Positions 1 through 49,590 of a DNA stretch of 49,590 nt are shown here, in pieces. Within the stretch, counting starts at the first letter, position 1. Each line of letters opens with the position of its first letter. Origin of the DNA: a virus. The notes beneath the pieces were generated by a model. That model was not told the origin of the DNA, made no database searches, and was given only the letters and a program-made list of their open reading frames with translations. The DNA is taken from positions 1 to 49,590 of IMG/VR virus record IMGVR_UViG_3300021962_000166; one strand, written 5' to 3'. The position numbers were made by a program, and so were the translations under genes.

Positions 1-45
1 GATCGATTGTGAACAAGTTGTGGAGTAGCCATATGTCACTGATTT

Positions 46-53
46 TAAATTTG
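46..53 (+). promoter_or_regulatory. Candidate -7 box TAAATTTG ahead of first early gene
   Basis: TAAATTTG matches the Bacteroidetes primary sigma -7 consensus TAnnTTTG and ends 9 nt before the ATG at 63. No well-placed TTG -33 box is visible at 17-23 nt; the nearest TTG is 25 nt away. The same box-to-ATG arrangement recurs before many late genes, which supports it. Confidence 0.45.
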
Positions 54-62
54 TTAAACCAT

Positions 63-467
63 ATGCTAAGCGTAAGAATTGTAGAAGCCAAGGTAAACGG
101 CATCCCTTTGTGGAGGGTCTACGTCAACCAAAATGTTGAGGCCACATTCCCCACGTATGAGACGGCGTTAAAGTATGCCAAAGACAGATCAAGTTTTAAA
201 CAAAATGAAATGAAAACAAATCAATTTGAAAAGCTCCCAGAATTGTTTTGGGACAACGAAGAAGAGTCACTGAGTGCCATTGTGTATGATGCGTCATTGG
301 ACCCAATGACCATCTTGTTTAACGGAAGCGGATCAATCACAATTAAGACCGAGTCTTTGTCTTTTATTGATCTAGATGAGCATGTATTTGACACGATCAA
401 AAAACTCATTGATCAGGCTGAAGACATGTACGATGAGATTGGTGAGAATGATGAAGAAGATAATTAG
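63..467 (+). CDS. Hypothetical early protein (134 aa)
   Basis: I do not recognise a family. The protein begins MLSVRIVEAKVNG and ends in a very acidic tail (DEIGENDEEDN). The frame is open leftward to the window edge, and a GTG at 9 would give 152 aa. I prefer the ATG at 63 because a TAAATTTG promoter box lies 9 nt before it and the extra N-terminal residues (MNKLWSSHMS...) look non-conserved. The middle has short hydrophobic stretches but no membrane segment. It is the first gene of the plus-strand early arm, where phages typically carry small host-interaction proteins; that role is only inferred from position. Confidence 0.6.
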   Translation: MLSVRIVEAKVNGIPLWRVYVNQNVEATFPTYETALKYAKDRSSFKQNEMKTNQFEKLPELFWDNEEESLSAIVYDASLDPMTILFNGSGSITIKTESLSFIDLDEHVFDTIKKLIDQAEDMYDEIGENDEEDN

Positions 468-477
468 CAGACTAACC

Positions 478-636
478 ATGCGAGAAGTATGCTTCGGGGT
501 ATGGGACGATCAAGAGAAGCAGGCCATATACATCTACCAAGATGCGTATGGCCAGTTTTGGGACGCTTACTATCCATTCAGACCATGGGGGATCAGAGTA
601 AAGCATGAATTCCGTCAGTATACTGACGCTATTTAG
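478..636 (+). CDS. Hypothetical small aromatic-rich protein (52 aa)
   Basis: The reading frame can begin upstream, but the residues before MREVCFGVWDD are basic and low-complexity and lie inside the previous gene. I therefore take the ATG at 478, 11 nt after the previous stop; an ATG at 448, overlapping that gene by 20 nt, is possible. The product is rich in Y, W and F (IYIYQDAYGQFWDAYYPF) with no recognised domain. Its last codons contain a perfect 16-bp palindrome (613-628) that may be a regulatory site. Function unknown. Confidence 0.5.
   Translation: MREVCFGVWDDQEKQAIYIYQDAYGQFWDAYYPFRPWGIRVKHEFRQYTDAI
613..628. repeat. Perfect 16-bp palindrome, possible operator
   Basis: CGTCAGTATACTGACG is identical to its reverse complement. 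It lies in the last codons of the 478-636 gene, just before the regulatory gap. A related half-site, ATTCCGTCA, occurs at 609-617 and again about 32 nt later (near 641-649). A dimeric DNA-binding protein site is plausible; no repressor gene is recognised in the window. Confidence 0.5.
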
Positions 637-911
637 CTAAATTCCGTCAATTTCTGGGCCATATATCGGTCATTTATAGCTCACTTTTGAGCCATAATGT
701 GTTATTATAGTCCTAAAAGTATGCGTTTATGACCGATAAAAGCAACATTACAGCAAATAGTGTCACATAATGCACAATAATTGGGACAAGTTCCGAATTA
801 CGCTAGAATTTATACCAATAGTGCAAAATACGGCACAATTTTAAACCAAATAGACTATATGCAAACGAGTATAATCAAACTTATAAGTTTCCAAATGTAC
901 CTAAAAACATA

Positions 912-919
912 TAGTTTTG
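912..919 (+). promoter_or_regulatory. Weak candidate -7 box TAGTTTTG
   Basis: TAGTTTTG fits TAnnTTTG. Upstream there is only TTT at 888-890 (21 nt spacing), not a full TTG. It could drive the tRNA and the genes from 1131 onward. Support is positional only. Confidence 0.3.
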
Positions 920-920
920 G

Positions 921-995
921 CAAATCATACCGAACGGGAATAAACGGGCGCAAATGATTAGAAATAGGCGCAGATTATACCGAACGGGAATAAAC
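921..995. repeat. 25-bp direct repeat with exact 50-bp period
   Basis: Copies lie at 921-945 and 971-995 and differ at two positions; the shared core is ACCGAACGGGAATAAAC. A partial third resemblance (CAAATGATTA, 951-960) lies between them. Iterons of an origin or paired activator sites are both possible. No initiator protein can be assigned to them from this window. Confidence 0.6.
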
Positions 996-1035
996 AACAA
1001 TTCAACCACAATAGATGGTGGGAGCCTTGCAACAT

Positions 1036-1105
1036 AGTAAAGTAGCTCAATGGTAGAGCCCTGACTTGTAGTCTGGAGATGTATGTTCGACTCATACCTT
1101 TACTA
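1036..1105 (+). tRNA. tRNA-Thr (anticodon UGU)
   Basis: The 7-bp acceptor stem AGTAAAG/CTTTACT (1036-1042, 1098-1104) is perfect. The D arm is GCTC-AATGGTA-GAGC, and the T arm is GTATG-TTCGACT-CATAC with the canonical TTCGANT loop. The anticodon arm reads CCTGA-CTTGTAG-TCTGG, giving anticodon TGT with U33 and A37, as in bacterial tRNA-Thr(UGU). Two oddities: a T-T mismatch in the anticodon stem and no separate base 26 between the D and anticodon stems. CCA is not encoded; the discriminator is A. A tRNA-Tyr reading of the loop was rejected because the stem then fails to pair. Confidence 0.8.
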
Positions 1106-1130
1106 CTAAATTAAACCACAATAAAAGATA

Positions 1131-1340
1131 ATGAAACAGACACCAATGCAAGAAATGTTGGAGTGGGTTAGAGAAACCCTACCAATGGATTTAGACACGC
1201 CAAGAATGATTGAAGAAAAGATTGAAGCAATGCTTGAGAAAGAGAAAGAGGTTATTATGGATGCTTATATATTTGGTATTCAAGATGAATATGTAATTGG
1301 CTCACAACGATACTACAACGAAACCTTTAACACTAAATGA
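1131..1340 (+). CDS. Hypothetical phage protein ending in YYNETF motif (69 aa)
   Basis: A small helical, charged protein (EMLEWVRETLP, then EEKIEAMLEKEKEVIMDAYIFG). The C-terminus QRYYNETFNTK resembles a short motif I associate with many small Bacteroidetes prophage and phage proteins of unknown role; this is recalled similarity, not a search. It begins 25 nt after the tRNA, and its stop is one base before the ATG of the HNH gene, so the two are probably co-transcribed. No catalytic motif is visible. Confidence 0.7.
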   Translation: MKQTPMQEMLEWVRETLPMDLDTPRMIEEKIEAMLEKEKEVIMDAYIFGIQDEYVIGSQRYYNETFNTK

Positions 1341-1341
1341 A

Positions 1342-1719
1342 ATGGAGAACTGGACTAAACTATATTGCTCAGACTACTACGAGGTGAGTGACGCAGGAAA
1401 TGTTAGAAGCGTTGAAAGAGTTGTGCCACATTCCAGATACGGGAAGATGAAACAAAAGGGTAAGGTGTTGAATACGGCTACCAATAAACACGGGTACAAA
1501 CTCTTTACAATAAGCGAAAACGATGTTAAGTCAACCATCTATGTACATACCGCTGTATTTAATTCATTTAACGGAACTGAGCCTGACGGGTGTAGATTTA
1601 ATGTCATTGACCACATAGATGGAGATGTATTAAACAATAGATTAGATAATCTTCAGCGCATTAGTCAATCAGAGAATGTACTTAAAGGAGATAGACATAA
1701 ATACACAAAAGAGAAATGA
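1342..1719 (+). CDS. HNH endonuclease with NUMOD4 domain (125 aa)
   Basis: The N-terminus (WTKLYCSDYYEVSDAGNVRS) is a NUMOD4-type DNA-binding motif of homing endonucleases. The C-terminal half carries the HNH core, with H91 in DHIDGD followed by NNRLDNL and SQSEN (residues about 90-112). Family members make single- or double-strand DNA breaks and often act as free-standing homing endonucleases. The frame is open upstream, but the ATG at 1342 starts at the conserved domain and just after the preceding stop. It overlaps the next gene by 4 nt (ATGA). No flanking intron is evident, so it may be a free-standing selfish insert or a packaging or recombination helper. Confidence 0.88.
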   Translation: MENWTKLYCSDYYEVSDAGNVRSVERVVPHSRYGKMKQKGKVLNTATNKHGYKLFTISENDVKSTIYVHTAVFNSFNGTEPDGCRFNVIDHIDGDVLNNRLDNLQRISQSENVLKGDRHKYTKEK

Positions 1720-1925
1720 AAGACCAAGAAAGAACATCCAACATACGACTGGATGAGGTGAAAATAACCCTACCCATAGTGTGGAGTTCAGCAAAATCAG
1801 AGATTTATGCTTTGATACTAAGGGATTCAGCTGGCGTGTATCACTACTTTAACCCTGACGGAACTTATGACGGGTATTCGGCAGATCCACATATTGATGG
1901 TGAGACAGGAACTTTTAATAACTAA
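1716..1925 (+). CDS. Hypothetical protein (69 aa)
   Basis: The start overlaps the HNH stop by 4 nt (ATGA), typical of translational coupling. The protein has a predicted beta-rich middle (EVKITLPIVW, YALILRD, VYHYFNPDGTYDGY) and no recognised domain, signal peptide or membrane segment. Its neighbours are other small early genes; I cannot assign a function. Confidence 0.6.
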   Translation: MKDQERTSNIRLDEVKITLPIVWSSAKSEIYALILRDSAGVYHYFNPDGTYDGYSADPHIDGETGTFNN

Positions 1926-1938
1926 TAACAATACCAAA

Positions 1939-2118
1939 ATGAAAACACTAGTAATTTTATCGGTATTCGCCATGGAGATCGGCGGTTACCAGTACGCATT
2001 CAAGGACTCAGCCACTGGCCAGACTGGCCGGATGAGGCTGCCTGAGCGCATGAGCGTTGGAGACACTGTAGTTATCGACTCATTGTACAGAATTGAAGGA
2101 TATATCCCAAAAAGATAG
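1939..2118 (+). CDS. Hypothetical small beta-rich protein (59 aa)
   Basis: The open frame begins inside the previous gene; the ATG at 1939 gives MKTLVILSVFAMEIGGYQYAF and a sensible compact protein. The first 12 residues are hydrophobic but are followed directly by polar beta-strand-like sequence, so a signal peptide is doubtful. The segment MSVGDTVVIDSLYRIEGYIP looks like a small barrel (SH3- or OB-like) strand pair. Unknown function. Confidence 0.55.
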   Translation: MKTLVILSVFAMEIGGYQYAFKDSATGQTGRMRLPERMSVGDTVVIDSLYRIEGYIPKR

Positions 2119-2133
2119 TACCTTTAATGTACC

Positions 2134-2373
2134 ATGATTGATAACTTGTTGACAACTTCACTTGCTTTGGACCTCAAGGCAGGGGTATTTTTGTACATTG
2201 AACATGAAAAGAGATTCATCTACTGCCATCACGTATCGATCGATAGCGACTCCGTCAAGGTCATGTTCGCTCACACCGAGACAGATGAAGGACATGTTCA
2301 AGCAGACATCTTTGACATCGATCATGATGCCATCGTGGACTACTTCCAACCATGCACAATCAACTATAATTAA
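2134..2373 (+). CDS. Hypothetical acidic protein (79 aa)
   Basis: The product is acidic and Asp/His-rich (HVSIDSDSVKV, HTETDEGHVQADIFDIDHDAIVD). No family is recognised. It sits between the 1939 gene and the DUF3310 gene in a tight same-strand run, with its ATG 16 nt after the previous stop. No membrane segment or signal is visible. Confidence 0.6.
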   Translation: MIDNLLTTSLALDLKAGVFLYIEHEKRFIYCHHVSIDSDSVKVMFAHTETDEGHVQADIFDIDHDAIVDYFQPCTINYN

Positions 2374-2374
2374 A

Positions 2375-2590
2375 ATGAACGATAACGTAAACCACCCTAG
2401 TCATTACACCCAAGGAGACATTGAGTGTATTGACGCCATCAAAGCCTCCATGTCAATATGGGAGTACCGAGGGTACTTGAAAGGCAACATCCAAAAGTAC
2501 ATTTGGAGGTACAACGACAAACTAAAGCCACAAGAGGATCTAAAGAAAGCTCAGTGGTATCTTAATCAACTAATTAATTCATTCGAATAA
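2375..2590 (+). CDS. DUF3310 family protein (71 aa)
   Basis: The sequence NHPSHYTQGDIECIDAI, then YLKGNIQKYIWRY, then EDLKKAQWYLNQLI, is the hallmark of DUF3310, a small phage family sometimes called nucleotide kinase-like or SaV-like. The biochemical role is not established. The raw frame extends 71 codons upstream over the previous gene; the ATG at 2375, one base after that gene's stop, starts right at the conserved NHPSHY block and is clearly the start. Genes of this family often sit among replication genes, as here. Confidence 0.88.
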   Translation: MNDNVNHPSHYTQGDIECIDAIKASMSIWEYRGYLKGNIQKYIWRYNDKLKPQEDLKKAQWYLNQLINSFE

Positions 2591-2592
2591 CC

Positions 2593-3216
2593 ATGCAAAA
2601 TCAAACCTATTCAACCCTATCGTCTATCAATGTAAATGATAAGACCGAGAAAAAAGGAAACCAAACCTATCTGTCTTGGGCATATGCCTGGGCAGAGGTC
2701 AAGAAACACTTTCCAAACGTACAGCGCAAGGTGTACGAGGATCCAACTGGCCAGAACTACTTCACCGACGGCAAGACATGCTGGGTGAAGGTTGGTGTTG
2801 AGATCGATGGCCTAGAGCACATCGACTACCTGCCGATCATGGACATGCGAAACAACGCTATTCCATTGGAGCGTGTTACATCATTTGATGTAAACAAGGC
2901 TATCCAACGATCAGCCACCAAGGCCATCGCCATGCACGGACTTGGTCTGTACATCTATGCCGGAGAGGACATGCCTGAGTCTGCCGCTGAGTCTGCCGCT
3001 GAGCAAATGAAGAAAGACGGGTTCAGAGCCGCCACTCAAGAAGACAAGGACAAGGCCGGAGCCATTGACCGAAAGGCATTGACCAAGTTCATGACAGCTG
3101 CCAAGAAGCGTGGCGAGACATGGGAGAAGGTCCTAGAGGCGATCGAGGCCAAGAAAGGAAAGTTAGACATCAAGACCAACGCAGAGATTTACAATGAGTA
3201 CCATCAACTTGCTTAG
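2593..3216 (+). CDS. Single-strand annealing protein, Sak3/DUF1071-like (207 aa)
   Basis: The N-terminal ~135 residues match the DUF1071/Sak3-type ssDNA-annealing family: QTYLSWAYAWAEVKKHFP near the start, a strand-rich middle (CWVKVGVEIDG), and VNKAIQRSATKAIAMHGLGLYIYAGED. Such proteins anneal complementary ssDNA in phage recombination and usually pair with an exonuclease. The partner here is the RecB-like nuclease starting at 3194, which overlaps by 23 nt. The C-terminal part (about 140-207) is Ala/Lys-rich and helical, with a short DNA-level duplication giving ESAAESAAE. An SSB gene follows. Confidence 0.82.
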   Translation: MQNQTYSTLSSINVNDKTEKKGNQTYLSWAYAWAEVKKHFPNVQRKVYEDPTGQNYFTDGKTCWVKVGVEIDGLEHIDYLPIMDMRNNAIPLERVTSFDVNKAIQRSATKAIAMHGLGLYIYAGEDMPESAAESAAEQMKKDGFRAATQEDKDKAGAIDRKALTKFMTAAKKRGETWEKVLEAIEAKKGKLDIKTNAEIYNEYHQLA

Positions 3217-3913
3217 GTCCGATGAGAACTACTACGGAGAAGAAGGCAAGAAGTACTTATCCAACTCTGACATTGGTTCTCTATTAAAAGATCCGTTCAC
3301 GTTCAGGAAGGACAAGCCCAAAACCGTTCCGATGGTGGAGGGCTCATACTTCCATACGGCTCTGCTGGAGCCCGAGAAGCTTGTGAACTTTCAATTCGTT
3401 GACGCATCAACACGTACAACCAACAAGTACAAAGAGGCTGCCGGTGGAGACATCCTGCTGTTGGAAAGCGAGAGAGCTGACCTAGACAGAATGGTCGACA
3501 CCATCCAAGGCAACATCGAGTTCTTTGATATGGTGTACGCTGAGGGTGCCAAGTTCGAGGAGCCGGCTATCGGTGAGATCAAGTCCACCATGTGGAAAGG
3601 GAAGGCCGACGTGCTGACCGCTGACTACATCGTAGACCTGAAGACAACGAGCAATATCGACGACTTCAAGTGGTCGGCTAGAAAGTACAACTACGACTCA
3701 CAGGCGTGGATATACAATCAGCTGTTCGGTGTTCCGTTGATATTCATTGTCATCGAGAAAAAGACATGCCGTACCGGATTGTTTGAATGCAGCGAGGCCT
3801 TCTTAGACGCTGGGCGTGAGAAGGTCTACAAGGCGATCGAGGTGTATAACAAGTTCTTTGCACCAGGAGCCACAGAAAAATTGTCCCAGTATTTTATTCA
3901 AGAAACCCTTTAA
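3194..3913 (+). CDS. PD-(D/E)XK exonuclease, RecB/DUF3799-like (239 aa)
   Basis: The order of motifs matches RecB/lambda-exo-type nucleases: GxxxH (G50-SYF-H54), E123 region, KGKADVL with D139, IVDLKTT with D148 and K150, and QxxxY (Q170-AWI-Y174). The LSNSDIGSLLKDPFTF start is typical of the DUF3799 RecE-like group. It probably resects dsDNA ends to feed the annealing protein encoded immediately upstream, a Red-like recombination pair. The 23-nt overlap with that gene suggests coupled translation. All key catalytic residues appear present. Family confidence is high, in vivo role inferred. Confidence 0.85.
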   Translation: MSTINLLRSDENYYGEEGKKYLSNSDIGSLLKDPFTFRKDKPKTVPMVEGSYFHTALLEPEKLVNFQFVDASTRTTNKYKEAAGGDILLLESERADLDRMVDTIQGNIEFFDMVYAEGAKFEEPAIGEIKSTMWKGKADVLTADYIVDLKTTSNIDDFKWSARKYNYDSQAWIYNQLFGVPLIFIVIEKKTCRTGLFECSEAFLDAGREKVYKAIEVYNKFFAPGATEKLSQYFIQETL

Positions 3914-3923
3914 TTAATTTTAT

Positions 3924-4232
3924 ATGTCAAGTTTAGTAACAATTTCACTCGATCTGTCTAAGATCGACAAATCACGAATCGTCGAAGGTAAGAATGGTGC
4001 CAAGTATTTGGACCTAACTATCTCTGTAAACGACGAGACCAATGACTACGGAAAGAACGCAAGCGTCTACCATTCACAAACAAAGGAGGAGCGTGACCAA
4101 AAGTCAGCCAAGTCCTATGTAGGTGGCGGCAAGGTTGTTTGGACTGATGGCAAGATCACGCAGGCTGAAAGCAAACAGCAGGCGCCAAAGCCTAAGCCAC
4201 AGCCTCAGCTGGATGACGACATGCCATTCTAA
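3924..4232 (+). CDS. ssb: Single-stranded DNA-binding protein (102 aa)
   Basis: A short OB-fold-type SSB. Strand-rich N-terminus (LVTISLDLSKIDKSRI), GAKYLDLTISVND, a long flexible K/Q/P-rich linker, and the diagnostic acidic tip LDDDMPF, through which SSBs recruit partner proteins. It is shorter than cellular SSBs (about 150-180 aa). It directly follows the exonuclease and is followed by a strong hairpin terminator, so the recombination genes plus SSB may form one transcription segment. It coats ssDNA during replication and annealing. Confidence 0.85.
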   Translation: MSSLVTISLDLSKIDKSRIVEGKNGAKYLDLTISVNDETNDYGKNASVYHSQTKEERDQKSAKSYVGGGKVVWTDGKITQAESKQQAPKPKPQPQLDDDMPF

Positions 4233-4241
4233 GTTTCACAC

Positions 4242-4263
4242 GGGGCCTTTCGGGGCCCCTTTT
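4242..4263 (+). terminator. Hairpin terminator after ssb
   Basis: Stem GGGGCC (4242-4247) and GGCCCC (4254-4259) with a 6-nt loop, followed by TTTT. It lies between ssb and the primase-helicase gene with no TAnnTTTG promoter visible downstream, so some read-through is probably needed for the genes beyond. Confidence 0.7.
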
Positions 4264-4274
4264 AATCAAACCAA

Positions 4275-6677
4275 ATGAACGTAACGATATTTAAAGACAT
4301 TAAAGACACAGAGACCCCGTTCTTTAGGAGCGTGATGGTCGTATTGGATCGCATCCGTGACGGCAAGTCGAAGGATGTTGTGTCGAAGATCCGAGCAGAG
4401 AAGGACAAGACCAAGAGGAACTTAATCAAGCAGCAGCTTCCTGCTGTGTGTTTCTCCGGTGAGTTCAACAAGAGAGAAGACAAGGCCCTTGTCAAACATA
4501 GTGGTCTTATCTGTCTTGACTTTGACAACTTCCCAGGGCGCACAGAGATGGGCTCCATGCGTGAGGTTCTAATGAAGGACAAGTACACGTTTAGTGTGTT
4601 TACGTCTCCCAGTGGAAACGGGCTAAAGGTTCTGGTCAAGATACCGGCTGATCCTGATAAGCACAGGGACTACTTTGAGGGACTTCAGAATCACTACGAC
4701 TCTGAGTACTTCGACAAGAGCTGTAAGAACATAAGCCGTGTGTGCTATGAGTCATACGACCCAATGATCTTCATCAACGAGGACAGCCTGACATGGACCG
4801 GCATCATTGAGCGTGAGTACGAGCAGTATGATGTTTCGTCTTCTGCGCCAATAATAAAGATTAAAGACAGCAACGAGATTGTTAGGCGTCTTACCCTTTG
4901 GTGGGACAAGAAGTTTGGCGTCGTGGTCGGTGAGCGCAACAACAACCTGTTCAAGCTTGCAGCAGCGTTCAATGACTTTGGTGTCAACAAGGACATGGCA
5001 CACTTCGTCATGGCTGGATACCAGCACGACGGGTTCCCTGCGTCTGAGATCAAGACCATTGTTGAGAGTGCGTACCGAGCAACGGATAAGTTTAACACAA
5101 AGTGCTTTGAGGACACTGACACCATTGACAATGTCAAGAGACAAATCAGAGGAGGTGTGCCAAAAAAAGAACTGCGGACTCAGCTTAGAGATGCTGGAGT
5201 TGAAGATTCCGCTATCGACAATGTCATTCGAGCAGCCGAGGAAGACTCGGGTGTTTCCGAGTTCTGGACCAGAAGTGACAGAGGCGTCGTCAGCATCGCT
5301 CCACATTTGTTCAAACAATTCTTAGAAAGCAATGGGTTTAGGAAATATAGGCCGGATGGGTCGGATGCGTTTATCTTCGTTAGGGTTACGAATAGCCTTA
5401 TATCGAGTACTTCGGAAGATATCATCAAGGACTTTGTACTGAGCTACCTAGAGAAGCTTGGTGACATGTCGGTGTACAATCACTTCGCTGACAAGACCAA
5501 GTACTTCAAGGAGGACTACCTGAAGCTGTTGTCTCCTGTTGACGTGTACTTCATGCAAGACACGGCAGACATATCATACCTGTACTTTAGAAACTGTGCC
5601 GTTCAGATAAAGAAGGACGACGTACGGATCATCGACTACCTAGACCTTAATGGTTTTGTGTGGAAGGATCAGGTGATTGATCGTGACTTCGAGGTGTGCA
5701 ACAGCACGAAGTGTGACTTCAAGCAGTTCATACAGAACATCAGCGGAAAGGATGGTGAGCGTGTAGGGTCCATTGAGAGTACCATTGGGTACCTACTGCA
5801 CGGACACAAGCGTTTGTCATACTCCCCTGCCGTGATCATCAATGACGAGGTGATATCTGACCAGCCTGAAGGTGGAACCGGTAAGGGCATCTTCGTCAAC
5901 GCCATCGGCAAGATGAAGAAGATGGTGACCATTGATGGCAAGGCGTTCAATTTCGAGCGATCGTTCGCATACCAATTGGTATCGGCAGATACTCAGGTGC
6001 TGACGTTTGATGACGTTAGAAAGCACTTTGACTTCGAGAGGCTGTTCTCTATCGTAACGGAGGGGATAACGCTTGAGAAGAAGAATAAGGACGCAATTAA
6101 GATACCATTTGAAAGGTCACCGAAGATTGTCATCACAACGAACTACGCCATCAAGGGATCCGGCAACTCATTCGAGAGGAGGAAGTGGGAGCTGGAGTTC
6201 AAGAAGTTCTATTCAAAGGACTATACACCATTCGAAGAGTTTGGTCGTATGCTGTTCAGTGACTGGGACGAGGACGAGTGGTGTAAGTTTGACAACTACA
6301 TGATAGGGTGTCTTCAGATGTACCTTGAGCATGGTCTGGTCAAGAGTGACTTTGTCAACTTGAAGGAGCGCAAGTTCCATGCGGAGACATGCAAAGAGTT
6401 TGCAGACTGGTGCAAGGACGAGCTTGGTACTAGGTTCAAGTACAACACGTATTTGAACGTAGCGGATCTGATGAACTCATTTACTACCGAGTACCCTGAC
6501 TTTGGTGGTCGTGGAAAGTACGCTATCTCTACACGTCAGATGTCGAGGTGGCTGACGGCCTACACTCGATTTGTATTTGGCAACGATCCGTTGGAGAGCA
6601 GAAACGCAAGAGGTAAAACCATAATGATCAAGACCCCTGATGAAGAGGTCGAGTCGGATGGTGATATTGAATTTTAA
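4275..6677 (+). CDS. Primase-helicase, VirE_N/BT4734-like plus SF3-type ATPase (800 aa)
   Basis: The N-terminus resembles the VirE_N/BT4734-like primase-polymerase domain: LDFD with D82 and D84 as metal ligands, SPSGNGLK (111-118), and NISRVCYESYDP (152-163). The C-terminal half is an SF3/D5-like helicase: Walker A GGTGKG (533-538), Walker B LTFDD (D579, D580), and sensor-like ITTNY (N623), the usual arrangement in phage DUF5906-type proteins. It should prime and unwind DNA at the fork. No separate DNA polymerase gene is seen in this window. The ATG lies 11 nt after the terminator's T-run. The next gene, a helicase, starts 4 nt after this stop. Confidence 0.85.
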   Translation: MNVTIFKDIKDTETPFFRSVMVVLDRIRDGKSKDVVSKIRAEKDKTKRNLIKQQLPAVCFSGEFNKREDKALVKHSGLICLDFDNFPGRTEMGSMREVLMKDKYTFSVFTSPSGNGLKVLVKIPADPDKHRDYFEGLQNHYDSEYFDKSCKNISRVCYESYDPMIFINEDSLTWTGIIEREYEQYDVSSSAPIIKIKDSNEIVRRLTLWWDKKFGVVVGERNNNLFKLAAAFNDFGVNKDMAHFVMAGYQHDGFPASEIKTIVESAYRATDKFNTKCFEDTDTIDNVKRQIRGGVPKKELRTQLRDAGVEDSAIDNVIRAAEEDSGVSEFWTRSDRGVVSIAPHLFKQFLESNGFRKYRPDGSDAFIFVRVTNSLISSTSEDIIKDFVLSYLEKLGDMSVYNHFADKTKYFKEDYLKLLSPVDVYFMQDTADISYLYFRNCAVQIKKDDVRIIDYLDLNGFVWKDQVIDRDFEVCNSTKCDFKQFIQNISGKDGERVGSIESTIGYLLHGHKRLSYSPAVIINDEVISDQPEGGTGKGIFVNAIGKMKKMVTIDGKAFNFERSFAYQLVSADTQVLTFDDVRKHFDFERLFSIVTEGITLEKKNKDAIKIPFERSPKIVITTNYAIKGSGNSFERRKWELEFKKFYSKDYTPFEEFGRMLFSDWDEDEWCKFDNYMIGCLQMYLEHGLVKSDFVNLKERKFHAETCKEFADWCKDELGTRFKYNTYLNVADLMNSFTTEYPDFGGRGKYAISTRQMSRWLTAYTRFVFGNDPLESRNARGKTIMIKTPDEEVESDGDIEF

Positions 6678-6680
6678 TTT

Positions 6681-7925
6681 ATGAAACTTAGAGATTATCA
6701 AGAGGACATCGCTTCGCAAGGGGCGGCTGTCCTCGCCTCTCGTGGTATGTTGTATCTATCCATGGAGGTTCGTACAGGAAAGACATTGACGTCATTGTCA
6801 ATATGTGATAGGGTCAAGGCAGACAACGTGTTGTTCTTGACAAAGAAGAAGGCCATGAGCTCGATCGCTGACGACTGCAATATGCTGTGCCCTTCGTTTG
6901 TTTTGTTCATCATGAACTACGAGAGCATCCACAAGCTTCCTGATGTGAAGTGGGACGTGATCGTATGTGATGAGGCTCATACCATGGGGGCTTTTCCAAA
7001 GCCAAGCAAGCGATCAAAGCAGGTTAAGGAGTTGGTTGCTAAGAACAGATCTAAGGTCATCTTCATGTCTGGGACACCAACGCCTGAGTCGTTCTCTCAG
7101 ATGTACCACCAGGTGTTTGTTCACCCGAACAATCCTTTCGCTGAGTATAGAAACTTCTATCGATTTGCTGATAAGCATGTGAATGTTATGCAGCGATACC
7201 TGGGCCATGGCATGGTCAAAGACTACACCATGGGCAGGCCGTCGATCATTGACGCAATGAAGCCATACACCATCAGCTATACGCAGAAGGAGGCAGGGTT
7301 CATCGGAGAGATCGAGGAAGAGGTGATGTATGTAAGCATGAACGACTCAACGTATAACATGTGTAGGACGCTGAAGAAGGACCTAGTGCTGACAGGAAAG
7401 GACGAGGTAGTTGTTGCTGACACCGGTGCTAAGCTCATGCAGAAGCTTCATCAGTTGTTTAGCGGGACGATCATCTTCGAGTCTGGCAACTCTATGGTCA
7501 CTGACACGAGCAAGGCCGAGGCTATTGCCAACAAGTTTGACGGAAAGAAGATCGGCATCTTCTACAAGTTCAAGGCAGAGTTTGAGGCCATCAAGAAAGT
7601 GTTCGGAAAGGAGAACGTGACGCAGGACATTGCAACGTTTGACAACACTGACTGTAAGGTCATAGCTTTACAAATAGTGAGTGGACGTGAAGGTATATCT
7701 TTACGAAATGCCGAGTACTTGGTCTTCTACAACATCGACTTCAGTGCCACAAGTTATTGGCAGGCAAGGGATAGGATGACGACTAAGGACAGGAAGTTTA
7801 ACAAAGTTTACTGGGTCTTTGCTAAGGGAGGTATTGAGGAAAAAATCTACCAAACTGTGAATAAAAAGAAGGACTACACGCTCCAGCATTTCAAAAGAGA
7901 TTTGCTAAATTTGTTCCCCCTATGA
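6681..7925 (+). CDS. SNF2/SF2-type DNA helicase or translocase (414 aa)
   Basis: SF2 motifs in order: Walker A EVRTGKT (K34), DEAH box VCDEAH (97-100), motif III SGTPTPES (130-137), motif V REGISL (336-341), and motif VI QARDRMTTKD (361-370). The last lacks the usual QxxGR glycine but keeps the arginines. At 414 aa it is a minimal phage version of this class. Probable roles are branch migration, fork remodelling or recombination. The C-terminus overlaps the VRR-NUC start by 4 nt (ATGA), so the two are likely translated together and may cooperate. Confidence 0.85.
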   Translation: MKLRDYQEDIASQGAAVLASRGMLYLSMEVRTGKTLTSLSICDRVKADNVLFLTKKKAMSSIADDCNMLCPSFVLFIMNYESIHKLPDVKWDVIVCDEAHTMGAFPKPSKRSKQVKELVAKNRSKVIFMSGTPTPESFSQMYHQVFVHPNNPFAEYRNFYRFADKHVNVMQRYLGHGMVKDYTMGRPSIIDAMKPYTISYTQKEAGFIGEIEEEVMYVSMNDSTYNMCRTLKKDLVLTGKDEVVVADTGAKLMQKLHQLFSGTIIFESGNSMVTDTSKAEAIANKFDGKKIGIFYKFKAEFEAIKKVFGKENVTQDIATFDNTDCKVIALQIVSGREGISLRNAEYLVFYNIDFSATSYWQARDRMTTKDRKFNKVYWVFAKGGIEEKIYQTVNKKKDYTLQHFKRDLLNLFPL

Positions 7926-8161
7926 CAGAACAGCAGATCCAAGCCAAGAGAATAAAAGAACTCGAGGCAGAGGGCTACTACGTCATCAAACTAATCAAGA
8001 CTAACAAGAACGGGATCCCTGATCTGATTGCTCTGCATCCAGAGAAGGGGATTCTATTCTCTGAAATTAAGGCTGCTAAAGGGAGGCTCTCTGCCCTTCA
8101 GGAGTATCGAATCAAAGAACTGAGAGACAACGGATTCAACGTAGAAATATATAAACCATGA
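7922..8161 (+). CDS. VRR-NUC domain nuclease (79 aa)
   Basis: A stand-alone VRR-NUC nuclease of the PD-(D/E)XK fold: GIPDLIAL (P33, D34), FSEIKAAKGRLS (E48, K50), and Q60 of the ALQEYR helix. Phage members of this family are small homodimeric nucleases proposed to cut DNA junctions or flaps. It is fused by ATGA overlaps to both neighbours (helicase upstream, ribonucleotide reductase downstream), which suggests one translation unit. All catalytic residues are present. Confidence 0.88.
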   Translation: MTEQQIQAKRIKELEAEGYYVIKLIKTNKNGIPDLIALHPEKGILFSEIKAAKGRLSALQEYRIKELRDNGFNVEIYKP

Positions 8162-10014
8162 ATATCTCACAAAAAATACTATCAGACATCATTGTGTACT
8201 CCAAGTACGCACGCTACAACAATTTAATCGGACGACGTGAGACCTGGGAGGAGATCGTCACACGCAACAAGAACATGCACATCCGCAAGTTCCCTCACAT
8301 GAAGGATCAGATCGAGGACGCATATAAGTTGGTGTACGACAAGAAGATTCTTCCATCCATGCGTTCATTGCAGTTTGGTGGCACTGCCATCGAGGTGAAC
8401 AACGCTCGTTTGTTTAACTGCTCCTACTTGCCCATTGACGACTATCGTGCGTTCTCTGAGGCATTCTTTTTACTGCTGTCTGGCTGTGGTGTTGGTTACT
8501 CTGTTCAGCGTCACCACGTTGAGCGTTTGCCACGCATCTCAAAGCCAACCAAGCAGCGCAAGTTCTTGATCAGCGATGACGTAATGGGTTGGGCTGACGC
8601 TGTAAAGGCATTGATGAAGGCCTACTTCGGTTTGTCTAGTGCTGAGCCTGTGTTTGACTATCGCTCTATCCGTGCACAAGGCGAACCATTGAAGACCAGC
8701 GGTGGCGTAGCCCCGGGTCCTGGGCCATTGCGTGTAGCGTTGGGCAAGATCAAGGGCATCCTTGAGAACAAGAAAGACGGCACGTCATTGACATCTCTTG
8801 AGTGCCACGACATTATGTGCCACATCGCTGACTCCGTGTTGGCTGGCGGTATCCGTCGCAGCGCAATGATTAGTCTGTTTGACAGCACCGACGACGAGAT
8901 GCTGACCTGCAAGTTTGGCAATTGGTGGGAGCTAAACCCACAGCGTGGACGTGCAAACAACAGCGTTGTTTTGGAGCGAGACAGAATCAGCCACGAGTAC
9001 TTCATGGATTTGTGGAAGAAGGTTGAGCTAAGCAACAGTGGAGAGCCAGGTTTCTACTTTACTCACAACAAAGACTGGGGTACAAACCCATGCTGCGAGA
9101 TTGGGCTCAAGCCTTTCCAGTTTTGTAACCTCGTAGAGGTCAATGCAAGCGACGTAGAGGACCAACTCGACCTCAACCAACGTGTGGGGGCTGCAGCTGT
9201 AATTGGGACGCTCCAAGCGTCTTATACGGACTTTCATTACTTGCGCCCAGTATGGCAGCGTACAACGGAAGAAGATGCCTTGTTGGGCATTGGAATGACC
9301 GGCATCGCATCCAATGCTGTCAATGGTCTGAACTTGGAAGAGGCGGTTGACGTGGCTAAGGCTGTCAACAAGCAGGTGTCTAGCGATATCAATATCAATG
9401 ACGCAGCTCGTATTACTTGCGTAAAGCCAAGCGGTACGTCATCAATCGTGCTTGGAACCTCAAGCGGTATTCATGCTTGGCATGACCAGTACTATATCCG
9501 TCGTGTCCGTGTTGGCAAGGAGGAGCCATTGTATAAGTACTTGTCTGAGTACGCCCCTGAAATTATTGAGGACGACTTCTTCAAGCCAACAGAGCAGGCT
9601 GTGATTTCAATTCCTCAGTGTGCTCCCGAGGGTTCGGTGTTGCGTAACGAAGAAACAGCGATTAGCTTCTTGGAGCGTATCAAGAAGTTCTCTATCGACT
9701 GGATCAAGCCAGGGCACAAGACAGGGGACAACACCCACAACATTTCTGCTACAGTCACTATTGATGATAGTGAGTGGGAAGAAGTGGGAGAGTGGCTGTG
9801 GAACAACAAGGATTATTACAACGGCCTTTCGTTTTTGCCGAAGGACCTTGGCACCTACGTTCAGACGCCATTTGAGTCAACCACCAAAGAGGTGTACGAC
9901 CAGATGATGACTACGCTTCACGACATTGACTTGCGTGACGTAAGGGAGGGCCAGGACAACACCAACCTTATGGGCGAAGCAGCGTGCGCTGGTGGCGCCT
10001 GTGAGGTGCAGTAA
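8158..10014 (+). CDS. nrdJ: Class II (B12-dependent) ribonucleotide reductase (618 aa)
   Basis: A monomeric adenosylcobalamin-type reductase like the Lactobacillus leichmannii enzyme. Seen: NCSYLP (C88, first redox cysteine), NPCCEI (C312 and C313) with E314, and C323. The spacing matches N406-C408-E410-C419 of the reference enzyme. Also KPSGTSS and the C-terminal swing cysteines C610 and C615 (CAGGAC). At 618 aa it is about 120 aa shorter than the L. leichmannii enzyme, as phage versions often are. It makes deoxynucleotides for phage DNA and needs host B12 or B12 salvage. No B-subunit or thioredoxin gene is nearby. The start overlaps the VRR-NUC stop (ATGA). Confidence 0.93.
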   Translation: MNISQKILSDIIVYSKYARYNNLIGRRETWEEIVTRNKNMHIRKFPHMKDQIEDAYKLVYDKKILPSMRSLQFGGTAIEVNNARLFNCSYLPIDDYRAFSEAFFLLLSGCGVGYSVQRHHVERLPRISKPTKQRKFLISDDVMGWADAVKALMKAYFGLSSAEPVFDYRSIRAQGEPLKTSGGVAPGPGPLRVALGKIKGILENKKDGTSLTSLECHDIMCHIADSVLAGGIRRSAMISLFDSTDDEMLTCKFGNWWELNPQRGRANNSVVLERDRISHEYFMDLWKKVELSNSGEPGFYFTHNKDWGTNPCCEIGLKPFQFCNLVEVNASDVEDQLDLNQRVGAAAVIGTLQASYTDFHYLRPVWQRTTEEDALLGIGMTGIASNAVNGLNLEEAVDVAKAVNKQVSSDININDAARITCVKPSGTSSIVLGTSSGIHAWHDQYYIRRVRVGKEEPLYKYLSEYAPEIIEDDFFKPTEQAVISIPQCAPEGSVLRNEETAISFLERIKKFSIDWIKPGHKTGDNTHNISATVTIDDSEWEEVGEWLWNNKDYYNGLSFLPKDLGTYVQTPFESTTKEVYDQMMTTLHDIDLRDVREGQDNTNLMGEAACAGGACEVQ

Positions 10015-10052
10015 TGTGTATAACATGTTAATCGTAACATAGCGATCTATGC

Positions 10053-10060
10053 TATATTTG
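10053..10060 (+). promoter_or_regulatory. Candidate -7 box TATATTTG downstream of the reductase gene
   Basis: TATATTTG fits TAnnTTTG, but no TTG lies at the right distance upstream. A hairpin terminator (10111-10135) stands between it and the next gene at 10148. It could be the promoter of a hairpin-bearing leader, or a chance match. Confidence 0.3.
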
Positions 10061-10110
10061 TTCAGTTGTTTGACGATTAGGTTCAAATGGTTTGATAATG
10101 TGGTAGTGAC

Positions 10111-10135
10111 GGGGTCTGCGGAAGCAGGCCCCTTT
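10111..10135 (+). terminator. Strong GNRA-loop hairpin after the reductase gene
   Basis: Nine-pair stem GGGGTCTGC (10111-10119) / GCAGGCCCC (10124-10132) with one G-U pair and a GGAA tetraloop, followed by only TTT. Likely a terminator or attenuator for the long early transcript ahead of the last two early genes. Confidence 0.65.
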
Positions 10136-10147
10136 CGCTAAACGGTT

Positions 10148-10324
10148 ATGAAAGATAAAATACACTATATCAATGAGTTAATGGATAGCCTACATGGTCT
10201 GTCTATTGATCTATACGAGGCTATGGCCGACGGAGAAGATAAAGAAGTCGTGTCCATATGCGAAAAAATGCTGGAGATAATCAGACAGATACGCTCTGAT
10301 CACAACAGCGAACTCACAATTTAA
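10148..10324 (+). CDS. Hypothetical small helical protein (58 aa)
   Basis: A short open frame starting MKDKIHYINELMDSLHG and ending RSDHNSELTI. The composition is helical and acidic (LYEAMADGEDKEVV, ICEKMLEIIRQI), typical of real phage microproteins. It sits between the post-reductase hairpin and the metallophosphoesterase gene (10 nt gap), on the same strand and with similar codon use. Function unknown. Confidence 0.55.
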   Translation: MKDKIHYINELMDSLHGLSIDLYEAMADGEDKEVVSICEKMLEIIRQIRSDHNSELTI

Positions 10325-10334
10325 CAAACCAATT

Positions 10335-11453
10335 ATGTCAAATTACAAAAAAGAAGCACTTGAGATGTTTGAGAGTGGCTTCGGAACAAAAGCCGAGATT
10401 GCTAGGGCAATCAAGGAGAAGCATGGCTTGGATGGCAGCGTAGAGAATCTACGCAAGGCAATCTCAAAGTACATCAACAAACAAAAGCACAAAGGCCTTG
10501 AGGAGGAATGCAAAGAGGTTGGTCTTCCAATGGAGAATGTATCGCACTACTGGTACAAAGGGAAGCACTACTCGATCAATGTCAAGGGGTCTAATGTAAC
10601 GTCATGGGAGGACATCAAAGAAGATGTCATCTCAGACATGAAATCACACGCCTACAAATATGAAAGAATACAATACCCCAAGCAAACCAACGGTCACCTG
10701 CTTGTCGTTGATCCGGCGGATGTACACATCGGGAAACTGGCCAGCGCTTTTGAGACTGGCGAAGATTACGATTCACAAACAGCTGTGGCTCGTGTCATCG
10801 AAGGTGTCCACGGCATCCTGGAGAAAGCGTCAGGATTCAAAATAGACCAGATCTTGTTCGTTGCAGGAAACGATATCCTGCACATTGACACTCCGCGCAG
10901 GACCACTACAAGTGGTACGCCACAGGATACAGATGGTATGTGGTACGATAACTTCTTGATTGCCAAGAAGCTATACGTGCACGTGCTTGAGTTGCTCATG
11001 GAGACAGCGCCTGTGCACTTCTGTTTCAACCCATCAAACCATGACTATACCAATGGTTTCTTCTTGGCTGATGTGATTCAGAGTTGGTTCCACAACTGCG
11101 AGAACATTACATTTGATTGTGGCATCGCACATCGCAAGTACTACAGGTACCATAACAACTTAATCGGAACCACACATGGTGATGGAGCAAAGGCTCAAGA
11201 TCTTCCATTGCTGATGGCCCAGGAGGCTTCGGTTGATTGGTCTGATACCAAGCACCGGTACGTGTACACGCACCACGTGCACCACAAGACGTCTAAGGAC
11301 TTTATTGGAGTTACTGTCGAAAGCCTGCGCTCTCCATCAGGCACGGACAGCTGGCATCACAGAAATGGCTACGCACACAATCCGAAGGCCATCGAGGGAT
11401 TCATACACTCTAAAAACCACGGGCAGGTCGCAAGGCTTACCCACATATTCTAA
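10335..11453 (+). CDS. Calcineurin-like metallophosphoesterase with N-terminal HTH (372 aa)
   Basis: The metallophosphoesterase motifs are in order: DxH (D129-V-H131), GND (178-180), NH-D as SNHD (234-237), THGD (280-283), and HH-VHH (313-317) for GHxH. These bind two metal ions and hydrolyse phosphoesters. The N-terminal ~50 residues look like a helix-turn-helix (TKAEIARAIKEKHG, then ENLRKAISKYI), which could contact DNA. An SbcD-like nuclease or a nucleotide phosphatase role are both possible. It is the last early gene; its stop is followed within a few bases by the convergence terminator. Confidence 0.82.
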   Translation: MSNYKKEALEMFESGFGTKAEIARAIKEKHGLDGSVENLRKAISKYINKQKHKGLEEECKEVGLPMENVSHYWYKGKHYSINVKGSNVTSWEDIKEDVISDMKSHAYKYERIQYPKQTNGHLLVVDPADVHIGKLASAFETGEDYDSQTAVARVIEGVHGILEKASGFKIDQILFVAGNDILHIDTPRRTTTSGTPQDTDGMWYDNFLIAKKLYVHVLELLMETAPVHFCFNPSNHDYTNGFFLADVIQSWFHNCENITFDCGIAHRKYYRYHNNLIGTTHGDGAKAQDLPLLMAQEASVDWSDTKHRYVYTHHVHHKTSKDFIGVTVESLRSPSGTDSWHHRNGYAHNPKAIEGFIHSKNHGQVARLTHIF

Positions 11454-11458
11454 CGAAG

Positions 11459-11481
11459 AGGGCCCCGAAGGGCCCTTTTTT
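11459..11481. terminator. Terminator at the convergent junction of early and late arms
   Basis: Stem AGGGCCC (11459-11465) / GGGCCCT (11470-11476), loop CGAA on plus and UUCG on minus, followed on plus by a run of six T. It ends the early transcript. On the minus strand the hairpin lies immediately after the stop codon (11480-11482) with only a weak U-tract, so it may work both ways with unequal strength. Confidence 0.85.
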
Positions 11482-14400
11482 ATTTAGCTTCGATTATCTC
11501 TCCTTGTATAAATCCGCTTGGTGTTGCTCCTGGCTCTCTCACTTTCTTCCCCCTTTTCTGAGCTTTTTTTGTCGCTTTATTTGCTATAGTGCCAATTTCT
11601 GATGGAGCAAATCCAAGAGCATACATAAAGTCTGCAATGGCAACATACATCATTTTTTCTCTTGTTTCTTCGTCGACTTGCTTTTCAACGTCGTTACCAA
11701 AAAAATCTTTAGCCATGAACTTCCCTGTGGCTGCCATTTGGATTTTGTCATAAGCTGCCAGTAATTTCTCTGCTGCAATAGCATTCATGCCCAAGTCCTT
11801 GAATACACCAGCTTTTTCGAAGTTTCTTGGCAACTCAAACGTGTCTTTGTCTATGCCTATTTTTTCAAGAGCCATATTAAAGGCTATCCTTACTGGCTCG
11901 TTAGTTACGGGAATGGGAGATAGTATGTCAGAAACAATGTTCTTTGCGTAGTACTGCATAGATCCTTTCATTCGTTTCTTCTTCTGTTCCTCGCTCTCCT
12001 CTTCTCCCCACAAGTAATCTGTAAGGTTTGATAACATACTTGAAAAAAACATAGACATTCCACTATAAACAGCAAGTTCTATAGCCATACCTGTCAATGA
12101 TTTTCCAGCGTTGATTTTTTCTTGTGTGGATGCATCCTTGTTCCCAATGATTGACAAGTCTGCATACATGCGAGACTTTTGGTTCATTACAAACGTCATG
12201 AATGGGAAGAAGGTTTTTCTCAAGAACATTTTCAATGGCTCCTTTGACGCAAAGAATTCTCCAGCAAGATCAGAATCAGAATAGTTTTGCTGTCTGTCTA
12301 GCATTGCCTGAGCATAGTCCGCAGCCTCTTTGTTTAGTTTGTGGCTGCTCCAATCCACGTTGCTAGTATCGTAACCCATCTTGTCAAGCTGTTGCTTGTA
12401 GTAGGATATCCAAGACGTACGAGCAATCCAAACGTCAGGTTTAACAAGGAATGTATTAAGCCACATCTCGCTAGCCTTATTAAGCAACCTAAGCGCAGCA
12501 TCGCCTTTTGTTTGACTTGCCTTTTCAAGAATCTTATTGATGCTTTGAATGTCGGCATTTGATGCGATACCACGAAGGGCGATAGCATAACCAGAGTCGT
12601 TGATGAATTGGTTAGCCTGTATGGCGTCAACAACAGATAGGCGTCCACCTGAGTTGATCATGGTGTTAAACGCAACACCAATGGTCTGCTTTGGAGCCTG
12701 GAGGATACCACCAAGAGCACGTCCCGCACCTAGACCAGCGATAGTGTTCATAGCTTTGAATACTCCACTGAGCTGATCCTGGCTGACATAGTCTTTGCGC
12801 TTTGAACGAATGACGAACTTCTTCATTCTATCAACCATAAGGTCACGATCTTCTTTGGTTGGGACAATTTTTTCAAATCCCTCTGAGTTAAAGAATGACT
12901 TCATCTGTCGTGTGGCCTCTGCGGTATTGATGTCCATCAATGCGTCGTACATTGAGTTTGACATATTTACGTCAAAGTCGAAGCTTACGATACGTGATGG
13001 GCGCTTACCAAGTGTTTGAATACGCTTGTTTTCCATCAACACACCTGCTTCTTTGGTGTCAAAGTAGTCGTTTGAATTAGCAAACATGCTTTCTCCCCAC
13101 TGTGCCTCAGCCACATCTTTTCCTGATACACGCTTGAATCTATCAGGAGTGTAGTTGATGTCACTTCCAAGAACAACGTTGTATACGTTTCTTGACAAGT
13201 CCTGTAGCTCATCGTACTTGCTAGACCACTCATCAACCCAGAACTTAACAGCATCTTTGTTAAAGTCTTTCACTTTGGCCTCTACCTGGTCGATTGAGTT
13301 AGATCCTTTAAGTATATTGTTGTATACTTTTTCTAACTCTACCGCCTGAGACTGCTCTTTCTCTGTGCCTGTCTTCATGTACGCAAGCGTCTCCTCTACC
13401 AGGGCTTTTCGTCTCTCGAACTCGTTCTGTTGTTTTGTTGAGTTTTCGTTTACGCTTCTTGAAACAAAAGCCAATACCCCACGCTCCATAACATTCTCAA
13501 GATCTCTAAACCCTTTTACCTCGCCAAACTTTGCAGCGTACTTGTTGAGTGTGTTGTTTAGTTGGACCTGTGTGGTTGTCTTTCCTACCTTGAATGCATT
13601 AGCTCCAGATGCACGCATAAATGCAAGTGCCCTGTTTACACCGCCAAACATCCTTTGAACCATCAGGTCAAGCTGTTCGATTTGCTCGGCCCATGCACGT
13701 CCAACGTTCTTTGAATAGAACAGGCGCAATGGCTTTCCACGGTACCCTTCTTTAGCTAAGTTATTTGCGTTTACTTGCCCAACATAGTCAGCAATAGTTG
13801 CTGCCATTCCATCTGTAACCTTATTTACTATAAAGTTGTCGATGGCCTCTACAGCTGCATATGCTTCTTTAAGTGGCATCATGTCAATGTCAACCTCAAG
13901 GAACCTTCTAGCAAGCTTTTTCTGTGATTCAGTGAGCTCTATCTCTTCTCCTGTGAATGGATCAACACCACGCTGTATCATTGACAGTGCAATGGTTCTG
14001 TAGTATCCAAATGCTTTCTTGACGTAGTCACGAATCATCTTCTCCTTCTCTGCTGGAGGAAGGGTTTTTGGATCTTCTGAGTTGATGGCATCGATGATCT
14101 TTTTGATCTCATCGATATTCATGTCCTCGGTAAGGACACCGGCCATTACAAGGTCCTCGTTGCGTGCCAGTATCTCATCGACCTTTTGCTTTTCTTGACG
14201 CTTGATTTCTTCGTTGGCGTAATCCTGTACTTTGTCATACTCAACAGCGCTCTTGAACGAAACCTTTGCGCCTTCCTCTGTCACACGACCAGTGGTTGGT
14301 TTCATGGCGTTATAAAGGGCGGAGGCGTACTCTAGATATTCTTCGATGTTGCTAACACGTCGTGGCTCTATTTGGGCAAACTGCTTGGCCACTGCCTTTG

Positions 14401-17400
14401 TTCCTGCAGCTACCTTATCTGACTTAGAAAGGTTCTTGATGCTTTTTTGTAGCGTGTTTGACTGTGACAACTTCTCTCCATACTCGGCATTTTTAAACAC
14501 CTTCTCCATGTAGTCAACAAAGTTGTTGACAGCATCAGGCCTAGTGAGATTTACCTTGCTGGCCTTGTTGATGATTGTCTGTACTTGCTTGGCTGACAAT
14601 ACACCGGACTTTTCCATAGCCTTTATTTCTTCGGCTATGCGAGCTCTGATACCGTTGATAAATGCCACAGCATCTTTAGCTGCTTTTGCTTCGGCCTTGA
14701 TTTTTTCTTTCAATGCCATCATTTCGTCGACAGTAACTTTCTTGGCATCTTTAATAGTGCCAAGCAGTCTCTCTGCCTTTGGGGCAGACTTTACTCGCTG
14801 CCCAAGTTCCTTCTTAAGGTCACGGATCATCTGCTCACGCTGAGAGTCATTGGCTCTTTCGTATACGGCACTATTCTGAACGTAGTTAATCACGTCTTCT
14901 GCTATACGGGCTTTTGTGGCTCCACGCTTTGTTGCTTTTTCAATGATACCATCAACCTCGTTGCGCATGCGATCATAGCCAGGGAGGTCCTTGTAGTTGA
15001 TCTTCTGAGCACGAGCGGTTATTTTGGCCTCTGTAGCAACACGGCCAAGCCCCATTCCACGTTGAGCTAATCCCAACTGAGCATTAGATGCTGGAGACCC
15101 GTCAATTCTACGAATAGCCTCAACGGCCTTTGGCCTGTACCCAAATATCTTTAGCACAGGAGGTTTGCCACTTTTAGTTACAATAGCATATGGATAGCTA
15201 GGGTGTTCCTTGTCTTCCTTGAATGTAACATCCTCGTCTACTTCGATCATCGCATACGCATGGCTACTGGGAAGACCAAGAAGCAATCGTTCTGTCATGA
15301 TCGTTCCAAGCTGCTCACGTATCCCTTGTTTTGTGAATCGAATATTCTTCTTAGCACCAATGGCTTTTTGTATTTCCTTGATGTTTTTCTTTGGGGACTC
15401 AAGTTTGCCAAGTTCATCTACTAAATCGCTAAAGAATGTACCACGTTTCTCAAAGGTAGAGTCGGATACATTCATGAACTTATTTTCGATGTCTGCCTTA
15501 ATTGATGAAGCAGATGATGTTCCAGCGAAGTCAATGTTGTACTTCTTCCCTGCTGCTTTTAAAGCGGCTCTGAAGTCAGATGTAGAAATCAAACCACTAA
15601 ACACAAGCTCTTCAAGAATCTGCATTGCTGCTTTAACGCCTTGTACAGAGCTAATCATTTTGTCCTGAGAGCCCCTTACAAGAACAAGTCTGGCTTTTTT
15701 ATCGGAAGACTTTGCTCTAGATTCGTTTATTAGCTTCACTAGGCCACTAGCCGATGACTTTGCCCCAGAGGCCCATACGTTTCCAAACTTTAAAACATAG
15801 TATACGCCGCCATTGCCATCTATTATCTTTTTGCCTTTGTAGCTGAGATTGCCTACAAAAAGATTGTCTGGCTGGTGAACTGCGACTGGCTCTCCAGCCG
15901 CCTCGTCTATCGATGCGTTTTGAACGACAAGACCATCGTCTACGAGCTTTTGGAACTCTGCTTCGTCCTCGAAATAATATATATCAAAGTCACCAATCTT
16001 TTGGCTTCTATTTTTGAAAACAGTATCTGTATTTTCTATTTCTGTTGTGTCTTTTGTTTCAAAGAACTCCTCAATAGTCTCTCCTTTGGCGACCTTCTGA
16101 GAGATCGTGCTCATGAAGTCGATGATGTTCTCTGCAGTAGCATCTTTCAAGAACACCTCCTTGCCAGTAAGCTGCATAGCGAAGTCATTGATGATGTCTT
16201 TGATCTTCTGTAGCAGTGACTTTTGCTGTGGTGTCAGGTTCTGAATATCGAAACCACCCTCTACCAGCATGCCACCAAACTCGGCCATGTACTCACGGAA
16301 CACGACTTCATTACCTTCCTTGGCATATTGTTCTGAGAACTTTTGAAGCTCTGTAGCTATATCATTATATCCAGCCAATCGAAGCTGACGATCAATGCTG
16401 TTACGGAACTCGGCAAACTTTTCAGGGTTTTTACCGAACGCATCGTTTAGCATAACCTCCCAGGCCTCGTGTCCTGCCGTGCGGGTGTTAGCAGCGGCCT
16501 TGTCAACGACAATGGCAACTGGTCTCTCTCCTGCGAACAGAGCCTGCCCACGAACGTCTTTAAAGTCGTTGGCTACCTCTTGGGCCTTCTCCATGCCTAC
16601 ACGTGGCGTGAGAGCCTCTACAATGCGTGCACGGGTGTCTTCTAGGTTGTCTCCAACAATAAACTCAACCTCAGGGAAAGCCACTTGAAGTGACTGGGCT
16701 GTGTTCTGGATGGTCTGCCCAACTGTAGCTTGATCTACTGGTGCTGCAGCCTGGTATACTTGCTTTGCCTGCTCAACATAAGAATCACGATAGGCCATAG
16801 CCTCGTCGTAGTCATCAAATGTTTTCTCTTCGATGTTTAGCTTGTTTTCTGGATCATATACCATAGCAACTACATCAGGCGTGCCCTGGGATTTTGTCCA
16901 ATCTCTTGGAGCAGCCTCCTCAGAAAACGGCAGCCTAGACACAATCTTGAATCCGTTTCTCTTATATATAGGAGTAAGGTAGTTGTCGAAGTTATCGAGC
17001 TTTATTCCTCCTGCCTCAACAGCCTTTTTCAAGATGTCATCAGCAACGCCTTTGCGTGTTGTTTCAGGAGTCTTGAATACGCCCTTGATGTCCCCTTCTT
17101 TTGATACCACTCCATATCCACCATCAACAGAAACAATGGTTCCGTCCTTTGCGGCTTCAAGATCAACTGCATCCACTGTCCAATATTGGGCCGGATCAGA
17201 TCTCTTGGTACGTTCTAACTCTTGGACGTATGTCTCTGGAGTTACTTCTTCTTGGACACCTTCTTCGGTAACGACTTCAGGTTTTGCTTCGGGTGCTCCT
17301 TGCGCCACTTCTTCGCCAACTCTGGCTTCTGGCTGAACAGGAACTTCACTTGTTGCTTGCTTTTGAACGGCATTTTGTATTATCTCCTTTCGTTGGTTAT

Positions 17401-19183
17401 CAAATGTTTCAGCCTGTCTTTTTAACTCAGACAGGACTAGTTTTTTCTGATCGTCAGTCATTTCAGGATTATTCCGAACCTGCTCGGCTTTGTCCTGTAA
17501 TGTTTTTATTTCACGAGAAGCACTAAGAACATTAGCGGCCTCTTCGTCAGTCATGAAGTCAAAGTTCTTTTCGATCTCTGACAACACGGCTCTTTTTTCT
17601 TCTTCAAGCTTTGTTGCTACATCTCCAAGTACAGACTTTGTTGTTTCGTCTGTTGTTGATATTTGAGCGTTGTTTACTTCTCTTAGTTTGGTGTCTATAC
17701 TTGATAAAGCATCTTTTTGCTGAGGAGTTGCTACCTCTTTAGCAATAAGAGACTTTGTGTTTGAGCTCATTCTTCCAGCTGCAATTTCTGGTATAGATGT
17801 TACTGGCTCTGCCACCATCTCATACAGAACGTCACGCATGTTTACCTCGCCATCGGCAATGAGCTGAGCGGATAATTCACCAAGTCCTCCAAGTCCAGAT
17901 TGAAGTCCTGTCTCTTTTAACGCTGCGTTCATCACTTGCTTTGCGGTTGCTCCAGCAACTGGCTTGAAGAACTTGCCAGCGATACCACCACTAATGGCAT
18001 CAAAAACAGCAACAGGTATACCACGCTTTAATGCATACTCACGTGCCATTGACATTTTTTCTGGGCTATTGAACGCATCTGACAACTCTCGTGCGCTAGT
18101 GACGTTTACGCCTGCTTCTTGCAATGAGCTCATCAATGATGACGAATACTCCAATGCAAGCGAACTACCACCTCCAAATCCAGATATCAAACCAGCGATC
18201 ATCCCTCCTGGTCCAGCTACCGATCCAGCAACTCCACCTGCTGCAGCTCCAGCAGCACCTGTTGGTGCAGCGGTAGCCATGGATACAAGTGACTGATAAA
18301 CAACACCAGGGAGATGCTTGAAGAAGCCAATTGTTCCGCCTTCATCTTCAACTGTGTTCTCTTGTATCTCCTTCATCAACGAAGCGATCTCAAAGAAGTC
18401 GCTAGAAGTCGGAGCGGTTGGAAGTGTCTCCAGATACGCTATTTTATTGGCAAGCTTCCCAGATGCAATACCGGCTCTTGTTAGCTTCTCAAGGTCACTA
18501 ACGTTCTTAGCTTCTTCAGCGGCTATTCTAGCTTTTTCTGCCTCTATCTCTTCAGCTATCTTTTTTCTTTCTGACTCTATATCTGTCTGTATAGATTTAA
18601 GGACTTCAGGAGAATTAGAAGCCTGCGTTAATGCCGTAATTTTTTCAGCTTCTGTCAGATCCTCAAAGTTGTAAGGAAGCAAGGACTGAACAACCTCAAG
18701 TGGTTTTTGGGGAACGGTTGGCTGAGCTTGTACTGGCAACTCCTCGCCAAACAAACCCTTCTTTGTCTCTTGTACAAATGGAGTAGCTGGCTTCTGCTCA
18801 GGAAGACCATACTCAAGCCCTTGTGGGCGTTGAGCTTTCTGTTCTTGGTACTGCTGGAAGATTGGACTCTGCTCTGTCTCACTAGGCATTACTTCGCCAA
18901 AGGAGACCAAAGGCTGATCCTGTGGCGTTAGAGTAATATCCAATAAACCACCTTCTGCCGAAGGCATTGAAGGCAATGCCTCTTCTTTTTTTTTTAATTG
19001 ATCAGAGAAGAACTGATTGTTGAAATCAGATAACGGCTTTGTATAAAGGCCTTCCTGCTTCAACGCAAAGTGAAGCTGATTGATAGCTTCTGGAGTTGAG
19101 AATTGTGTCTTGAAATCATCAAGACTCTTTGTGTAAAGACCTTGTTTATTAAGGGCGTTGTAGAGTTCGTCTATTCTTGGCAT
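11480..19183 (-). CDS. Giant putative ejected/polyvalent virion protein (2567 aa)
   Basis: One uninterrupted frame, last gene of the late arm. I choose the ATG giving MPRIDELYNALNKQGLY; a TTG nine codons upstream is unlikely, since a TAnnTTTG box covers it. N-terminus: two copies of a GLYTK-x-L-x-DF-x-x-QF unit (about residues 1-60). Then Gln/Pro-rich linkers, a Gly/Ala-rich hydrophobic stretch (about 300-350), coiled coils, a domain with YKRNGFKIVSRLPF that recalls GNAT or polyvalent-protein modules, a metalloprotease-like GHEAWEVML (about 913-921) whose second His is Glu, and a long helical C-terminal half. Size, position beyond two other internal-type proteins and mixed domains suggest a T7 gp16-like ejection protein. 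No polymerase or muramidase motif recognised. Confidence 0.75.
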   Translation of the reverse strand: MPRIDELYNALNKQGLYTKSLDDFKTQFSTPEAINQLHFALKQEGLYTKPLSDFNNQFFSDQLKKKEEALPSMPSAEGGLLDITLTPQDQPLVSFGEVMPSETEQSPIFQQYQEQKAQRPQGLEYGLPEQKPATPFVQETKKGLFGEELPVQAQPTVPQKPLEVVQSLLPYNFEDLTEAEKITALTQASNSPEVLKSIQTDIESERKKIAEEIEAEKARIAAEEAKNVSDLEKLTRAGIASGKLANKIAYLETLPTAPTSSDFFEIASLMKEIQENTVEDEGGTIGFFKHLPGVVYQSLVSMATAAPTGAAGAAAGGVAGSVAGPGGMIAGLISGFGGGSSLALEYSSSLMSSLQEAGVNVTSARELSDAFNSPEKMSMAREYALKRGIPVAVFDAISGGIAGKFFKPVAGATAKQVMNAALKETGLQSGLGGLGELSAQLIADGEVNMRDVLYEMVAEPVTSIPEIAAGRMSSNTKSLIAKEVATPQQKDALSSIDTKLREVNNAQISTTDETTKSVLGDVATKLEEEKRAVLSEIEKNFDFMTDEEAANVLSASREIKTLQDKAEQVRNNPEMTDDQKKLVLSELKRQAETFDNQRKEIIQNAVQKQATSEVPVQPEARVGEEVAQGAPEAKPEVVTEEGVQEEVTPETYVQELERTKRSDPAQYWTVDAVDLEAAKDGTIVSVDGGYGVVSKEGDIKGVFKTPETTRKGVADDILKKAVEAGGIKLDNFDNYLTPIYKRNGFKIVSRLPFSEEAAPRDWTKSQGTPDVVAMVYDPENKLNIEEKTFDDYDEAMAYRDSYVEQAKQVYQAAAPVDQATVGQTIQNTAQSLQVAFPEVEFIVGDNLEDTRARIVEALTPRVGMEKAQEVANDFKDVRGQALFAGERPVAIVVDKAAANTRTAGHEAWEVMLNDAFGKNPEKFAEFRNSIDRQLRLAGYNDIATELQKFSEQYAKEGNEVVFREYMAEFGGMLVEGGFDIQNLTPQQKSLLQKIKDIINDFAMQLTGKEVFLKDATAENIIDFMSTISQKVAKGETIEEFFETKDTTEIENTDTVFKNRSQKIGDFDIYYFEDEAEFQKLVDDGLVVQNASIDEAAGEPVAVHQPDNLFVGNLSYKGKKIIDGNGGVYYVLKFGNVWASGAKSSASGLVKLINESRAKSSDKKARLVLVRGSQDKMISSVQGVKAAMQILEELVFSGLISTSDFRAALKAAGKKYNIDFAGTSSASSIKADIENKFMNVSDSTFEKRGTFFSDLVDELGKLESPKKNIKEIQKAIGAKKNIRFTKQGIREQLGTIMTERLLLGLPSSHAYAMIEVDEDVTFKEDKEHPSYPYAIVTKSGKPPVLKIFGYRPKAVEAIRRIDGSPASNAQLGLAQRGMGLGRVATEAKITARAQKINYKDLPGYDRMRNEVDGIIEKATKRGATKARIAEDVINYVQNSAVYERANDSQREQMIRDLKKELGQRVKSAPKAERLLGTIKDAKKVTVDEMMALKEKIKAEAKAAKDAVAFINGIRARIAEEIKAMEKSGVLSAKQVQTIINKASKVNLTRPDAVNNFVDYMEKVFKNAEYGEKLSQSNTLQKSIKNLSKSDKVAAGTKAVAKQFAQIEPRRVSNIEEYLEYASALYNAMKPTTGRVTEEGAKVSFKSAVEYDKVQDYANEEIKRQEKQKVDEILARNEDLVMAGVLTEDMNIDEIKKIIDAINSEDPKTLPPAEKEKMIRDYVKKAFGYYRTIALSMIQRGVDPFTGEEIELTESQKKLARRFLEVDIDMMPLKEAYAAVEAIDNFIVNKVTDGMAATIADYVGQVNANNLAKEGYRGKPLRLFYSKNVGRAWAEQIEQLDLMVQRMFGGVNRALAFMRASGANAFKVGKTTTQVQLNNTLNKYAAKFGEVKGFRDLENVMERGVLAFVSRSVNENSTKQQNEFERRKALVEETLAYMKTGTEKEQSQAVELEKVYNNILKGSNSIDQVEAKVKDFNKDAVKFWVDEWSSKYDELQDLSRNVYNVVLGSDINYTPDRFKRVSGKDVAEAQWGESMFANSNDYFDTKEAGVLMENKRIQTLGKRPSRIVSFDFDVNMSNSMYDALMDINTAEATRQMKSFFNSEGFEKIVPTKEDRDLMVDRMKKFVIRSKRKDYVSQDQLSGVFKAMNTIAGLGAGRALGGILQAPKQTIGVAFNTMINSGGRLSVVDAIQANQFINDSGYAIALRGIASNADIQSINKILEKASQTKGDAALRLLNKASEMWLNTFLVKPDVWIARTSWISYYKQQLDKMGYDTSNVDWSSHKLNKEAADYAQAMLDRQQNYSDSDLAGEFFASKEPLKMFLRKTFFPFMTFVMNQKSRMYADLSIIGNKDASTQEKINAGKSLTGMAIELAVYSGMSMFFSSMLSNLTDYLWGEEESEEQKKKRMKGSMQYYAKNIVSDILSPIPVTNEPVRIAFNMALEKIGIDKDTFELPRNFEKAGVFKDLGMNAIAAEKLLAAYDKIQMAATGKFMAKDFFGNDVEKQVDEETREKMMYVAIADFMYALGFAPSEIGTIANKATKKAQKRGKKVREPGATPSGFIQGEIIEAK

Positions 19184-19207
19184 TGCTAGAAGTCCTTGAG
19201 ACTTCTG

Positions 19208-19239
19208 CAAATATACGCAATATTAGTCGCCGAATCCAA
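19208..19239 (-). promoter_or_regulatory. Candidate promoter TTG-N21-TATATTTG for the giant protein gene
   Basis: On the minus strand TTG (19239-19237) is followed after 21 nt by TATATTTG (19215-19208), 24 nt before the ATG at 19183. It overlaps the end of the 518-aa gene upstream, so the giant gene can be expressed separately. Confidence 0.6.
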
Positions 19240-20779
19240 TGTTATCTAAAAGACCAGGCGTTCTGCCCATGGCCGCAGGTCCTGTAGATTCAAAACCAAA
19301 ACCAGTGTTACCAAGACTCATTCCTCCAGTTGATGTTGGGAATGCCCCTGTTTGTGGCAAGGCTAAAGGCTTTGTGCCCAACATGCCCTGGATGAGGTCC
19401 ATTGATATCTTAAACTCGTCGTCAGTGGCCAATATGTTTGCGGCTTGGTTGTAAAGAGATCTTAGCTGTTCCCTTGTATATGTCATTGGGGCAGTTGCAG
19501 TTCCAGAAGCGCCGCCAGTAGTTGTTGACTGTGAGAATATTACATTATACGTCCCATCATCATTTTGTGATACAGATGTCAATGTGCCCATATTTGGGAT
19601 ACTAGCGCCTTTAACATACTGGAACGCTCCTTTTGGATCCGTAGGATTTGCCAAGAAGTCATTAATATTCCTGACCCTCTGGTTAACCAACTCTTGTTTG
19701 GTTTGTCCAGACAAGTACCCTTGTGCTTTCTTTTCGTTAAGAGCTTGTCTTTGCAAGTTCAAGCTTTCTCTTTGCAAAGCAAGGCTTGCTTTCTGAGCTG
19801 CGGTCAAAGGAGCCTCCTCCTTGTAGTCCACCTGAGCCATGATAGCATCCTTAACGATTTGTCTGGCGTCAGCCATGAGTTCGTCAGTGATCTGAGGCGT
19901 GAACACTCCCTGTGCGTTTGGCTTAACGACCACGGCCTTTCTCTTCTCCTCAGGACTCAATGAAGCGTAGGTCTCAGGACTAACAGCTCTATACCCCTTG
20001 GTATTGTCAAGAAGCACAGACGCAACGGCCTTGCTGTTTGCAAGGATAGCGTCAGTGGTAGTATTCAAGATCTCGTCCTTCTTATTTAGATCGATTCCAG
20101 ATAAGACATACTTTCCGGTAAGTGGGTCCTTCCCACCGTACTGTCCGTATACTTTCACGTAGTCGTTTACGGCTGCGGCAAGGTTTAGCTTTGTGATCTT
20201 TTGGTTCAAGGCGTTGTTGACTGTCTTAACATCCATCAAGCCATCTGTCATGACTTGACCCGTCTTTGGATCAACCTTAGCGATGTATACATTACCGTCA
20301 ACAGGGTTTACGTAGATCTGCTTATTGGTAAGATCTGTAAGAGACAAGTAGTTCTCACGGGCAAACTCCTCCAATGAAGACGCCTCTCCTTTGTCAAGGC
20401 GATCCAAGAAGTCCGCGTAGTCTTTGTTAAATGTCTCTGCGTTATTCGCAAATGTCTGCCATCCCTCTTGGGCACGAAGGATATTCAGCTTGTACTGAGC
20501 TGGAGTAATTAGGCCTTGCTTCAGAAGTTTATTCTGAGAAGCCATGTACTCTTTAGTTGTGTTGATGCCTTTAAGGGTAAACTCATTGAATGTCTGAGAT
20601 TTACCCATCTCGGTATTGTTGACCTCAGCAGCGGCGTCCATCTCGAGCTTGTCGAGATCAGCCTTCTGCTGCTCACGATCATTGTACACCTCCTGCAACC
20701 CAGCTGACAAGCCACGAGTAATGGCTCCCCAGTCTGTTCGCTGGACCTGTGGTGCTACGTATTTTGCAAATGTTGCCAT
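19223..20779 (-). CDS. Putative internal virion (ejection) protein, 518 aa
   Basis: A soluble, helix-rich protein. It begins MATFAKYVAPQVQRTDWGAI. Residues about 330-360 form a Gln/Leu/Arg-rich coiled coil (ASLALQRESLNLQRQALNEK), and the C-terminus is a Gly/Pro-rich tail (GMSLGNTGFGFESTGP). There is no catalytic motif. Its stop is close to the giant gene and its start is one base from the end of the 301-aa gene, giving a three-gene set comparable to T7 gp14-gp15-gp16, which form the DNA-ejection conduit. The assignment rests on gene order, size and composition, not on a recognised domain. Confidence 0.6.
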   Translation of the reverse strand: MATFAKYVAPQVQRTDWGAITRGLSAGLQEVYNDREQQKADLDKLEMDAAAEVNNTEMGKSQTFNEFTLKGINTTKEYMASQNKLLKQGLITPAQYKLNILRAQEGWQTFANNAETFNKDYADFLDRLDKGEASSLEEFARENYLSLTDLTNKQIYVNPVDGNVYIAKVDPKTGQVMTDGLMDVKTVNNALNQKITKLNLAAAVNDYVKVYGQYGGKDPLTGKYVLSGIDLNKKDEILNTTTDAILANSKAVASVLLDNTKGYRAVSPETYASLSPEEKRKAVVVKPNAQGVFTPQITDELMADARQIVKDAIMAQVDYKEEAPLTAAQKASLALQRESLNLQRQALNEKKAQGYLSGQTKQELVNQRVRNINDFLANPTDPKGAFQYVKGASIPNMGTLTSVSQNDDGTYNVIFSQSTTTGGASGTATAPMTYTREQLRSLYNQAANILATDDEFKISMDLIQGMLGTKPLALPQTGAFPTSTGGMSLGNTGFGFESTGPAAMGRTPGLLDNIGFGD

Positions 20780-21685
20780 TTAGAATGTAGTATATTGTTC
20801 AAATGGTGAAGTGAACGGCGAGAAGTAATTACGTGCGTTTATATTTGACCCCCCCATTGATGGAGGCATTTGAGACAAAAGCTCAACGTTTGTTGGTAAA
20901 GTTCTCAATGGTGGAGCATTGTAATTTGCCTGCAATCCATATATATTTGGTTGCCTCAACATTGGTGCATTAGGATTAGGATTTGCCTGCAATCCATATA
21001 TATTTGGCGGTGTTGCTGCCTTTGCTGTAGGCGGAGCGTAGTTTGGAGCTACGGATGATTGAAGCCCTGTTTTTTGATCTGTAATAGTGCGTGTTCCTTC
21101 TGGGGCAATGCCTAATTCGCCTTCGACTTGAGGATATAATGCACTCAATCCATAAATGTCAATGCCAGCCTGTGCAACTGTTTGAGCAGCGCTACTTAAT
21201 GCAGCACGCTTATCTGACTCGGCTTGAGCAGCAGCTTGCTGTGCTCCACCAAGTTCCATGCCTTCAATGTTAGCCTGAAGTGCAAGGTTTGCGTCCGAGA
21301 TAGCCTGTTGGTTACGTGCACGCTCAAGGTTACGAGCATATTCCATTTCGTTAACTTGAGCCATACGAGCCAAATCTTCTTCGGCTCCCATTGCGGCAAG
21401 GCCTGGTGTTCCGCCAAGAACAGCTGCACCGCCGGCCTCCTGTAGTGCCTGAATCTGCATCGCTTCACGCTGTGCTTGCTTTTGAGCAGCCTGCTCAAAT
21501 CCCATCATTGGGACTTGAAGACCAGCCATGGTGTCCTCATATCGCATCGCCTTCAAGCGAGCAGCAGCAGCATCCGCAGCGGCCTCTGCTTCTTTGCGTT
21601 TTTTTGATGCACCAATTGCTTGACCTACGCTTAGGCCAGAGCCGATAAGTGTGGTAGCTATTGGAATTACTAATGGTAGCGCCAT
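20780..21685 (-). CDS. Putative internal virion protein, Ala-rich with N-terminal membrane-like segment (301 aa)
   Basis: Begins with a hydrophobic segment (ALPLVIPIATTLIGSGLSV), followed by Lys/Ala-rich helices (KKRKEAEAAADAAAARLKAM) and long Ala/Gln coils, a composition typical of T7 gp14-like ejection proteins that enter the outer membrane. The C-terminal third is Pro/Asn-rich and contains two copies of PNIYGLQAN encoded by an exact 27-bp DNA repeat. A TATCTTTG box ends 4 nt before the ATG, and the next gene follows without a gap. Function inferred from context. Confidence 0.6.
   Translation of the reverse strand: MALPLVIPIATTLIGSGLSVGQAIGASKKRKEAEAAADAAAARLKAMRYEDTMAGLQVPMMGFEQAAQKQAQREAMQIQALQEAGGAAVLGGTPGLAAMGAEEDLARMAQVNEMEYARNLERARNQQAISDANLALQANIEGMELGGAQQAAAQAESDKRAALSSAAQTVAQAGIDIYGLSALYPQVEGELGIAPEGTRTITDQKTGLQSSVAPNYAPPTAKAATPPNIYGLQANPNPNAPMLRQPNIYGLQANYNAPPLRTLPTNVELLSQMPPSMGGSNINARNYFSPFTSPFEQYTTF
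20924..21007 (-). repeat. Exact 27-bp direct repeat in the 301-aa gene
   Basis: Identical copies at 20924-20950 and 20981-21007, 57 nt apart (19 codons, in frame), encode PNIYGLQAN twice. The identity at the DNA level suggests a recent in-frame duplication. Confidence 0.85.
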
Positions 21686-21689
21686 ATTG

Positions 21690-21697
21690 CAAAGATA
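21690..21697 (-). promoter_or_regulatory. -7 box TATCTTTG, 4 nt before the ATG of the 301-aa gene
   Basis: On the minus strand TATCTTTG is followed by CAAT and then ATG. No TTG is seen 17-23 nt upstream. With a normal Bacteroidetes start distance the mRNA would begin at or next to the start codon. Confidence 0.5.
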
Positions 21698-21704
21698 CTA
21701 TATA

Positions 21705-22466
21705 TTACGGGTAACTCTTGAACACTTCAGAAGAAACAGAGAAGAGCTCGATATCTTCGGTATAGTTGTTTACCATACGAACCTGCATGTAGTATCCACG
21801 AGCGCCAAATGACTCGGCTTGGCTGTTCTTAATGTACAAGATAAAATCTCCAGGTGATGGTGTATTTACCACAGATACCAACGTCAATGATGTTGGAGTC
21901 TTTGTGTCTACATACCCAACGAATACTGCTTGATCCGTTGCCGTGTCCTTGTAGTATATAGAATCGTATGTATTCGTTGACAGATATTCAGTGCGTGCAC
22001 TTATAGATTGTGTAAGTGTAAAACTAAAGTTCAACGTGGTTCCGACTATAGATTGCAATGCTCCAATTCCCTGTGCAGAAAGCAAGTCCAAGTTCGTTTG
22101 GTTTTCCTCTCTACGGATATACGTGAAGTAGTCGCCTTCCTTTAGCTGGAAGTAATTGTCTTCCATGTAACCGGTTGACATATCTGTAGTAATGAATGTC
22201 TCCCAAGGATAGTTGGTCTCTTGCTCCAATGTCTTGAACATCTTGGCGCTCAAGGGGTCTTGGTTAAACACCATTGTAAGCTCAGACGGAGTGAACGATC
22301 CATAAAACGTGTTCTTTGTTGCCGCTTGGTCATTATGGATGTAAAGATTGCCGTTCTTAAACGTATAGAAGCGGCTGGACATACCAATCATCCAATCAGG
22401 GTGATAGGAGTGAAACGACGTCCAGCCGTCTGCTTGTGGGGAGTATGTTAGTGTATATAAAGACAT
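21705..22466 (-). CDS. Tail/adsorption-associated protein following the stabilization protein (253 aa)
   Basis: The text (DGWTSFHSYHPDWMIGMSSRFYTFKNGNLYIHND, here in pieces: WTSFHSYHPDW, FYTFKNGNLYIHN, NTFYGSF, MVFNQDPLSAKMFKTLE) resembles a beta-rich module that I recall in tail stabilization proteins of Bacteroidetes and marine podoviruses, here as a separate protein. It is beta-rich throughout with no membrane segment. It is preceded by a good TTTG-N18-TAAATTTG promoter and sits just downstream of the 1850-aa tail gene, so it probably belongs to the same tail assembly. Evidence is family recall plus position. Confidence 0.6.
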   Translation of the reverse strand: MSLYTLTYSPQADGWTSFHSYHPDWMIGMSSRFYTFKNGNLYIHNDQAATKNTFYGSFTPSELTMVFNQDPLSAKMFKTLEQETNYPWETFITTDMSTGYMEDNYFQLKEGDYFTYIRREENQTNLDLLSAQGIGALQSIVGTTLNFSFTLTQSISARTEYLSTNTYDSIYYKDTATDQAVFVGYVDTKTPTSLTLVSVVNTPSPGDFILYIKNSQAESFGARGYYMQVRMVNNYTEDIELFSVSSEVFKSYP

Positions 22467-22472
22467 TATTTA

Positions 22473-22502
22473 CAAATTTACGGACAAGCATACTGATTCA
22501 AA
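22473..22502 (-). promoter_or_regulatory. Promoter TTTG-N18-TAAATTTG
   Basis: Minus strand TTTG (22502-22499), an 18-nt spacer, then TAAATTTG (22480-22473), ending 6 nt before the ATG at 22466. Both boxes match the Bacteroidetes consensus; it overlaps the end of the 1850-aa gene. One of the best promoters in the window. Confidence 0.75.
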
Positions 22503-25500
22503 GTCCAAGCCGTTCCGCTCCATTCAGTAGAATAGTAGGGCTCATCTTGGCGCTTGTACCATCCATATGGGGCTAGTGTTGTTCCGGCTGCATCCGTGTA
22601 CAAGGATCCACTTACTCCCCACGTTCCGCTGTAGTAATGGGTAGTGTAAGATGAAGCGGTACACGCCTGTGGTCCGTCAGCTTCATACGCCAAGTTCACA
22701 GACGGGAATGAAACAGTAGAGCAGTTCTCTAGTCCATTAACAGTTCCATCAGATCCAACTTGAATCGTTTGGTTGTTGTTCATGATGTACCACAAGTCAT
22801 TGCCGTTAAACGCAGATACTCTGTTTGAAGCCTCCCATACTTGGTCCCCTACAATCGGGAATGTATAGTATCCATCATGGTACAACACATCAAACGTAGG
22901 AGTCAAACCACAAGCGTTGCTCGATGTTGTTTGTCCATTAGTGGTGTCAATTCCTATTGGTGTCAAGCTTATCTCATCTCCACCAATCTGAATCCTAAAC
23001 GTAGCATCAGAACTTGTTCCAAAGCAGTTGGTCGCATTGACCGTGACGTCCCATGTGCCAGCAGATTCTGGTGTTCCTGAAATAACCCCATTGGATGCGT
23101 CCAAGAATAATCCTCCTGGCAAAGCGTATTGATCACAAGGCCCAAGCATTGAATATGTAGCTCCATATCCAGATAACTGAACTATGCTTGTTTCTTCAAA
23201 GCATCCATACTTCGTCTCTCCGATACCAACCGATACATTATTGATTAGCCCAGTCAAGCAATCAACTCCGCTAAATACACCTCCGCTAGATCCACCAACA
23301 AGGGCAAAGTTTGCACAAGTAGTAACCAAGTCCCAAGATGTTGGATTGTTTGTGGCAGATAACTCAATATACACATTAGATCCTGCATCGTAAAACATGT
23401 CTCCTTGGTTCACATCAGGAGCGCTTGTTTCGTTGCATATACATGACCCAAATGCCACGACAAAGCCATTCGTATCAATCAATGCATAATCATCTCCAGT
23501 TGGACCAACCAAGTGATAAGCGTCACCACCATTGAATGGTGTTGATCCGGTAGAGTCAGTGTATAATCTTGCGCCAAGCTCAACAGCCCCGCTCTCGCTA
23601 TCTACATAATAAGTACCATAAGAACTCTGAGAGCAAACATTTGAAGAATCCCCGTTAGTAGGGTCAATCTCAATTGGCTGCAATACTGGACACTCAACTG
23701 TGAAGCTATATGCTATAGCGCCTCCTCCAATATTGTCATTTGTTACAATCACAGAAACTACTGTAGGAGATGTGTTGCGCTTAATAAAAGTCAATGTTCC
23801 ACTTCCACTAACAGAACCCGAGTCAGCAACTAGTGAGCCATTGTAGTTCAGCTGTATCCTGACGTTACCAGTTGTTACGCTATAAGGCACATCAACGACA
23901 CCGGTATCACTTCCAACCTCTACCTCGTAGATGTTTTGATTTTCTGATCCTGTGTAAGATATCGTGTCACCACATCCAGACCCGTTGCGATAATCCCAGA
24001 TCATATACAAGTACTGATCATCGCTTGGATTCAAATATGAGAATGTTGCGTCATAGTTACCAGACACCAATGATGGCGTGATTTCTGTAGATGCTGCAAT
24101 CAGATCTTGATAATCTGGAATGGTATACTCGGTATCAGATACCAAGTAGTACAATTTATTACCTAGAGCAGGATTGAATGGTTTTGCAATCCCTCCGTTT
24201 ACTCCAACCGTTTCATCATACGCACGCATCGTAACAGTTTCACCTGGTATCGGTAGTTGAGTGTCGCCAGAGTATCCAGTATATGTATCAAACAATGACA
24301 CTGGATTGTTCTGAAGAACCGTGTCAACAAACTCAACGCCTAGGCCACCTGTGCTTGGCATGTTGTACAATTGAGTAGCTACCTTAGTGAAGTCCTGAGG
24401 ATTGTTAACTACAACCACAACACGCTTCTTTTTAGTAGATGGGCCTTGTTGAAGAGTAAATGATTCAGTGCCTGAACATCCCTCAATAGAAACCACTACA
24501 GACCTAACTGCTCCGCTATTGTTCTGAGCAAGAGTTCCATATATATCTTGGTTACCGCTTCCACTAAGTGTTACATTGGTAAGCCAAGCAGCAGAGTAAG
24601 TGATCGTCCATGCGCTATTGCTTCGGATAGTAAACAGATACTCAGAAGATCCTGTCTCTCCAACAAACAACTTATTGCGAGAAATGTCAAAATCACAAGC
24701 CACAGCATTGGTCTCGGTAGATGTCAACACGTAGTGGCCGTGGTATGGGTCATAAGCTCCAATCTTTTGGGTAGAGCCATCGGCAATGAATAAGTCACGG
24801 AACCAATCACGCATACCTTGAGAAGAGATCTCAAACATGCCGTCTTGGCCAAGTCTCAATGCAGCACCTCTGCGCTCGTCAGTGAAGAACAAGTTATTGC
24901 CCCACTGAGCAAAGCTCTCAGGGTTGTTAGAGATGCCATACTCGCCGCTGTATGCAATCTGAGTTCCAAGCACCTGTGGTATTGAAGCCACAGTCCCCCC
25001 TCCTACAGCATCGCTCAGCAAGTTTTTCTCATACAAAACCTTAGATACCTTGTTCTCTTGGAAGACAATAACATCTGTGTCACGTGAGTAAAGCTTCTGT
25101 ACGCTACCGAAGTCTTGGTCTAGATACTTGAAGTTTGCGTTAGACAAGTTAAACTCGTTAAGCTTGTTTAGCCCAGAAGTAACTTGATATACGCCACTAT
25201 ACGTAAGGCCATTCTTGACACGCTCTTGTTGGTAGTTCTCAGATGTAGATGCAGCACGAATGCTGTACTTCATCGTGTAAGCATTAAAGTCGTCACGAAT
25301 ACGATAGCTCTCACACCCATTACCAAACGTAAAGCAGTTAAAGTCGTTGATCTTAACAATAGCTGGCTTTTGGGTAGTGCTTGGAGATATACGGCTTTGG
25401 TTCTGCTCATTTGCCTCATGCAAGCCATCTACAATATCATACGTGTCAGATAACTCGTGGTAAATATCAGCATCAGATTCAGATGGGACTGTCTCTATAA

Positions 25501-28030
25501 TTATTGGCTCAGTGAGCTGAGATATTTCTACGTTTACAGTAATTATGTTTCTTTCACACCCACTACTTTTAGATGAATCAGCATAACCCTGTATAAACAT
25601 AAACAAGTCGCTATTCGCAACATCTGATTCGTTTGTTTGACGTGCAACTTGATTTATTAATTGGCCACCAACATTTACGTTATAAAAATCTCTTCCTCGT
25701 CTAAACGTAATGCTCCTAGCCCCTTTATTGGAATTTGGGGCATCTCCAACCTCTGGCCCAGAAATCATAACAAATTTCTTGTATATACCATCTTGTATAA
25801 ACCATTCCTCCATATTCTCATAATACTTGGAAGATGTAAAGGTTTGAAGTGGTTGATCTTGTACGTTTCTTGTCTCGGATATTTTAAAAGTTATTTGAGC
25901 ACCTGGATATATTGGATTGGTCGCTGGTATAATAGCAAATCCACCAAGCCTCTTGTCTCTATCAAATGCGAATGGTAAGCCAAAGTAGTTTCTAGCATTA
26001 TTTGTATATGCCCTACAATTAAGAATCCAAGAATCACCTACAGATAATCCTCCTGTACTGGTAAACATTACCTTTCCAACTACAGTAGTGCTATTTTGTT
26101 CGTATAATATATCAATATCTGTATTTGGAACAATAGTTTGATCTGTTTGTAATATAGGAGTTGTTTGCTCAAATCCGTAATAATTAAACTTAACAACACC
26201 TCCGTTTACAGATGTTATCTTGAATGTATATCTTTGATCATTATTACTTCTATACTTATTTGAATCAGACGCTACAAACAGATTAGAAGCGTTTGGATTT
26301 GTACCGTAGTATATTGGATTTTCCATGACTCCTCCACCCTGTGGTTGTTTTACGGTTATATCTATATATGGGTGAATTGAATCGGAATTACACAGGCCTT
26401 TTCCTAGAGTTGAGTTTGCTCCAAGTCCTTTGTATTTGGTCTTTTGAATTGCTGTTTGAGATATCGAAACGTCATCATCAATGGATACCTTAATGTAAAC
26501 ACCAGGGATAGCAGGCTCCTCCTTTGAGATGTCGCCTGTGCTATAGTACTTTAGGTCAATAACCTTATACTCTGATCCGGTAGCATTGACACCATTTGCA
26601 TCTGTTTTAAAAGTGATGTACTTGTTGATCTGAACCTTGTCTACGTCAGATTGGTTGATCTTGAAGTACTTGTACTCGCCATCGTCTACGAAGAATGTCG
26701 GGAAGATGTTGTAGTAGTCACCCTTAGCTTGCTTCAATACCAAGCGGTATTTAGTGGCAAAGCAAGGGGCCTCGTTGTAGATGTTTACAAATAGCTCGTT
26801 CTTTTTGTCAGATGCATCAGCTCCAACGAAGACAGTGTTCTCAGGCGATGTCTGTACCGTGGTCATGCGACCATAGTCGTCCAAGTACACTACGCCAATC
26901 TCATAGTCTCTGTTTGACTTAAAGCTTGGTGTGGGGTCTCCCTCTGAAAAGCCAAGATCGTCATAGGTTGACGACTTCAAAGTAACGGTATAGCTAGCGT
27001 CAATATCAACTCCATCACAGTCCGCAATGTCATAGAACTGTACGTAGTTGCCATACGCCAATCGGTTTCCGATTAGCTCTTGAGCCTTTGCCTTCAATGG
27101 CACGTTATCGAACAAGCGTGTAACTTGGTCTGACGTCAAAGGGGCGTATAGCTTGCTGTTTGAGAATAAGAAGGTTGCAGTAGAGTTGTCGTCGTACTTC
27201 ATCTCCTCTTTGTCCAGTGTCTCAATAATGTTTACGTTAGTATTGGCGGTGTCACGGAAGACCAATTGAATGGCCTCTACATTCTCTCCACCTGTCTCAA
27301 ACGTAATGTTGTATGCATTGTTGGCATTCTTCATTGCCTCGTTTACGCCACTAGTAGCGTTTACAGCAAAGAAACCAGGTTCAAAAGCCACACGAGAGAA
27401 AGGAGACAATGCGCTGTATTCTCCGTCCTGATACTTAAAACGATAGGAGAAGTACAAGAACTTGCCCTCCATGTTGTTGCTGTTGCGATCTGGGTCGTTG
27501 GCAGCTGCAACAGTGGGTGCATTCAATGGTGGCTTTACAATGACGTTGATGTCTTCCTCATAGAAGCCATTCAAGCCGTATGCCTTAGCACGTTGTACGT
27601 TGACCTTGCGTGGAGGATTATAATCATCCGTCCAGCACAAGAAATTGTTTATGTAATTTACCCCTGTAATCAGGAAGTCTTTTCTAAAGTTCAATACATT
27701 GTTGGCTCCAGGGCGTGTATCACCCAAAACCATCACTGTGTTGCCTGTGTTCTGATTGTATTCATACACGTAGTTCCCGCTATCGGAAGCCACGAACCAA
27801 TAGATGCAGCCTGTCTCTTCCACGGCAATAGCACCAATGGTCTTTGCATTGGTGTGCGTAAATGAGGTCAGTGCGCTGTTGCCATATTCGTTCTCGACAG
27901 CACCAACATTCGTGGCCTCTGATGAGCCAATCTGAATGTTCATAGCATCAACGTACTGGCCGTCGGGTATCAAACGCTCATCGAGATCCTTATTCATGAT
28001 CCCAGCAACGAAACTCTTGGTTATCTTCAT
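22478..28030 (-). CDS. Large tail stabilization-type protein with BACON and Ig-like modules (1850 aa)
   Basis: The start MKITKSFVAGIMNKDLDERL, with the following PDGQY-DAMN block, matches my recollection of tail stabilization proteins of crAss-like and marine podoviruses; the first ~1050 residues are beta-rich and probably propeller-like. Residues about 1112-1194 look like a BACON domain: SNSAWTITYSAAWLTNV, then NNSGAVRSVVVSIEG and FTLQQG. Residues about 1610-1690 look like a putative Ig (He_PIG) module: LDASNGVISGTPESAGTWDV. At least three copies of a Cys-ended module (LYTDSTGSTPFNGGDAY; later VSAFNGNDLWYIM; SLYTDAAGTTLAPYGWY) follow the BACON domain. It probably joins the head-tail connector to receptor contact. 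A/T-rich inside about 25480-26560, unlike its ends. Confidence 0.75.
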   Translation of the reverse strand: MKITKSFVAGIMNKDLDERLIPDGQYVDAMNIQIGSSEATNVGAVENEYGNSALTSFTHTNAKTIGAIAVEETGCIYWFVASDSGNYVYEYNQNTGNTVMVLGDTRPGANNVLNFRKDFLITGVNYINNFLCWTDDYNPPRKVNVQRAKAYGLNGFYEEDINVIVKPPLNAPTVAAANDPDRNSNNMEGKFLYFSYRFKYQDGEYSALSPFSRVAFEPGFFAVNATSGVNEAMKNANNAYNITFETGGENVEAIQLVFRDTANTNVNIIETLDKEEMKYDDNSTATFLFSNSKLYAPLTSDQVTRLFDNVPLKAKAQELIGNRLAYGNYVQFYDIADCDGVDIDASYTVTLKSSTYDDLGFSEGDPTPSFKSNRDYEIGVVYLDDYGRMTTVQTSPENTVFVGADASDKKNELFVNIYNEAPCFATKYRLVLKQAKGDYYNIFPTFFVDDGEYKYFKINQSDVDKVQINKYITFKTDANGVNATGSEYKVIDLKYYSTGDISKEEPAIPGVYIKVSIDDDVSISQTAIQKTKYKGLGANSTLGKGLCNSDSIHPYIDITVKQPQGGGVMENPIYYGTNPNASNLFVASDSNKYRSNNDQRYTFKITSVNGGVVKFNYYGFEQTTPILQTDQTIVPNTDIDILYEQNSTTVVGKVMFTSTGGLSVGDSWILNCRAYTNNARNYFGLPFAFDRDKRLGGFAIIPATNPIYPGAQITFKISETRNVQDQPLQTFTSSKYYENMEEWFIQDGIYKKFVMISGPEVGDAPNSNKGARSITFRRGRDFYNVNVGGQLINQVARQTNESDVANSDLFMFIQGYADSSKSSGCERNIITVNVEISQLTEPIIIETVPSESDADIYHELSDTYDIVDGLHEANEQNQSRISPSTTQKPAIVKINDFNCFTFGNGCESYRIRDDFNAYTMKYSIRAASTSENYQQERVKNGLTYSGVYQVTSGLNKLNEFNLSNANFKYLDQDFGSVQKLYSRDTDVIVFQENKVSKVLYEKNLLSDAVGGGTVASIPQVLGTQIAYSGEYGISNNPESFAQWGNNLFFTDERRGAALRLGQDGMFEISSQGMRDWFRDLFIADGSTQKIGAYDPYHGHYVLTSTETNAVACDFDISRNKLFVGETGSSEYLFTIRSNSAWTITYSAAWLTNVTLSGSGNQDIYGTLAQNNSGAVRSVVVSIEGCSGTESFTLQQGPSTKKKRVVVVVNNPQDFTKVATQLYNMPSTGGLGVEFVDTVLQNNPVSLFDTYTGYSGDTQLPIPGETVTMRAYDETVGVNGGIAKPFNPALGNKLYYLVSDTEYTIPDYQDLIAASTEITPSLVSGNYDATFSYLNPSDDQYLYMIWDYRNGSGCGDTISYTGSENQNIYEVEVGSDTGVVDVPYSVTTGNVRIQLNYNGSLVADSGSVSGSGTLTFIKRNTSPTVVSVIVTNDNIGGGAIAYSFTVECPVLQPIEIDPTNGDSSNVCSQSSYGTYYVDSESGAVELGARLYTDSTGSTPFNGGDAYHLVGPTGDDYALIDTNGFVVAFGSCICNETSAPDVNQGDMFYDAGSNVYIELSATNNPTSWDLVTTCANFALVGGSSGGVFSGVDCLTGLINNVSVGIGETKYGCFEETSIVQLSGYGATYSMLGPCDQYALPGGLFLDASNGVISGTPESAGTWDVTVNATNCFGTSSDATFRIQIGGDEISLTPIGIDTTNGQTTSSNACGLTPTFDVLYHDGYYTFPIVGDQVWEASNRVSAFNGNDLWYIMNNNQTIQVGSDGTVNGLENCSTVSFPSVNLAYEADGPQACTASSYTTHYYSGTWGVSGSLYTDAAGTTLAPYGWYKRQDEPYYSTEWSGTAWTLNQYACP

Positions 28031-28032
28031 AT

Positions 28033-28950
28033 TTATTTAATCCACTTATCCTGTCCTCTCAGGTTCATCAAGAGTCGGCCAGGGTGTAAATTGCTAAGTC
28101 TAATCTTGGCGTTGCGCAAGTTTGCGGTCTTCTCCTTCTTTGCTCGGTTGACCACGTACTCTTGAATACCAAATTTATTGTTCAGTAAAGCCCACTTCAT
28201 GTAAGAGTATAAAAACTCTTCTGCAAACTTGTGGATCTTTACACTATCATCATCTCCGTTCTCCATTCCGTCTGACACGTATTCTAGCACGATCAGTTGG
28301 TTGGCTACGCCTGAGCTGAAGTTGATGACACCAGCTGCCTTGTTCACACGGAAGCTTGGGTTTGCGTTTGCGGTCTCAGTGTTCAAACCAAAGTATCCAC
28401 CAACTGCGTAACCGAAGTACCAGTCACCGTCAACGTACCAGCCGTACTGGCCAGCGTATGGACCCGTTCCGCTATAGAGAGCCTGAGGGTTCCCCATGAT
28501 GCGCTGTGCGTCCAAGTCAGATGTTCCAGTCAGTACGTTGCCGTCTTGGTCAAACAACACGTTCAGGTCGTTGTCTTGCAAGTACGCAGTGGCGTAGTTG
28601 ATTTTGGTATTCTCGTGAAGGGGATACAGTACACCGCTGTTCTGGACAGACACACGGATGTAATTCACGTAGTCTGGAGGTAGGATCATCTGAAGGTCAT
28701 CTCCGACTTCAATCTCGACAACCTTGGTATTCTTCAGTGCGTCGTAGTTAATCTCTTGGATACCACGCTTAGCATGGAACAAGACATTGTAACGATTCAC
28801 GTTGTTGACCAACTTGTCATCTCCAACATACATCATCATGAAGTTGTTGACGACATCGGAGAGGCTGACATATTGGTACTCGCCCCAATTCTGATCAGTA
28901 GGCGCTACTCCGCTGTTTGTGTAGTATTGATAATTACTAATGTAGGCCAT
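28033..28950 (-). CDS. Head-tail connector / tail protein (305 aa)
   Basis: Begins MAYISNYQYYTNSG, then NWGEYQYVSLSDVVNNFMM and KRGIQEINYDALK. This is a pattern I recall from neck or ring proteins of Bacteroidetes and marine podoviruses. The C-terminus is basic and helical (AKKEKTANLRNAKIRLSN). Its stop is 2 nt from the start of the 1850-aa gene, and its start codon shares a base with the stop of the 235-aa connector gene. Role as a head-tail joining ring is inferred from this position between capsid and tail genes. Confidence 0.65.
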   Translation of the reverse strand: MAYISNYQYYTNSGVAPTDQNWGEYQYVSLSDVVNNFMMMYVGDDKLVNNVNRYNVLFHAKRGIQEINYDALKNTKVVEIEVGDDLQMILPPDYVNYIRVSVQNSGVLYPLHENTKINYATAYLQDNDLNVLFDQDGNVLTGTSDLDAQRIMGNPQALYSGTGPYAGQYGWYVDGDWYFGYAVGGYFGLNTETANANPSFRVNKAAGVINFSSGVANQLIVLEYVSDGMENGDDDSVKIHKFAEEFLYSYMKWALLNNKFGIQEYVVNRAKKEKTANLRNAKIRLSNLHPGRLLMNLRGQDKWIK

Positions 28951-29657
28951 TATTCTCCTTGTTGTTTATTCGTCATCTCTTCTTGCTTTGCAAACTGAGC
29001 AACCTCGTATTCACGAATGTTGACACCAGCGTACTGCAATATGCGAAGGACAATGTCGTTGAAGTTTGACAAAGGCAACTCAAAGTCCTGATAGTCAACA
29101 GCTGACTGGTTGAACAATGGATTACCACCAATCTGAGTATACGTCCACTTTGGATCTAGTGGGTAGCGCACATAGAATGCATCCACTCCGCTTGTGATTG
29201 TTGTTGGGTATACAGTAATCAAATCACTTCCGTCAGCAGCACGATCACGCTGTATATAGGCTGGGTAGCCTGTAGTTGGCGCAGTCAGGTTAGACGAAAG
29301 CAGATTCAAGATTTTATATTGCGTAACAGGCTCTACCTCTTTTCCGTTGTAGACAACCTGGTTGATAGAGTAATAATTGGCTGGAAGCTTAAAGCTGCTC
29401 CCGCTGTCCAATACCAATGTAGCAGACTCAGAGAACGAGTCAATTACCTCTCCTGTCTGCTTCAGCAAATCAGAGTAGCCGCTGTTTGAAGTACGGCTAT
29501 TCATCATTGTTACGGCATTGCGATAACGGAAGAAGTAATCCTCGAAGATCTCAAGCTGCGCTTGCTTGGCGAACAAGTTGAACTCTTCGGGTGTTACGTA
29601 CCCGTTGTTGTCCTTGTTCAAGACTGCCATCACAGTGTTTCTGACCTCGTTGATCAT
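28950..29657 (-). CDS. Head-tail connector protein (235 aa)
   Basis: Begins MINEVRNTVMAVLNKDNNG, then YVTPEEFNLFAKQAQLEIFEDYF, a helical N-terminus typical of phage neck/connector proteins, followed by a beta-rich part with PANYYSINQVVYNGKEV. A GTG two codons upstream is possible, but the ATG at 29657 lies 5 nt after TATCTTTG and fits better. The loop NKDNNGYVTPEE superficially resembles a calcium-binding EF-hand. The gene is the first after a strong terminator and probably starts a new transcript. Confidence 0.65.
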   Translation of the reverse strand: MINEVRNTVMAVLNKDNNGYVTPEEFNLFAKQAQLEIFEDYFFRYRNAVTMMNSRTSNSGYSDLLKQTGEVIDSFSESATLVLDSGSSFKLPANYYSINQVVYNGKEVEPVTQYKILNLLSSNLTAPTTGYPAYIQRDRAADGSDLITVYPTTITSGVDAFYVRYPLDPKWTYTQIGGNPLFNQSAVDYQDFELPLSNFNDIVLRILQYAGVNIREYEVAQFAKQEEMTNKQQGE

Positions 29658-29662
29658 TTGCA

Positions 29663-29670
29663 CAAAGATA
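29663..29670 (-). promoter_or_regulatory. -7 box TATCTTTG, 5 nt before connector ATG
   Basis: TATCTTTG on the minus strand lies directly downstream of the terminator at 29673-29701, forming a terminator-promoter junction between two transcription units. No TTG -33 box is obvious, since that region is the terminator stem. Confidence 0.6.
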
Positions 29671-29672
29671 AC

Positions 29673-29701
29673 AAAAAAAGGCCACCCGAGGTCGGATGGC
29701 C
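29673..29701 (-). terminator. Hairpin terminator ahead of connector genes
   Basis: Minus-strand RNA stem GGCCATCC / GGGTGGCC with one U-G pair and a 6-nt loop, followed by a run of seven U. The U-G pair would be C-A in the plus-strand transcript, so it is built for minus transcription. It ends the 243-residue-class gene at 29722. Confidence 0.85.
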
Positions 29702-29721
29702 CTTTACTGTAGAGGTCTGGC

Positions 29722-30450
29722 TTACAACATTGCTGACAATGTCTTAGTAGCCTCGATACCTTCGTCTGTCATCAGCCATGCGGCCAATACATCCATAGGG
29801 TCCTGACCGTATGGTGTGGAACAGATTTTCTTCTTGTTATCGGGCAAACTAAACCACAAGTCACCGTTTCTGCGAACGGAAATCAGGCCTGCATTTACAA
29901 ATTGGTACGCATGGTCGTCCAAGTCCATGTCGGGGTCATCCAGCATTTCCAAAAAGTCTTTTGGATTTCCTTTTGCATAAATCAATACGTCACGCTTCAA
30001 TTCTGAAGATGACATCTTCTCGACGTTCAAGCCCAATGCAACACGGCAGATGGCTTCCATCTTTTCAATTGGCAAAGACTTGGCAGCAATCAATGCTTCA
30101 ATTTCGTAATTGATGTCATCAAGTTCTTTTTGCGCATCACGCTCAACATCAACCTCTTCAAACACGATACCATTCTTTGGATGCAACTCCAAGAATTTAT
30201 TAAGCATTGTGTTCTTCTTGTCTACCTTCAAGATGCCATCCTCAAATACGATGGGCTCAACGACAGCATGCTCGTCTTGCTCATCCATGAATGGCGACTT
30301 TTGATTTCGTGCATAACGCAAAGCACGGTTCATTCCGGTCTTTTCGTCAAAATAAAGAAGTGGTGATTTCTGTGTGTGGCGAGAAGCCAGCGTGAATGAC
30401 AGAGGGGTACTGCGCCCCTTCAGTGCATAAATTCGATCTTTAAATTCCAT
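29722..30450 (-). CDS. Unknown capsid-neighbour protein (242 aa)
   Basis: The ATG at 30450 (MEFKDRIYALKGRSTPLSF) is preferred; the longer frame runs back into the capsid gene through a terminator. The middle is acidic and helical (ERDAQKELDDINYEIEALIAAK), and the C-terminus DPMDVLAAWLMTDEGIEA looks like a motif shared by phage structural or regulatory proteins near capsid genes. It lies between terminators, so it is transcribed on its own. I do not recognise the function; a head-decoration, assembly or DNA-binding role is possible. Confidence 0.6.
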   Translation of the reverse strand: MEFKDRIYALKGRSTPLSFTLASRHTQKSPLLYFDEKTGMNRALRYARNQKSPFMDEQDEHAVVEPIVFEDGILKVDKKNTMLNKFLELHPKNGIVFEEVDVERDAQKELDDINYEIEALIAAKSLPIEKMEAICRVALGLNVEKMSSSELKRDVLIYAKGNPKDFLEMLDDPDMDLDDHAYQFVNAGLISVRRNGDLWFSLPDNKKKICSTPYGQDPMDVLAAWLMTDEGIEATKTLSAML

Positions 30451-30469
30451 AATATTAAATTTTACACTG

Positions 30470-30477
30470 CAAATATA
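30470..30477 (-). promoter_or_regulatory. -7 box TATATTTG ahead of the 242-aa gene
   Basis: TATATTTG lies just downstream of the capsid terminator and 19 nt before the ATG at 30450. No TTG is seen at the right distance because the terminator stem occupies that region. Confidence 0.5.
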
Positions 30478-30481
30478 TGAC

Positions 30482-30511
30482 AAAAAAAAGAGGGGTATTT
30501 CTACCCCTCTT
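30482..30511 (-). terminator. Strong terminator after the major capsid gene
   Basis: Minus-strand stem AAGAGGGGTA / TACCCCTCTT with a GAAA tetraloop, ending in a run of eight T. It lies 25 nt after the capsid stop codon and is one of the most perfect hairpins in the window. High capsid expression would need such a stop. Confidence 0.9.
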
Positions 30512-30535
30512 CTTATTGTCTGTCTAACGACTATC

Positions 30536-31921
30536 TTAGTCTTGGAAGATGAAGAAGTTGTTAGCACCCATGGTGCACAAAGCACGCTCAGACAAGAAGT
30601 GAACTTCCATTGCGTCCAAGTCGCTAGTAGCAGCACCGCCAGCAGAACCAGTCATCCAAGTCTTGTAACGACGATTCTCGGCCTCAGAGGCACGGTAACG
30701 AACGTGCAAGAAAGGACGCTTAGCGTTCTTACCCAAAACCATGTCATAAACAGTGGTAGAACCAGCAGGAACCAATACACCATTTACGTTGTCAGCAGTA
30801 ACGCCACCACGCAAGGTGGGATCGTTCAAATACTTCCAATCGGTCTTGTAGAACTCATAACCACGCTTGAAGCCAGTGAAGCCCAAGTTCAAAGCCATTT
30901 GCTCGCTGTTGTTGAACAAACCGTAGCTAGTTCCACCAGCACCGTAGCTGTTTTGAGCAGCCAACATGTCGTCGATAGAGAAGCTGAACTCACGGTTTAC
31001 GAACAAAGCGTTCTCTTGGATAGAACCTTGCTTGTCCAAACGCTGGATGATGGCATCAAAGTCGCTCAAAGTAGTGGGATAGCCACCGCCCCAAACGTTA
31101 CCACGGTTTTCGATGGTATAAAACATACCTTCGGTACCCTTGTTTCCAACGTCACCAGTTACGGCTACAGCGCCAGAACCAGTTTCAGCAGGAACACCTT
31201 CAACCATAGACATTTCCAAGTAGTCTTCGAAACGCAAACGAGTCTCGTGCTCACTCTTCAAGTACCACAAGTAACCAGTAGCACCGTTCTCGGTAGTTAC
31301 TTCTACCCAGCCGATCTGAGCCATGTCAGAACCGCTAACAGCATACTTGTCCTTGATGATGATGGGGCTGTTTTCGAAGATTGAATCTTCAGCCTCCAAA
31401 GAACCTTGCATACCGTTTGATCCTTTTTTGAATTCAGAACCATAAACGAAAGCAACGATGTCAGTGGTGGGGCTAGTGAAACCAGGAGAGGTAGCGCCGT
31501 AGAAAGCAACTGTGAACTGATCAGCAGCGGGCAAAGCGGTAATGATACCCTTTTGAACCTTAGCGCCAGCAGCAGAAGACAAGATAACGGTTTGACCTAC
31601 ACGGAAAACACAAGTTCCAGTTCCGATGTCGAAAGTTTGAGTACCGGAAGAAACGGCACCAGTAGTAGATACACCAGTGTACTGAGTGTGCAAACGGCCT
31701 TGCTCAGCCCATTTGATCAAGTCAGAGTTGGAGGGCATTTCTGCACCTACCATGCGCAAGAAAGAAGCGATGGAACGGTTTCCATAACGCTCGAATTCCT
31801 TCTCGTAAGTATCAGGAAGATACTGGTTCAAGAAGTCAAAGTTAGTAATGTAGTTCGTGGGCAATGCAGCCTTCACGGAACTAGGGGTCAAATCAAACCC
31901 AGGTACGCTTAATACAGCCAT
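30536..31921 (-). CDS. Major capsid protein (461 aa)
   Basis: Length, position between scaffold and connector genes, and the strong terminator right after it fit a HK97-fold major capsid protein. Seen: MAVLSVPGFDLTPSSVKAAL at the start; a central ELEAEDSIFENSPIIIKD-like region; ENRRYKTWMTGSAGGA, then LSERALCTMGANNFFIF at the C-terminus, which resembles capsid proteins of Bacteroidetes podoviruses as I recall them. No protease gene is seen and no clear propeptide is evident. Codon use is notably G/C-ending and even, typical of highly expressed genes. A 280-codon antisense frame here is a composition shadow. Confidence 0.8.
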   Translation of the reverse strand: MAVLSVPGFDLTPSSVKAALPTNYITNFDFLNQYLPDTYEKEFERYGNRSIASFLRMVGAEMPSNSDLIKWAEQGRLHTQYTGVSTTGAVSSGTQTFDIGTGTCVFRVGQTVILSSAAGAKVQKGIITALPAADQFTVAFYGATSPGFTSPTTDIVAFVYGSEFKKGSNGMQGSLEAEDSIFENSPIIIKDKYAVSGSDMAQIGWVEVTTENGATGYLWYLKSEHETRLRFEDYLEMSMVEGVPAETGSGAVAVTGDVGNKGTEGMFYTIENRGNVWGGGYPTTLSDFDAIIQRLDKQGSIQENALFVNREFSFSIDDMLAAQNSYGAGGTSYGLFNNSEQMALNLGFTGFKRGYEFYKTDWKYLNDPTLRGGVTADNVNGVLVPAGSTTVYDMVLGKNAKRPFLHVRYRASEAENRRYKTWMTGSAGGAATSDLDAMEVHFLSERALCTMGANNFFIFQD

Positions 31922-31947
31922 TTTTGTGTGTTTTTAAAAAGTTATTG

Positions 31948-33036
31948 TTATTGTTTTATCTTTATTCTTAACCCGTTGCCCGAATCACCGTCCAACGCTG
32001 ACACCTTTAGGCCACTGAAGTTTGTTGCAGGTTGAGACGATTGACGAACACCCATTTGGACGTTCTTGCTCTCCTTGCTCATGTCTTCAACTGCCTCGGC
32101 CTTGCCCTTCTCGTAGAAGAACCTTGCCAAAGCATCGGCATTCAAAGCGGCAGACATTGCCTTGTGATACGCAGCTGCATCTTTCACATATCCATTTTCG
32201 TCAACGAACTTGGAAATAAAGTTGTTAATGTCAGATTGAGAAGCCTTTACCTTCTCTGCCTCTCCTGGTTTAAACTTGTAGGTTGATTCTCCGATTGTAA
32301 AGTCGAAACCTTCGAACTTGTCGTTGAACACCTCATTGGTTTTCTGCAGGAAAAACTCTGAACGCTTCATCTGCTCTTGTTGCATCTGCGTGAGCTCTTG
32401 GTTATATTTCTTGTAAGCCTCGTAGCCTTCTTGATCCGCTGTTGGAACTGAGGTTGCCTTAGACTCTAATGGCACCTTGTATTGCTCCTTCTGCTTCTCA
32501 AAATACTCCTTGGCTTTTGCAAGCTCTCTCTTCATTGCCAGCTTCTGCTTCTTAATGGTCTTGTCGTCGTCCAAGTCCTCATCGTACTTGTAGTTCTCCA
32601 ACTCCATCATTACATCTTCGTCATCAAACGTTGGGTTTGTTTCCTTGATGTAAGAAGCCAACAATTGGTCTGGACCCATCTTCTCGAAGTCTTGATTCAA
32701 CTTCATGAAGTCATCAAGCCCACGACCTGTTTCCTTTTTGTACTTCAAGAATGTAGCAACATCCTCTGGCAACTCGTCCTGGCTACGTGAAGCCAAGATG
32801 TCGTCGATAGAGTTTGCCTCTACATTGTTGTAGCGATTCTTAATAAAACTTAGAACGTCTTGTTCTGTAAGTTCAAGAGTTGCCTCTTTTACTTCAGTTT
32901 CTTCTACAGGGGTTTCCTCCTGTGTTTGCTCGAGGGCCGCTTGTTCCTCTTCGTGCTTCTGCAAAAGTGCCTCTTCAACCTCTTGGACTGACTTTGGCTC
33001 TTCAGCAGAAACCTCACGGATTTTTAATTCTGCCAT
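31948..33036 (-). CDS. Putative scaffolding protein (362 aa)
   Basis: An acidic, coiled-coil-rich protein with an Glu/Gln-rich N-terminus (EEALLQKHEEEQAALEQTQE) and long charged helices (KQKLAMKRELAKAKEYFEKQ). Acidic helical proteins located between portal and major capsid genes are typically the scaffold that shapes the procapsid. The C-terminus is basic (GLRIKIKQ), as expected for the capsid-binding end of such scaffolds. It follows the portal gene closely and has its own promoter (33054-33083). Assignment from position and composition. Confidence 0.7.
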   Translation of the reverse strand: MAELKIREVSAEEPKSVQEVEEALLQKHEEEQAALEQTQEETPVEETEVKEATLELTEQDVLSFIKNRYNNVEANSIDDILASRSQDELPEDVATFLKYKKETGRGLDDFMKLNQDFEKMGPDQLLASYIKETNPTFDDEDVMMELENYKYDEDLDDDKTIKKQKLAMKRELAKAKEYFEKQKEQYKVPLESKATSVPTADQEGYEAYKKYNQELTQMQQEQMKRSEFFLQKTNEVFNDKFEGFDFTIGESTYKFKPGEAEKVKASQSDINNFISKFVDENGYVKDAAAYHKAMSAALNADALARFFYEKGKAEAVEDMSKESKNVQMGVRQSSQPATNFSGLKVSALDGDSGNGLRIKIKQ

Positions 33037-33053
33037 AAGATTAAATTTTGGTA

Positions 33054-33083
33054 CAAAGTTATGTATTTTTATCTAGGCTCAAA
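33054..33083 (-). promoter_or_regulatory. Promoter TTTG-N18-TAACTTTG for the scaffold gene
   Basis: Minus strand TTTG (33083-33080), 18-nt spacer, TAACTTTG (33061-33054), ending 17 nt before the ATG at 33036. It overlaps the last codons of the portal gene, so scaffold and capsid can be expressed independently of it. Confidence 0.7.
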
Positions 33084-35498
33084 TTGCGATAAATCGAAGC
33101 CATCCAAGGTGTCCTCAGTAGACTCGAAGTTTATCGAAGGCAGATCTTTCTGCCTCTGTTCAATGAGCTTTGATTGTTGTGTATTTTGCAGGCTAACACG
33201 ATTGTCCTTAGCCTTCTCTCTGTCCTGCTCTCGAGTCTTCAGAGCGTCAGCCTCTACACCTTTCAACTGCATCTGCATTTGGAACTCACGCTCCATCAAC
33301 TGCAGCTTCAAGTTGGCTTCGGCCTGCATCTTCTCAATCTCGAACTGATTCTTAGCCTGCTCGATTTGCATCTTGGCCTGTGACTCAGCTTGGATCTGTT
33401 GCATCTTAGACTCAGCAGCGGCCTGAGAAGATTGGATATTAGCCTGAGTCTGCATCTGCATCTTCTGCTGTTCGTTATCCATATCTTGCTTCTGCTTCTG
33501 CTTGCGCTTCATCTTCAGCAGCTCGTTAGCCAGCTTGATGTTCTTCATCTGACGGATGTCAATGGCATCCTCCAAAGAGATTTGGTCACGACTCAAAGCC
33601 ATCTGAATGTTGGCCTCAAGCTGTGCCTTCTGCTCTTCGTCAGGAGAAACCTCAATGAAGATACCAAAGTCGTACAAGTACAGGTCAGAGATCTCGTCCA
33701 GCACACCGACATTGTTCTTGCCAATCTGCATGGCAAACTCTTCAGCAAAGTCAGCGTACTCCAAGATGTCAGCCACACGACATGATACGGCCTCGGCCAA
33801 TCGCTTGGTGATTGTCAATGAACCCTCCAAGATGTGGCGAGTAGCGGTGTTGCTGTTTGCGGCAGCCAACTTCTGAAGGCCAACCAACGAGTCGGGGTCA
33901 GGCATAGAGCCATCACGGGCCTCGTTCAAGCCAGTCACGTCACGAAGCTGCTGCATGTATTGGTTGTAAGCACCAATAAGGCTTGCAATCTTTGCTTGGC
34001 CACTGTTCTTGCTAAGCTCTTGGATGGGAACTCGTGCGTTGTTAAACTCTCCGTCTTGGGTGTATGAGCGTCCAATTACGCTACCTGTTTGGAAATACAA
34101 ACGAAGTGCGTCCTCAGGATTGTATGCGGCCCCGTTGCCAAGATCAACCTCGTTGAGGCCATCTGCGTCAATGAATACACCATCAGGTACAATCTTAGAA
34201 AGAACCTGCTGCAGCTTCAAGTGCGTAATCTGAATCAAGTCAGCGAATGGAATCATTCGTCTAACCAATGACTCAATAACACCCTTGTACATACGAGGAG
34301 CGACAGCAATGTATGTTGGGATGCTGTACTGAGAGGCAGACTTGGGGCGGACCATGTTCTTCTGCAGCTCCCACTTAAGAAGCTGATTAGAACCCATTAC
34401 CATCACACCATCATACCAAACGTCAATACGCTTCTCTATACGCTCGTAACGCTCCTGCTCTTCTGCTGGGGGATTGAAGGTCTCGTCCTTGCGGATTACT
34501 CTCTCTCCTCCATTCTCGAGGAACTTCTTCTTGTATACAAATTTCTTGTCAGTCTTGTAACTGAAGTATAGCAACGTGACGGTGTCTCTATCAAAGAGGC
34601 TGTCACGATATGCCCGAATCGCAGGGTAATAGTCCCACCAGCTGTTGCCAATCTTCGAAATTTCCTCAAGCTCTTCCTTTGTAACATCAGGCTTGATCTT
34701 TTTAATCTCTGTAATGGGGACCGTCTTGACCTCTCCGAAGTAGAAGCAGTCATCAAATGTAGGAGACTCAGTGTATGAGTATACAACATTAGCAGGATCA
34801 ACGTAATCAACCTTAACACCATTGGCCATGTCGAAGGAATGTTTAACCATTCCAAGGCCCAAGACTGTAATGTCATAATCAACCCGTTTGCGAACCTCAT
34901 CATAGCGGTTCTTGTCGAGCAAAGTGTGTATAGCTTCTTCTTCTGCAATTTCGATGCTTGGCTTGTAGTTGATCTGCATGTACAGGTTCAACTCTTGATC
35001 ACTACCTGGAAGCTCATCGGGAGGAACACTAAACGCATCCAATCCAAATGTTTCTTTAGCTTGCAGCAAGAAATCCTTAGCCACCATGTCGGCCTCTACC
35101 ATGTCCTGATACTGTGAACGCTTCTCTGCGCTCATGGCATCCTGGGCATAGGCCTTTACCGTAAACAACCTATCAGCCATTCCATTGACAACAATGTCAA
35201 CAAACTTTGGAATGATAGGAACAGGCGTCCAGTCAAGGTTCATGTAGGACAAGTCCCCGTCTACAGCCAACTCGTTTTTATACTTTCCAACGGGCTGCTC
35301 GCCACGTGCGTATAAACGGAGTTTGTGAAACTGAATCCATTGATCGTAGTAGCGGCATGAACCGCCACCATTCCTAAACCACTCGTATTGGATGCTCTGA
35401 CCTACCTTCAGGCCATACTCCTCCGATGCCTTCTCAGCGTCGGTAGCAAGTTGGTTCGGGAACGATACGTATGGAAGAATAATTTTCTGATCCGCCAT
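33069..35498 (-). CDS. Portal protein (809 aa)
   Basis: Size and position between terminase and scaffold indicate the portal. Seen: MADQKIILPYVSFPNQ, a central mixed alpha/beta part (VVYSYTESPTFDDCFYFGE, VTGLNEARDGSMPDPDSLVG), and a long Gln/Lys/Met-rich C-terminal coiled coil (residues about 650-780). The ATG at 35498 is chosen over a TTG four codons upstream, which lies inside the TATCTTTG promoter box. The portal ring would sit at one vertex and pass DNA. The unusual Q/M-rich tail may extend into the capsid interior. Confidence 0.82.
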   Translation of the reverse strand: MADQKIILPYVSFPNQLATDAEKASEEYGLKVGQSIQYEWFRNGGGSCRYYDQWIQFHKLRLYARGEQPVGKYKNELAVDGDLSYMNLDWTPVPIIPKFVDIVVNGMADRLFTVKAYAQDAMSAEKRSQYQDMVEADMVAKDFLLQAKETFGLDAFSVPPDELPGSDQELNLYMQINYKPSIEIAEEEAIHTLLDKNRYDEVRKRVDYDITVLGLGMVKHSFDMANGVKVDYVDPANVVYSYTESPTFDDCFYFGEVKTVPITEIKKIKPDVTKEELEEISKIGNSWWDYYPAIRAYRDSLFDRDTVTLLYFSYKTDKKFVYKKKFLENGGERVIRKDETFNPPAEEQERYERIEKRIDVWYDGVMVMGSNQLLKWELQKNMVRPKSASQYSIPTYIAVAPRMYKGVIESLVRRMIPFADLIQITHLKLQQVLSKIVPDGVFIDADGLNEVDLGNGAAYNPEDALRLYFQTGSVIGRSYTQDGEFNNARVPIQELSKNSGQAKIASLIGAYNQYMQQLRDVTGLNEARDGSMPDPDSLVGLQKLAAANSNTATRHILEGSLTITKRLAEAVSCRVADILEYADFAEEFAMQIGKNNVGVLDEISDLYLYDFGIFIEVSPDEEQKAQLEANIQMALSRDQISLEDAIDIRQMKNIKLANELLKMKRKQKQKQDMDNEQQKMQMQTQANIQSSQAAAESKMQQIQAESQAKMQIEQAKNQFEIEKMQAEANLKLQLMEREFQMQMQLKGVEADALKTREQDREKAKDNRVSLQNTQQSKLIEQRQKDLPSINFESTEDTLDGFDLSQFEPR

Positions 35499-35507
35499 TG
35501 TTTTCTG

Positions 35508-35515
35508 CAAAGATA
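35508..35515 (-). promoter_or_regulatory. -7 box TATCTTTG ahead of the portal gene
   Basis: TATCTTTG on the minus strand ends 9 nt before the portal ATG, just after the terminase stop codon. No TTG box is found at the proper distance. Confidence 0.5.
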
Positions 35516-35518
35516 GGG

Positions 35519-37717
35519 CTATTTCCTTATCTCGCTAATATACCCCTTATTTGTATATCTTGGAAACTTGATACTAATCTTTTCATTCTTTGGCTTTGTG
35601 TCCATCATAAACTTTTGATTTGCCATCAATGCCAATCCGCTGCTAATTGCTGCGTCATATTTAGTACGATTGTTTATATCAAATCGTGCCCAGTCCTGTA
35701 ACGTTCTGGAAAAGTACATGTTGCCAATCTCATCAGGCTCTCGATACGATCCCTCTGCATCAAAGCCAACGTACTTCTCTATATATGTCTCAATAGCTGT
35801 GGCGTGCGCCTGCTTCACATCCTCCGATGAGTTTGGTATACCACCTAGTTCCTTCTCGGTCTTCGATAGCATATTCAGCTTGCGATCTGGCCTATTCATA
35901 GAGAACGGTCTGTATCCTCTCTCCTTCATGTAGTACAGAAGACGTGCCTTGTTGTTCTCCGCCAAGATCGGCATGCCATAGAAGTGTATGGCCATTATAA
36001 TATCCTCAAAGAATATCTCAGCTGTCTGTGGTCTTGACACATACTCCAAGAAGAACGTGTTGCTTGGTCCTTCGTCCATGTGGAACTTGGTCATACCATG
36101 AAGAGCCCCAGCAGAGCCACGGCCAAACGTAACAGCAGAAATATCATACGGATCACACCCGAACGACCCAATGTGCTCATTGCCTGGATACTTTAGTCCA
36201 TTTCTCGTTGTGACCCTGTTTCGTTGGTGTTGTGCCGGTAACCAAGAAACGAGAAACCTACCACTGGGGTCAGGCGTCCAAATGACTTCAGTGTCTTGCT
36301 TGCCATCACGCCAATGGAAGCGGCCACGTGTGAGAACACGTTCTTTAATAAGCGTATCATTATAATCTATCTGTTGGTATATCTTGGTGAGGTTGAACAA
36401 TGAGTTCTTGCTCTCGTCACGGAACGCATGTGCCTCTGTGCGTGGGAACTGACGATAGAATTCATTCAGTGCATCAGAGTCGCTCTTCAATGACTTGACC
36501 TCGTTCTCCCAGTACTGTACCACGCTGATATCCATATAGTTACCTTCAGAGTTGACGACATGGCTACCAGGCTCAACCTCTAGGATAGGCCATCCATACT
36601 CGTCAAAGTACCCTTCGAAATTCCACTCCATGGGTATGAATAGGGCATATAGACCACTCTTGGTCTGTCCGTTGGCGTTGCGCTCTCGTGGGTTCGAGTC
36701 CTCGTATAGTTTCTTGAAGTTGTCTCCACCCTTGTCCAGTGCGTTACAGGTAGAACCCATCATGCACTTGCCGATGACCTTACTACCCAAGCGTAGACAC
36801 GTCTTTGTTACACGCCAGTTGTTCAGGATGTTGTTCGGCTTCTCCCACTTACCACTTTCGTCGTGGATCAGCATCCGCATCTTCTCACCGTCATAGCTGT
36901 TGTCGTCTGTGTTGCGCCAGTCTATGGTGGTGTCAAGACCCTCTAGGTCCTCCTCCTCCTTGTTGTCTATGTTCTTACGTGTGATCTTAGACGCTGGTAC
37001 ACGGTAGGCAAGCTCTGTCTTTGGCTTGTCCATACCGTCCTGTATGGGCTTGAAGAAGAACGGGTAGTTGCTAGAGATTGGCACCACCTTGTCGGTGAAC
37101 ATCTTCTTGGCATCAGCACCTGTCTTTGACAAGATGCCGAATCGAGAGTCACGGGTAATTGTACCTTGGTTTACCATCTCTGCGCTAGACATGAACGAGA
37201 AACCCGAACGACGGTTCTTTAGGTAGCACATGCCAAAGCTTCTCGTGTCTGCCTTACACGCCTCCCAGTATATATAGAATATTCGGTTGGCCTCACGGAA
37301 CTCAGGATGACCTACGTCAATCTTTGTCCACTGCAGATACATGTAATGCGTGCCCGTAATGTAAGTAGGCACACCATTGTTCATGAACCAATGGCCGTTG
37401 TCACGCCTATCGAACTCTTGCTCGATGTAGTCAACCCACTTTGCCTTGAAGGCGTTGTCACGTCTGTTCCACTCGAATATGCTCTTGACCTTCTCCAGGT
37501 CTTTTGGCAAGTCTTTTGGCACCCACTTGTTGTGGGTCTTGTCAATCTTGTCGGGTGCCTTTGGCAATGCCACTTTTAGTCCGTTAATTTCGTACACCTC
37601 ACCAACGGTGCCGTCACGAGAGATAACAACCACGTCATGCTCAGGCACGTACCCATAGTCCCAATGCTTCCGCTTGGGTAGCTTGATGTCCGTTATTTGG
37701 TATAAGCCATGGTTCAC
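35519..37717 (-). CDS. terL: Terminase large subunit (732 aa)
   Basis: ATPase: a deviant Walker A KNRRSGFSF (R169, R170), Walker B MLIHDE (D286, E287), and a C-motif-like GSTCN. Nuclease: FGCDPYD (D522) and later ILAENN with Glu. These are TerL features that cut and pump DNA into the head. The start is GTG, overlapping the previous stop (GTGA), a coupled arrangement; an ATG nearby is out of frame. It is preceded by a small helical protein that may be TerS. The portal gene follows at once. Confidence 0.88.
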   Translation of the reverse strand: MNHGLYQITDIKLPKRKHWDYGYVPEHDVVVISRDGTVGEVYEINGLKVALPKAPDKIDKTHNKWVPKDLPKDLEKVKSIFEWNRRDNAFKAKWVDYIEQEFDRRDNGHWFMNNGVPTYITGTHYMYLQWTKIDVGHPEFREANRIFYIYWEACKADTRSFGMCYLKNRRSGFSFMSSAEMVNQGTITRDSRFGILSKTGADAKKMFTDKVVPISSNYPFFFKPIQDGMDKPKTELAYRVPASKITRKNIDNKEEEDLEGLDTTIDWRNTDDNSYDGEKMRMLIHDESGKWEKPNNILNNWRVTKTCLRLGSKVIGKCMMGSTCNALDKGGDNFKKLYEDSNPRERNANGQTKSGLYALFIPMEWNFEGYFDEYGWPILEVEPGSHVVNSEGNYMDISVVQYWENEVKSLKSDSDALNEFYRQFPRTEAHAFRDESKNSLFNLTKIYQQIDYNDTLIKERVLTRGRFHWRDGKQDTEVIWTPDPSGRFLVSWLPAQHQRNRVTTRNGLKYPGNEHIGSFGCDPYDISAVTFGRGSAGALHGMTKFHMDEGPSNTFFLEYVSRPQTAEIFFEDIIMAIHFYGMPILAENNKARLLYYMKERGYRPFSMNRPDRKLNMLSKTEKELGGIPNSSEDVKQAHATAIETYIEKYVGFDAEGSYREPDEIGNMYFSRTLQDWARFDINNRTKYDAAISSGLALMANQKFMMDTKPKNEKISIKFPRYTNKGYISEIRK

Positions 37718-38001
37718 TTGCTACGTCTTTCCGCAAAGCCTTTGGTTGATGTAATGGACTCGGACACGACAGAGTCTTCTGCCGTGAGCAGGTTACGCTC
37801 CTCGTCTATTCTACGAAGGATGTCAAATGCATCCATAATGGCTAATCTTTTGGCGGCAGCAGCATTCTTGAGCCTGTCGGCAGACAGGTCACTCTCAATG
37901 TCACCGGTAACGATTGGTTCTTTGGCCACCTTGATCAGTTCCTTGACAGCGTGCTCACCAGCCGTGATGATCTCTTCTTTTAGTTTCCTTGTTTGAGACA
38001 T
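37714..38001 (-). CDS. Putative terminase small subunit-like protein (95 aa)
   Basis: A short, mostly helical charged protein (KLKEEIITAGEHAVKELIKVA, then AAAAKRLAIMDAFDILRRIDEERN). Its place directly upstream of terL, with a 4-nt overlap, suggests the small terminase subunit that recognises DNA. No HTH is clear, so this is inferred from position. The start overlaps the end of the GroES-like gene by 22 nt. Confidence 0.5.
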   Translation of the reverse strand: MSQTRKLKEEIITAGEHAVKELIKVAKEPIVTGDIESDLSADRLKNAAAAKRLAIMDAFDILRRIDEERNLLTAEDSVVSESITSTKGFAERRSK

Positions 38002-38555
38002 ATATTCGAGTCGTACATTCTATACAAAATCCTGTCATCAATCCTGAACTCATACTCAGAATCAGGCTGAAAGGATATAACATCTCCGCTGGCTACGCCA
38101 AGCTCACGCAATCTTTCGTTAGGATACACCATAGAGCCCCATAGAGCGACGTTCGCACCCTTCTTGGCTATGATGGTATCTTTCTCCTCTTTGATTGGCT
38201 CTACGAAGCAATAACGGCCTACAGGCTCCCAGTCCTCGCCAGGATGTCGGTAAGCGTAGAGCTGCATGTCGTCAAGGTAGTACAGATTTTCACGAATGAA
38301 TGAGTAGGAGTCTATCTCCTTTCCTCTCATATCAAACATCTTACGAAAAACATTATGATGAACAATGACGTCATCACCAATAGCGATAGGGCCGCCATAT
38401 CCGAAGGGGACATTGACGACCTTTGCGAGCCTGTTTGTAACGGTGTGGTCCTCTTGCGAGGTGCTAATGATAAACTCTTTGTCTCCGTAGTTCCTGGTAT
38501 TAGTGTACCTTTTCCCATCAACAGGCTCCACTACAAAATAGTAGAGCGATTGCAT
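37980..38555 (-). CDS. GroES-like protein, possible tandem co-chaperonin folds (191 aa)
   Basis: Both halves look like Cpn10/GroES barrels. First half: YYFVVEPV, then LAKVVNVPF, IGDDVIVHHNVF and a final ENLYYLDDMQLYAY. Second half: GRYCFVEPI, IIAKKGANV, ASGDVISFQP and DDRILYRMYDSNI. A gp31-like phage co-chaperonin would help the host GroEL fold the capsid protein, which fits a place in the late arm near terminase. Similarity is weak and judged by eye, so a different beta-barrel protein is possible. Confidence 0.5.
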   Translation of the reverse strand: MQSLYYFVVEPVDGKRYTNTRNYGDKEFIISTSQEDHTVTNRLAKVVNVPFGYGGPIAIGDDVIVHHNVFRKMFDMRGKEIDSYSFIRENLYYLDDMQLYAYRHPGEDWEPVGRYCFVEPIKEEKDTIIAKKGANVALWGSMVYPNERLRELGVASGDVISFQPDSEYEFRIDDRILYRMYDSNICLKQGN

Positions 38556-38558
38556 ATA

Positions 38559-38777
38559 TTAAAATTCGATATTGTATTCAACTGAACACGGCATGTTGGC
38601 CGTGAATGATTTCCATAAGAAAACCTCTTTATCTTTTTCAATCCACACCTGGAACTCTCCTTCTGTAGTCCTACGAATGTGGTTGATTGTATACGAACCA
38701 GAAAGGACCGATTGGCCCTTTACATAGTTCATAGCATTTTTGTAGTCAGTTCCGATTGAAATTTTGCGAATGTCCAT
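38559..38777 (-). CDS. Hypothetical beta-rich protein (72 aa)
   Basis: Starts MDIRKISIGTDYKNAMNYV. Alternating hydrophobic residues in QVWIEKDKEVFLWKSF suggest a small beta protein. No family is recognised. It lies tightly packed between the fibre-like and GroES-like genes and is translated from an ATG 1 nt after the previous stop. Function unknown. Confidence 0.6.
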   Translation of the reverse strand: MDIRKISIGTDYKNAMNYVKGQSVLSGSYTINHIRRTTEGEFQVWIEKDKEVFLWKSFTANMPCSVEYNIEF

Positions 38778-38778
38778 A

Positions 38779-39396
38779 TTATCCTCCTATCTTCCAGATC
38801 TGCATATTGGCAGATGGGATATCATCCCATGGGCCTGCAGTCACCTGAGGGATCAGGCCGCCATCATCAGCGCCAGAGCTGTCACGCATAATCTGAAAAG
38901 CAAATGTAGTACCAGCAACTGCTACAGAGAAAGGAATTGTGATCTCGTAAGGCATCATTACATCGGCAGTATCCAACTCAAATCCCTTGATGATTCCAAC
39001 CTGCGATCCATTTACCAAGCCACGGAACAACAACAAAGCAATACCGCTAGGTCCAGCTCTGTGGATATTTCCCATGCCATTGACCAAGTACAATCCAGTC
39101 TCATTGAAGGTCACCGTTCCAGCTGCGTCAATCATGACAGGATCAGACCCTGTTCCTTGAGCTGCTCCAAACGATACCTGAAGAGGATTGTTTGTCCCGC
39201 TTGGATTCTGCGACACAGTGCTTGAGGCATTCAACACCTGAGTTGCTCTAAGCATACTTCCAATGTTTTGACCTACGTATGTAGCCAACGATGCCACCGT
39301 AAAGTTCTTGGTAGCGTCAGATGCACTGGTATCAGTTCCAATGAGAAGGTCAGTCCCAACGGGAGTGACAGTAGCGTATGAGGAGATCTTAGTCAT
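38779..39396 (-). CDS. Putative virion decoration/fibre protein, C1q-like jelly roll (205 aa)
   Basis: The N-terminus ISSYATVTPVGTDLLIGTDT plus NFTVASLATYVGQN is a motif I recall from phage fibre or decoration proteins. The C-terminal ~140 residues are beta-rich with the rhythm of C1q/TNF-type trimers (TVTFNETGLYLVNGMGNI, IALLLFRGLVNGSQVG). No catalytic motif is seen. It sits among small late genes. A head-fibre or tail-tip role is inferred. Confidence 0.55.
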   Translation of the reverse strand: MTKISSYATVTPVGTDLLIGTDTSASDATKNFTVASLATYVGQNIGSMLRATQVLNASSTVSQNPSGTNNPLQVSFGAAQGTGSDPVMIDAAGTVTFNETGLYLVNGMGNIHRAGPSGIALLLFRGLVNGSQVGIIKGFELDTADVMMPYEITIPFSVAVAGTTFAFQIMRDSSGADDGGLIPQVTAGPWDDIPSANMQIWKIGG

Positions 39397-39610
39397 TTAT
39401 TTGTCCTGTTTTCATGTCGATCTTCACGTCACCGTACTTAGAGTGGAGGCTTGCCTGAAATGTTCCCAACTCTTCCATGACCGCTTCGTATTCGATCGTC
39501 TTTTTTAGTCTATGCAACTCAACCTGTGCGATGTCTCGCTCCAAGTTGTGTCGTTTGTCTACGAGCACTTTGAGCTGCTCAAACTCATTTGATTCTAATT
39601 CTTTATCCAT
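39389..39610 (-). CDS. Small coiled-coil protein (73 aa)
   Basis: Helical and charged through most of its length (EQLKVLVDKRHNLERDIAQVEL), with a C-terminal beta-like hairpin DVKIDMKTGQIND. It overlaps the preceding spanin-like gene by 16 nt and the following gene by 8 nt. A TAAATTTG box ends 7 nt before its ATG. Probably a small assembly or lysis-associated factor; nothing more can be said. Confidence 0.6.
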   Translation of the reverse strand: MDKELESNEFEQLKVLVDKRHNLERDIAQVELHRLKKTIEYEAVMEELGTFQASLHSKYGDVKIDMKTGQIND

Positions 39611-40014
39611 TTGCCTACAAATTTAAGCAAATTTGTCAAGGCTAACAAACCGAAGATAATAAGAAGCCAATCAAGGCTCTTCTTCCAGTCGTTTGTCTTC
39701 TCGATGTAATTGACCTGAGGAGGCAATACCTTCGTAATACGCACTGTGTCGGCCTTGCACTTGGTATATACCTTTATGATATCCTTTTCACGTATCACTT
39801 GGGTATATACAAACGAATCCTCCATGACGATGGTGTCATACTCAGTGGTATGAAATGTGTCATGGAGGACTCTCTCTTCTTTGATAACAATGGTATCAAA
39901 GATTACTCGCTCTGTCAATATGCGTGGCTCCTTCTGCACGGCACGCTTCATGTGCCAGTTAGCAGAACAGGAGGAAATCAAAATTGCGATTAGAATGCAT
40001 TTAAATAATCGCAT
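39595..40014 (-). CDS. Unimolecular-spanin-like lipoprotein (139 aa)
   Basis: N-terminal lipoprotein signal: MRLFKCILIAILISSC with a lipobox ending at Cys16 and no acidic residues after it. C-terminal transmembrane helix: LDWLLIIFGLLALTNLLKF (about 114-132) and a basic end KWIKN. The middle is beta-rich. Outer-membrane lipid anchor plus inner-membrane anchor in one chain of about 130 aa is the layout of a unimolecular spanin (as T1 gp11), which fuses the two membranes at the end of lysis. It implies a Gram-negative host. No sequence-level homolog was tested. Confidence 0.72.
   Translation of the reverse strand: MRLFKCILIAILISSCSANWHMKRAVQKEPRILTERVIFDTIVIKEERVLHDTFHTTEYDTIVMEDSFVYTQVIREKDIIKVYTKCKADTVRITKVLPPQVNYIEKTNDWKKSLDWLLIIFGLLALTNLLKFVGKWIKN
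39618..39625 (-). promoter_or_regulatory. -7 box TAAATTTG inside the spanin gene
   Basis: TAAATTTG ends 7 nt before the ATG at 39610 and lies within the last codons of the spanin-like gene. The sequence TAAATTTGTAGGCA is nearly the same as the one before the fibre gene at 48559, which argues against chance. Confidence 0.6.
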
Positions 40015-40038
40015 CTTACTTATTTTAAACTACGAATC

Positions 40039-40386
40039 TTAGAAACTAGTGGATGATCTTCCCTTTGACTTAGATTTCACCTTAGTCTTTGTTTTGCTCT
40101 TTGACTTTGTAGTCATGTATGCGCTTTTGCCTCTTTGCCATTCTGGCAAATTTTGACTTTCAAAATAATCAACAGCCGCACGACCTCTTTGGCTCATGGG
40201 CTTAGATACTGTTGTGGCAACGCTTTTTTTAACGCCACCTTGAACAGGTTGAGTTACTTTTGTTCTAGTAACTTGGCTTCTTCCAGCAGATGCTTGTGTG
40301 GTTTTGATGGTTCTTCCATCTTCAAGGGTTTGTTTTGTTCTGGTGATTCCAGTTTTACGAATTCCAGGGCTATTTGCTTTTTTCAT
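40039..40386 (-). CDS. Highly basic, low-complexity protein (115 aa)
   Basis: Very rich in Lys, Arg, Ser and Thr, with a C-terminal run of K/S/T dipeptides (TTKSKSKTKTKVKSKSKGR). This composition recalls phage histone-like or DNA-condensing proteins, though no fold is recognised. It is one of three strongly basic genes in a row (40039-40859). A TATATTTG box ends 4 nt before the ATG. Confidence 0.65.
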   Translation of the reverse strand: MKKANSPGIRKTGITRTKQTLEDGRTIKTTQASAGRSQVTRTKVTQPVQGGVKKSVATTVSKPMSQRGRAAVDYFESQNLPEWQRGKSAYMTTKSKSKTKTKVKSKSKGRSSTSF

Positions 40387-40390
40387 ACTT

Positions 40391-40398
40391 CAAATATA
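40391..40398 (-). promoter_or_regulatory. -7 box TATATTTG, 4 nt before ATG
   Basis: Minus-strand TATATTTG is followed by AAGT and then the ATG at 40386, in the 22-nt gap between two basic protein genes. No clear TTG at 17-23 nt. An essentially leaderless mRNA is predicted. Confidence 0.5.
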
Positions 40399-40408
40399 GC
40401 AAAATTTG

Positions 40409-40546
40409 TTACTTCTTCTTCTTTTTGGCCATCATGGCCTTTTCCTTACGTTCGGTCTTTTTGCTTTCAGACTTCTCGTGTTTCATCTTAGCAGCCTTAG
40501 AAGCATACTTCTCCTTGCCACCGTATTCTTTGATCATTTTTTTCAT
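40409..40546 (-). CDS. Very small basic protein, poly-Lys tail (45 aa)
   Basis: Begins MKKMIKEYGGKEKYASKAAK and ends in KKKKK. Nearly half of the residues are Lys. The start is 1 nt from the end of the next upstream gene and the composition matches its basic neighbours, so I regard it as a real short gene rather than noise. It may condense nucleic acid or contact the capsid interior. Confidence 0.6.
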   Translation of the reverse strand: MKKMIKEYGGKEKYASKAAKMKHEKSESKKTERKEKAMMAKKKKK

Positions 40547-40547
40547 A

Positions 40548-40859
40548 TTAACTTCCTTTTTTCCATTTTTTACTTGGAGAAGCAGTTTTGCTTGGACTCC
40601 ATTTTACCTTATCGGCCCAATACGCAGCAGACATCTTACCTTTAGAGATGTTCTTTGCGTGGCGTGACTTGAAGGCCTCTCTCTGACCAGCAGTTTGATT
40701 AGTCTTTACACCTTGCTGTCCAAAACGAATAGTCTTTACCTTGTCTCCTTCTTTGGCAACAACAATATGGCTTTTCTTTGGATGACCAGGAGTTCTCTTT
40801 GGTTTGTTAAAACCAGACACTCCGGCACGTGCCAAACGTGGATCTTTCTTAGTTGCCAT
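40548..40859 (-). CDS. Basic conserved phage protein (103 aa)
   Basis: The ATG at 40859 gives MATKKDPRLARAGVSGFNKP; upstream codons (NTWLCQLYSDLF) are a shadow. Motifs PKRTPGHPKKSHIVVAKEGD and KTIRFGQQGVKTN, with GQREAFKSRHAKNI, recall a small conserved phage protein of unknown function that is common in marine and Bacteroidetes phages. Highly basic; may bind DNA or the capsid interior. It overlaps the holin-like gene by 11 nt. Confidence 0.68.
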   Translation of the reverse strand: MATKKDPRLARAGVSGFNKPKRTPGHPKKSHIVVAKEGDKVKTIRFGQQGVKTNQTAGQREAFKSRHAKNISKGKMSAAYWADKVKWSPSKTASPSKKWKKGS

Positions 40860-41076
40860 TCTTTGCGAACTTTTCAAGAACAGATCCGAATACAGTTGAC
40901 ATAACCAAGTATTCAACTGCGCTGACCAGCTCAGGGCTAGGGGCTACCTCTACGGGTGAGAAAGAGTTGGCAATCATAGTGAATACCAATGCCAAGAATC
41001 CAATGCTCCCCAAGATGCGTTTGTGAGAGATGTCTCCGTCTTTTGAAGAGAACATTTGTTTGATGAATGCTTTCAT
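40849..41076 (-). CDS. Putative holin (75 aa, two membrane segments)
   Basis: Basic start (MKAFIKQMFSSKDG), first membrane helix about 20-39 (RILGSIGFLALVFTMIANSF), short loop, and a second about 49-70 (ELVSAVEYLVMSTVFGSVLEKF). This is the layout of a class II holin that opens the inner membrane. It is set in a run of lysis-type small genes with the spanin-like gene 0.8 kb downstream. No endolysin is adjacent, which is unusual for a canonical lysis cassette. Confidence 0.62.
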   Translation of the reverse strand: MKAFIKQMFSSKDGDISHKRILGSIGFLALVFTMIANSFSPVEVAPSPELVSAVEYLVMSTVFGSVLEKFAKNGN

Positions 41077-41426
41077 TTTTTATTTATTTCGATCATGTTG
41101 GCAGTACGAATAGAATCTTCGTACCACTCTTCACGATTCTTTGGAACTTCAATATTATTGGTCTCAAGAACCACCATCATTAACTCTACCTTCTCCTTAA
41201 CTGCCTCTGCTTCGCTCTTGATGCTATCCATCTTAGCTACTGTCTTTTCGATCATTTTTTCGTTCATAACCTGAGCCTCTTGGATAGCGGCCTTTGTCAT
41301 TTCGATGCTAGCCTGAGCGTGGTCAAGCTGCATGTCGTACTTCTTGTATGGGTTGGACGATGAGATCTTTGGATTGTGCTCAGTAGAGGCCAAAACCAAT
41401 GTCGATAGGAGAATGATGTGCTTCAT
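41073..41426 (-). CDS. Exported coiled-coil protein (117 aa)
   Basis: A hydrophobic N-terminus (MKHIILLSTLVLAST) looks like a Sec signal with no Cys lipobox, followed by a long helical region (ASIEMTKAAIQEAQVMNEKM, VAKMDSIKSEAEAVKEKVEL). It is presumably periplasmic or bound to the inner membrane. The neighbours (TM plus coil protein upstream and holin-like downstream) suggest a lysis role. It overlaps each by a few nt. No family recognised. Confidence 0.6.
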   Translation of the reverse strand: MKHIILLSTLVLASTEHNPKISSSNPYKKYDMQLDHAQASIEMTKAAIQEAQVMNEKMIEKTVAKMDSIKSEAEAVKEKVELMMVVLETNNIEVPKNREEWYEDSIRTANMIEINKK

Positions 41427-41686
41427 TATTTGATGATACCTAGTTTTTGGTAAGTGGTCAGTTCTGCACGGAGCGCTGAGGAGATAGAGTCCTGTGTCTT
41501 CAGCATGCTTGAGAACTGCTCAAGTTTCTGCTCGCACTTTGTCAATCTACCTTCGCACCCAGTATTTACCTGGTTGTCTTGTTTTTCCATGCGAATATAC
41601 AAAAATATGACAGCGAAAATCATTAGGTAGGTCACCGCCTTGGATGGGTCCTTGGAGAATTCGGAGAAGGATACGGGTAGTTTCAC
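41426..41686 (-). CDS. Inner-membrane protein with coiled coil (86 aa)
   Basis: The GTG at 41686 is chosen: a TATCTTTG box ends 4 nt upstream, and the next-longer start lies across that box. A short polar N-terminus, one membrane helix (AVTYLMIFAVIFLYIRM, about 20-36), then a charged Cys-containing coil (CEGRLTKCEQKLEQF). The topology is like an inner-membrane spanin or a holin accessory, but with no sequence evidence beyond that. Confidence 0.55.
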   Translation of the reverse strand: MKLPVSFSEFSKDPSKAVTYLMIFAVIFLYIRMEKQDNQVNTGCEGRLTKCEQKLEQFSSMLKTQDSISSALRAELTTYQKLGIIK

Positions 41687-41690
41687 CCTA

Positions 41691-41698
41691 CAAAGATA
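41691..41698 (-). promoter_or_regulatory. -7 box TATCTTTG, 4 nt before a GTG start
   Basis: TATCTTTG followed by TAGG and GTG on the minus strand, placed immediately after a hairpin (41700-41726) that ends the gene upstream. This is a second terminator-promoter junction. Confidence 0.55.
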
Positions 41699-41699
41699 A

Positions 41700-41730
41700 G
41701 CCCTCCCGAGCAATGCTTGAGAGGGCCTTT
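41700..41730. terminator. Hairpin after the 87-aa coiled-coil gene
   Basis: Six-pair stem GCCCTC / GAGGGC (41700-41705, 41721-41726) with a 15-nt loop. Downstream it has only short T-runs in either direction, so efficiency is doubtful. Confidence 0.5.
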
Positions 41731-41755
41731 CTGTGTGAAACTAAAATAGTGTATC

Positions 41756-42019
41756 TTACTGGTTCTCTTCTTTTTCAGAAGGAGTGAACTCGTATGTTTC
41801 GAGATTCACTGAACCGGTTCCATACTCTTCTTCGAGCGACTTCATGAACTCATTCTCCTCCTTGACATGCTCCTCGATAGCCTTTTTGCCTTGTTCAAGC
41901 AAAGCCTCGATTGCCCATTGTTGGCGAGTGATTTGTCCAAGCTCAAAGCTCAGCTGTTCGTTCTTTTGCTTTAGTTCCTTGAACTTTGCAATTTGATCTT
42001 CATTTAATTTAGTAGCCAT
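41756..42019 (-). CDS. Small coiled-coil protein (87 aa)
   Basis: Almost fully helical and charged: KLNEDQIAKFKELKQKNEQL, then QQWAIEALLEQGKKAIEE. The C-terminus is acidic (FTPSEKEENQ). Similar short coiled-coil proteins occur in many phages without known function; this is recall. It lies between the 98-aa gene (6 nt upstream) and a hairpin. A structural spacer or assembly role is possible. Confidence 0.6.
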   Translation of the reverse strand: MATKLNEDQIAKFKELKQKNEQLSFELGQITRQQWAIEALLEQGKKAIEEHVKEENEFMKSLEEEYGTGSVNLETYEFTPSEKEENQ

Positions 42020-42024
42020 ATTTT

Positions 42025-42321
42025 TTATTCAGTTACTGGTGTAAGGTTTAGTTGCTCCATGACCCAATCAGTCACTACGGAGTCGTCGGTTCCCCAGGTC
42101 TCGTAGTCGGCCTGTGGGTACTGCAAGTTACCATCCAACAACATTGCTCCTGGGCGATTCTCCTCTTCTTGAGTCTCTGGGTTCAGGACCGTGGTTTGAG
42201 AGAAGATCTGCCAATACAAGGCAACACCATTGGTGGGCTCAATTTGGAAGTTCAGAACAGTCACGTTCAGATACTTACCGGTCCCCTTGGTTGGGACAAC
42301 AACATCTTGAATTTCAATCAT
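42025..42321 (-). CDS. Hypothetical protein next to the fibre gene (98 aa)
   Basis: The ATG at 42321 (MIEIQDVVVPTKGTGKYLNV) is supported by a TTG-N18-TATATTTG promoter ending 4 nt upstream. It is beta-rich, with VALYWQIFSQTTV followed by an acidic C-terminal half (DYETWGTDDSVVTDW). Its place right after the fibre gene suggests a fibre-assembly chaperone or tip protein, but there is no motif to confirm this. Confidence 0.6.
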   Translation of the reverse strand: MIEIQDVVVPTKGTGKYLNVTVLNFQIEPTNGVALYWQIFSQTTVLNPETQEEENRPGAMLLDGNLQYPQADYETWGTDDSVVTDWVMEQLNLTPVTE

Positions 42322-42325
42322 GCTA

Positions 42326-42354
42326 CAAATATAATACTTAGAATACATTTACAA
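42326..42354 (-). promoter_or_regulatory. Promoter TTG-N18-TATATTTG
   Basis: Minus-strand TTG (42354-42352), 18 nt, then TATATTTG (42333-42326), ending 4 nt before ATG. It sits across the end of the fibre gene. Confidence 0.7.
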
Positions 42355-45300
42355 GTATGCCGTTGACAAATTGCAAGTTTTGTTGACCAGGAGCATTGGT
42401 CGGGAAGTTGACAGTCCCGTTCCAGCCTTGGTTTCCTTGAGTAAATACAGCTCCATCATTTCTGACAGAGAATATTTCTGTACCGTTTGAGTCGTCTAGT
42501 CTTGCTGCCTTTTCAGTCGCATCAGCCGTTCTTCCACGCACTGCAAACTCAGCATCTGATATTGGTGCTGGATATGAGTAACCAGTGCCTCCGTAGTTTA
42601 CATAAACGCCTTGGCTACGACCTACTAAGTCAGTGTCCAGCAAAATGGGCTTATAAGACCCTGCTCCGTTGCCATAGTTGTATCCTGTGAACTGAACATG
42701 TGAGGTATCGTTGTATCGGAAGATAAAACCAGATGCAGCTCCACCACCTTGACCGCAACCAAAGAAGGCGTAAGCGTCTCCACGGAAGTCCATGATGGAT
42801 GTTCCGTTTGAGTTCTGTACCTCGAAGATAGAGTCTGCGTATGCGCTGCTGCTGGTAGATCCTTTGATAAAGACATCTCCGTTTACCTGTAGTTTCTTGC
42901 CGTTGTCAGTAGTAGTTCCGATGAGGACGTTGCCACTGGATGTCATCCTCATCACAAGAGGATTAGCATTACCAGTGTAAAATGATAAAGCATTTCCAGA
43001 AACTGCGGTTTGTATGAATCCACCACTTGAGTCAGCTCCAATTTCTACTTTACCAGTTCCACTATTACTTACCCTTATTCCTGTTTGACCACTACTAGAT
43101 GCAACCTCCATACCTTTGCCTCCATATATAGTCGGACTAGTAGTTCCAATACCTACGTTACCTCCAGTTGTTACCGTTAATCTATCATTTGTACCGATAG
43201 TAGAATAGTTACTGATGGTAAATGCATTACTGTTGGAGTTATCTATTCCGATTGACCAGTCATTATTCCCTTGGAAATAAATAAATTGGTCGTACGCAGC
43301 ATTATTACCTACAATCATCCTTGTGTTGGCACCTGACTTGTGAACGTGTAATATGTCGGTTGGACTAGTAGTACCAATACCTACGTTGCCGTCTGAAGTG
43401 ACTATCATTCTTGTAGCTATACCACTTCTAACTAGCTCCCAACTATTTGCACTGTTCGCATAAGTATGCCAAGTTTGTGTACCACCATACTGATAACCGA
43501 TAGCTCCGTTTACTGTTAACTTTTCTCCAGGACTAGTTGTTCCAATACCTACGTTGCCACCATTAAAGTGTGAGATTCCGTAAGAGCTTATAAAAACATT
43601 GGAGGTTCCAGCATTATTTCTTAATGTTATTTTGCCCCCTCCAGTTGAAGGGTCACTACCCGCTAAAATAGTATTTACAGAGTTCCAGTTTGTAACAATA
43701 AATCCTTCTAAACCAGTGTTATCTTCTTTTAGATTTAATTTAGTAGCAGGACTAGCAGTACCAATACCTACGTTGCCGTCAGCTCTAACTACCATTCTTA
43801 CAGTGTTGCTTCCGCCTGCACCCGATAAAGAAGACAATCTTAAAAGCTGTTCTGTTCCATAAGAGTTGGTTTCTATATGAAGACCTAAACCATTAGCACT
43901 CTGATTCCAAGCATAAATACCCCAATTGCTACTATTTGAAACTACCTGTAATTTGCCATCACTTGGTGATGTAGTTCCAATACCTACGTTGCCTGCGGAA
44001 GTGATGCGCATGCGTTCCGAACCAGCAGTTTCAAATGATGTGAAGGTATTAGCCATAACCCTCAACGATGAAACATCACTACTAACTTGTGCAATACCTC
44101 CGCTTTCTAGTCCTAAATAAAGTGAGTTTATATTGTTTTGAACACGAGTATAAACTGCACCACTTGCTGCATTAAGATGAAGTAATTGCGATGGGCTTGT
44201 AGTACCAATACCTACGTTGCCGTTAGTGAGAATTGCTAATCTAACATTACCTCCCGCTTCTAAATACATTGGCACATAAGAAGATGTACCAAAATAAGAA
44301 GATGTTATATAACTCGCTCCACTATCTACGCTAAGTACTAATTGTTGAGTATTGGCAGTAGCAGAAGAAATTCCAACAATGCCATTTACGCTTAACTTTC
44401 TATTTGGAGTAGTAGTACCAATACCTACGTTGCCATAAAGATACACATCCGTATTAGCGGCAATAGAAAAAGCATAAGCACCTAATGTTTGGTTGTAAAT
44501 GTCAAATCTATTTCCATTGGCCGAAGGTTGTGAAATTAATCTATACCACTGGTCTGCACCTTTTAACTCTAATGCTGTTTGATAACCGGACGCTGCTGAA
44601 ATTGCAATATTAGCATTAGTAGTAGATGCAACGTGTAACTTATAATCAGGACTCGTAGTACCTATACCTACGTTGCCTGAACTAGTAATGCGCATACGTT
44701 CGTTATCAGTATTGGAAGCTGAAGTGCCAAAAACAAGTGCGGTATTAACTTGAGAGGTAATGCCGAATACGCTTTCACGGATGCTTTCTATATATCCTCC
44801 GTTCGCTGTTCCATTTACTCCACCAGTGCCATAAGAGTGCTTAAACAAGAATCCAACTTCTCCGGTGGTGTCACTTCCGTTTTGCGGAATGGTTCCACTC
44901 TGAAGTACAATCAATGAGTTTCTTGAAGATGCGTTGCTTGGTCCGAGTCCAAAATATGCTATTGGATTTGTTGTTGACTCATTGACAGATAACTTATAGG
45001 CTGGACTAGTAGTACCAATACCTACGTTGCCGTTATTATAAACTCTAAGACCTTCAGCATATGTACTTAGTCCGTTTTTATAGTTTAAAGCAACATAGGT
45101 AGTATCATTTATAGTCTCAACTATGCCAGTTGAAATATACCCCAAAACACCATACTGAGCTCCTAGCCCTAATCGTGTTTCTGCAACATTCCAGTCTGCT
45201 CTTGATATGATAGCTGAGTATGTATCTGATTTGTATATGTGTAGAGGAGCAGCAGGACTAGCAGTTCCAATACCTACGTTGCCATTTCTTTTAAATGTTA

Positions 45301-48300
45301 CTGTATCAGTAAAGGTTGGCGTATTATCTTGGTAGGATATATAAAGATTATCATCAGCAGCATTGTGTCTTAATGTCCATCCCCAGTTGATGCCCGCTTC
45401 GGTTAGCATAATACCACTGTAATTAGCAGCCTGACCGCCCGCTTCTATCTTGATGTAATTATCGGCTCCAGTACGAGCTAAGTGTAGCATCTGCCCAGGA
45501 CTAGTAGTACCTATACCTACGTTGCCACCCATAAAGTAGGAAGAGCTAGTGGAGTGTATTCTTGATGTTCCAAAGTTTACGGAGTAACCACTTGTTACGT
45601 TTACTTGATCATTAAGGTAAATCTGACCATTTAGTCTTGTTGTACCATTTACATCCAACTTATACCCTGCGTCTGTTGTGGTGCCAATGAGGACATTACC
45701 ATCGCTAGTAATGCGCATACGCTCTATATTATTGCTGGTAAACGCAAAATAATTATTGGTTTGCGTTCCAATGTATCCTCCGTTTCCGTCAGAATAAAAA
45801 TGAGACTTTACACTTGCTCCATTGTTAGCTGTGTAAACTATACCACCACCACCAGTAGATTTACCCTGAACTTCCAACGTAGTCCAAGCAGCGCCGACTA
45901 CCTGTGGACTAGTAGTACCAATACCGACGTTGCCGTTTCCAGTAATGGTCATACGGGTATATAAATCCGTGTATGCTCCATCTCCTGTTTTAAACTTAAT
46001 ATTTCCGTAATATGGACTTCCTTCTACTGTAGAAGATATTGCTGCTCTGACAGAACCGACAGAACCAATTCCACTATCGTTAAACAATATTGCAGTTTCA
46101 TTATCTACTGCTAATCCATTATTATTAAGTATTATATGACCACCAAGACCGCCACTATTTGCTTTGTATACTTCAAGCGGCCCTTGAGGACTAGTAGTAC
46201 CGATGCCTACGTTGCCATAAGTAGCATTTAAGTAAGTATTACCGGGTCCGCTTATGAGTGAATTAAGAGTTCCGTTTGAAGAGTACACATAAAGTGCTCC
46301 GTCAGTCGTACCTCCTCCAAGTCTTGCTATACCCTCTACGTGTAATTTTTGAGCAGGACTAGTAGTACCAATACCTACGTTGCCTGCAGTAGTTAATACC
46401 ATTCCTGTCGCTGAAGAGTTGTCTCCATAGAATGATAATCCAGAAGCTCCTACAACGCCACTTTGGAATAAACCATACCCGGCAACCTCTAATTTTTGAG
46501 TAGGACTAGTAGTACCAATACCTACGTTGCCAGCGGCGGTAATTGCCATCTTTGTGCTTTGGGCAGCGCCAGTTGCTCCAGTATCTATATATAAGTTACC
46601 ACCATCAAACTCTCTTAACACAGCTACTCCATTAGATCCGGTATTTCTTTGAAGAGCAATAAAAGGCTCCACATTTGCAGTTGTCCTTACAATAATTCCG
46701 TCAGACACAGAAGAATTAATATGCAACTTTGACTCAGGACTAGTAGTACCAATACCCAATCCAGTGTTGTTCAATCGCATTCTTTCAGAAGCACTTTGCT
46801 GACCCCAAATCCAAGTTGGAGTTGAAGAACCTATAAGGTTGTACTGAACGTTTGTTGATGCGTATATTAAATGCTCTTGGTTCGCACCGTGTCTAAAAAC
46901 TATGTTGCTATACTCAGTTCCATCTCCAACCACCGTAAGTTTACCACCGGGACTAGTAGTACCAATGCCTACGTTGCCTGCATTCGTCATTGTTAACTTA
47001 GCACTTAGGTTAGAGGCACCTCCAGCAGTTGTACCTGTACCTGTACTAATATCTAATGCACCATCATTAAAATTTATTACGGCCGACTTGACAGAACCGT
47101 ATTTATTAACCCATCCTGATGCTCCGTAAACAGTGTTAAATGTTAAATAAGCATCGTAATTGTCTCTAAACAATACTCCAAATGCACCAGCATTAAATGT
47201 ATTATATGAAGAATTAGTTGCTGTATATGAACCAGGGCCTAATTGAAGTATACTAGACGGACTAGTCGTACCTATACCTACGTTGCCACCTGAGGTGATA
47301 CGCATACGTTCTGTTAATCCATTTGAAAACAATAACAAATGACCACTAGTTCCACCAACTCCACTTTGCGCATTAAAGTTACCATCTGTCAACACTAGAG
47401 TGTTGTACAGGTACATATCATAGTAAATCTTGGTAGACCTACCTGCTGAACCTATAACGTGCAAAGCTCCAGTTGGACTTGCAGTACCAATACCTACGTT
47501 GCCTGAGCTTAAAGTCATTGTGGCCACATAAGTAGCTTCTGGTGTGAAATAAAACTTTCCGTCAGCAGCTCCAAGTAAATACGGTGCTGAAACTGTTGTT
47601 GGATTAAATCTTAAATAAGGCTCTCCTTGAGACAACTCAAGTATCCTTTGTGGACTAGTAGTACCTATACCTACGTTGCCTCCAGTAAAGTATGTATTAC
47701 CAGAAGTAGCTAAGAAAACTCTTGTAGTAGTAGTGCTATCAAGGATTCCAAAATATGTATTTGAACCCTCTATGTATGCAGAGTATTTTCCATTGTTTGC
47801 AAAGTGAATAGTTCCGCCAGATTTTATTACGGGGTATTGATTTGAAGCATATCCCGGTAAATCTCCACTCAACTCAATGTATGAACCGTCAGTTATGCCA
47901 GTTACTCTTACTCCTCCACCTTGATGTACCGTTAGTTTGTTTGATGGACTAGTCGTCCCAATACCTACGTTGCCAGATGTATCTACAACAAATCTTACTG
48001 CGCTTGCGTTACTATCGTACAAGTAAAACTTATTAGCAATTCCAAGGGCAGTTTCAGAACCGTTTCCTACACCTTGAGACCAAGTCCTTCCGGTTCCTAA
48101 ATATCTTATAGCTGTGTAGTTAGTTGCTGTTGTTCCTTCAATCTGTATGAGGGCAGACTCTGTGCTTTTAACGTGTAGAGGGTAGCTTGGACTAGTAGTA
48201 CCAATACCAACATTGCCGTTAGAGAGGGCCGTAATTACGTTTGTGTTGTCTACAGATAGACCGAATGAGCCCTTGGCTCCAATGCCTTGAGTCAGTACGT

Positions 48301-48559
48301 TCTGAGCCTTTACAGTGCCTCCAGTAAGGAACCCGCCCTCCGCATATACAATGCCTGTCAAGAATGAGTTGCCGTAGTCCCCAATGCCGTTTGCGGCAGC
48401 GTACAAACTATCGATAAATCCACCCTCGTCAGTCACACGGACATAGTAGTCCCACGTTTCTCCAGTGGCCGCTCCGTAAAGGTTTTGATTTCCAGTCAAT
48501 ATTCCATCTACCCCCTCCAAGTTGCAGGTGGTAGACGTGAGTTTACTCAGATACTTCAT
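42338..48559 (-). CDS. Long tail-fibre protein with 24 GNVGIGTTSP-type motifs (2073 aa)
   Basis: The N-terminus (LSKLTSTTCNLEGVDGIL, then AATGETWDYYVRVTDEGGF) is a normal-composition head part for virion attachment. The bulk is a chain of 24 copies of a GNVGIGTTSP motif (variants GNVLIGTTTD, TGLGIGTTSP), each followed by L-x-V/L, spaced by roughly 50-110 residues and sharing near-identical DNA. The C-terminus (about 200 residues, ending QNLQFVNGILVNVF) is again different. Trimeric beta-fibre, receptor binding is likely. No S74 peptidase chaperone or lyase motif is seen. The repeat region is much more A/T-rich than both ends, suggesting a mosaic. A TAAATTTG box lies 6 nt upstream. Confidence 0.85.
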   Translation of the reverse strand: MKYLSKLTSTTCNLEGVDGILTGNQNLYGAATGETWDYYVRVTDEGGFIDSLYAAANGIGDYGNSFLTGIVYAEGGFLTGGTVKAQNVLTQGIGAKGSFGLSVDNTNVITALSNGNVGIGTTSPSYPLHVKSTESALIQIEGTTATNYTAIRYLGTGRTWSQGVGNGSETALGIANKFYLYDSNASAVRFVVDTSGNVGIGTTSPSNKLTVHQGGGVRVTGITDGSYIELSGDLPGYASNQYPVIKSGGTIHFANNGKYSAYIEGSNTYFGILDSTTTTRVFLATSGNTYFTGGNVGIGTTSPQRILELSQGEPYLRFNPTTVSAPYLLGAADGKFYFTPEATYVATMTLSSGNVGIGTASPTGALHVIGSAGRSTKIYYDMYLYNTLVLTDGNFNAQSGVGGTSGHLLLFSNGLTERMRITSGGNVGIGTTSPSSILQLGPGSYTATNSSYNTFNAGAFGVLFRDNYDAYLTFNTVYGASGWVNKYGSVKSAVINFNDGALDISTGTGTTAGGASNLSAKLTMTNAGNVGIGTTSPGGKLTVVGDGTEYSNIVFRHGANQEHLIYASTNVQYNLIGSSTPTWIWGQQSASERMRLNNTGLGIGTTSPESKLHINSSVSDGIIVRTTANVEPFIALQRNTGSNGVAVLREFDGGNLYIDTGATGAAQSTKMAITAAGNVGIGTTSPTQKLEVAGYGLFQSGVVGASGLSFYGDNSSATGMVLTTAGNVGIGTTSPAQKLHVEGIARLGGGTTDGALYVYSSNGTLNSLISGPGNTYLNATYGNVGIGTTSPQGPLEVYKANSGGLGGHIILNNNGLAVDNETAILFNDSGIGSVGSVRAAISSTVEGSPYYGNIKFKTGDGAYTDLYTRMTITGNGNVGIGTTSPQVVGAAWTTLEVQGKSTGGGGIVYTANNGASVKSHFYSDGNGGYIGTQTNNYFAFTSNNIERMRITSDGNVLIGTTTDAGYKLDVNGTTRLNGQIYLNDQVNVTSGYSVNFGTSRIHSTSSSYFMGGNVGIGTTSPGQMLHLARTGADNYIKIEAGGQAANYSGIMLTEAGINWGWTLRHNAADDNLYISYQDNTPTFTDTVTFKRNGNVGIGTASPAAPLHIYKSDTYSAIISRADWNVAETRLGLGAQYGVLGYISTGIVETINDTTYVALNYKNGLSTYAEGLRVYNNGNVGIGTTSPAYKLSVNESTTNPIAYFGLGPSNASSRNSLIVLQSGTIPQNGSDTTGEVGFLFKHSYGTGGVNGTANGGYIESIRESVFGITSQVNTALVFGTSASNTDNERMRITSSGNVGIGTTSPDYKLHVASTTNANIAISAASGYQTALELKGADQWYRLISQPSANGNRFDIYNQTLGAYAFSIAANTDVYLYGNVGIGTTTPNRKLSVNGIVGISSATANTQQLVLSVDSGASYITSSYFGTSSYVPMYLEAGGNVRLAILTNGNVGIGTTSPSQLLHLNAASGAVYTRVQNNINSLYLGLESGGIAQVSSDVSSLRVMANTFTSFETAGSERMRITSAGNVGIGTTSPSDGKLQVVSNSSNWGIYAWNQSANGLGLHIETNSYGTEQLLRLSSLSGAGGSNTVRMVVRADGNVGIGTASPATKLNLKEDNTGLEGFIVTNWNSVNTILAGSDPSTGGGKITLRNNAGTSNVFISSYGISHFNGGNVGIGTTSPGEKLTVNGAIGYQYGGTQTWHTYANSANSWELVRSGIATRMIVTSDGNVGIGTTSPTDILHVHKSGANTRMIVGNNAAYDQFIYFQGNNDWSIGIDNSNSNAFTISNYSTIGTNDRLTVTTGGNVGIGTTSPTIYGGKGMEVASSSGQTGIRVSNSGTGKVEIGADSSGGFIQTAVSGNALSFYTGNANPLVMRMTSSGNVLIGTTTDNGKKLQVNGDVFIKGSTSSSAYADSIFEVQNSNGTSIMDFRGDAYAFFGCGQGGGAASGFIFRYNDTSHVQFTGYNYGNGAGSYKPILLDTDLVGRSQGVYVNYGGTGYSYPAPISDAEFAVRGRTADATEKAARLDDSNGTEIFSVRNDGAVFTQGNQGWNGTVNFPTNAPGQQNLQFVNGILVNVF
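42905..48222 (-). repeat. Array of 24 degenerate fibre repeats
   Basis: The coding strand repeats a nearly constant block that encodes GNVGIGTTSP, seen on the plus strand as variants of CCAATACCTACGTTGCC. Spacers between copies differ in length and sequence. High DNA identity of the motif across 24 copies provides many sites for recombination and copy-number change. Confidence 0.9.
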
Positions 48560-48565
48560 TGCCTA

Positions 48566-48573
48566 CAAATTTA
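48566..48573 (-). promoter_or_regulatory. -7 box TAAATTTG before the fibre gene
   Basis: TAAATTTG on the minus strand ends 6 nt before ATG and lies in an interrupted palindrome TGCCTA-AATTTG-TAGGCA. The same TAAATTTGTAGGCA string occurs at the 39610 gene. No canonical TTG at 17-23 nt. Confidence 0.55.
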
Positions 48574-49590
48574 GGCAATCTTCGTCACTAAAACCCTGAG
48601 TGCGTTAGCAGTTACGGTAGAACAGAAATTAAGCGTAACAGTAGTCGTGCTGGTCCTTGTAGCATCGCAGATAACAGTCTCGTACGTGACCGCATCGTAC
48701 ACCTGGACAATCACATCACGAGACCCCAAGTTGTGCGTAATCACCCAGCTAGTGCCACCTGTGCTTGGGCCAGTTGCTGCGTAACTAACAGTAGAGTGGA
48801 TGTCAGCAGCAAGCTCAGCAGTCGTCAAGTACTCTACAACACCGTTGTCAGACACAAGGATCTTGTTGCCAGTGTACGCTCCGCCAGCAGCAGGGATAGA
48901 TCCAATGTGGAATGGCTGGTTGATGGTTGACCAATAGTCACTGCCCTCGATCCACAAGAACGACACGTCAGCAGACGTACCACGGTTTACCGTGAATCCA
49001 GAGTCTAACGTTGGCGTTCCCGTCTCGTCCTTGTTCAGGATGATGATGTTGTCTCCAATCTCAACAACCGTTGAGTTGATGTATGTTACCGTTCCGTTGA
49101 CAGTCAAGTTGCCGCCAATCGTAACAGTCGTTCCATCGTCAGAAATCGTACTGTTTACAAACTGACCATTTGTATCGTCCCACTTGGATAGATAGTTGTT
49201 CGTTAAGCTACCGCTGTTCTTTAGCTGAATCGTATCAGCGTTCACAGTGATACCCTCGCCCTGCCCAACGTTCAGCGTGCGTGAGACAGTAATGTCTCCA
49301 CCGCCAGTCAGACCGCTGCCTGCAATGATCTGAACGCCTGCGTGGTCTGTGTTGCGGGTGCTAGCAGTATCAAGCCCAACAGAGTTAGCAGCGACGCTAA
49401 TGCCTGTTCCGGCCCCTACGTCCAACGTTACAGTTCCTCCAAGAGATACAGTACCGCCAGTAATAAGACCTGCACCAGCCGTTACAGTGATGCTGCTGTT
49501 GACAAGCTTTGCATTGGTAATGGATCCGTCGATCAGGTACAGCTGGTTAGAGCCGTTTAGGCCGATCATTACATTGTCGTACTTGACGCT
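48571..49590 (-). CDS. Tail appendage protein, N-terminus beyond the window (339 aa seen)
   Basis: The frame is open through the right edge (SVKYDNVMIGLNG...), so the ATG at 49569 is probably internal and the protein is partial. It is beta-rich and repetitive: AGTGISVAANSVGLDT, GSGLTGGGDITVSRTLNVG, and VTIGGNLTVNGTVTYINST. This matches phage tail-fibre or baseplate appendage proteins with collagen-like or trimeric beta repeats. The C-terminal ~80 residues (SWVITHNLGSRDVIVQVYD) form a compact beta module. The fibre gene follows within 11 nt, so the two probably form one appendage unit. Composition is G/C-rich. Confidence 0.75.
   Translation of the reverse strand, partial: SVKYDNVMIGLNGSNQLYLIDGSITNAKLVNSSITVTAGAGLITGGTVSLGGTVTLDVGAGTGISVAANSVGLDTASTRNTDHAGVQIIAGSGLTGGGDITVSRTLNVGQGEGITVNADTIQLKNSGSLTNNYLSKWDDTNGQFVNSTISDDGTTVTIGGNLTVNGTVTYINSTVVEIGDNIIILNKDETGTPTLDSGFTVNRGTSADVSFLWIEGSDYWSTINQPFHIGSIPAAGGAYTGNKILVSDNGVVEYLTTAELAADIHSTVSYAATGPSTGGTSWVITHNLGSRDVIVQVYDAVTYETVICDATRTSTTTVTLNFCSTVTANALRVLVTKIA

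Follow-up and report, generated by a model that had tools for sequence, protein, structure and literature searches.

The long tail fibre gene described here very probably (we put the probability at roughly 0.8) encodes a chain of interchangeable beta-helix cassettes, in which the 29 bp of DNA coding for a recurrent motif serve as a homology joint for exchange between phages. Such motif-bounded cassette exchange is a large-scale variant of the known shuffling of adhesins. The gene is located in a window of 49,590 nucleotides, which is the whole stretch of viral DNA analysed (IMG/VR record IMGVR_UViG_3300021962_000166). The DNA of the motif is more uniform than codon bias would make it, and this excess ends sharply at the 29-bp edges. 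In addition, a given cassette turns up in different phages beside different neighbours, with the identity breaking at the motif. A text search of the literature found no phage papers on this motif.

Organisation and composition of the fibre gene

The fibre gene consists of an N-terminal segment, 24 motifs enclosing 23 internal cassettes, and a C-terminal domain (Table 1). Among the PHROGs tail fibre families it matches phrog_18345 (E 5e-85) and phrog_9942 (E 4e-83). The 24 motif repeats counted in the initial annotation are indeed present: 21 copies follow the strict pattern GNVGIGT[TA][ST]P, one reads GLGIGTTSP and two read GNVLIGTTTD, the commonest form being GNVGIGTTSP. At the DNA level the pattern GGCAACGTAGGTATTGGTACTACTAGTCC is matched with at most 3 mismatches by 20 motif copies, all in a single orientation, while the reversed control pattern has 0 matches. 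The spacers between the motifs are 39-108 codons long and only weakly similar to each other as proteins, with a partial pattern in common (ERMRITS-GNVGIGTTSP--KLxV), and no DNA similarity was found among the spacers of the window. The earlier description of the repeats as near-identical is therefore right for the 29-bp joint and wrong for the repeat unit. The homogenised DNA in the array amounts to 29 bp, the longest exact repeat of the gene to 32 bp.

Table 1. Positions in the window of the fibre gene, its parts and associated genes.
Feature	Position	Strand	Remarks
Sak single-strand annealing protein	2593..3216	+	Pfam SSAP_Sak E 7e-37; phrog_659 E 1e-58
Exonuclease VIII-like PDDEXK nuclease	3194..3913	+	Pfam DUF3799 E 4e-19; phrog_412 E 3e-29
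Fibre gene	42338..48559	-	ORF of 2073 aa; PHROGs tail fibre families
C-terminal domain, probable tip	42341..42904	-	begins after the last motif
Motif array, 24 copies	42905..48217	-	
Motifs 1-8, 5' ends	48217, 47974, 47680, 47503, 47287, 46978, 46765, 46531	-	
Motifs 9-16, 5' ends	46384, 46216, 45934, 45700, 45526, 45283, 45031, 44677	-	
Motifs 17-24, 5' ends	44434, 44221, 43993, 43777, 43558, 43390, 43162, 42934	-	
Cassette 5	46979..47257	-	end-to-end homologues in five other loci, 80-83% nt
Cassette 7	46532..46735	-	homologue in L107/L050, 72% nt
Cassette 11	45701..45904	-	homologue in L062 and L009, 79% nt over 173/204
Cassette 13	45284..45496	-	homologue in L028, 77% nt over 202/213
Cassette 14	45032..45253	-	homologues in L112 (82%) and L165/L152 (71%)
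Cassette 15	44678..45001	-	homologue in L143, 80% nt over 311/324
Cassette 17	44222..44404	-	homologue in L074, 81% nt over 182/183
Cassette 22	43163..43360	-	partial homologue in L076, 74% nt over 151/198
N-terminal 114 aa	48218..48559	-	native-like composition, GC3 0.54
Upstream appendage/fibre gene	48571..49569	-	GC3 0.54; open to the window end

For the N-terminal segment no similar sequence was found in any locus compared. The C-terminal domain is 80-82% identical at the amino acid level in three other loci (L128, L129, which is a 100-kb contig, and L130); its AlphaFold model was discarded (pLDDT 37). The upstream appendage gene is still open at positions 49569-49590 and its start is probably missing.

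The mosaic adhesive trimeric (MAT) fibres of Bdellovibrio bacteriovorus carry a capping-loop motif V-G-x-G/N...P...L at the edges of their beta-helices (PMC10769870), and the GNVGIGTTSP motif matches the region of this loop. With a profile built from 60 cassettes Bd2133 is found at E 1e-23, the match being centred on the motif region, and the five PDB sequences matched by this profile are all Bdellovibrio cell-surface fibres. The model of a cassette, computed as a single chain of a presumed intertwined trimer, is all-beta with a pLDDT of 83. Its top Foldseek matches are again MAT fibres (E 4e-4), with TM-scores of only 0.30-0.39, which are probably so low because the model contains a single chain. 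For an S74 chaperone-protease domain at the C-terminus of the fibre there is no Pfam match at E 1.

The initial annotation had described the core of the gene as foreign-looking between native ends, based on four hand counts of G/C (21, 34, 33 and 28 of 60), all of which are exact. The contrast is larger at third codon positions, where the GC3 of the core is 0.26 in comparison to 0.54 in the N-terminal 114 aa and 0.43 in the C-terminal domain; outside the fibre gene the values are 0.54 for the neighbouring fibre gene and 0.50 for the other ORFs of the window. A compositionally foreign core with more native-like ends is thus confirmed. Since GC3 shows no significant heterogeneity among the 23 spacers (0.18-0.38, p = 0.21), the composition steps at the first and the last motif. 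This homogeneity also led us to reject the idea that composition reveals cassettes of mixed origin. In 50 relatives the GC3 of the core follows 0.08 + 0.49 x that of the other ORFs; in 44 of them the core has the lower value. As the slope is about half that of the locus, the core of GC-rich phages is much GC-poorer than the phages themselves. The low GC3 looks like a property of a shared cassette pool which includes AT-rich phages, and may also come from a codon preference intrinsic to such genes.

Conservation of the motif DNA

In the motif copies of the window the joint is written with GGC in 20 of 21 cases, AAC in 20 of 21 and AGT in 18 of 20, whereas the fibre gene overall prefers GGA and GGT for glycine. 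The synonymous homogeneity of the motif is 0.72, compared to a null mean of 0.35 (maximum 0.43 of 5000), and conserved residues just beyond the motif show an ordinary codon spread. Over 42 fibre genes, codons 0-8 have a synonymous excess of +0.08 to +0.51, the proline one of +0.05, and positions outside one of about 0; the leucine four codons past the motif proline has no excess, although it is conserved in 80% of the copy pairs. The locus set used here is enriched for one motif pattern, but loci which had not been selected by a DNA pattern, and which are therefore unbiased as to codons, reproduce the same synonymous profile. The exact 29-mer is present in 50 viral stretches, whereas a synonymous control 29-mer, expected 1.6 times as often (background probability 7.2e-5 versus 4.4e-5 for the motif), was found in 0 viral stretches.

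The idea that one version of the motif DNA is common to all viruses had to be given up. Codons vary in the codon-unbiased viral sample, where only GGC AAC and AGT are moderately enriched, and the motif consensus differs from phage to phage. Searching 84,980 species genomes for the DNA motif pattern yielded three records, all of them metagenome-assembled genomes (MAGs) of Patescibacteria (CPR; contigs L405, L406 and L407). With so few hits, cellular organisms seem to contribute little, and the idea of a bacterial reservoir was set aside.

Cassettes shared between phages

We compared 871 spacers from 164 non-redundant fibre genes, most of the loci being metagenome assemblies. Between genes, 75 full-length homologous cassette pairs were found, only 4 of which have a homologous neighbour, and in 28 of the 75 both neighbours are present and unrelated. 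Several pairs are 96-100% identical, while outside the fibre gene the fetched loci do not resemble each other at the DNA level. Averaged over the 26 cassette pairs of at least 90% identity, the identity is 0.93-0.99 inside the cassette, 0.79-0.92 in the motif and 0.33-0.42 beyond it, except that about 0.5 is reached immediately upstream and, on the downstream side, at the conserved KL. Matches end inside a motif in 23% of cases versus 6.4% under random placement. The motif copies bordering near-identical cassettes have as many as 7 mismatches, located at variable positions. In genes with several common cassettes their order can be scrambled (L038/L097, L047/L080). The median dN/dS of the shared cassettes is 0.11, in a set which was found by nucleotide similarity and thus favours conserved pairs. 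Shared cassettes are constrained proteins under strong purifying selection and not filler, and cassette novelty is owed more to exchange than to point mutation.

The same picture is found in isolated phages. The fibre genes of the cyanophage S-CRES1 and of S-CRES2 are 99.6% identical and show 14 differences, 12 of them no further than about 31 nt from the start of a motif and seven inside motifs (p = 1e-4); several of these changes turn the motif toward the within-gene consensus, and multi-base changes are clustered. Between S-TIM5 and S-TIM66 a block of about 1.1-1.2 kb starting at a motif is replaced, with flanks 99% identical, and S-TIM54 has one motif-bounded segment in common with the other S-TIM phages. 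Because these breaks at motifs occur in isolates, they are not explicable by chimeric metagenome assembly.

Only about seven regions of the window fibre, namely cassettes 5, 11, 13, 14, 15 and 17 and the C-terminal tip, have near-full-length DNA homologues among the fetched sequences, mostly on a different contig each. At 71-83% identity the cassette matches are old, and among the fetched sequences no exchange was seen in the population to which the window belongs. The initial annotation had proposed that the core was acquired as a block and then expanded. This does not hold, as the spacers are not duplicates and the cassettes match different phages one by one; the matches point instead to a core which would have been assembled by piecemeal exchange from a shared pool. 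Its second suggestion, recombination between near-identical repeats, is supported as a way in which fibres are reshuffled from phage to phage, by cassettes in new company and breaks at the motif.

The terminase places the phage with Flavobacterium/Cellulophaga-type phages. The closest relative, at 96% in the terminase and with 90% nt identity along 13.4 kb, lacks this fibre type and has short, unrelated fibres at the fibre locus, so that turnover inside the window lineage is left without an example. These are two short fibres (L404, 7569-10800) which resemble trimeric adhesin heads and, by eye, YadA. This fibre type was seen in three of the 30 relatives whose sequence extends at least 6 kb upstream of the terminase, which means that the whole gene is exchanged as well. 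Repeat number and order, which had been proposed as a check among relatives, are accordingly not fixed, given the scrambled cassettes and the quite different fibres of the closest relative. In the latter, GroEL-like and GroES-like genes adjoin the fibre locus (L324, 1044-2851), and the window itself encodes a GroES-like co-chaperonin (37980-38555). The gene at 20780-21685 has a sub-threshold Pfam match to a T7 gp14-like internal virion protein, contains a 57-bp imperfect tandem repeat and is unusual in composition (GC1 0.62, GC3 0.33).

Proposed mechanism of exchange, rival explanations and known systems

In the mechanism we propose the shaft would consist of 23 beta-helix cassettes in a row, all interchangeable and each opening with a capping-loop motif, and the tip would be C-terminal. 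The 29 bp coding for the motif would serve as homology joint. In a co-infected cell, motif copies would recombine by strand annealing, and whole cassettes would thereby be added, deleted or swapped. Such an exchange would stay in frame and leave the fold intact; a cut at the capping loop presumably keeps each beta-helix segment whole. The Sak and exonuclease pair would carry out the exchange, and the outcome may change receptor choice or reach; host range might plausibly be affected. The exonuclease VIII-like gene overlaps the Sak gene, i.e. a Sak-type recombination system is present in the window, and its two products could be the enzymes for exchange at short homologies. Rad52-like phage recombinases (Redbeta, Erf, Sak) manage with short or diverged homologies (PMC3945230); the relaxed recombination shown there concerns lambdoid phages, and the Sak of the window belongs to the same recombinase group. 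The RecET-like pair (2593-3913) is found here in a Flavobacterium/Cellulophaga-type phage, and an HNH endonuclease, possibly of the homing type, is encoded upstream of it (1297-1719). A target of a diversity-generating retroelement was also considered and rejected: no reverse transcriptase was found among the large window ORFs scanned, and the differences are whole cassettes.

The strongest competing explanation is gene conversion among the motif copies, which would homogenise the 29 bp and make cassette exchange a by-product and not a selected function. It would account for the differences between S-CRES1 and S-CRES2, which lie mainly in or beside motifs and partly lead toward the within-gene consensus, for the mismatched motifs (up to 7) flanking near-identical cassettes, as if the recipient's motif had been retained, and for the motif consensus being each phage's own. 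We consider it quite possible, at somewhat less than even odds; however, conversion alone leaves the sharing of whole cassettes between phages unexplained, and it is more a companion of the exchange than an alternative to it. Conservation of the motif for the protein alone, with the DNA likeness due to codon bias or recent duplication and the sharing due to ordinary domain shuffling, is unlikely. The motif is a protein feature of many unrelated viruses, with varying codons and no dominant DNA version, and the MAT structures assign it a structural role. Yet the homogeneity exceeds the codon bias of the gene and stops at the 29-bp edge, a conserved neighbouring residue has no excess, and the synonymous 29-mer favoured by the bias is absent. 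Recent duplication of units is excluded because the spacers between motif copies are unrelated.

We give very little credence to a site-specific system of the shufflon, invertase or integron kind targeting the motif. It would fit the fact that exchanged cassettes are delimited by a short conserved sequence, but all motifs are direct repeats, while a shufflon or invertible segment would need inverted ones, no integrase, invertase or other recombinase of this kind was found among the window ORFs scanned, and both the differing consensus between phages and the mismatches of flanking motifs at variable positions speak against it. Just as improbable is an assembly artefact, in which short repeats led assemblers to join pieces of different phages. 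The sequences are mostly metagenomic and the breaks lie exactly at repeats; however, a longest exact repeat of 32 bp is short for normal assembly, most shared cassettes have diverged between contigs (to 70-95%), which chimeric joining of one sequence cannot produce, and the same breaks occur in isolate genomes.

Cassette exchange at the motif DNA has counterparts in known systems. In T-even type adhesin shuffling, short conserved adhesin motifs reportedly act as recombination points which swap variable segments. Exchange junctions lie in conserved motifs beside variable segments here too, but with 24 joints in one gene, a quantified synonymous conservation of 29 bp and sharing among unrelated environmental phages. 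The MAT fibres (Bd2133, Bd1334, Bd3182, Bd2439) have variable tips, share their type of capping-loop motif with the phage fibre and presumably also the trimeric beta-helix shaft, their diversity being described at the tip (PMC10769870); in the phage fibre, by contrast, the whole shaft is a 23-cassette mosaic with a joint at the DNA level, and there is no S74 domain. Domain shuffling of phage receptor-binding proteins has given otherwise unrelated tail fibres recent fragments in common, the parts of that study considered here describing no repeated joint of the kind seen in the window (PMC10684548).

One may go further and suppose that the 29-bp block is selected as a joint and that each cassette has its own glycan-binding cleft, which would make the fibre a stacked array of exchangeable receptor-binding units. 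We hold this rather doubtful; if true, coding DNA would be kept identical so that unrelated phages can trade cassettes. Cassette exchange would account for the odd composition of such fibre genes, and it makes long mosaic fibre genes unfit for inferring the relatedness of phages. The motif-jointed cassettes suggest how phages rebuild the fibres with which they contact their hosts by swapping parts: one coding motif would cap the protein structure and at the same time supply the homology at which the DNA is joined, and would mark the natural points where such fibres can be cut and joined while the fold is spared.
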